Virus record (IMG/VR): IMGVR_UViG_3300049847_000499
Location: 1 to 29,240 of that record
Reading direction: 5' to 3' (one strand)
Origin: a virus
DNA: 29,240 bases
A program made the position numbers and the translations under genes. Positions 1 through 29,240 of the stretch are shown piece after piece; position 1 is the first letter of the stretch, and each line of letters opens with the position of its first letter. The notes beneath the pieces are model-generated. The model was not told the DNA's origin. It did no database searches and saw only the letters and a list, made by a program, of their open reading frames with translations.

Positions 1-334
1 AATTCCGCGAGGGGGGTGCCCCCGCCCCTTTTCTGTCGCCGCCATGCTCGAGGCCCGTGTGCCTTTGATGGCAGGGCAGACAGAGCGCCTGCAGGTTGGC
101 GGCGCTGTGGTCGTCGCGGTGGCCGACGTGGTGACACTCCCAGCGGGTGGACCGAAGATCGGTCCCGCACTCCTCGCACCGCCACTCTGCGCGCTCGGCC
201 GACGCTCTGCGTCGTTTCGTCCAGTCGCTCGGCAGTTCGCCGCTCCGGCTCTTCCCGCCGAATGCCTTGCGGGTATGGGCTGGGCACCGTGGACTCCCTG
301 GTGCAGGGCAGCCAGGCGAGGAGCACACCTTCAC
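1..334 (-). CDS. HNH endonuclease, cut by the window edge
   Basis: Small HNH-family nuclease of the kind found beside cos in many phages, where it assists terminase in packaging. Translation starts at GTG (332-334) behind the Shine-Dalgarno GAGAGGTG. A first cysteine pair (CEEC) lies near residues 55-58. It is followed by CHHVGHRDD, then NLQALCLPCH, which is the HH...N...H nuclease core with its second zinc cysteine pair. The frame is still open at position 1. If the window is circular, it continues for only two codons at the far end and stops at TGA (29233-29235), giving a normal-sized protein of about 113 residues. The next gene would then be terS, the classical HNH-terS-terL order. The family call is secure; the role in cos cleavage is inferred from position. 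Confidence 0.85.
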   Translation of the reverse strand, partial: MKVCSSPGCPAPGSPRCPAHTRKAFGGKSRSGELPSDWTKRRRASAERAEWRCEECGTDLRSTRWECHHVGHRDDHSAANLQALCLPCHQRHTGLEHGGDRKGAGAPPSRN

Positions 335-415
335 CGGCGACACCTCTCAGACGTTGCCGTGCCCGGCAGATTACACGCGTGTTGTTCCTGGTCAAGGATC
401 ACGCAGGCTTGTTCC

Positions 416-844
416 CTACGACACCCGTCGCCGCGCCCGGCGTTCACGGCGCCATTGCTCCGGGTCGGTGCCCCGACGTCGAGCCTTCGCTGCAGAGACA
501 CGGCAGTGCGAGCACAACCCGTCCGCAGTCAACGGAGACGTGAGCGTGCCGTGACCACAGACCCAGCACGGCCCGACTCGTCGTGGCGTGGTGACCTGCT
601 CGAGCAGCGACACCAGCTCCCCTGCTGCAACGATCGCCAGCCCCAATGCCTGCTGGATCTGAGCATGCTCCGGCGTCGTGATCAACACGACTGCCGGCGT
701 GTCGCTGCTCGAGCCGCGGCTGCCTGGATTCGTGGCCGGCGACCGGAGCGGGGTGGGAGCAACCGCCTCTCGAGCAGCCGGCCATAGCTCACTCGCTCGC
801 TGCGTCGCGGTCCGCAGCTCCTGCATTCGTGGCTCCCGTCTCAT
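416..844 (-). CDS. Zinc-ribbon protein of unknown function
   Basis: A 142-residue protein I do not recognise by family. Its C-terminal third holds two CxxC pairs (CWVC and, about 15 residues later, CSHC), a small zinc ribbon, followed by a very basic tail rich in Arg that could touch nucleic acid. The middle contains a mostly helical, hydrophobic stretch (around residues 60-85). The chosen ATG overlaps the stop of the preceding 36-codon gene as ATGA (841-844), so translation is probably coupled. The same frame is open for 55 further codons upstream, but that part is a shadow of the preceding small genes. It is the last member of the coupled early operon, 81 bp before the HNH start. Confidence 0.6.
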   Translation of the reverse strand: MRREPRMQELRTATQRASELWPAAREAVAPTPLRSPATNPGSRGSSSDTPAVVLITTPEHAQIQQALGLAIVAAGELVSLLEQVTTPRRVGPCWVCGHGTLTSPLTADGLCSHCRVSAAKARRRGTDPEQWRRERRARRRVS

Positions 845-951
845 CGGCCGACCAGCTGGGTGATGAGTTCTGTGTCGTCTTCGGTCAGGGCGATGCAGAC
901 GACTTGGTCCGTGTTGACGACAAGGTCCTTGTCGTCGAGGTGCACGATCAT
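841..951 (-). CDS. 36-residue micro-protein in the coupled early operon
   Basis: A short acidic ORF beginning MIVHLDDKDLV and ending ELITQLVGR. Its ATG overlaps the stop of the 29-codon ORF before it (ATGA at 948-951), and its stop overlaps the ATG of the zinc-ribbon gene (841-844). The pattern of charged and hydrophobic residues looks like a folded beta-type peptide rather than out-of-frame noise. No family is recognised. The main support is the unbroken chain of stop-start overlaps on both sides. Confidence 0.5.
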   Translation of the reverse strand: MIVHLDDKDLVVNTDQVVCIALTEDDTELITQLVGR

Positions 952-1037
952 GCGACTGCTTTCCCTTCTGCGAATGCGGCGAGCGGGCCTGTCCACCCGA
1001 TGCCGTCAAAGCGCAACGTCGGTGATGTGTCGGTCAT
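948..1037 (-). CDS. 29-residue micro-protein downstream of the ParB-like gene
   Basis: A tiny ORF (MTDTSPTLRFDGIGWTGPL... to KAVA) whose ATG overlaps the stop of the ParB-like gene (ATGA at 1034-1037) and whose stop overlaps the start of the 36-codon ORF. No family is recognised. It could be a genuine small protein or a translated spacer that keeps ribosomes coupled along the operon. The ORF remains open upstream in the same frame, but that extension lies wholly inside the ParB-like gene. Confidence 0.4.
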   Translation of the reverse strand: MTDTSPTLRFDGIGWTGPLAAFAEGKAVA

Positions 1038-2509
1038 GCTGGATCGTCGCCGTCGCAGAGTTGTTCGGCTTCGTTGGTGACGGCAGCGAGTTGGCAGTCG
1101 TCGCATGTGTTCTTGCCGGTCGATGGGATTGGTCTGGCGCATGTCGTGCAGGATTTGCAGAGTTCCGTCTTGGTCTTCGTGCTCGGGTGTGGGTCGGTCC
1201 ATCCATGTGCGATTGCCCAGTCGTACTGAGGTTCGCCGGAGGTGTAACCCTGAACGACGGCGCAGAGGAAGAGGACGAGTGCGATCCATGCTGGTGTCGA
1301 TTTCGTGACGGCAAAGTCTTCGAGTGCACTGATCTTTTCGTTGATTGTCTTGCAGGATTTGCGGTCGATCGTGGTGTATTTGAGTGCTGCGTCGTAGATG
1401 TCGGACTGGTAAATGACGCCTCGGATTGTGCGTTGGAGGAGCATTGCCCGGTCGACGTCGGAGACCTGGTAGCGGGTCATGAATTCGCGGGCCCAGGCGA
1501 GCATTGATTCGCTGCGTTCGCGGCGTCGTTGGTCAGTTGTTGAGAGCGCGGTCGGGGTCCTGGTGGTTTTCAGTTTCGATGCGCCGTCCTTCTTGTGGCG
1601 GTCGGGGTCGACGCAGACTGCTTCGTCGATGACTCCGCCCCAGGTGGCGAGGGTGACGAGGTGGCCGTGGCACGATTCGGTTTGGTGGGCGTCGGTGTCG
1701 TCGGCGTTGAGGCCGAGCATCCACAGTCGTTTCGTTGTCGGTGCTTCTTTCTCGACGATCCGGTGGTGTTTCTTGCGGTGCGCTGCGAGTGCCTTTTCGA
1801 GTTTCCGTTGGTTCGATTCGTGGTCGAGTGCACGTTCGATGTCGTGGCGTTTTGGTGTTGTTCGTTCGAGGGTGGCGGGTTGTAGTCGGGCGGCTTTTTC
1901 GGCGAGTTCCCATGTGATCTCGCCTGCATCGAGCGCTGTGAGGTAGCGGGGTGGGAGGGTCACGATTTTGAGGCGGAGGCCTACCCATTTTTCGGATGAG
2001 CCGATTTTGCGGGCCAGGTCGCTGATTGTGATTCCGAGGGCGGCGCACCGTGAGATTGCGAGGATTTCCTCGGCTGGTGTGAGGTCGCGGCGTCGGAGGT
2101 TTTCGACGGCTTGCGCGATGACGGCCTGGTGATCGTCGAGGTCTTGGACGACGGCAGGGATTGTCGTGAGGCCGAGGTGGATCGTGGCGCGGTAGCGGCG
2201 TTCGCCGGCGACGATCCGCCACCGGACACCGTTGCCAGGAACCGGTCGGACAAGGATTGGCTGCAGGACCCCGAGTTCCCGGATTGATTCGATGAAATCG
2301 GGGTCGAGGTTCGCGGGCCGGTTGTCGGGGTCGGGGTCGATTGCGTCGACCGGCATGTCAGCAACGAACCCGACGGGGAGCGGAGCGAGCGGCAGTCCTT
2401 CGCTGGGTCGTCGGTCGTCGAGTGAGGCGACGGACGCGACGCCGTTCTCGGGCGCTGGCAGCTTCTTGGTGTTGCGGGGCTTCTTGGCGGTAGCGGTAGC
2501 GGTGGTCAT
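1034..2509 (-). CDS. ParB/Srx-domain DNA-binding protein
   Basis: A 491-residue ParB-like protein. Residues about 45-150 form the ParB N-terminal fold, with the signature GERRYRA preceded by a motif of the type LGVLQPILVRP. A KorB-like helix-turn-helix follows (LTPAEEILAISR... then ISDLARKIGSSEKWV). The C-terminal half is unlike chromosomal ParB and ends with a possible zinc site (CKSC, CARP, CDDC). In phages such proteins act in partition, as transcription regulators or, in some families, as nucleases. No ParA ATPase gene is visible beside it, so a full partition system is not supported. Its ATG overlaps the preceding stop (ATGA at 2506-2509) in the early operon. Confidence 0.8.
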   Translation of the reverse strand: MTTATATAKKPRNTKKLPAPENGVASVASLDDRRPSEGLPLAPLPVGFVADMPVDAIDPDPDNRPANLDPDFIESIRELGVLQPILVRPVPGNGVRWRIVAGERRYRATIHLGLTTIPAVVQDLDDHQAVIAQAVENLRRRDLTPAEEILAISRCAALGITISDLARKIGSSEKWVGLRLKIVTLPPRYLTALDAGEITWELAEKAARLQPATLERTTPKRHDIERALDHESNQRKLEKALAAHRKKHHRIVEKEAPTTKRLWMLGLNADDTDAHQTESCHGHLVTLATWGGVIDEAVCVDPDRHKKDGASKLKTTRTPTALSTTDQRRRERSESMLAWAREFMTRYQVSDVDRAMLLQRTIRGVIYQSDIYDAALKYTTIDRKSCKTINEKISALEDFAVTKSTPAWIALVLFLCAVVQGYTSGEPQYDWAIAHGWTDPHPSTKTKTELCKSCTTCARPIPSTGKNTCDDCQLAAVTNEAEQLCDGDDPA

Positions 2510-2775
2510 GTGCGTTCCATGTGGGAGAGGTTGTCGAGGGCGGTCCGGAGTGACGTGATCCAGTCAGGTCCAGGGAATCGGGTCGGGGTGACCGGCAGTT
2601 CGGGTGAGTCCCACGCGGCGATGACTTTGCGGTCGAGGACCACGGCTCCGGAGCGGGTGATCGTGTCGATGGCCATCAGCGGCTGGGACGGTGCTTGGTG
2701 GGCGACGACAGCGATTTGGCCGACCGCGCCGGGCCCGGCAAGCCGGAAACGGTCCCGGGTGGTGAGCACGATCAT
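2506..2775 (-). CDS. Conserved-looking small phage protein, unknown function
   Basis: An 89-residue protein with no recognised family. It contains hydrophobic beta-type stretches (GQIAVVAH, GAVVLDRKVIAAW) followed by a short helix, suggesting a small alpha-beta fold. The chosen ATG forms a TGATG overlap with the stop of the preceding gene; a GTG one codon upstream is the alternative start. It lies between the initiator-like gene cluster and the ParB-like gene in the coupled operon, so a role in replication or its control is plausible but unproven. Confidence 0.55.
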   Translation of the reverse strand: MIVLTTRDRFRLAGPGAVGQIAVVAHQAPSQPLMAIDTITRSGAVVLDRKVIAAWDSPELPVTPTRFPGPDWITSLRTALDNLSHMERT

Positions 2776-3038
2776 CACGACGGTCGTCCTTGCGCGAGGA
2801 GTGCACGGGCGGTCGCGAGCTCATGTTGTGCTCGTTCGCGTCGGTGGTGTGCACGGACGCAGGCGGGGCAGCCGTCGTGGTCGCCTGGTGCGAGCGTCCG
2901 GGTTTCGGTGAGGCCAGTCGGGTCGGCGATGTCGCAGGCGATCTCAAGGGAGTCTCGGAGCCAGTGCCAGCGGCCGGTCGTGGGGTCGAGGCTCCAGACG
3001 TCGTCGACGAACAAGCGTTGCGGAAGGTCGCCGGTCAT
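2775..3038 (-). CDS. Small cysteine-pair protein downstream of the initiator
   Basis: An 87-residue protein. The first half contains SLDPTTGRWHWLRDSLE. The second half has a CPAC pair followed by HH and a long basic helix (RAHHRRERAQHELATARALL), which together could bind one zinc ion (C, C, H, H). No family is recognised. The ATG overlaps the initiator stop (ATGA at 3035-3038) and its own stop overlaps the next start. A helper of the initiator or a small DNA-binding protein is possible; this is inference from position only. Confidence 0.55.
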   Translation of the reverse strand: MTGDLPQRLFVDDVWSLDPTTGRWHWLRDSLEIACDIADPTGLTETRTLAPGDHDGCPACVRAHHRRERAQHELATARALLAQGRPS

Positions 3039-4006
3039 GCTGCGCTCCTGACTCGTTCGTATTCCGCGAGTGCTTCGGTCACGTGGTTGTCAAGGCCTCG
3101 GCTGTGGAGCGCCATGACGAGGTCGTCGACGTCGAGGTGGGCCCAGTTCTGCGCGAGGTTCAGTGCGGCACGCCGATCGCGGTCGGTGCGGTCTTCGGTC
3201 GACGATGTCGTGTCGGGTGGTGGTGCGGTCAGCGATGGCCAATGCCGGGCGATTGATGCGGCAGACGGGACGAGTGCTGGCCAGAGCTGGCGGTGTGCGT
3301 TCCCGGCTGCACGGACTTGGTCAGCTGTTCCGCCGGCGGCAGCGAGCTGGCGGGCTGCTCGTCGGATCCGTCGATCCGACGATGCCGGCAGTGGCCCGGA
3401 CCAGGACCGGTGCTCCACGTCGAGCAGGGCGGCGAAGACGTCGTCGACGAGTGCGGGATCACCCTGCCCGTCCTCCCCCGGAGGGGGTAAGGGGGAGAGT
3501 TGTTCTTCATCTTCATCTTCATCTGTTGCGTGACATTCGACGATGTCACGCGTGACAGGACTCGGAACAGCCGTTGACCTGGTCGTATGTGTTTCCTCCC
3601 CAGGCCCAGCGGCGACGAGCGGTAGCTGCTCGTTGTGGAGAACCGAGGGTTTTCCACCGCGGACACGTTGCTGGCGACGCATCGCAGCGGCCCGGTTTTC
3701 CACAAGGCGCCGTTCGCGTTCCACGATCTGCTCGTGATCGGAGAGGAGCCAGCCGCCACCCTCGACGGTCATCCACAGCCCAGATGTCTCGAGCAACGAG
3801 ACGAGCTGGTCCGGATTGGTCACGCCGACGGTGCCGGCGAGCATGCGCGGCACAGCAGCGGAGACGCGGCCACCGGTGGCCTGATGCGATGCCCACGTGC
3901 GCACACGCAGGTCGAGGAGCACCGCGAGCGGATCGCCGGCGGCGATCGCCAAGATCTCGGGCTGGTCGAAATGGTCGTGAGGGTGCTGCATCCACGTCGA
4001 CGTCAC
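3035..4006 (-). CDS. Replication initiator-like (winged-helix replisome organiser) protein
   Basis: A 323-residue protein built like phage replisome organisers. The N-terminal part (about 20-115) resembles a winged-helix domain ending in a Trp-rich wing (GLWMTVEGGGWLLSDHEQ) and a basic helix. A disordered acidic linker follows (around 160-180, DEDEDEE, then proline-rich). The C-terminal helical part contains a segment of the type SAASIARHWPSL, common at the end of phage helicase-loader or initiator proteins. It starts at GTG, overlapping the preceding stop (GTGA). No helicase or polymerase is encoded, so it would recruit the host replisome. DnaA-box-like sites and short repeats lie inside the gene. 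The functional call rests on architecture and position, not on an active-site motif. Confidence 0.65.
   Translation of the reverse strand: MTSTWMQHPHDHFDQPEILAIAAGDPLAVLLDLRVRTWASHQATGGRVSAAVPRMLAGTVGVTNPDQLVSLLETSGLWMTVEGGGWLLSDHEQIVERERRLVENRAAAMRRQQRVRGGKPSVLHNEQLPLVAAGPGEETHTTRSTAVPSPVTRDIVECHATDEDEDEEQLSPLPPPGEDGQGDPALVDDVFAALLDVEHRSWSGPLPASSDRRIRRAARQLAAAGGTADQVRAAGNAHRQLWPALVPSAASIARHWPSLTAPPPDTTSSTEDRTDRDRRAALNLAQNWAHLDVDDLVMALHSRGLDNHVTEALAEYERVRSAA
3505..3777 (+). other. Candidate replication origin inside the initiator gene
   Basis: Four 9-mers close to the DnaA box TTATCCACA sit within about 145 bp: TTCTCCACA (minus, 3634-3642), TTTTCCACC (3650-3658), TTTTCCACA (3696-3704) and TCATCCACA (3769-3777). 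To the left are three copies of GCGTGACA (3528-3535, inverted at 3544-3551, 3550-3557). Beside them is a comparatively AT-rich run of repeated CTTCAT units (3505-3523), which encodes the acidic linker. Origins nested in the linker of the initiator gene are known from lambda-type phages. Whether this is an origin is inference. Confidence 0.4.
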
Positions 4007-5007
4007 CGCATCCGCTCCCGGAACTCTGTGGCGATGTCCCCGCGGACGAACTCGCCGTCAGCGGTAAGCCGGTAGAGCTGCGGGTATGGCGCGAGCACGA
4101 CTCCGTCGATGTCGACTGAGTCGCCGATCACCCCGACGTGCGCCCTGACCGGCGCACCATCTCGCCACGACGTCAACACGATGGATCCGGACCCCGACGC
4201 ACTCGCCTGGCCCTGGTCCCCCGACGCACTCGCCTGGCCCTGGTCCCCCGACGCACTCGCCTGGCCTCGGTCCCCCGACGCACTCGCCTGGCCTCGGTCC
4301 CCCGACGCACTCGCCTGGCCCTGGTACCCCGACGCACTCGCCTGGCCTCGGTACCCCGACGCACTCGCCTGGCCTCGGTACCCCGACGCACTCGCCTGGC
4401 CTCGGTCCCCCGACGCACTCGCCTGGCCCTCGTCCCCCGACGCACTCGCCTGGCCTCGGTACCCCGACGCACTCGCCTGGCCTCGGTCCCCCGACGCACT
4501 CGCCTGGCCCTCGTACCCCGACGCACTCGCCTGGCCTCGGTCCCCCGACGCACTCGCCTGGCCCTGGTCCCCCGACGCACTCGCCTGGCCTCGGTACCCC
4601 GACGCACTCGCCTGGCCTCGGTACCCCGACGCACTCGCCTGTTCGATGACCGAGTCGGTGTCCGCGATCGCCCGGAGGCGGTCGGGGACAGACTGTCCGA
4701 GTGGGGCTGTCCATGACCCGCTGAAGAGGACCTCGGCTTCGGAGTCTGTGAGACGGAGCAGCTGTTGGGCGGCAGCGCTGATTGAGCCGCCTGGCCGGTC
4801 TGCTGGCGGGGTGAGGGCGACTGCCCATCCGGCGATGCATCCCCTGGTGCCGCATTCGCCGATCGCATCGGCCGCGATGAACGGAGCTTTCGATGCGATT
4901 TCGCTGCTGCCGGTCAGCCAAGCGTCCTGGAGGTGCAGCTCGGGTCGTTGCTCGAGGACGTCCGCGATCTGGTGCAGGAGCGGACCGTTGAGGTGCGGCG
5001 TGGTCAT
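4003..5007 (-). CDS. Nonapeptide-repeat protein with an N-terminal CGT..C domain
   Basis: A 334-residue protein in three parts. The N-terminal ~120 residues resemble a small phage domain marked by ECGTRGCIAGWAVAL. The middle holds seventeen copies of QASASG separated by sixteen three-residue linkers (Tyr or Asp, then Arg, Gln or Glu, then Gly), a 9-residue period. The C-terminal ~60 residues form a compact domain beginning after GSGSIVLTSW. The repeat is likely a beta-solenoid, since Ala/Ser/Gly repeats of this kind stack. Function is unknown. The gene sits in the early operon between an HTH gene and the initiator, coupled on both sides, so it is probably not a virion fibre. The DNA repeats are nearly identical even at silent positions, a sign of recent expansion or homogenisation. 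Confidence 0.7.
   Translation of the reverse strand: MTTPHLNGPLLHQIADVLEQRPELHLQDAWLTGSSEIASKAPFIAADAIGECGTRGCIAGWAVALTPPADRPGGSISAAAQQLLRLTDSEAEVLFSGSWTAPLGQSVPDRLRAIADTDSVIEQASASGYRGQASASGYRGQASASGDQGQASASGDRGQASASGYEGQASASGDRGQASASGYRGQASASGDEGQASASGDRGQASASGYRGQASASGYRGQASASGYQGQASASGDRGQASASGDRGQASASGDQGQASASGDQGQASASGSGSIVLTSWRDGAPVRAHVGVIGDSVDIDGVVLAPYPQLYRLTADGEFVRGDIATEFRERMR
4195..4641 (-). repeat. 27-bp tandem repeat, 17 copies, in coding sequence
   Basis: The 15-mer CAGGCGAGTGCGTCG (minus strand) recurs every 27 bp exactly, from 4641 down to 4195. Between copies only two codons change: TAC or GAC, then CGA, CAG or GAG. In protein order the sixteen pairs are YR, YR, DQ, DR, YE, DR, YR, DE, DR, YR, YR, YQ, DR, DR, DQ, DQ. 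All six combinations occur. Arrays like this expand and contract by slippage or recombination. Confidence 0.95.
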
Positions 5008-5225
5008 GCTGCGATCCAGACGGTGTCGAGGTGTTCGCCGAGTGCGGTGGCGATGAGGTCGGCTTCGGTGAGGGTTAATCCGTGGTGCCAGCGTCGGTGC
5101 ACGGTGCGTTCGGTGACGCCGAGGATTTCGGCGATTCGGTCGGCCGAGGTGCGCTGGCGGATTGGGTCGGCGGGGAATTCTCGGGCCGCTGGGGTGCGGT
5201 AGCGCCGGTGGGTGGTGGTGGTCAT
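5004..5225 (-). CDS. Small helix-turn-helix protein
   Basis: A 73-residue protein with a basic N-terminus and a helix-turn-helix (ADRIAEILGVTERTVHRRW, about residues 28-46) followed by a helix in which TEADLIATALGEH suggests a HTH/MerR- or sigma-like DNA-binding fold. It is probably a transcription regulator of the early operon. The ATG at 5225 forms an ATGA overlap with the preceding stop; the longer frame starting at 5252 would lie in the upstream gene. Its stop overlaps the start of the repeat-protein gene (5004-5007). Confidence 0.65.
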   Translation of the reverse strand: MTTTTHRRYRTPAAREFPADPIRQRTSADRIAEILGVTERTVHRRWHHGLTLTEADLIATALGEHLDTVWIAA

Positions 5226-5749
5226 GTGTTCTCCAGTTGGGTCAGGGTCCATGCGAGTGCGGCGTCGAGCCGGTCGGCGGGGACGGTTTGCGGTACGCCG
5301 TATCTGGCGGCGAACTTCGTTTTGGCGTCGCTGCGTGCGGCGGCGTCGGGGATGGTGTTGAGGAGGTCGACGATCTGTTCGGCTCTCGGGTCGAGTGCTC
5401 GTGGCGCAGCAGGCGCAGCGGCGTGTTCGACGGCGATGGTCCAGCGCTTGTAACGGCGTCCGGTTGAGGAGCGGTGGTCTCCGCCGTACATGACCGCGAT
5501 CCGGTCACCGGCCGCGGGCGTGTGGAGCTCGAGCTGTTCCGCGGCGATCGTGCCGGCCGCGTGCCACGCGACGACCGTGCCGTCGGTGTCGATCACGACG
5601 ACGGGGTATTCCTGTGTCGAGGCGGTCGCGTCGCGGGTGTCGATCCGTACGACGACGCCTTCGATGCCGTCACCGGCCCGGTCGGGCTGCCATGCCTCAG
5701 CAGCTACCGATTGGGTTTGTGCTCGGAGTTGGTCGAGGAGTGAGCCCAT
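5222..5749 (-). CDS. OB-fold-like protein, possible single-strand DNA-binding
   Basis: A 175-residue protein. Residues about 25-110 show alternating beta strands (GIEGVVVRIDTRD, EYPVVVIDTDG, AGDRIAVMYGGDH, YKRWTIAVE) with a Gly-rich turn, as in OB-fold proteins of actinophages. The C-terminal part is helical and contains a short conserved-looking tail (AKTKFAARYGVPQTVP...). Its place beside initiator and HTH genes suits a nucleic-acid-binding role in replication, but no canonical SSB motif or acidic SSB tail is seen. The ATG at 5749 overlaps the previous stop as TGATG; the frame is open 21 codons further but that part lies inside the upstream gene. Confidence 0.5.
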   Translation of the reverse strand: MGSLLDQLRAQTQSVAAEAWQPDRAGDGIEGVVVRIDTRDATASTQEYPVVVIDTDGTVVAWHAAGTIAAEQLELHTPAAGDRIAVMYGGDHRSSTGRRYKRWTIAVEHAAAPAAPRALDPRAEQIVDLLNTIPDAAARSDAKTKFAARYGVPQTVPADRLDAALAWTLTQLENT

Positions 5750-6117
5750 CACGCCACCGCCGACGATGCACCGAGGTGTGCAGCGAGCTGGGCACGCGAC
5801 ACACGGACACATCGGCCGAGACGGACCACTCCAGGGATCTGGTCGTGATCGATCGCGGTGTGCACGGCCCGGACCGGGATCCCGAGCAGACCAGCCACGT
5901 CAGTGACACGCCACACGAGCGGAGTCCTCAGGTCAGGGAGCGGAGCACCAGGACCATCGACCAACACCGCCACATCCACCGCACGCCACAACCGGCAACC
6001 ACCCACCACCACCACCGGCACACCGCGCCGGCCAAGCTCACCCGCCTGGTCGACCACGTGCTGATCCGACACCAGCAACAAGGACCCAACCTCCGCGGCG
6101 GTGAGCGCGAGCCTCAT
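5749..6117 (-). CDS. Tandem helix-turn-helix protein (two excisionase-like domains)
   Basis: A 122-residue protein with two similar halves. Residues 1-55 read LTAAEVGSLLLVSDQHV... followed by a strand of the type GGCRLWRAVDVAVLV. Residues 68-118 read WRVTDVAGLLGIPVRAV... followed by GRCVRVSRAQLAAHLG. Each half has the helix-turn-helix plus beta-wing pattern of excisionase/MerR-like domains, so this looks like an internal duplication. It probably binds DNA at paired sites and may be an early regulator. The start overlaps the preceding stop (TGATG) and the stop overlaps the OB-fold gene start. Confidence 0.6.
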   Translation of the reverse strand: MRLALTAAEVGSLLLVSDQHVVDQAGELGRRGVPVVVVGGCRLWRAVDVAVLVDGPGAPLPDLRTPLVWRVTDVAGLLGIPVRAVHTAIDHDQIPGVVRLGRCVRVSRAQLAAHLGASSAVA

Positions 6118-6365
6118 CAGTCACCCCAGCCGGTACCGGCATCGCCACAACCGGACCAGTCCACGAACTGCGCGTCGGCCCAGGTGACGAACTGGGGGCG
6201 TCGCTCCACGATCCGGATCGACGGGTCTGGGCGCCCGATCCAGTCCCAGGTCTCGGTCGTGACGCGGCGCACATGGTGTGGCCACAGATGCCACACGCCT
6301 GCACCGACGAGGGCGAGGCCGACCATCACAACGAGATGCGCTACAGCATTAGCGATCGAATCCAC
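6117..6365 (-). CDS. Small single-pass membrane protein, GTG start
   Basis: An 82-residue protein starting at GTG (6363-6365) behind the strong Shine-Dalgarno AAGGAG, six bases upstream. Residues about 8-30 (AHLVVMVGLALVGAGVWHLW) form one membrane segment. The rest is a soluble Trp-rich tail of around 50 residues (DWIGRPDPSIRIVERRP...). The basic HHVRR just after the membrane segment suggests the tail stays in the cytoplasm. Function is unknown; superinfection exclusion and membrane anchoring of replication are possibilities that the sequence cannot decide. It opens the long coupled run of early genes that ends at 416. Confidence 0.6.
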   Translation of the reverse strand: MDSIANAVAHLVVMVGLALVGAGVWHLWPHHVRRVTTETWDWIGRPDPSIRIVERRPQFVTWADAQFVDWSGCGDAGTGWGD

Positions 6366-6393
6366 GAGAGGCTCCTTCGATTGGGTTGAGGAT

Positions 6394-6468
6394 TGGGGTC
6401 CGGTCCCCGCCTCCCACTTCCCTGAAGAGGCGGGCACGGGAACGCTGCGTGATGGAGACCGGACCCCA
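6394..6468. repeat. Inverted repeat between antirepressor and early operon
   Basis: Arms TGGGGTCCGGTC (6394-6405) and GACCGGACCCCA (6457-6468) are perfect complements of 12 bp, 51 bases apart. A shorter inverted pair (CCCGCCTC and GAGGCGGG) is nested inside. The element fills the 160-bp gap between the antirepressor stop and the GTG-started membrane-protein gene. It could be a terminator, a structured leader or a two-site operator. Confidence 0.6.
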
Positions 6469-6526
6469 GCAGGACCACCACCCCGACGGAAAGGGCGGTG
6501 GACCTGCCCGGGCACGGGCCCCGAAG

Positions 6527-7312
6527 TCAGGACTGCAACGTCAAAGCACGTCGACGAGCGAGACGCCGCTCGACGACATCCACAACCCGGCGTTGCCACT
6601 GCAAGTGCTCGTGGATTCGGCCCGACGCATGCCGGACCGGGATCTGCACCGCGAACGGACGGCCATCAGCGGTCGGGGTCCACTGGTCGTTCTGCCACCA
6701 CTGCAGCCCGAGGTCTTTCAGGAGCTGGTTGACGCGCATCCCTGAGATCGGCGGGACGAGCAGCGACCCGATCGTCGTGACCGTGATCGGCGCAAGCATC
6801 GGATCATCCGGATCGCGCCGATCAACCTTCGCGGTGACCTGCTCCAACCGGGCGACCGTCTCAGCCTGCTGATGCTCGAGATGAGCAGTCGACGCAGCCA
6901 GGCCGGTAATCCGGGACTCCTGCACCTCCAACGCCTCGAGCAGGGCACGCGACAACGCCAACGGCGACGCCGACACCGGATCCGGGGCGCTCGCACGTGG
7001 CGACACCACAAGCTCCTCAGCGAAGTCGCGGAACCGACGAGCACGATCCGACGTGATCATGAAACCGAGACGGACCACGCCCCGCTGCGACCACATCACA
7101 ACCTGCTGCAACCCACCAGGGGTGTGACGATCTGTCACGACCCAATGCCGACCCTCGAGCAGCTCGTCACCACGCCGCGACTTCGCCTGCCGCACCGCAT
7201 CCGGCGTGCACCCAAAACCGTCGGCAACGTCCGCGGTCGACAACAACCAGCCCAACCCGGCATCCGGCTCAACCTCGAGATGCACATCCTCGAACGACAC
7301 GATCGAACCCAT
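6527..7312 (-). CDS. Phage antirepressor-like protein
   Basis: A 261-residue protein. The N-terminal half (about 20-110) resembles Bro-N/KilA-type antirepressor domains: WLLSTADVADGFGCTPDAV, then GRHWVVTD, then WSQRGVVRLGFMI and a final helix FRDFAEELV. A coiled-coil linker follows (around 135-175). The C-terminal segment (VTTIGSLLVPPISGMRVN, QLLKDLGLQWWQND, TADGRPFAVQI) matches the layout of the KilA-C/ANT domain. Antirepressors of this type oppose the lysogenic repressor. The ATG at 7312 overlaps the stop of the Cro-like gene as TGATG, so the two are co-translated from the leftward immunity promoter. The open frame upstream of 7312 is a shadow. Confidence 0.7.
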   Translation of the reverse strand: MGSIVSFEDVHLEVEPDAGLGWLLSTADVADGFGCTPDAVRQAKSRRGDELLEGRHWVVTDRHTPGGLQQVVMWSQRGVVRLGFMITSDRARRFRDFAEELVVSPRASAPDPVSASPLALSRALLEALEVQESRITGLAASTAHLEHQQAETVARLEQVTAKVDRRDPDDPMLAPITVTTIGSLLVPPISGMRVNQLLKDLGLQWWQNDQWTPTADGRPFAVQIPVRHASGRIHEHLQWQRRVVDVVERRLARRRALTLQS

Positions 7313-7581
7313 CACGCCACCGCCTTCCGGCGACGACCACGCTGGAAGGGCCAGGAGTCCTCGTCGACGAGTCGCGGGTCGGGGTCGGGGCCGATCAGCA
7401 CAGCGGGCGAGATCCCGAGAGCCTTCGCGATTCGGGCCAGGCGTCCCCACGAGGGCTGCTCTTCGCCTGCCTCCATCTTCGAGAGATTCGGTTGAGGCAT
7501 GCCGACGGCGTCTGCGAGAGCTGAGATCGACAGGCCCCGCTCCGTCCGCCACTGCTTCAGCGCAGCCGGGTTGATTCGCAT
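7312..7581 (-). CDS. Cro-like XRE-family helix-turn-helix regulator
   Basis: An 89-residue protein with a textbook XRE domain at residues about 8-62: LKQWRTERGLSISALADAVG, then MPQPNLSKMEAGEEQPSWG, then LARIAKALGISPAVL. The C-terminus is short and basic. It is the first gene of the leftward early transcript and is divergent from the repressor gene, the standard position of Cro. The ATG at 7579-7581 begins only five bases after a -10-like hexamer (TAGAGT) and has no Shine-Dalgarno sequence, so the mRNA may be leaderless. The frame extends to 7617 but that start would lie upstream of the promoter elements. Confidence 0.8.
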   Translation of the reverse strand: MRINPAALKQWRTERGLSISALADAVGMPQPNLSKMEAGEEQPSWGRLARIAKALGISPAVLIGPDPDPRLVDEDSWPFQRGRRRKAVA

Positions 7582-7586
7582 GCCTA

Positions 7587-7617
7587 ACTCTACGCATGAA
7601 CTAGGCCCGGTTGTCAA
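7587..7617 (-). promoter_or_regulatory. Leftward early promoter with leaderless start
   Basis: On the minus strand, TTGACA (7612-7617) is followed after 19 bases by TAGAGT (7587-7592). The Cro-like ATG lies five bases further on, where transcription would be expected to begin. An ATGCGT hexamer overlaps the spacer end, so repressor or Cro binding would cover the promoter. Confidence 0.55.
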
Positions 7618-7733
7618 CTAGATTACTCACGCATAGAAAACCCCAGGTCATCCACAGCGCTTCGCTTGTAACTACAGGGACGTAGCTCTTGTTTCCACAA
7701 CCTCCCCATGCGTAACCTGTGCTTGATATGCGT
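7592..7733. promoter_or_regulatory. Four ACGCAT/ATGCGT candidate operator sites
   Basis: The divergent region between the Cro-like and repressor genes has ACGCAT at 7592-7597 and 7629-7634, and ATGCGT at 7708-7713 and 7728-7733. Read toward the centre, the extended forms are CATGCGTAGA, TATGCGTGAG, CATGCGTAAC and TATGCGTAGA. The two right-hand copies are exactly 20 bp apart, about two helical turns. The sites overlap both candidate promoters, as expected for operators bound by the XRE proteins encoded on either side. Confidence 0.6.
7689..7718 (+). promoter_or_regulatory. Candidate rightward repressor promoter
   Basis: TTGTTT (7689-7694) and TAACCT (7713-7718) are separated by 18 bases. The -10-like box overlaps one ATGCGT candidate operator, which would allow the repressor to regulate itself. 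Transcription would begin near 7725, ahead of the ATGs at 7750 and 7758. Confidence 0.35.
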
Positions 7734-7757
7734 AGAGATTCCTTGGACGATGCCGCC

Positions 7758-8103
7758 ATGGAAAGACTCGGAAGCGCGGTGCGGTCACGCCGACGAGTTG
7801 CTCGAACTGAAGCAAGACGAGGCAGCAGCCGCCGCCGGGTTGTCGCTGGCGACCTGGAACAAGATCGAGAACGGCCGGCCAGGTACCCCGTTCATCAGCA
7901 CACGACGAGCTATCGCAAAGGCGCTCGGGTGGACACCCGACAGCATCGCGAGAGTGCTTCGCGGCGAAGACCCGATAGTCGAGGCTGGTCACGCGACGGC
8001 CCACTCCGTCGACGAGCGCCTCGCCGGTATGACCGCAGAACACCGAGCCGCAGCAAAAGCAGCGATCGAGGTGCTCCTGGACCGCATCGAGTCGAGCCTC
8101 TAG
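7758..8103 (+). pseudogene. XRE-family lysogenic repressor, apparent frameshift near 7790
   Basis: This is the likely immunity repressor. From the ATG at 7758, one frame gives MERLGSAVRSR, a typical first helix of an XRE domain. From 7792 a different frame gives DELLELKQDEAAAAAGLS, LATWNKIENG and a complete remainder (IAKALGWTPDSIARVLRGEDP) to the stop at 8101-8103. Removing one C at 7788-7791 joins them into a normal HTH protein of about 114 residues. As written, the uninterrupted frame (ATG at 7708 or 7750) has an N-terminus that does not resemble helix one. Possible causes are a real mutation, a sequencing error or +1 frameshifting. The C-terminal half has no protease domain, so induction would not be LexA-like and may use the ImmA-type peptidase. 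Confidence 0.65.
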
Positions 8104-8136
8104 GCTCCGGCATCCATTGACCAACGGAGGGTGATC

Positions 8137-8634
8137 ATGGCAACGAAGGAAGGGCGCGTAGCTGCGAATGCTGAGGCGGCGGCAGCGAAGGCCAGCGCGA
8201 AGGCGCTGCGACCGCTGTGGAAGAAGAAGCGGGTGATCATCCCGGTGGCACTGATGGCCGTGGCGATCTTGGTCAGCGTCTCGAACGGTGGGAAGAAGTC
8301 CGCTTCGACTGCGGTCTCGGGTTCGGACACGATCGCCGGGGTGACCGGTGAAGTGAAAGAGATCAAGGACGTGACGGTCACCTCGTGCAAAGCCGAGTTC
8401 GGTCTAGCAACTGTGGGTCTGAAGGCCACGAACTCGTCGTCAAAACGGTCGGACTACAGCGTCACCGTGAACCTGTTTGCCGCCGACGGCACTCAGATCG
8501 GGACCGCCGACGGGTTCCTCGAAAAGGTTGATCCGGCGAAGTCTGCACTTCACGACGCAGTAGGCACCGTGGCGGACGGCAGCACCCTTGACCACTGCTC
8601 GATCGTCAAGGTCAATCGCACAGCGAGCATTTGA
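8137..8634 (+). CDS. Membrane-anchored FxLYD-like extracellular protein
   Basis: A 165-residue protein. A basic, Ala-rich cytoplasmic start is followed by one membrane segment at about 36-50 (VIIPVALMAVAILVSVS), a Ser/Thr-rich spacer and an extracellular beta domain. The latter (VTSCKAEFGLATVGLKATNSSS... to HCSIVKVN) resembles FxLYD/DUF3426 domains, with two cysteines able to form a disulphide. The start at 8137 has GGAGG six bases upstream; a GTG at 8131 is the alternative. It lies directly behind the repressor on the same strand, so it is probably expressed in the lysogen. A role in superinfection exclusion or lysogenic conversion is a reasonable inference. Its 3' end overlaps the convergent metallopeptidase gene by 23 bp. 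Confidence 0.65.
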   Translation: MATKEGRVAANAEAAAAKASAKALRPLWKKKRVIIPVALMAVAILVSVSNGGKKSASTAVSGSDTIAGVTGEVKEIKDVTVTSCKAEFGLATVGLKATNSSSKRSDYSVTVNLFAADGTQIGTADGFLEKVDPAKSALHDAVGTVADGSTLDHCSIVKVNRTASI

Positions 8635-9217
8635 CGTTCTCGGCGATTTCGTCGAGGAGCGCGAGCGTTGCCGGCGTGATCTGGCCAACGATTCCGGTGA
8701 GGTGCATTCGTCGGCCGGCCGGGGTGGTGACGGTTTCGCAGCGCTCGGTCGGCGTGGCTGGGTGGCGCGCGGTCGCCCGTTTGGTTGCTGCGTCGAGTGC
8801 GATGGCGGCGTAGCGCTGTGGGACGGCCCAGGCGTCCGATACAGCCACGGCGTCGACGTGGGAGTCGTCGGCAACGCGTGCTGTGATCCAGGTGTCGAGC
8901 TCGGCGGGTGGCACGAGCTGGTCGACCGCAGCTCGGTCTACGGTCGCCTCTTCCCGGGCAAGGATCGCGCCCCACCGCATGCCGGGGATCGGCTCCGGAA
9001 GGCCTCCACCGCGGGCGATGTGCTCGAGCTCGTGAGCGAGGACTGCGGTGCGGTCGGTCTGATCGAGCCCGGCATCGAGCACGACCACCCAATCCCCCAT
9101 CGGCGTCTGCCGACACGCCCCGCGATACCCGGGCGGGAGAGGTGCGATCCGGACGTGAATGTCAGAGCGATGCGCGATCCGGGCCCACGGTGATGTCCGC
9201 CTCATCGGATCGATCAT
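8612..9217 (-). CDS. ImmA/IrrE-type zinc metallopeptidase
   Basis: A protein of about 201 residues with the zinc-protease motif HELEH at about residues 62-66 (VLAHELEHIARGGG) and a downstream glutamate in AREEATVDRAA, matching ImmA/IrrE peptidases. In mobile elements these cleave a partner XRE repressor to start induction, which fits the adjacent repressor gene. The C-terminal ~90 residues are of unknown fold and end in a CSLC motif. Candidate starts are the ATGs at 9217 and 9205 and a TTG at 9235; none has a clear Shine-Dalgarno. It follows the integrase gene by about 30 bp on the same strand and runs into the repressor operon from the opposite side. Confidence 0.75.
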   Translation of the reverse strand: MIDPMRRTSPWARIAHRSDIHVRIAPLPPGYRGACRQTPMGDWVVVLDAGLDQTDRTAVLAHELEHIARGGGLPEPIPGMRWGAILAREEATVDRAAVDQLVPPAELDTWITARVADDSHVDAVAVSDAWAVPQRYAAIALDAATKRATARHPATPTERCETVTTPAGRRMHLTGIVGQITPATLALLDEIAENVKCSLCD

Positions 9218-9247
9218 GACCGCGGGGTCTGACAATAAGGAGGCGTT

Positions 9248-10408
9248 TCATCCACTGGTCGGGCGTGCCGCTCCGGCCGCGGGGCCGGCCGCGACGGTAG
9301 GCGCGGCGAGCAGATCAGCAGCCGCTCGGGCTTTCGTGTCGGTTGGGTGTGCGTAGGTGCGGAGAAGGACTTCGGGGCTGTGGCCGAGTCGGCCGGCGGC
9401 GGTTGTTGCGTCGATGCCGGCGGCGATGAGGTTGGTTGCGGCTCGGTGGCGGAGGTCGTGCATGCGGACGGTTCGGAGGGCGGGGACGTGGTCGCGGAGC
9501 ACGGTCCATTGCCAGGATGGCCAGTCGTAGGGTCGGCGGGTGCGGCCTTCGGCGGTACCGGTGAACAGCCAGCGCTGTTGCGGGGATGGGTCGGCGAAGA
9601 GGCCGGCGAGAGCTCGGGTCTGGGCCCAGTGGTGTGCGAGGAGCTCGATCGTGACGGCGTCGAGGTGGACGGTGCGAGGGTGCCCGTTCTTGGGCGGCTG
9701 GTCGTCGGCTCGAGGGACCACGGTTCGTTCGATCGTGAGTGTGCCGGCGTCGAGGTCGATGTCGGTCCAACGCAGAGCGAGGATCTCCCCGCGCCGTGCA
9801 CCGGTGATCACGAGGAGGTGCAGGAAGATCCCGAGCTCGGCCGAGATCTGGTGCGCTGCAGTGAGTGCGGCACTGACGACGTCATCGGCTGGCACGGTGA
9901 TCGTCTGCGGAGGCCGGCGCGGGATCGAGGCACCAGCAGCCGGGTTGCGGGTGATCAAATCCCAGCGGAGCGCGGACTTGAGCGCAGCGTCGAGGAGCGC
10001 ATGGACGGACTGGATCGAGCGAGGTCCGAGGCCAGCAGCGCGGAGGCGCGCGTAGTGCTCATCGATGTGTTGGGCGGTGAGACGGTCGAGTCGGATCTTG
10101 GCGATCGGGTGCGGCCGGATCCACCGGTCGACGCGGCGGCGATACTCCGCCTTCGAGCTTTCCCGGATCGTGTCGGCGAGGAGCTCAAGGTGGCGTTCGA
10201 GCAGGTCAAGGACGGTCGACGACCGTTCGGCTGGCACGTGTCGCCGGCGGAGCTCCACGACTTCGGCACGGATCTGGTCCTCGAGCTGACGCGCTTGGCG
10301 CACACCAGCACCCTTCGGCGCCAAGCGAGTGAACTGGCGCATGCGCCCATCGATGCGGACCGTGACGATCGCCTGCAGGCGGCCGTCCGGGCGTTCCCGG
10401 ATTGCCAC
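9248..10408 (-). CDS. int: Tyrosine-family integrase
   Basis: A 386-residue phage integrase. An N-terminal arm-binding beta domain occupies about 1-55, a helical core-binding domain (ERHLELLADTIR... to ALRWDL) 65-165, and the catalytic domain follows. The active-site set is present: Arg in TGARRGEILALRW, a lysine-bearing turn (PPKNGHPRTVHL), HDLRH, a His in GRLGHS and the nucleophilic Tyr in LLRTYAHP near the C-terminus. Translation begins at GTG (10406-10408) behind an AG-rich sequence. The gene lies immediately downstream of the candidate attP region, the usual int-attP order. It should recombine attP with the 3' end of a host acyl-CoA dehydrogenase gene. Confidence 0.95.
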   Translation of the reverse strand: MAIRERPDGRLQAIVTVRIDGRMRQFTRLAPKGAGVRQARQLEDQIRAEVVELRRRHVPAERSSTVLDLLERHLELLADTIRESSKAEYRRRVDRWIRPHPIAKIRLDRLTAQHIDEHYARLRAAGLGPRSIQSVHALLDAALKSALRWDLITRNPAAGASIPRRPPQTITVPADDVVSAALTAAHQISAELGIFLHLLVITGARRGEILALRWTDIDLDAGTLTIERTVVPRADDQPPKNGHPRTVHLDAVTIELLAHHWAQTRALAGLFADPSPQQRWLFTGTAEGRTRRPYDWPSWQWTVLRDHVPALRTVRMHDLRHRAATNLIAAGIDATTAAGRLGHSPEVLLRTYAHPTDTKARAAADLLAAPTVAAGPAAGAARPTSG

Positions 10409-10642
10409 GTCGTTGCCCTTTCCAGTGGGTTTGCTCCGGTGGGAGTGTCACCCGCGCTCGACTCGGTCGGCGGGAGCCGAGGAGCGCGGATGACGACCCA
10501 CTGGAGCCAGCAGCATACCGAAGGAGGACCGACTGCTGTTGTCATGCACGATGTGTTGCACGGTCGACGATTCTCGGGCGCGCGAGACGTCTTGCATTCG
10601 CTGGTGAATCTCACTACGGAATGAAATACTCGCAGGTCAGAG

Positions 10643-10726
10643 CTATTCGATGCGTAGGCCGGATATGGCTCGTGCGATGACGAGCTGTTGGATTTCGCTG
10701 GTGCCCTCGAAGATCGTGTGGATCTT
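10643..10726 (-). other. attP: attP core: copy of the 3' end of an acyl-CoA dehydrogenase gene
   Basis: Read on the minus strand, these 84 bases encode KIHTIFEGTSEIQQLVI followed by ARAISGLRIE and a TAG stop. That is the conserved C-terminus of acyl-CoA dehydrogenases, in frame and without errors. Upstream of the AAG codon the similarity ends at once (the frame reads SVC in place of the usual RDA). A phage that carries the last codons of a host gene at its attachment site restores the gene after integration. The exact crossover segment cannot be read from this sequence alone. Confidence 0.8.
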
Positions 10727-10817
10727 GCATACCGACCCAGCCCCGTCCCGACGAGGCCGCTGACCAGGCCATTCCTACATCTACCGCCAACGAAGACCCG
10801 ATCAGGCGTCTGGGTTC

Positions 10818-10838
10818 GTTGGCACAACTGTTGGCACA
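10818..10838. repeat. Paired GTTGGCACA direct repeats near attP
   Basis: GTTGGCACA occurs at 10818-10826 and 10830-10838, a 12-bp period. The pair lies about 90 bp from the acyl-CoA dehydrogenase-like core. Short spaced direct repeats flanking a core are the usual form of arm-type sites bound by the integrase N-terminal domain; this assignment is inferred. Confidence 0.5.
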
Positions 10839-10860
10839 CCAGAAGCGCATCGAACGCGAA

Positions 10861-10888
10861 GATGCCCCGCTCCGAAGAGCGGGGCATC
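10861..10888 (-). terminator. Strong hairpin with UUCG tetraloop
   Basis: A perfect 12-bp stem (GATGCCCCGCTC with GAGCGGGGCATC) closed on the minus strand by a c(UUCG)g tetraloop, one of the most stable loops known. The following minus-strand bases (TTCGCGTTCG) are only moderately T-rich. It probably ends leftward transcription from the tail and excisionase-like genes before attP, protecting the integration region. Confidence 0.55.
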
Positions 10889-10914
10889 ACGTGCAAAGCC
10901 GTATGCGTGCGTAG

Positions 10915-10943
10915 GTTTCGAAGATCAATCCGATCTTCGAAAC
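10915..10943. repeat. Perfect 12-bp inverted repeat beside the excisionase-like gene
   Basis: GTTTCGAAGATC and GATCTTCGAAAC flank a 5-base loop. No T-run follows on either strand. It may be a protein-binding dyad (excisionase or regulator) or the first of two tandem terminator hairpins. A TATGCGTGCG sequence close to the immunity operator motif lies at about 10902-10911, next to it. Confidence 0.5.
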
Positions 10944-10971
10944 GACTATTCCGTCTTGTACGACGCCACGC

Positions 10972-11181
10972 TCAACGACACCGAAATGGAATCGGAACGG
11001 TGGGGAGCGCGCCGATGAACTTGGATACCTCGGAAGCTCGCCAACGGCGAGCCTTGCCGATCTTGACGGACGGGATCGTGCCGGCCCGGGTCAGGTTCCA
11101 CAGCGTTGTTCGACCTACGCCCAGAAGAGCGCATGCCTCCGGCTCACGGAGCAGTTGATCAGTTGCGGTTGGTGTTTCCAT
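10972..11181 (-). CDS. Excisionase-like helix-turn-helix protein
   Basis: A 69-residue protein of the MerR-like excisionase type: LLREPEACALLGVGRTTLW, then NLTRAGTIPSVKIGKA, then RRWRASEVSKFI. This is a helix-turn-helix followed by the beta-wing with its conserved basic turn. The gene lies next to attP on the side away from the integrase, the right place for a directionality factor. ATG at 11181 gives a standard-length domain; ATGs at 11190 and 11223 are alternatives. It could instead be a plain transcription regulator. Confidence 0.7.
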   Translation of the reverse strand: METPTATDQLLREPEACALLGVGRTTLWNLTRAGTIPSVKIGKARRWRASEVSKFIGALPTVPIPFRCR

Positions 11182-11216
11182 ACGGCCCATTGTGACCAGT
11201 GGCCGAGTCCGAGTCA

Positions 11217-11348
11217 CTAGCATGAACGGGACATGAATGGGACACGCTGGAATCGGCCAGAGCTCGCCGATGGGAGGGGCGATCTCATTTGGACGGATCG
11301 CTGGACAACATCGCCGGCCGCTCCACGCGACCTACTGCAGCAGTTCAT
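11217..11348 (-). CDS. Possible 43-residue protein with a strong ribosome binding site
   Basis: An ATG at 11346-11348 is preceded by AAAGGAG at ideal spacing, just after the tail-fibre stop (11365). The ORF reads MNCCSRSRGAAGDVV... to SRSC and stops at TAG. Composition is not convincing as a folded protein and no family is recognised. The site may be an orphan ribosome binding site or translate a short peptide. Confidence 0.3.
   Translation of the reverse strand: MNCCSRSRGAAGDVVQRSVQMRSPLPSASSGRFQRVPFMSRSC
11221..11242. repeat. Tandem 11-bp repeat upstream of the excisionase-like gene
   Basis: CATGAACGGGA (11221-11231) is followed immediately by CATGAATGGGA (11232-11242), one mismatch. It lies just upstream of the excisionase-like gene start. 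Candidates are regulator sites or a second set of integrase or excisionase arm sites. Confidence 0.45.
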
Positions 11349-11364
11349 GGTTTGGCTCCTTTGA

Positions 11365-12246
11365 TTAGTTGTCGGTCTCGATGTAGACCGAGCAAAGATC
11401 GAATGCGCATGCAAGCGCTGTTGCGTTGTTGGTCTTCCAAATCTTCGGAGCGAGCAGCGTTGACGATTGCGGGATCACAGTCGCTGCGCCGGTCAGCGTC
11501 TGTTCGAATTTCGCTTTGGTGGCGAGGTTCGTTGCCTCAACGAAGAAGGTGTTAGCGACGTTCGCTGGCGCCCAGATTGTGAGCTCGAAGGCCGTAGCCG
11601 GGAGCCCAACAGGTGATCCAAGGGCTGTGCCCATTGGGACCGCGGTCTGTGCCGCTGATCCGCCGGACACCAGGTAGAACTGAGTTGCGTCGGTTGACAG
11701 CTGAGCGATGCCGATCGTGTTCGTGAGAGTGGCCGGGTCCACGTTGGTTGCTGCCGCTGTGGAGCTCGACACTCCGCAGAAGAATCGTTCGCCGGCCACC
11801 GCCGCCGCGTCGGACGGCACGAATCGAATCACAGCAAAGAACCCGCTGCCATCGTCTGCTCCTGAGCCTCCAGACACGAACGCTGACGCGAAACGAGCTT
11901 CGGCAAGCGATCCAGCCGTCGCTGCACTCACAAGACCCAACCGACGCATTCGGGTCGCCATGCTTGTTGTCGCCGGAGCACGAGCGGTCAGAGTGCCCTG
12001 AGTTGTCGCAGCAGGGAGCCCGACGACAGCCGGCACTGCCGCGGAGTTGGGAGCTGGGCACCAGAGCCCGACCTTGTTGCGGGCGAGAAGCGGCTGCAAC
12101 ATAGAGACAAGCCCATTCGGTCCAAGCATCGCAAGCGACTGGCGTTGAGCGAGTCGAAGCGAAAGCAGCGACGTTGTACCGGTAGGTGCAGCCACCGGGG
12201 TCGTGACGTTTGGGACGTCGGACTGAGAGAGAAGCGGAACGCCCAT
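11365..12246 (-). CDS. Tail fibre or appendage protein (distal)
   Basis: A 293-residue protein rich in Ala, Thr, Ser and Gly with regular beta-type patterning (for example ERFFCGVSSSTAAATNVDP, FELTIWAPANVANTFFVEA). It lacks enzymatic motifs and looks like a receptor-binding or appendage protein. The last ~150 residues resemble phage tail-fibre C-terminal domains. The ATG overlaps the stop of the preceding fibre gene (TGATG at 12246). It is the last gene of the late operon. Receptor specificity cannot be read from sequence. Confidence 0.65.
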   Translation of the reverse strand: MGVPLLSQSDVPNVTTPVAAPTGTTSLLSLRLAQRQSLAMLGPNGLVSMLQPLLARNKVGLWCPAPNSAAVPAVVGLPAATTQGTLTARAPATTSMATRMRRLGLVSAATAGSLAEARFASAFVSGGSGADDGSGFFAVIRFVPSDAAAVAGERFFCGVSSSTAAATNVDPATLTNTIGIAQLSTDATQFYLVSGGSAAQTAVPMGTALGSPVGLPATAFELTIWAPANVANTFFVEATNLATKAKFEQTLTGAATVIPQSSTLLAPKIWKTNNATALACAFDLCSVYIETDN

Positions 12247-13040
12247 CAGGCGGTGATCACGGCGCGGAGTGCTGAAGCGGCGACGGCTGCAGCCGTGACG
12301 ATGGTGACCGAGTTGGCTGATGTCGCCTGCACTTCGATTCCGCCGGCGAGCCGCTTCGAACCGCCGGTCTCCCACACGCTGCAGGTCACGTCGAGCGTGC
12401 CGAGGTTGTGCGTGATCACGTACGACGTCGCGCTGCCATCGCCGAACGTCTGGGCGAACCGCTTAGCGCGGTTCGCATATGTCGCGAGCTTGAGCGGTGT
12501 CACGATGCGCAGATCATCGGCGCCTGCGTCGGTCTCGGCCTGGGTGGCGAGCTCGGCAATGCCTGCGGTGGTCTCCGACGCCGCAGGTGCGCTCGTGCCG
12601 AACGCGATCCACGACACGGCACCAGAGCCGAGCGTGAAGTTTACTGTGGACTGCAGGAACGTCGAGCCTGCCGAGGTGCCCTCTTCGACGGTGGACACGG
12701 CCTTCTCGAGCTCGTTGGCCGTATTCGCGTCGAGCGACCGCGTGGCAGGCGTCGCTGCGCCGTTCCAGACGTAGATGCCACCTTCTGCAGGGACGGTCTG
12801 GCCTGTCGCGATGAACCGGTCGCCCGTGGCCATCGTGATGCCGTCGACCGTCGCGCCGGGTGCGGCGAGGTTCACGTTTGTGGCGGCGCGCACCCGGACG
12901 CTGTCCTTCCACGCTAGGCCTTCAACGAGTGCGTCGACGTAGGCCCGCGTGGCTGGCTCTTGGGGTGTGGCTGGGTCGAGCAGGTTGATGATTCGAGCGG
13001 CGGACTCGAAGTCCAGGGTGCTCTTGATCGGTGTGGCCAT
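12246..13040 (-). CDS. Tail fibre protein
   Basis: A 264-residue fibre. Its N-terminus (DFESAARIINLLDPATPQEP, then ATRAYVDALVEGLAWKDSV) is the common phage-fibre attachment segment. It leads into a beta-rich shaft with the pattern GDRFIATGQTVPAEGGIYVWNG. A second domain (YVITHNLGTLDVTCSVWE) resembles the C-terminal domain of the neighbouring 105-residue protein. It begins after AGGAG at good spacing. It is probably part of the tail tip that contacts the cell. Confidence 0.8.
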   Translation of the reverse strand: MATPIKSTLDFESAARIINLLDPATPQEPATRAYVDALVEGLAWKDSVRVRAATNVNLAAPGATVDGITMATGDRFIATGQTVPAEGGIYVWNGAATPATRSLDANTANELEKAVSTVEEGTSAGSTFLQSTVNFTLGSGAVSWIAFGTSAPAASETTAGIAELATQAETDAGADDLRIVTPLKLATYANRAKRFAQTFGDGSATSYVITHNLGTLDVTCSVWETGGSKRLAGGIEVQATSANSVTIVTAAAVAASALRAVITA

Positions 13041-13049
13041 TGGGGTCTC

Positions 13050-13367
13050 CTAGTTGAGGCGGGCGGTGCCGGCCGTCGAATTGATGAACAGCAGCAAGGT
13101 CTGGTTGGTCGTTGGGTGGAGGACTTCGACGCGCATCTCGACACCACCGGTCGAGAAAGCGGCGACCTGGGGGTTGAATCCGAGGTTGTGGTTGATCGTC
13201 CATGTCGCAGCGGCCGTCGATTGCGTGTGCACATACGATCCGGCGGCGGAGCCTGAGGGACCGGCAGGGCCTGTGACTGATGTGTTCAGGATCCGGACTC
13301 GTTCGACGACCTCGACGGTCTGCGTGTTGTCGAGCGTGACCTGAACCGTGGTGCGCGTCGTCGTCAT
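13050..13367 (-). CDS. Small minor tail protein with a collagen-like hinge
   Basis: A 105-residue protein: a short beta N-terminus (TVQVTLDNTQTVEVVERVRI), a collagen-like triplet run (GPAGPSGSAAG) and a compact domain WTINHNLGFNPQVAAFSTGG typical of phage tail-tip proteins. The N-terminal piece probably trimerises on the baseplate while the last domain faces outward. The ATG overlaps the BppU-like stop (ATGA at 13364-13367). Confidence 0.7.
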   Translation of the reverse strand: MTTTRTTVQVTLDNTQTVEVVERVRILNTSVTGPAGPSGSAAGSYVHTQSTAAATWTINHNLGFNPQVAAFSTGGVEMRVEVLHPTTNQTLLLFINSTAGTARLN

Positions 13368-13687
13368 GGCGTGACGTCCTCGACGATCACGAGATCGCCC
13401 GCGAGGAGCGTGGAAACGTCACCGTTCGCTGTCTCCTGCAGATCCCACGTGTGGACGCCGAGAGGCAACAGCGCCGTCTGCGCAGCCGTGAGCAGGATCG
13501 TGACCTGGCCGGCACCAGTGATCGAAGCGCTCATCGATGTCGCCGCCGCTACGCCACGGATCCGGACCGCTGCTGCGTAGACGCGTCCGGTCAGCGTGAG
13601 CGGTGCACCGGCTGCATCAACGAAGTCGAAGATGCAGCGGAGCGTGTCGCCGCGCCGGCGGCTGATGTCGAGACGACCTGGACTCAT
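13364..13687 (-). CDS. BppU-like baseplate protein domain
   Basis: A 107-residue protein resembling the N-terminal domain of baseplate upper proteins (DUF2479/BppU): DISRRRGDTLRCIFDFVDA, then LTLTGRVYAAAVRIRG, then GVHTWDLQETANGDV and a final strand LLAGDLVIVEDV. Such domains fasten fibres to the baseplate. The ATG overlaps the amidase stop as TGATG; the nine codons upstream are shadow. Confidence 0.7.
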   Translation of the reverse strand: MSPGRLDISRRRGDTLRCIFDFVDAAGAPLTLTGRVYAAAVRIRGVAAATSMSASITGAGQVTILLTAAQTALLPLGVHTWDLQETANGDVSTLLAGDLVIVEDVTP

Positions 13688-14388
13688 CAGGCAGCAGTGA
13701 GCCACTTCAGGCACGGGACCGACGCTCGGTGACGCACGAGGTCGATCTTTCGCCTGGTAAATCGGGCGTGGTCGAGTGAGCGGTCGGGCGTTGCACCCCA
13801 GTGGTACTGCGCGCGCATACCGGCGTCGATGCGAGCGATCGTGACGAGCTGCTTGGCCGTGAGCGGAGCAGTGCCGTCGTTCTCGACCTCGACACCAGCG
13901 AACGCGCCGCCGGATCCGCCGGTGTCAACGCCGGGCTGGTGCGGCGCCAGGAAGCCGCCCTTGATGGCGGTGAGCACTGACTGGTCGCCGATCCCGGCGT
14001 GGTTCGCTCTTCCGCTTGCGATGACGATCGGTACGCCGGTGTAGGACACGAGCACGTGGCAGAGCGGGCCAGGGATGCTGTCGCGACCATCGATGCAGAT
14101 CGCTTTCGATGGTGCTGGGCGGAGCAGCGACGGTTTCGCTGCAGTCCAGTGGACGAGCGTCGCAATCGGTGCCATCACCGGCGCGCCACGCACCTCCCAG
14201 CCCGGCACGAACTCGGCGTCCGGGAGGATCACATCCCATCGAATCCGGCCGCGCCATGGCACCTGTGCGACGAGTCCGTGGAGTCCGCCGGCGAGCTCGT
14301 CGAGCAGGAATGCATTGTCGAGCCAGTCGTCGTCGGGTGCGGGCGCGTCGAAGTCGGCGAACGGTGCTCGTGATGGGAGGATCTTCAC
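13687..14388 (-). CDS. Endolysin: N-acetylmuramoyl-L-alanine amidase
   Basis: A 233-residue lysis enzyme of the amidase_2/PGRP fold. The catalytic part occupies about residues 55-220: IATLVHWTAAK supplies the first zinc histidine, CHVLVSYTG and ANHAGIG follow, VEVENDG lies on the core strand, and DHARFTRRKIDL near the end holds the last histidine and the Arg-Lys-Ile-Asp motif. It would cut the bond between N-acetylmuramate and L-alanine. There is no signal peptide, so export depends on the holin encoded just upstream. The GTG at 14386-14388 overlaps the holin stop (GTGA), giving coupled translation. The ~50-residue N-terminal extension is of unknown role. Confidence 0.85.
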   Translation of the reverse strand: MKILPSRAPFADFDAPAPDDDWLDNAFLLDELAGGLHGLVAQVPWRGRIRWDVILPDAEFVPGWEVRGAPVMAPIATLVHWTAAKPSLLRPAPSKAICIDGRDSIPGPLCHVLVSYTGVPIVIASGRANHAGIGDQSVLTAIKGGFLAPHQPGVDTGGSGGAFAGVEVENDGTAPLTAKQLVTIARIDAGMRAQYHWGATPDRSLDHARFTRRKIDLVRHRASVPCLKWLTAA

Positions 14389-14615
14389 TTCGCTGCCTCG
14401 GGTGAGACGGGCCGAGCCCAGTTGAGGCCGAGGGCAGCTGCAGCAGCGAGGACCGCAACGCCGCCGGCGGCGTCGGCTTGGTGCTGAACGGTCCGGATGA
14501 GAGCGCTGATCGTCTGCTCGTGACCGGCAAGCCAACGCTGCCCGATCGTTGCGGCGAACGCCTGTGCGGCCGTGCGGGCGGCTCGGATTAGTGCCGCCTT
14601 GATTCGTGGATTCAT
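14385..14615 (-). CDS. Probable holin
   Basis: A 76-residue protein with a basic N-terminus, an Ala-rich hydrophobic helix (AARTAAQAFAATIG) and a second, stronger membrane segment (AGGVAVLAAAAALGLNWA) near the C-terminus, as in small r1t-type phage holins. The ATG at 14615 follows AAGGAG at ideal spacing. The gene overlaps the amidase start. Holin is assigned from size, membrane segments and position; no holin family signature is decisive. Confidence 0.65.
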   Translation of the reverse strand: MNPRIKAALIRAARTAAQAFAATIGQRWLAGHEQTISALIRTVQHQADAAGGVAVLAAAAALGLNWARPVSPEAAK

Positions 14616-14631
14616 GTTGATCTCCTTCGGT

Positions 14632-14859
14632 ATGCGCACATACGAGCGCGACAATTTGCGCCGCATTAGCGTCGGTGGTGTTGTGCTTTGGCTCGTGGGG
14701 TGCTTCGTGGTGGCGTTGGTCGCCCTGGTCTTCGTCGTTGTGATCGATCGACGCGCCGAGGCACGGATGCTGCAGATTGCGGATCGGATCTCGCTGCTCG
14801 AGCAGCGGCTTGTGATCAGCGATCGAAGCCCGCGCCGGCATCACGCAGACGTTGAGTGA
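14632..14859 (+). CDS. Possible plus-strand single-pass membrane protein in the lysis region
   Basis: A 75-residue ORF on the strand opposite to all neighbours. After a charged start (MRTYERDNLRRIS) comes a long hydrophobic segment (residues about 14-36, GGVVLWLVGCFVVALVALVF) and then a heptad-like helix (ARMLQIADRISLLEQRL) and basic tail. It occupies a 200-bp gap in which no minus-strand gene is seen, and overlaps the 86-residue gene by 44 bp. No Shine-Dalgarno is visible, which weakens the call. If real, it could be a lysis regulator or spanin-like membrane coiled coil. Confidence 0.45.
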   Translation: MRTYERDNLRRISVGGVVLWLVGCFVVALVALVFVVVIDRRAEARMLQIADRISLLEQRLVISDRSPRRHHADVE

Positions 14860-15076
14860 TCGACGGACGCTGTTCGGCGAGCTCGTCGACGACGATCTCG
14901 ACGTAGACCGTGAGTCTGTCCAAGCTCTTCTCGATTTTGTCGAGCCTGCCGGAGGTGGCCTGCTGGCGCTTGTGGATCCAACGGCCAGTTGGTGCGACGA
15001 TCACGCCAAACGCGGCGGCGATTTTCAGCACATCGTCGATGTGCTGGCGGACGGATTCGGACAGTACGGCGAGCAT
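14816..15076 (-). CDS. Small membrane-associated coiled-coil protein
   Basis: An 86-residue protein. A short hydrophobic stretch (KIAAAFGVIVAPTG) near residue 20 is followed by a basic turn and a long amphipathic helix (LDKIEKSLDRLTVYVEIVV... to ELAEQRPSITQRL). The plan resembles small phage proteins beside holins. It may be a second holin, a holin partner or a tail-tip helper. The ATG overlaps the fibre stop as TGATG (15074-15078). Confidence 0.6.
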   Translation of the reverse strand: MLAVLSESVRQHIDDVLKIAAAFGVIVAPTGRWIHKRQQATSGRLDKIEKSLDRLTVYVEIVVDELAEQRPSITQRLRDAGAGFDR

Positions 15077-16476
15077 CAGAGGTCTGCCGAAATCGGGATC
15101 GGGGCGAAGCTGGCGTTGGCTGCGACTGGCGCATACAGAGAAAGGCCCGTGACTCCAGTCGCGCCTATGCCTGCGACTCGGACTGAGTTCGAACCAGAGG
15201 CGAGTCCCGTCGGCGTCCTTGTGGAGATTCCCGTCTCCGATAGCCAGCCTGTGTACGGGCCGGCAGGAATCGTGAGCGTCGGAATCGCCCGCATCGGCAC
15301 GGGCAGTACGTAGTACAACGCTGCGGCAGCTGCGGCGTACGCTTGGCCGATCCACACGTAATCGCCGCTTGGCGCCATCGTGAAAAAGCGCTGACAAATC
15401 GCGAGTTCCTGCGCATATGAGCGCCGTGCAGGCTTCACGGGTGTCGGTGAATCGACAATCGAAACGTCAGCAATTTCGAAGTAGTCGGCCGCCCCAGCCG
15501 TCCCAGCGGGGGCGTAGGAGTAGTAGACCATCCATTCCGAGGCGATCGCTGGTATCACGATCTGGGTCGTGAAGGTTTGCCACGATGCAGTGAGCGTGAC
15601 GTTCGTGATGGCGGAGTTCGTCTGAGTGGTCCACCCAGCGAACAGGTCCTGGTCAATGCCTGCACCGCTGATTAACTGGACCGTCAGAACGTTTGCGGCC
15701 GAGGAGTAGTTCGCTCCAGCGCGAGCCTGGAACTGCACCGTTACCGTCTTTCCCGCATATTTCGAGGCGTCGGCGGACTCGACCTGCTGATAGAGGGAAA
15801 TTAGAGACGTGTTGGTGTTGCCAGCGTCACGCTGAACACGCAGGCCGTACTGCGAGAGTGGCGGGCCAGCTACTCGATTCGCAAGGCCCCCAGCCACGGA
15901 CGAGCCGCGGTAAACGACCCAACGGTCAGCCGTGTAGGTCTTTCCACCAAACAACCAGCCAGCACCGCGTTGCCATACGGTGAAGTCTCCGTTGTGCAGG
16001 ATGTCTGCTTGCTTGGCCGGCCCTGCTCCGAAGAGGGTCCGCTCATCAACCGCCACTGCGACTGAGGTCGCGGCGGCGGCAACATCGATAGTCGCTAGTG
16101 CGAGCTCCCAGACCGCTGCGTTCTGGGTGAGAGCCGGCACGACTGGGCTGGCGGCCGCGGTGCCCGTGAGGACTTCGATCGTCATGTCGTTCGCGATCGT
16201 GTTGAGACGGGCAACGATCCGGTCTCTTCGCGGCAGGGTCGGGTGTGCTGCAGCGAAGGCAACCGTCTTGGTCGTGTCCCAGGCGGCATAGTGCCCGCGG
16301 ATCGTCGCTGCACCTGGGCCCACGTTGGTTGTCATGCCGACTCCGGCAGTCACGTTGGCCTGGGTCCCGACCGTTGCGACGATGCCGTCCGGCACCCAAG
16401 CTGAGTGCATTTCGCGCCATTCCGACTCGGCGAAGGAGGCATTGTCGAACGGGAATTTTCGGTCAAGAGCAACCAT
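15076..16476 (-). CDS. Large tail fibre or baseplate protein
   Basis: A 466-residue virion protein. The N-terminal ~150 residues form a baseplate-attachment domain (RGHYAAWDTTKTVAFAAA, then RRDRIVARLN). The middle (about 155-330) looks like a carbohydrate-binding beta sandwich: NGDFTVWQRGAGW, TADRWVVYRG, VTVQFQARAGANYSSA, FEIADVSIV. The stretch RRSYAQELAICQRFF, common in phage tail proteins, opens the C-terminal receptor-facing domain. It starts behind AAGGTGATCC. It likely recognises a surface polysaccharide. Confidence 0.8.
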   Translation of the reverse strand: MVALDRKFPFDNASFAESEWREMHSAWVPDGIVATVGTQANVTAGVGMTTNVGPGAATIRGHYAAWDTTKTVAFAAAHPTLPRRDRIVARLNTIANDMTIEVLTGTAAASPVVPALTQNAAVWELALATIDVAAAATSVAVAVDERTLFGAGPAKQADILHNGDFTVWQRGAGWLFGGKTYTADRWVVYRGSSVAGGLANRVAGPPLSQYGLRVQRDAGNTNTSLISLYQQVESADASKYAGKTVTVQFQARAGANYSSAANVLTVQLISGAGIDQDLFAGWTTQTNSAITNVTLTASWQTFTTQIVIPAIASEWMVYYSYAPAGTAGAADYFEIADVSIVDSPTPVKPARRSYAQELAICQRFFTMAPSGDYVWIGQAYAAAAAALYYVLPVPMRAIPTLTIPAGPYTGWLSETGISTRTPTGLASGSNSVRVAGIGATGVTGLSLYAPVAANASFAPIPISADL

Positions 16477-16479
16477 GGA

Positions 16480-17622
16480 TCACCTTGTTTCGAGGACGCT
16501 GGCGCGCCGGGCGAGGGCTTGGAGGCGGGACCATTGGGATGGTTGGGTCGGACCGATGGCGCCGAGCGTTGGGACGGCTGCGATGCCGTCTCCGTTGGCG
16601 AGTACGGCGACGGCAGTGACTGCGTGGGCCCATCGGTCACCGAATGGGTCGATCCATGCCACGAGGTCGCCGACGCCGTAGTCGGTCGGCCAGGATGCGC
16701 CGGGACCATCGATCGGTGTCACGACGACACCGGTCTGGTCACGCGACGTCGATCCGTCGCCGATCAGTGCGAGCTGGCCGGCCTGGACGAGCTCGGCGGC
16801 GACGTCGGTGTCGCGGCGATCAACGAACACTTCGCGGCGTTCCCAGCCATCGGCGATCGCTTGTTCCTGTGATGACATCACGATCGTGCGGGCAGTGCCC
16901 TCACCTTGTCCGCCGACGACAGCGTGCGTTGCTGCCGGACGGTCAGCTGCCCATTCGAGCTTCGCGACGGTGCCAAGGATCTCGGAGAACTCGACAGTCG
17001 TCGATCGATCTGTCGGCACGAACACGTCAAACACGATGCCGGCCGGGCCATGATCCACACATCGGATTCCGAGGCCGGCGAGGACGCACCAGTCTCGGAT
17101 GTCGGTCATGAGGTCATGCCATCGAGTCCGGCCAACGATCGAGATGCCGCGAGCGAGGTCGGGGGCGATCACCATGCGGAGCCGTCGGCGTGGCGGCAAC
17201 GCGCCCGGACCGGCGTTCAGGTTGACGAGCGCCTTGATGACCGTCTCCGCGGGTCCAGTGAGTGACCATGCAACGCTCGTCGAGAACGGTGGTGCTGGCG
17301 TTGCGGGTTCTGGGGAGGTGACTCGGTCGGCGAGCACAGTGAGGTCATCGGGACCGGAAACGGTGAGCATCCTGGTGTCGCCTTCGATGACGACGGACCT
17401 CGTCGAGACCGGTCCGGAAAAGGTGTGCGAGCCGATCTCGACGATGACCCCGGAGCCTGGTGATGCAAGGACCGGTGCGAGTGCATGGTCAAGGGGTAGG
17501 TCGAGCACCCACGATCCGACCGCCAGATGACGCTCGACGAGCTGCAGCTGTGCGTAGTCGTCGATGACACCGACCCGTGCGCCCCACCGGTCGCGAACGG
17601 TGATCGTCAGACCGTCAACCAT
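16480..17622 (-). CDS. ReqiPepy6 Gp37-like tail protein
   Basis: A 380-residue protein matching the siphovirus ReqiPepy6 Gp37-like family found downstream of Dit in actinophages. The N-terminus (LTITVRDRWGARVGVIDDY) builds a hub-like beta domain. Later motifs include RMLTVSGPDDLTVLADR, WHDLMTDIRDWCVLAGLGI and VVGGQGEGTARTIV, as in Tal/gp27-type baseplate hubs. It should sit at the tail tip below Dit. The ATG at 17622 lies 16 bases inside the Dit gene end, so the two overlap. Confidence 0.75.
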   Translation of the reverse strand: MVDGLTITVRDRWGARVGVIDDYAQLQLVERHLAVGSWVLDLPLDHALAPVLASPGSGVIVEIGSHTFSGPVSTRSVVIEGDTRMLTVSGPDDLTVLADRVTSPEPATPAPPFSTSVAWSLTGPAETVIKALVNLNAGPGALPPRRRLRMVIAPDLARGISIVGRTRWHDLMTDIRDWCVLAGLGIRCVDHGPAGIVFDVFVPTDRSTTVEFSEILGTVAKLEWAADRPAATHAVVGGQGEGTARTIVMSSQEQAIADGWERREVFVDRRDTDVAAELVQAGQLALIGDGSTSRDQTGVVVTPIDGPGASWPTDYGVGDLVAWIDPFGDRWAHAVTAVAVLANGDGIAAVPTLGAIGPTQPSQWSRLQALARRASVLETR

Positions 17623-18446
17623 CGACGCCTCCACTGCATCGCGATCGCTGTCGCAGCAGTAGTCCCAATGGCCTGGAGATCGACACGTGACGGACCGGTC
17701 GGTAGCCGGAACCATTGCGCTGACGTGAGGGAGCCGTAGAGCGATGTGCCGGACTGATTGACGACGGTCTTTGCTCCGGGCCGGGCGTCGAGAGTCACAG
17801 TTGCGCCCGCCGCAACGACGCCCGTGAGAGCGAGCTTCCGACCTCCGCTCAACGTGACGGATGGGTCCGTGGCTGGGCCGGTGATCGTGATTATCGGCCA
17901 GACGTCGTCGTCACCGTCGTTGTTGACGACGAGCGCTACGGCGAGCTCAGAGGACGAGAGCTGGAGAGGGAAGCCTGGGAAGAACAGCCGAGGTGCACCG
18001 CCGACGGCGGAGGCTGTCGAGATCGCGCCATCTTCGAAAAAGGGGTCATGAGCGACGAACTCGATCGACGATGCGGCGTAGGAGCCGACGTCCTCTTCGA
18101 GTTCCATTCCTCCCGCCACCGAGGCGGAGATTTGGCGTTGCTGGCCATCCACGAGCGCGAAGCGCAGTGTGCCGACGCCTGGCACTGTGTTGAGCTGCTT
18201 CGCCCAGCCGCGTGCGAGGGCACGGACTGCGCCGGGCGACCCGGTGAGGAGCAGCGGGATATGGATCCGTCGCTCGAGGTGTCGAGCGGCGATCCGGACG
18301 GAGCCGGGTCGACCGGTCACAGCTCTCGAGCTGATCGACACCGGTGGCGCGCCACGGCCCGACATGCCCCGTAACAAGACGTGCGGCCAGGGATGCTCTA
18401 CCCCGGACGGGTCGACCCAGGTGACTGACTCGAGCATCTCCGTCAT
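17607..18446 (-). CDS. Distal tail protein (Dit)
   Basis: A 279-residue Dit-like protein, the ring that joins the tail tube to the tip. The start (ESVTWVDPSG, then MSGRGAPPVSISSRAV and RRIHIPLLLTG) is the Dit beta core. The second half is a galectin-like sandwich (WPIITITGPATDPSVTLSG). The ATG overlaps the tape-measure stop (ATGA at 18443-18446). The gene order tape measure, Dit, Gp37-like, fibre is the standard siphovirus order. Confidence 0.8.
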   Translation of the reverse strand: MTEMLESVTWVDPSGVEHPWPHVLLRGMSGRGAPPVSISSRAVTGRPGSVRIAARHLERRIHIPLLLTGSPGAVRALARGWAKQLNTVPGVGTLRFALVDGQQRQISASVAGGMELEEDVGSYAASSIEFVAHDPFFEDGAISTASAVGGAPRLFFPGFPLQLSSSELAVALVVNNDGDDDVWPIITITGPATDPSVTLSGGRKLALTGVVAAGATVTLDARPGAKTVVNQSGTSLYGSLTSAQWFRLPTGPSRVDLQAIGTTAATAIAMQWRRRWLTV

Positions 18447-20815
18447 GCGACACCAGCGAGAAGTTCGGCGCGGCGCATGACCCGGACGAGTTCGCGTTCG
18501 TCGAGCTCCACCGAGGTGTGGCCGTTGTTCACGATGTTGATCGCCCGGGCGGCCTGGGTGCCGGTCGGGAAGGCACGTGAGAGCTGGTCCTGGAAGCGGG
18601 GATCGGTCACGATCTTGCGGAAGTCCGAGACTCGTCGGGCTGAGAGCGGGACCGCTGCTTCCGGGCCGGCCTCCCCGAACACGGCGAGTTGCGCGTTGTC
18701 GATGATTGCGCCGCGAGCGAGGTACGGGATGTTCGGGAATGCGACGGTGATCGTCGGCACGTGGATGTCGGGGATCGGCGACGGCATGTTGATTGTCCAC
18801 CCGCCGATCGTGAGCTGGAAGTTGTTCCAGGCCCGAATGATCGCGTTGAGCGGTGTTTTCACCATCGCATCGAATGCAGACCCGAAAGCGTTTGACACGC
18901 CACTCGCAAGAGTGCCTAGCCAGTGAACGACCCCACCCCACGTGGCCTGAGCGGAGCTCAGGAATCCGTTGATGAGACGGACTCCGTCATCCGCAAGTGA
19001 TCCGGCGAGACCGGCAGCCGAGACAACAAGTCCGCCGGCCCACCCGGTGACGCTGGACCACGCACCGCGAGCCGCGCCGAGAAACCGGTTGATGAGAGCG
19101 GCACCATCGTCGACAAGCGCCCCGGCGAGCGACACAGCAGCGCCCGAGATCAGCGTGCCGAGGCTGGCCAGCCAGCCAGTCACCGCATTCCATGACGAGC
19201 GGGCTGCGTCCAAGAAGCCGTCGACGAGGCGATCAGCCGTGTTTCGGAGGACGTTCCATAGGTCGCCGACTCGACCAGCGATCGAGCTGGCGAGTCCGGA
19301 CATCGTTGAGCCGATCGCCGACACGGCGTTGCTGAAGAGCGAGCCGAGATCGCGGAGCTGTTGCGAGACGATCGCAGTGATGACACCGAGGACTGTGCTG
19401 AGGGTCGAGCGGATCGAGTCCCACATGCCACCGAACACGTCTCGGATGCCGTCCCAGGCTCGGCTCCAGTCACCGGTGATGACACCCATCACGGTGTTGA
19501 TCAGACCTTGAAGGACGCGGAGTGCGGCGCTGATCTGTGCTTGCACGTTGGTCCAGACCAGGTCGACGATCCGCAGGATCGTGTCGCCCCACCGGTCCCA
19601 GATTGCGCTGACGACAGCGACGAACGTTTCGACTGCGGACCTTGCGACGTCGAGGCCTTTGGTGATTGTTGCGGAGATCTTCGGCCAGTTCGATGTGATC
19701 CAGGACCCGATGTCGTCGAACACTGGGCGGAGTCGGTCACCGATCCAGGTGACGAGTGCGGTCACGGCCGGGATCGCCTTGGTGATCCCGGCCGTGAGTG
19801 CGTTCATTGTGCCGGTGAACAGCGGCTCCAGGCCCGTGAGTGCCTTGTTTTTCAGGGTGGAGAGCTTCTGCTGCCAGTCGTCGGTCGCAGCTGCAGTCCC
19901 GGAGATCGTCGCTGTGCCGGTGTTCATCGACTTGAGCAGATCGTCGACCTGGAATCGGCCTTCGCGGACGGCAGCGGCCATGTCTGGTCCGGCCTTCGAA
20001 CCGAACATTTTGATCGCGGCTGTCGTCGCCTCCGTGGGAGTCTTCGCGTTTCGGATGGCTGCGAACGTGTCGTCGAGCGCGACCCGAGCGTCCTTGCCTT
20101 GTTTGGCGGCCTTCCCGAGACCGATTCGGAGCGACCCCATCACGAGATCAGTGTTCACGCCTTCCTTGTTGAACTTGGCCAGCAACGCCACGGACTCGTC
20201 GGTTGAGAAGCCGAGCTGGCGCATCGGACCACCGAACTTGGTTGCTGATTCGGCGAGCTTGTCGAACGACACACCACTCACTTGCGACGCGCGGAACAGC
20301 TTGTCGAGTGCACCGGTCATTTCACCGGCAGGCACACCGGCGTCACCAAGGAAGCGGGTGAGGTCGGCGACGTTCTTGTTCAGGTCGGTACCGGTGACCC
20401 GGGAGAGGTCGAGCATTTGCTTCGACAGCTTCTCGAGCGGTGCACCGGTCAGTCCGAGTCGCTGCTGCAGCCCGGTGACTGCGTCAGCGGATTGCTGGAG
20501 CGATTGGGGTCCGGATCCGGCAACCTTCTTGAACGATGAGGTGAGCTGGTCGAGTGCTTTGCCGGACAGTCCGCTCTTCGACGCGATCGCATCGAGAGCA
20601 CCGTCCATTTCGTTCATGCCGTCGGCGAACATGCTGAGCGCGCCGGCTGCTGCGTTCGAGACGAGCTGGCCGGTGAACACACCGGCGAATGTCGATTTCC
20701 AGCCGCTGGCCATCTTGCCGAGCCGGCCTGACATGTCCTTCTCGACGCTCGACAGGCCACTCGAGTCGAGTTCCGGTTTGATCGGAAGTGTTGCGGTTCC
20801 GACGTCAGTCGACAT
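18443..20815 (-). CDS. Tail tape measure protein
   Basis: A 790-residue protein that sets tail length and is ejected with the DNA; at about 1.5 angstroms per residue it predicts a tail near 120 nm. Residues about 60-330 match the PhageMin_Tail type (SGLSGKALDQLTSSFKKVAG, FSTDESVALLAKFNKEGV, MFGSKAGPDMAAAV). The centre and C-terminal half are long helices with hydrophobic segments. Three imperfect ~43-residue repeats occur near residues 530-660 (each with FL.AA...W..VTGW then DDG..LIN). The end (FGEAGPEAAVPLS) is typical of tape measures. The start overlaps the chaperone gene region by three bases spacing. Confidence 0.9.
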   Translation of the reverse strand: MSTDVGTATLPIKPELDSSGLSSVEKDMSGRLGKMASGWKSTFAGVFTGQLVSNAAAGALSMFADGMNEMDGALDAIASKSGLSGKALDQLTSSFKKVAGSGPQSLQQSADAVTGLQQRLGLTGAPLEKLSKQMLDLSRVTGTDLNKNVADLTRFLGDAGVPAGEMTGALDKLFRASQVSGVSFDKLAESATKFGGPMRQLGFSTDESVALLAKFNKEGVNTDLVMGSLRIGLGKAAKQGKDARVALDDTFAAIRNAKTPTEATTAAIKMFGSKAGPDMAAAVREGRFQVDDLLKSMNTGTATISGTAAATDDWQQKLSTLKNKALTGLEPLFTGTMNALTAGITKAIPAVTALVTWIGDRLRPVFDDIGSWITSNWPKISATITKGLDVARSAVETFVAVVSAIWDRWGDTILRIVDLVWTNVQAQISAALRVLQGLINTVMGVITGDWSRAWDGIRDVFGGMWDSIRSTLSTVLGVITAIVSQQLRDLGSLFSNAVSAIGSTMSGLASSIAGRVGDLWNVLRNTADRLVDGFLDAARSSWNAVTGWLASLGTLISGAAVSLAGALVDDGAALINRFLGAARGAWSSVTGWAGGLVVSAAGLAGSLADDGVRLINGFLSSAQATWGGVVHWLGTLASGVSNAFGSAFDAMVKTPLNAIIRAWNNFQLTIGGWTINMPSPIPDIHVPTITVAFPNIPYLARGAIIDNAQLAVFGEAGPEAAVPLSARRVSDFRKIVTDPRFQDQLSRAFPTGTQAARAINIVNNGHTSVELDERELVRVMRRAELLAGVA

Positions 20816-20818
20816 GGG

Positions 20819-21492
20819 TCACCTCCCGAGTGCAGAGTTGAAGAGCGCGGCAACTTCCATCGTCGATGCCGGCCGTTTTGCTGGTTGGACCCGAACTTCA
20901 GGAGCCCATGGTTCGGGTCGTGGGATCCGGACCGGTTTCAGCGTGGACGGTTTTGCGCCGTGGGCAGCACCGAGTGTGAGACGCACTGCATCGGTCATTT
21001 CGATGATCTGTGCGCTTAGTTCATGGGCCATTGTCCAGCCGTTGAACTTGCGGGCCAGCGCAGCATCGTCGGGCAACATCCGCAACAGCACCGACAGTCG
21101 ACGGAGTGTGATCTCACCGCGTGCCAGGATGCGGCCGAGATCGAGCCGGTAGAAGCGTTGAAGGTCGGCCTCGGCCTCGTCCCAGTGCTGGGAGAGGATC
21201 AGGCCGAGGCCGAGGATTCCCCCGGGGAAATCCCGAACTGCTCAGCGATCGCAGCGACGAGCAGATCGGCTTCAGCGAACCCGACACCAAGGCCCCGGAC
21301 CTTCTCACCGAGCACCGAGACGAGCGCCTCAGTGAGTCGTCGCGCTTCGGTGTGCTCGGCGAATGCGAGCGGCAGATCGTCCGGGAGTTTCCACTCGGTG
21401 CCGCGCCACGTGATGATCCGCTCGATGCTGTCGCCCGCCTCGGCACGTGCCGTCGCGAGGCGTTCGTCGAGGTTGATGACCCGACGGGTCAC
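20819..21492 (-). CDS. Tail assembly chaperone, long form made by -1 frameshift
   Basis: Translation of the short chaperone slips back one base at 21220-21226 (C CCG GGG). It then reads GGILGLGLILSQHWDEAEA on to the stop at 20819, giving about 224 residues. The extension is helical, with basic and hydrophobic parts (RFYRLDLGRILARGEITLRR, ARKFNGWTMAHELSAQ), as expected for the GT-type extension that binds the tape measure. It has no good start of its own; a GTG at 21091 is the only alternative for its last 90 codons. Confidence 0.75.
21199..21492 (-). CDS. Tail assembly chaperone, short form
   Basis: A 97-residue protein in the position and of the size of lambda gpG-type chaperones, between the major tail protein and tape measure. 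It begins VINLDERLATARAEAG, continues WRGTEWKLPDDLPLAFAEH and ends in a helix-rich part (ADLLVAAIAEQFGI) just before the slippery site. The ATG overlaps the major tail protein stop (ATGA at 21489-21492). The short form is the main product; a fraction of ribosomes give the long form. Confidence 0.75.
   Translation of the reverse strand: MTRRVINLDERLATARAEAGDSIERIITWRGTEWKLPDDLPLAFAEHTEARRLTEALVSVLGEKVRGLGVGFAEADLLVAAIAEQFGISPGESSASA
21220..21226 (-). promoter_or_regulatory. Slippery heptamer C CCG GGG for -1 frameshifting
   Basis: On the minus strand the zero-frame codons TCC CCG GGG GAA contain the canonical X XXY YYZ heptamer CCCGGGG. After a -1 slip the codons become CCC GGG GGA and open the 133-codon extension. 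The zero frame ends seven codons later. Confidence 0.8.
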
Positions 21493-22238
21493 GCGAAGGC
21501 CGGATCATCGGTGAGGATCTGGAAGGGATCGGTGGCCGGGTCGCCGTCGTCGAGCATCCGGAACGCGATCTGCAGGCCTGAGATCTCGGTGCGCATCAGA
21601 CCGATCTCACCGAGATCCGCGGACGTCACTCGAGCGATCCCGATGTCGTACTTTTTCGTGCCGTCGTTTGTCCGGAGCAGGACGGCGCGTTCGAACACGT
21701 CACCCGTCGCGGGCGGCACAAACTTGTACGGCGCCACGGCCGTGATCGATCCGCCACCAAAGGCCGTGATGAGGTTCGTGCGATTCCACTGCAGGAGCGT
21801 GAAGCCGATGTCGAGGCCGCGGCTCGTCACGATCGAGCGGACCGCGTAGAGCGACTGCCATGAACCGAAGTCCTTGACGTCCTGCGATGGCTTGAGTTTC
21901 ACGCCGTCTTCGGAGATGAGGCCGAGCATCGTCCAGGCGGAGATTGCGAGCGTCTGCGCACCGGATGCTGTCGCGGCGATCGACAACACGAACGTCGTGG
22001 CGTTCGTGACCGACGCGACCGTTGCGCCGGCCGGGATGCCGGTACCGGTCACGGACATGCCGGCCGTGATGCCCGTGGTCGATGCGACGGTGACCGACGT
22101 CGAGGCCGACGTCAGTGTGCCGGACATCGACAGACCGACCGCTGCGGACGGCGTCGTCGGGTACGCGGTGCCGACCGGGGCGAGGTAGATCGACCCGTTT
22201 CCGGCGATGATCGTTTCGTTTGCGTTGTTGTTGGCCAT
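21489..22238 (-). CDS. Major tail protein with a beta-rich insert
   Basis: A 249-residue tail-tube subunit: a beta N-terminus (AGNGSIYLAPVGTAYP), then, after about residue 100, the tube fold (LGLISEDGVKLKPSQDVKD, RGLDIGFTLLQWNRT, GLQIAFRMLDDGDPAT). Residues about 41-100 are an inserted domain with the core GMSVTGTGIPAGATVASV, closely similar to one in the coat protein. The insert is probably exposed on the tube surface. An AGGAG lies ten bases before the ATG. Confidence 0.85.
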   Translation of the reverse strand: MANNNANETIIAGNGSIYLAPVGTAYPTTPSAAVGLSMSGTLTSASTSVTVASTTGITAGMSVTGTGIPAGATVASVTNATTFVLSIAATASGAQTLAISAWTMLGLISEDGVKLKPSQDVKDFGSWQSLYAVRSIVTSRGLDIGFTLLQWNRTNLITAFGGGSITAVAPYKFVPPATGDVFERAVLLRTNDGTKKYDIGIARVTSADLGEIGLMRTEISGLQIAFRMLDDGDPATDPFQILTDDPAFA

Positions 22239-22251
22239 GGTGTTTCAGCTC

Positions 22252-22650
22252 CTACGAGGTTGGGTGGTGGGTGACCGCGACGCTGAACACGAGGCGGGGT
22301 TGAGGCGGCAGGTATGAGGTGTCTGGGAGCCAACGCGGCCGGTTGAACGTTTGGACTGCAGTGAGGACCGTCGTGCCGATCGTGGTGCCGGCGAGATCGA
22401 GCAGGGCCCGCTCAGTCGCGGCTGCGAGCGTCTCGGCGTCACCGATCGACGCAGCGAGGCAGTGCACGTCGATTGCGTCACGCCAGGCGACGCCGGACTC
22501 GAGCTCGAGGCCTCCAGCCCTGACGAGCAGCACCCAAGGCCAGGTTGGTGCGTTCGGAATCGCAAGGCCGATCCGCCCGCCGGCGATCCCTGGTTTCAAC
22601 GCGGTGATCAGGTCGGCGATGACCGGGGACGCGGTGCGAAGCCCGGTCAT
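22252..22650 (-). CDS. Tail terminator or completion protein
   Basis: A 132-residue protein in the slot of the tail terminator, directly before the major tail protein. Its pattern (VIADLITALKPGIAGGRIGL, then RDAIDVHCLAASIGDAETLA and a final strand PRLVFSVAVTHH) matches DUF3168/gpU-like completion proteins, in which an oligomeric ring caps the finished tail tube. Assigned from position and secondary-structure pattern. Confidence 0.65.
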   Translation of the reverse strand: MTGLRTASPVIADLITALKPGIAGGRIGLAIPNAPTWPWVLLVRAGGLELESGVAWRDAIDVHCLAASIGDAETLAAATERALLDLAGTTIGTTVLTAVQTFNRPRWLPDTSYLPPQPRLVFSVAVTHHPTS

Positions 22651-22955
22651 CGGGTCACGTCCAGGCCGAGTTGCTCGGCGCCGTGACGGAGCGGTGCGAG
22701 CATCGGCATCTCGCCACGATTCGCCCCGCGGCTCGTGGTGCGTGGTGCGGTGCCGAACTCGGCAGCGAGGCCGGCGGGATGGTCATTCACGACGACGTCG
22801 TCAACGGCACTGATGTGGCGAGCGAAGGCTGGCGCAACCGTCCGGGCACGGGCTGCGACGGCGTCTGCTGTTGCGTGTGTTGCGTCGACGACGCGAGGGA
22901 GTCGGCGCACCACGTCGTTGATGTCTCGGCGCCAACGGATCTGGAGGCCTTTCAC
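22647..22955 (-). CDS. Neck protein (HK97 gp10-like)
   Basis: A 102-residue protein with a long N-terminal helix (DINDVVRRLPRVVDATHATA) leading to a basic, glycine-rich middle (HPAGLAAEFGTAPRTTSRG) and a short terminal helix (MLAPLRHGAEQL). The AAEFGT segment is common in HK97 gp10-like neck components. Overlaps the next gene start as ATGA (22647-22650). Confidence 0.65.
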   Translation of the reverse strand: MKGLQIRWRRDINDVVRRLPRVVDATHATADAVAARARTVAPAFARHISAVDDVVVNDHPAGLAAEFGTAPRTTSRGANRGEMPMLAPLRHGAEQLGLDVTR

Positions 22956-23275
22956 TGCTGTCTCCGCAGCGTTGCTTCGAGGTGATGGATGGCGGGGCTC
23001 CCCGGTCTACGGACTGACCAGGGAGGCCCCGAAACGTTCCACCGGACACCGTCGACATCGATCACGGTGTCCGTTTCATCGATCACGGTGTCCGGACCGA
23101 CGAGCAGGAGTGCTTCCTGCGTGCCGACGTCACGGTCCGTCGTCAGTTCCCCTCGAGCTCGTTGCTCGAGATAGCCGGTGATGTCGATCGCGAGGGTGGT
23201 GATGGCAGGCGCGCCGTAAGCGTCGAGCGCACCCGCGGTGTGTCGTTCGATGGTGAGCTGGTGTGTGAGCTGCAC
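22952..23275 (-). CDS. Head-closure (stopper) protein
   Basis: A 107-residue beta-rich protein (QLTHQLTIERHTAGALDAYG, then TTLAIDITGYLEQRAR, then EALLLVGPDTVIDETD and DVDGVRWNVSGPP). The layout matches SPP1 gp16/HK97-type head-closure proteins that bind below the connector and keep the DNA in. Overlaps the neck gene by four bases (ATGA). Confidence 0.65.
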   Translation of the reverse strand: MQLTHQLTIERHTAGALDAYGAPAITTLAIDITGYLEQRARGELTTDRDVGTQEALLLVGPDTVIDETDTVIDVDGVRWNVSGPPWSVRRPGSPAIHHLEATLRRQQ

Positions 23276-23281
23276 GTCGTC

Positions 23282-23662
23282 TCAGCGGCCTAGGCCGGTC
23301 ATCTGTACGGACACGAGTCCACGACGTGGAGCTGTCGCTGGTGTGTTGCGGTCGCGGAGTAGGGCGCGGTGCTGGTCGGTGACGACGAGACCACCGTTCG
23401 ACGATTTGCCGTAGACGACCGAGTAGGACCCGGTTGTTTCGGACTCGACGCTTGCTGGATTGACGAGAGCGGCGCGGGCGACGTCGGCAACAACGAACCG
23501 CACGATGTCCGACGTCGGTGATTCCGTTGCTGCAGTCGGGTCGATCCCAGTGACGATTGCGCTGGCCATCTCCAGAAGCCGCACGGAACGTGCGGTCTCC
23601 TCGGACGTGACCGGTCGCCCGATCAACGCCTCGAGGTCCTGGAGGGAGGCCAGCGCTGCCAT
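23282..23662 (-). CDS. Head-tail connector protein (gp6-like)
   Basis: A 126-residue mostly helical protein (LASLQDLEALIGRPVTSEET, SVRLLEMASAIVTGID, IVRFVVADVARAALVNP) followed by a beta hairpin (TTGSYSVVYGKSSNGG). This is the usual pattern of gp6/gp15-type adaptor proteins that bind beneath the portal. The gene lies two bases after the end of the HeH/LEM-like gene. Confidence 0.7.
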   Translation of the reverse strand: MAALASLQDLEALIGRPVTSEETARSVRLLEMASAIVTGIDPTAATESPTSDIVRFVVADVARAALVNPASVESETTGSYSVVYGKSSNGGLVVTDQHRALLRDRNTPATAPRRGLVSVQMTGLGR

Positions 23663-23664
23663 CG

Positions 23665-24009
23665 TCAGACGACCGGCGTCTCGTCACCGGTACCGGCCGG
23701 AGCTGCTGCAGCGTCACGGAGCTCTTCGAGTTGCGCGACGAACTCAGCGACCGCTTTGCGGGGCTTGTCACGGAGCTGCTCTGCAGCCCATGCCGCCTCG
23801 ATCAGGTCGGGCTTCTCCCCGACGATCTCGAGGAGCTTCTCGACGGAGAGCTTTCCGAAGTCGGGAGTCTCGTCACCGGTACCGGCCGGATCCGCAGCGC
23901 CGTCTTCGATGAGCTCGTACAGGTGGGGCCGTTCGGCCATTTCCATGTGGCCGCGGGACCCGGCGTGCACGCCGAACTCTTGGCCATCATCAAGTCGACG
24001 GAACTTCAT
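23665..24009 (-). CDS. HeH/LEM-like small head protein
   Basis: A 114-residue protein. After a short beta N-terminus (MKFRRLDDGQEFGVHAG) comes an acidic linker and a helix-extended-loop-helix segment (LSVEKLLEIVGEKPDLIEA, then AEQLRDKPRKAVAEFVAQ) like HeH/LEM/Rho-N domains often found next to coat genes. PAGTGDETP occurs twice, once before this domain and once at the extreme C-terminus. Possible roles are decoration, or binding of DNA or protein in head assembly. The same frame is open far upstream (to 25530), but that is shadow of coat and scaffold genes. Confidence 0.65.
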   Translation of the reverse strand: MKFRRLDDGQEFGVHAGSRGHMEMAERPHLYELIEDGAADPAGTGDETPDFGKLSVEKLLEIVGEKPDLIEAAWAAEQLRDKPRKAVAEFVAQLEELRDAAAAPAGTGDETPVV

Positions 24010-24014
24010 CGTGA

Positions 24015-25088
24015 TCAGCCGAGGATCTTGCAGGCGCGGGTCGCGTCGATGACCTTTGCGCCGACGAGTGCGTCGACGGAGATCACGTCCTGCTTCTTGT
24101 TCAGGTCGTAGGACTGGACGACGCGGATCCCGAAGCCGCCGTAGTTGACGACGCTGACCTGCGACGGCGCGACACCATTCGGTGCCTTCAGGGTACGGGT
24201 CACGAGCGCGAACGCGGTCTTGTGGAACGCGATCGAGTCGCCGTTGTTGCCGAGGTTGGTCGTCTGGTAGGTGTCGAACCCGAACTTTCGGCCGAGCTCC
24301 GCTTCCTTCAGGCCGGTCGTGTCGCCGCGCTTCTCCGCGGAGTGGAAGATCGGATCCTTGAGGAGGTTCGCCGCGGCGGTCGTCGTGAGCACGGCCGCTC
24401 GTTCGGTGTGTGGCACGACGGCGTCGTTGAGCACCTTGCCGGCATCGACGAGGATCGTCGCGGCCGTTGGCGGGGTGCCGTCGATGCCGACCGTCTGCGT
24501 GATCTGGGCACCGTCGAACGTGAGCGGGACGGTGCCAGTCGCAGTCGCAGCGGCAGAGATCGTGATCGCCGTGGCAGAAACGATCGTGGCAACGGTCGCA
24601 CCGCCAGGGATGCCGGTGCCTTTGACGCCCATGCCGACTGTCAGGTCGGACGTGTCGGACAGGCCAGTGATCGACGTCGACGTGTTCGTCGTCGTGGCGC
24701 CGAGGACGATGCCCGTCGCGAGGCCAAGCAGAATCGAGTCGACCTTCAGCGCGATGGCCGTTGCAGCAGGATCGAGGAACTGGGTCGAGAAGTCGTTGAC
24801 CTTGAGTGTGAGTTCCTCTGCGGTGACCGCGAACGAGACGTCGAGGAGCGTGTTGAGCGTGACCGGGAACGACGTCTCGGTCGCGTTCTGGACCGTGATG
24901 CCGTTGGTGCGGTTGTAGCGGCTCGCGACGAACTGGGCTGGCCGGCGAACGGTGATCGTGTCGCCTTGGGAGCCACCGAAGTCGGGTTCGAAGTCGCGGT
25001 GCACGAGCTGCGCCATGATCGCGTTCTCGTAGAGCCGATCGAGGATCTCGCGGGCGATGATGGACGGGGTGATGAGGGTGTTGGGCAT
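24015..25088 (-). CDS. Major capsid protein (P22 coat-like)
   Basis: A 357-residue coat protein of the P22 gp5-like HK97 fold used by many actinophages. The N-terminus reads SIIAREILDRLYENAIMAQL, then VHRDFEPDF and GDTITVRRPAQFVASRY. The middle helix region (TLKVNDFSTQFLDPAATAIA) is followed at about 130-191 by an inserted beta domain with core GMGVKGTGIPGGATVATI. The C-terminal half includes the spine helix and loop (VPHTERAAVLTTTAAANLLK, KEAELGRKFGFDTYQT). The start follows AAGGAG. The scaffold gene lies directly upstream, as expected. Confidence 0.9.
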   Translation of the reverse strand: MPNTLITPSIIAREILDRLYENAIMAQLVHRDFEPDFGGSQGDTITVRRPAQFVASRYNRTNGITVQNATETSFPVTLNTLLDVSFAVTAEELTLKVNDFSTQFLDPAATAIALKVDSILLGLATGIVLGATTTNTSTSITGLSDTSDLTVGMGVKGTGIPGGATVATIVSATAITISAAATATGTVPLTFDGAQITQTVGIDGTPPTAATILVDAGKVLNDAVVPHTERAAVLTTTAAANLLKDPIFHSAEKRGDTTGLKEAELGRKFGFDTYQTTNLGNNGDSIAFHKTAFALVTRTLKAPNGVAPSQVSVVNYGGFGIRVVQSYDLNKKQDVISVDALVGAKVIDATRACKILG

Positions 25089-25112
25089 GGGTGCACTCCT
25101 TGTGCGGTGGGG

Positions 25113-25664
25113 TTATCCGGCGCGCTCGGCGGCGCGTCGTTTGCGGTATTCCTCCATCGAGAGATTCCCGAGGTCGTCTGTGCTGCCGGTGCCGCCTGTG
25201 CCGGCGCCGACGTCCCCTGCGGGCGGTGTCGGCTTCGGTGGTATCGGCGGCGTTGCGAACGCGATGATCGACTTTGCGTCCTCGGCCATGGCCGCCTCGT
25301 CTTCGCCACGGAGTCGGTCCCACAACGCTGGTGGGAGCCCTGCGGCTGCACCGACCTTCGATTGCAGAAGTGCGCGTTCGGCCTCGATGGCACGCTTTTC
25401 GAATTCGGTCACTCGTCCGGAGAGACGTTCGGTCTCGGACTTGTTCGCGTCTTCGATCGCGGCCAACCGCTTTGCGGCGTCGGCGTTCTGTTTCGCGCGT
25501 TCTTCGTGTTTGCGGGCATTGGCTTTCCACTCGTCGAGTTGCGCTCGCAGCTCGTCGGAGGTCGGCTCAGCTGGTGGCTTCGGGTCGCCTGCCGGCGGAG
25601 GCGCTGGCGGGGTTGGCGGATCACCAGCGGGAGGAGTTGGCGCTGGTGGGGTCGGGGTGCTCAT
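25113..25664 (-). CDS. Scaffolding protein
   Basis: A 183-residue protein with a proline-rich N-terminus (PTPPAPTPPAGDPPTPP), a long charged coiled coil at about 38-105 (ELRAQLDEWKANARKHEER, ERLSGRVTEFEKRAIEAER) and a short C-terminal acidic/basic tail (SMEEYRKRRAAERAG). This is the typical build of a phage scaffold that nucleates coat assembly and then leaves. Position between portal and coat supports it. Confidence 0.85.
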   Translation of the reverse strand: MSTPTPPAPTPPAGDPPTPPAPPPAGDPKPPAEPTSDELRAQLDEWKANARKHEERAKQNADAAKRLAAIEDANKSETERLSGRVTEFEKRAIEAERALLQSKVGAAAGLPPALWDRLRGEDEAAMAEDAKSIIAFATPPIPPKPTPPAGDVGAGTGGTGSTDDLGNLSMEEYRKRRAAERAG

Positions 25665-25714
25665 GGTGGTGCTCCCATGCGGGACAGGTCCCCATGCGGG
25701 GACGGATTGTTTGT

Positions 25715-27073
25715 TCAGGGACCCGTGACGGGTGGTGCTGCAGGGTCACCGGCGGGGGCCGGATCGACCGGAGCTGAGTCCCAGCGGGCGATGTCTTGAG
25801 GCGAGATGCCCCAGCGGCGCCACAGCTCGGTACGTGGGACGCCGAGGCCGGCCATCTTCGTGAGTGCGTCGACGAGCTCACCCTCGGTGCGATATTCGGG
25901 GTCCGTCCACAGCACTTGGCAGCTGGTGTCGCTGGCGCGTGGATCGTTGAGGACCTGGAGTGAAAGGCGGATGACTCGTTCCCACGATGACCCGAACGTT
26001 GTGGACCGGCGCCGGACCTTGGCGATGAGGCCGGCCTCAGCGGCCTTCAAGGCGTCGCCCGAGACGTTGGCCATCCGGCCGAGGAGGTAGTGCGGTGGTG
26101 TGTGCGCGATCGCTGCCATGTGCTCGATATCAGCGCTTGCAGCTCGGATGTAGTTCTCGAGGTTGGACTCGGTGAACTGGCCGAACTTCACGTCCTTATC
26201 CTCCGCAACCAGCATTCGATCGACGGCCACGTTGTACGGCGCGATTGGTGCTCCGGTCGCGTCGTATTCGATCTCAAGGCCGACGGCCCACTTCTGCGGG
26301 AACGCCGCGAACTCGGCGGCGAGCAGGCGGTTGAAGAGCGTGCGGTTGATGCGGTCCTGGATCCGTCGCACACCGGCAAGTTCGGAGGTGCCGTCTGTTC
26401 GTTTGCGGGGCTTGTTGCGAAACTCGATGATCGGGACGACACCGAGCGGGTTCGGGATCTCGGCGGGGTTCGATGGGTCCTTGTCGTCGAGCGTTGCTGT
26501 CCGGACGTCACCCGATGTCGCCTTCATTCGCCACCGTGTGATCAGCCGCGCTGTGTAGACCGCGAAGAGTCGTTCGCCGGTGATTTCGTCGGTCCACCGT
26601 TTCAGCGCGGCGATTGGTTCGCGTGACCGGCCGTAGGCACAGATGGTGTCGCTCGATGGTTCGGGCGTGACGCTTACGCCGCTCTTGGCGTCGAACCAGA
26701 CGAGAACGTATGAGCGCTTTGTGATCAGTGCGTCTTGGTGGACGAGTGTCTGGTCGGAGTCGAGGTCGTTTGGCTGCCAGATTCGGTCCCAGACGTCTTG
26801 GTCACCTTCGAGCATTGCGCCGAAGCGAAACCCCTCGACCTGGAGACGTTCCTCGGTGGTGTCGACGACGAGCTGACACCAGTTGCTTTCGGCTTCGCGG
26901 AGCAGGTCGAGATATGCGGCGCGTACGTTGGCCAGCGCCGTTGGGATCTCGAAGTCGCCGTCGTAGTAGCGCTGGTGGAGGTCCATGCCGTTGGCACGGT
27001 CGGTCGCGAGCTGTGTCCAGAGGCGATCTGCCCACCAGAGCGGGGAGCGTGGCTCGAGTGGCGTTGGTGGCAT
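25715..27073 (-). CDS. Portal protein (SPP1 gp6-like)
   Basis: A 452-residue portal, the dodecameric DNA channel at the capsid vertex. Recognisable stretches are RYYDGDFEIPTALANVRAAY, then TTEERLQVEGFRFG, QDALITKRSYVLVWFD, IPNPLGVVPIIEFRNKPR, SELAGVRRIQDRINRTLFN and HYLLGRMANVSGDALKAAE, all typical of SPP1 gp6-like portals. The ATG at 27073 has AGGAGG seven bases upstream. Upstream in-frame codons to 27166 lie inside terL and are shadow. The C-terminus is a proline-rich tail. Confidence 0.92.
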   Translation of the reverse strand: MPPTPLEPRSPLWWADRLWTQLATDRANGMDLHQRYYDGDFEIPTALANVRAAYLDLLREAESNWCQLVVDTTEERLQVEGFRFGAMLEGDQDVWDRIWQPNDLDSDQTLVHQDALITKRSYVLVWFDAKSGVSVTPEPSSDTICAYGRSREPIAALKRWTDEITGERLFAVYTARLITRWRMKATSGDVRTATLDDKDPSNPAEIPNPLGVVPIIEFRNKPRKRTDGTSELAGVRRIQDRINRTLFNRLLAAEFAAFPQKWAVGLEIEYDATGAPIAPYNVAVDRMLVAEDKDVKFGQFTESNLENYIRAASADIEHMAAIAHTPPHYLLGRMANVSGDALKAAEAGLIAKVRRRSTTFGSSWERVIRLSLQVLNDPRASDTSCQVLWTDPEYRTEGELVDALTKMAGLGVPRTELWRRWGISPQDIARWDSAPVDPAPAGDPAAPPVTGP

Positions 27074-27083
27074 TCGACTCCTC

Positions 27084-28640
27084 CTAGAATCCGTGGGCCC
27101 TCGGCTTCCCGGAGGTGCGGCGGCGGTGTTTGCGGGCCCGGTCGAGTGCACCGGTTGCGATCGCATCCATGCGGGCTTCCCATGCGAGGACGGAGGCCTC
27201 AGCGGCGTTGATCCAGAGCTGCGACTTGTCGTGTTCGCGGCGCAGGACCCAGCCGCGGCGTTGGGCGTCGAGGTGCACTTGCGTCGACTTCTTGAACGCG
27301 TTCCCGATGTGTCGGGTGAGGACCGGGTGGTCGACGTGAGTGAGTTCAGCGGTCCGGATCGCTTGATGCCACCGGTCGACTGCGAAGGCCATGGCCCGGG
27401 TCCTACCGGTCCACCAGTCGAAGACCGAGGTCTTGCCGTGCTTGGCGCGGAGGTGCGAAATCGAATCAGCGAGACCGGTCGGGTTCACGTACGCCCGGTC
27501 AACCTTGAAGGCCGCGAACTGCTGCTCGAGCACGTCGCGGATCTCGATTGCCGGGATCTCCCAGTCGCCGCCGTCGGGCTCCCACGATGCGAGGAGCTGC
27601 TGACGGCCGGTCTCGATCGAGCAGCCAACGATTGCAACCGCCATGCTCGGACCGCCGTGCACGCCGAGCACGATCAGTTCAGCCGGGTCGAGGGCTTCGG
27701 ACCGAGCCAGCTCAGCCCACATCGTGCTGTCGACTGCGCTGTCCTCGTCATCGGTGATCAGGTTGACGAAGAACCGGTTGGCGTCGGGACGGTTCTCTGC
27801 GGCCAGGTCGTTGTAGTCGGCGATGATCCGGTGCGGTGAGACCCAGGGGCAGTGCTCGTAGAGCTCGCCGATCATCCGAGCAAGGTCCGAGGCCTTACCG
27901 GGATCTCCTCGAGGAATCGGATGCACTCGCAAGATGTCGTCGAGCGTGCGCTCTGCGGTGGCGGTGAGCTCGGCAACGGACTGTTGGCCACGGCGCCAGG
28001 CGTTCGTGGTCTCCATTGCCCGGCCACCGGTACCGGCGAGGTTGCGGCGCTGTGTCTGCGCGAGCCGGCGCATCTCCGGAGTGACCCACGAGTGCGTCTC
28101 GTCCTGCGGCGCGAACGTGATGCGCTGCCCGAGACGGCTCGATGCTGCCGACGTGACCGGCTCGATCAGTCCGCCCTCTGGCGTGTTGATGCGAGTCAGA
28201 CCAGTGTCGGGCAGCAGCTCGATCAGCGGGCCTTGCTCAATCATTGGCTGCAGCGATCGCCAGACGTTGTCGGTCTGATCCTCGGAGACCGCAGTGAGCT
28301 GGATCCACGGTGTCGCCCAGGGCTTGCCGACAGGTTCGCCGGCGGCGTCCCAGCCATCGAAACGGACCGGACCGACCGCCTCGGCACAGATGATCGCTGC
28401 CGTGAACGGGCCTTTGCCCCATTTCTGGGGCTGCACCAACTGTCCGCGCCGGAACCGAAAGCTCCCGTCCTCGTTCAGCCGGTACCAGCGGATCAGCCAG
28501 TCAAGTTGAGGATCGGTCAGCGTGAACGGGTCGCCGCGGTGCTCACCGTCTGGTTGTGCGCACCACTCCTGGATCCATTCGGCGATCTCGAAGCCGAGGG
28601 TCGGGAACTCTCCCGGCTCGTCAGGCCCCCGCCACGGCAT
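27084..28640 (-). CDS. terL: Terminase large subunit
   Basis: A 518-residue packaging ATPase/nuclease. The ATPase half has a divergent P-loop (QPQKWGKGPFTAAI), the stretch IQLTAVSEDQTDNVW and a Walker B with its catalytic acid (ITFAPQDETHSWV). The C-terminal part (from about 320) aligns with the nuclease domain of related terminases (AELIVLGVHGGPSMAVAIVG, AYVNPTGLADSISHL, THVDHPVLTRHIGNAFKK). The position usually filled by the first metal-binding Asp (GFDGS) is His here, and the second is Asn. It overlaps terS by 20 bases and ends ten bases before the portal start. Confidence 0.92.
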   Translation of the reverse strand: MPWRGPDEPGEFPTLGFEIAEWIQEWCAQPDGEHRGDPFTLTDPQLDWLIRWYRLNEDGSFRFRRGQLVQPQKWGKGPFTAAIICAEAVGPVRFDGWDAAGEPVGKPWATPWIQLTAVSEDQTDNVWRSLQPMIEQGPLIELLPDTGLTRINTPEGGLIEPVTSAASSRLGQRITFAPQDETHSWVTPEMRRLAQTQRRNLAGTGGRAMETTNAWRRGQQSVAELTATAERTLDDILRVHPIPRGDPGKASDLARMIGELYEHCPWVSPHRIIADYNDLAAENRPDANRFFVNLITDDEDSAVDSTMWAELARSEALDPAELIVLGVHGGPSMAVAIVGCSIETGRQQLLASWEPDGGDWEIPAIEIRDVLEQQFAAFKVDRAYVNPTGLADSISHLRAKHGKTSVFDWWTGRTRAMAFAVDRWHQAIRTAELTHVDHPVLTRHIGNAFKKSTQVHLDAQRRGWVLRREHDKSQLWINAAEASVLAWEARMDAIATGALDRARKHRRRTSGKPRAHGF

Positions 28641-29130
28641 CGACAGCCCTCAGCCGTCGCACCGACGCGACATGCCCTTCCTGTTTGTGTTCGGGCGGCT
28701 GCTGATCGATCGTGACCCGGGCCAGTTGCCGTGCCTTCGGCGAAAGACCGAAGCGGTCCTCGAGGTCTTGGATCGCCTTCAGGTGCGCCGTCGAGATGGC
28801 GCAGCTCACGAGCACTGTCACGACGCTCGAATCGGAACGCGAGCGCCTCACCTCGAGCTTCCACGGGTCACCGCGGCGCATTTCGGCCTCGTCCTGCAGG
28901 AGTTCGGCATACCTGACCGTCGCTGCCGCGTCGGCCTCGGTGAAGAGCGTGGCCATCGGCGAGGAATGCAGACGGCGCCACTGCTCAACGACTCGCGGAT
29001 CCCATTTTCGACCGTTGAGCCGCTTCGGGAGAGGCGGAATCGGGCGGTCCGGGTCAGCTGCGACGTGAACGAACTTCGATTCGGCATTGCGACGACGTCG
29101 CGCGCCGTCCGGCTTCGTTGGTGGTGCCAT
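28621..29130 (-). CDS. terS: Terminase small subunit
   Basis: A 169-residue DNA-recognition subunit. After a basic N-terminus it has LPKRLNGRKWDPRVVEQWRR, then TLFTEADAAATVRYAELLQ (helical) and finally AIQDLEDRFGLSPKARQLAR, the conserved end of P27-type phage terminase small subunits. It starts behind AGGAGG, seven bases upstream. It should bind the cos/pac region next to it (29131-29240). Confidence 0.88.
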   Translation of the reverse strand: MAPPTKPDGARRRRNAESKFVHVAADPDRPIPPLPKRLNGRKWDPRVVEQWRRLHSSPMATLFTEADAAATVRYAELLQDEAEMRRGDPWKLEVRRSRSDSSVVTVLVSCAISTAHLKAIQDLEDRFGLSPKARQLARVTIDQQPPEHKQEGHVASVRRLRAVDAVAGA

Positions 29131-29240
29131 CTGAGGCCTCCTGGTGTCCTGTGCAGGTCACTGAGCAGCCCGTGCGGGCTGCTCCGAGGGTGTTTTGGGG
29201 CCGATTTGGGCGCCGGGGATGCGTACAAACCGTCAGGGGC
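29131..29240. other. Candidate cos region and terS leader
   Basis: The 102 bp between the predicted HNH stop (29233-29235) and terS contain a perfect 10-bp inverted repeat, GAGCAGCCCG and CGGGCTGCTC (29163-29172, 29175-29184), followed by GC-rich sequence. Noncoding DNA between HNH and terS is where cos lies in related phages. The exact nicking sites cannot be read from sequence alone. Confidence 0.5.

What the first reader, a model, noticed from the sequence alone, without database searches (positions are those of the whole stretch)
4195..4641. Combinatorial nonapeptide array: 17 identical units, two variable residues, all six combinations used
The array keeps QASASG and Gly unchanged down to the DNA level, while one position toggles Tyr/Asp and the next toggles Arg/Gln/Glu. 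All six pairings occur. Near-identity at silent sites implies recent expansion or gene conversion, yet variation is confined to two adjacent, presumably surface-exposed side chains. That suggests a rapidly re-sortable binding face, as on a beta-solenoid. The operon context (replication and regulation) makes this unlike a tail fibre.
Basis: partly seen in the sequence, partly recalled or inferred. Interest (0 to 1): 0.7.

Follow-up and report, generated by a model that had tools for sequence, protein, structure and literature searches.

The report
Phage repeat array with shuffled dipeptides
An early gene of a bacterial virus encodes a predicted rod of near-identical nine-residue units in which only two neighbouring amino acids vary; many unrelated phages carry the same design with the rest of the unit held almost fixed, which suggests a rapidly re-sorted recognition surface whose target is still unknown.

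Summary
ORF 4003-5007 (-) has 16 full QASASG[Y/D][R/Q/E]G units plus a 17th ending SGS. All six pairs occur, and none of the 21 bases outside those two codons varies. It is a translated gene, overlapping both operon neighbours.

It belongs to an undescribed, widespread module. I analysed 157 arrays (1,674 units) from phages and prophages of many phyla. Variation sits in the same two residues (nucleotide diversity 0.39, against 0.06 at scaffold silent sites; higher in 154 of 157). Silent codons agree within arrays and differ between arrays (6% vs 61%), so units undergo concerted evolution. Fifteen arrays found without the degenerate pattern agree. Pseudomonas phages with 89-99% identical flanks share about three dipeptides (YQ, NR, DY) in unrelated orders and numbers (9-28 units). 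AlphaFold models the array as a beta-solenoid (pLDDT 85-95).

Relatives lie among recombination, replication and repressor genes. Most carry DUF7666, which resembles ADP-ribosyltransferase folds; the window protein has another N-terminal domain.

Best reading: a hypervariable interaction surface of an early phage protein, re-sorted by recombination and kept diverse by selection. Partner and function are unknown. Its layout resembles the TALE repeat-variable di-residue, without homology. Copy number in this metagenomic contig is uncertain.

The parts
4003..5007 (-). Array gene, 334 aa, ATG start at 5007, stop 4003-4005; overlaps both neighbouring ORFs by 4 bases
4642..5007 (-). N-terminal domain, residues 1-122, with the motif CGTRGCIAGWA; related to PHROG 889 (function unknown); not DUF7666
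   Evidence: phrog_889 E 1.4e-11 over residues 4-106; no match to the DUF7666-array profile (E 0.43); no Pfam match
4210..4641 (-). 16 full units QASASG-[Y/D]-[R/Q/E]-G, residues 123-266, identical in 23 of 27 nucleotides
   Evidence: AlphaFold pLDDT 85-95, one strand per unit
4183..4209 (-). 17th, terminal unit QASASGSGS, the join to the C-terminal cap
4006..4182 (-). C-terminal cap, residues 276-334; collinear with the cap of DUF7666-array proteins, weak as a stand-alone match
   Evidence: hhalign E 0.014, 42 columns, 21% identity (probability only 3%); phrog_20209 E 0.04 (residues 273-318), phrog_27197 E 4e-5 (227-320)
5004..5252 (-). Small HTH protein upstream in the same operon, overlapping the array gene by 4 bases
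3035..4006 (-). Next gene downstream, 323 aa, no family match, overlapping the array gene by 4 bases
1034..2509 (-). ParB-like protein of the same operon
   Evidence: PF02195 E 2.2e-19
5749..6117 (-). Excisionase-like HTH protein (context)
   Evidence: PF12728 E 5.2e-06
6527..7597 (-). Anti-repressor-like protein (context)
   Evidence: phrog_23341 E 2.8e-11, phrog_130 E 2.9e-4
9248..10408 (-). Tyrosine integrase: temperate phage (context)

Best explanation
The gene encodes an early protein of a temperate actinobacteriophage: a small N-terminal domain, a rod-like beta-solenoid of nine-residue units, and a C-terminal cap. Each unit is one strand plus one turn. G9, A2 and A4 pack inwards; residue 7 lies in the turn and residue 8 opens the strand facing outwards, so the two variable residues form a regular exposed pattern (inferred). 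The identical scaffold DNA lets units recombine, duplicate and be lost, which homogenises silent sites and reshuffles order; phage annealing recombinases often encoded nearby may help (inferred). Selection keeps several dipeptide 'letters' in play. The outcome is a hypervariable interaction surface, most likely used inside the infected cell to engage, or to escape recognition by, a fast-evolving partner such as a host defence factor, a rival-phage factor or another copy of itself. Shown: confinement of variation, concerted evolution, excess of amino-acid over silent variation, reshuffling between close relatives, early-region location. Predicted: the fold. Inferred: exposure, recombination route, binding. 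Unknown: the partner.
For: Unit anatomy with no silent change. 157 arrays: diversity 0.389 at bases 1-2 of codons 7 and 8 against 0.061 at scaffold four-fold sites, higher in 154 of 157; 15 arrays found by protein similarity, units unfiltered: 0.396 against 0.022. Silent differences 6% within and 61% between arrays; only 42 of 689 residue classes use more than one codon. Pseudomonas phages: flanks 89-99% identical at the DNA level, orders no closer than shuffled, 9-28 units, same three main letters. Salmonella ES18 and SEN22: highly similar flanks, different letters. AlphaFold: strand x8-G-Q-A-S-A, turn S-G-x7, pLDDT 85-95; matches the predicted fold of the Xanthomonas phage CP1 relative (TM 0.89, rmsd 1.6). 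Early-region context.
Against: No partner, phenotype or expression datum. Order is statistically free, so it may carry no information. Three Pseudomonas phages recorded on the same host strain, PA14, have unrelated orders, which argues against order being set by a fixed host target. Two phages have arrays broken by a frame shift, so the gene may be dispensable. Identical phages share identical arrays, so turnover is fast only relative to substitution. Solved-structure matches to the solenoid are weak (best Z 5.3, rmsd 6.0).
Confidence: 0.55

Rival explanations
1. Spacer rod: the solenoid is a rigid linker or oligomerisation stalk. Mixed polar letters are kept for solubility or to prevent self-stacking, but their order and identity carry no specific information.
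For: Order looks random, with only a slight excess of equal neighbours (lag-1 z 2.55); copy number varies widely (9-28 in Pseudomonas phages); letters are almost all polar or aromatic, aliphatic 2-5% and no proline at position 8.
Against: No like-charge avoidance or opposite-charge pairing at lags 1-5, which a stacking constraint should give. A passive linker does not obviously need diversity at two codons 6 to 18 times the silent diversity of the same units.
Confidence: 0.27
2. Targeted mutagenesis, as in a diversity-generating retroelement, writes variation into codons 7 and 8.
For: Variation is confined to six adjacent bases per unit.
Against: The same residue almost always has the same codon within an array (42 exceptions in 689 classes). 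In the window the variable bases are T/G, C/G, G/A and A/G, not adenine-specific. No reverse transcriptase among the window ORFs scanned, though the contig may be incomplete. Duplicated blocks point to recombination.
Confidence: 0.04
3. Collagen-like triple-helical fibre, as the Pfam and NCBIfam matches suggest.
For: Pfam Collagen 42.2 bits against a cut-off of 27.2; PDB collagen chains E 1e-39.
Against: Glycine is not at every third residue: position 3 of each unit is Ser or Thr, and relatives such as AASNTGNRS have one Gly in nine. Two of the four relatives tested have no collagen match at all. AlphaFold predicts strands.
Confidence: 0.02
4. Functional DNA repeat, such as a protein-binding or recombination site that happens to be in frame.
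For: Silent sites are frozen within the window array.
Against: Codons for the same scaffold residues differ between arrays in 61% of comparisons: the peptide is conserved, not the DNA word.
Confidence: 0.03
5. Assembly artefact: a collapsed or scrambled repeat in a metagenomic contig.
For: 432 bp of 27-bp repeats is hard for short reads; several viral contigs end inside arrays, and one deposited array contains ambiguous bases.
Against: The same architecture occurs in complete genomes and named phages. Misassembly would not favour two residues.
Confidence: 0.05

Closest known systems
DUF7666-array phage proteins (PF24703; e.g. ES18 gp53, Pseudomonas phi2 ALY08205.1)
   Same: Nonapeptide array with only residues 7 and 8 variable, early or regulatory location, collinear C-terminal cap
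   Different: The window protein has a PHROG 889 N-terminal domain instead of DUF7666 and reads QASASG instead of AASATG or AASNTG
E. coli YdhT (NF007410)
   Same: Similar period-nine repeats and a similar C-terminal cap
   Different: Chromosomal, degenerate repeats, full-length and 95-100% identical in about 5,362 of 5,426 genomes; no reshuffling seen
TALE repeat-variable di-residue (from general knowledge)
   Same: Near-identical repeats differing mainly at two adjacent residues, small alphabet, units easily recombined
   Different: TALE repeats are 33-35 residues, helical and bind DNA; here 9 residues, predicted beta, ligand unknown. No homology
Trimeric autotransporter (YadA-type) head repeats and left-handed beta-helices
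   Same: Small-residue, Gly-containing beta-solenoid repeats
   Different: Longer repeats, surface adhesins; no Pfam match here, and fold matches are weak
Rifampin ADP-ribosyltransferase (Arr) and related folds, compared with DUF7666 of the relatives
   Same: The DUF7666 model aligns to Arr, PARP16 and TreTu (Z 4.2-5.2, rmsd 3.4-5.4); the fEg-Aba01 record independently cites the rifampin ADP-ribosyltransferase structure
   Different: Catalytic residues not established; this domain is absent from the window protein

Membership tests
Nonapeptide variable-dipeptide array module | Period 9, small-residue scaffold ending in Gly at position 6, Gly or Ser at position 9 | tested here: met
Nonapeptide variable-dipeptide array module | Variation confined to positions 7 and 8 with near-frozen silent sites | tested here: met
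DUF7666-array proteins | DUF7666 N-terminal domain | tested here: not met
   no Pfam match; hhalign E 0.43
DUF7666-array proteins | C-terminal cap | tested here: inconclusive
   collinear, E 0.014, probability 3%; phrog_20209 E 0.04
Collagen | Gly at every third residue | tested here: not met
   position 3 is Ser in every unit, despite 42 bits to PF01391
TALE | 33-35 residue helical repeats | tested here: not met
   9 residues, strands
TALE | Two adjacent hypervariable residues per otherwise identical repeat | tested here: met
TALE | Residue pair specifies a DNA base | not testable with these tools
   needs a binding assay
Diversity-generating retroelement target | Adenine-specific substitutions at scattered codons | tested here: not met
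   variable bases T/G, C/G, G/A, A/G; one codon per residue
Diversity-generating retroelement target | Reverse transcriptase and template repeat nearby | tested here: inconclusive
   none among the ORFs scanned; the contig may be incomplete
Pentapeptide repeat | Period-five A(D/N)LXX | tested here: not met
   period 9, no Pfam match
RTX nonapeptide | GGxGxDxux calcium-binding motif | tested here: not met
   motif absent, no Pfam match
Phage tail fibre | Located in the structural gene block | tested here: not met
   for the window; for relatives. PHROG tail-fibre matches fall on the repeat region

The most novel reading that the evidence does not exclude
A TALE-like combinatorial recognition code in phages: each nine-residue unit's dipeptide is a letter that contacts one element of a repeating ligand (another array, a polymer or a nucleic acid). 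Phages then carry re-writable specificity strings attached to interchangeable effector domains, usually an ADP-ribosyltransferase-like fold. One version is a like-with-like identity tag that discriminates between competing phages.
Probability: 0.12. Interest if true: 0.95.

Novelty: new variant of a known kind. Interest (0 to 1): 0.7.

Why it matters
It points to a widespread, apparently undescribed class of hypervariable phage proteins hidden under 'hypothetical', 'collagen-like' or even CRISPR annotations. If the array is a recognition surface, early phage genes hold a natural library of modular binders on a minimal nine-residue scaffold, and the contrast between conserved flanks and reshuffled arrays makes the selective force directly testable with isolated Pseudomonas phages. 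If it is only a spacer, it is still an unusually clean case of concerted evolution with diversity kept at two codons.

Tried and rejected
E. coli population test: ES18 gp53 has no DNA match in 5,426 E. coli genomes, and YdhT is fixed and degenerate, so I used Pseudomonas, Acinetobacter and Salmonella phages. Foldseek against PDB gave no significant match for either model; VIA-align gave only weak solenoid matches for the array (best Ag43b Z 5.3, rmsd 6.0). Handedness and coil size remain undetermined; about two units per coil is suggested by alignment spans only. The DUF7666-array alignment could not seed a genome scan. PADLOC: no match. Paper searches for repeat strings, DUF7666 and descriptive terms found nothing on this array; only open-access papers are held. 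A search for ydhT listed no paper about YdhT itself by title; those papers were not read. Word-order autocorrelation and charge patterning: no periodic signal. Ascertainment caveat: the DNA patterns fixed scaffold residues and left residues 7, 8 and silent positions free, and one search kept only units with a good scaffold, so scaffold conservation there is partly conditioned; one search repeats the test on arrays found by protein similarity, without that filter. Arrays are related, so 154 of 157 is not a set of independent trials. A few low-complexity false hits (e.g. L166, L207) were visible, and I did not purge them all.

Full report
WHAT IS THERE. ORF 4003-5007 on the minus strand (334 aa) has three parts: an N-terminal domain (1-122), an array (123-275) and a C-terminal cap (276-334). 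The array is 16 full units QASASG-[Y/D]-[R/Q/E]-G plus a 17th ending SGS. Only nucleotides 19, 22, 23 and 24 of the 27 vary; each residue uses a single codon. All six pairs occur (YR 5, DR 5, DQ 3, YE 1, DE 1, YQ 1). The gene overlaps its two neighbours by 4 bases, so it is part of a translated operon. The window is a temperate phage: integrase, excisionase-like and repressor-like proteins, ParB, then terminase, portal, capsid and tape measure. Its terminase is closest (39%) to Streptomyces phage Kromp, and nearly all terminase matches are phages of Actinomycetota.

A WIDESPREAD MODULE. tblastn found 44 phage records. Across 157 arrays and 1,674 units, nucleotide diversity at the first two bases of codons 7 and 8 is 0.389, against 0.061 at four-fold silent sites of the scaffold, and is higher in 154 of 157. 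Because the patterns and the unit filter favour conserved scaffolds, I repeated the test on 15 arrays found by protein similarity, taking every nine-mer without a filter: amino-acid diversity by position is 0, 0.02.01.02, 0.65.65.01, and nucleotide diversity is 0.396 against 0.022 at silent sites. Residue 7 is mostly Y, D or N (70%); residue 8 is Q, R, S, Y, W, C or K in 92%.

HOW IT EVOLVES. Silent codons for the same residue differ in 6% of unit pairs within an array but 61% between arrays. That is concerted evolution, and it also means the peptide, not a DNA word, is conserved. In 689 residue classes only 42 use more than one codon, which argues against random targeted mutagenesis. L144 and L146 contain repeated blocks of 8 and 12 units at a shift of 11, the mark of unequal recombination. 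Some arrays mix two scaffold lineages (GCC-AGC and GCG-TCG; L016, L150, L145). Identical phages keep identical arrays, so change is fast relative to substitution but not instant. Since all sites of a unit share one recombination history, the excess at codons 7 and 8 implies selection for diversity there (inference).

STRUCTURE. AlphaFold with 31 sequences gives pLDDT 85-95 over the array, one strand per unit. The strand is x8-G-Q-A-S-A and the turn S-G-x7; by strand alternation x8, Q1 and S3 point outwards and G9, A2 and A4 inwards. The N-terminal domain was not modelled reliably (pLDDT below 50 for residues 37-117). Foldseek found no significant solved match; VIA-align gives antigen 43b Z 5.3, rmsd 6.0 over 203 residues. 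The Xanthomonas phage CP1 relative in BFVD matches at TM 0.89 of its length, rmsd 1.6.

CONTEXT AND PARTNERS OF THE MODULE. In ES18 the array gene lies in the early left operon just after the antitermination gene; in SEN22 next to N and a superinfection exclusion gene; in phi2 and TC7 near a ParB-like gene, as in the window; in Acinetobacter phages between a repressor and the excisionase. Of 104 neighbouring ORFs around viral arrays and one genomic locus, recognised ones are mainly exonucleases, RecT/Erf-type annealing proteins, SSB, helicases, polymerase clamp, anti-repressors, repressors and integrases. Most relatives carry DUF7666. Its model aligns to ADP-ribosyltransferase folds: 2aua Z 7.2 (unknown function), Arr-2 5.2, Arr 5.2, PARP16 4.4, TreTu 4.2; each is in the range that can be a common arrangement, but an independent annotation of an Acinetobacter relative cites the rifampin ADP-ribosyltransferase structure too. 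The window protein instead has a PHROG 889 domain, and E. coli YdhT has a third N-terminus. The array and cap therefore look like a portable module; the cap homology for the window is weak on its own. In Actinomycetota the module is rare: 2 of 396 genomes had DUF7666, both of them also matched by the array search.

INTERPRETATION. I favour a hypervariable interaction surface of an early phage protein. I give about one in four to a spacer or stalk with composition but no order constraint: order is statistically random and shows no charge patterning. Phages recorded on the same host strain have unrelated orders (Flu_PA14_4, YA3 and P27 on PA14), so a fixed host target is unlikely to dictate order. 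A diversifying pressure, such as escape from recognition or discrimination between phages, fits better but is untested. Collagen is rejected because glycine is missing from every third triplet, in spite of the Pfam score.

NOVELTY. The layout, identical repeats with a variable di-residue, is that of TALE repeats, but fold, length and setting differ. I found no description of it in the open-access papers searched, which does not exclude one elsewhere. I file it as a new variant of hypervariable repeat proteins; a true letter code would make it categorically new.

Noticed in passing
L142 (Pseudomonas phage TC7) 2333-3307; L273 (Acinetobacter phage fEg-Aba01) 1085-1672: Both array genes are frame-shifted inside or at the start of the array, and the array continues open in another frame downstream; sequencing slips, decay or on/off switching by repeat change.
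   Followed up: partly
L143 (Vibrio phage 1.185.O) 3018-3235: The array is annotated as CRISPR spacers 1-4, a misreading of the repeat and variable-codon pattern.
   Followed up: no
L140 (Salmonella phage SEN22) 2500-3645: The array protein is annotated as a 'c-type lectin precursor'; nothing seen here supports that name.
   Followed up: partly
L152:5748-6560 (-), E. coli MG1655 ydhT: YdhT has degenerate period-nine repeats and a cap like the phage array proteins, fixed across E. coli: a possible domesticated relative in an operon of ferredoxin-like and cytochrome-like genes.
   Followed up: partly
L085 residues 6-105 (DUF7666): DUF7666, a domain of unknown function, aligns to ADP-ribosyltransferase folds; catalytic residues not established.
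   Followed up: partly
L009, L010, L012 near 4300-5950: Proteins with the same CIAGWA domain as the window N-terminus occur as adjacent tandem pairs in viral contigs.
   Followed up: no
L181: Two array genes in one contig with different but overlapping dipeptide alphabets.
   Followed up: no
window 8612-9235 (-): Metalloprotease-like protein (phrog_87, E 2.5e-5) close to repressor-like genes (7312-7617 -, 7708-8103 +) and the integrase, perhaps an ImmA-type switch.
   Followed up: no
L276 (Xanthomonas phage MK21) 1845-2390: The gene after the array is annotated as a polymer-forming cytoskeletal protein, another beta-helix family.
   Followed up: no
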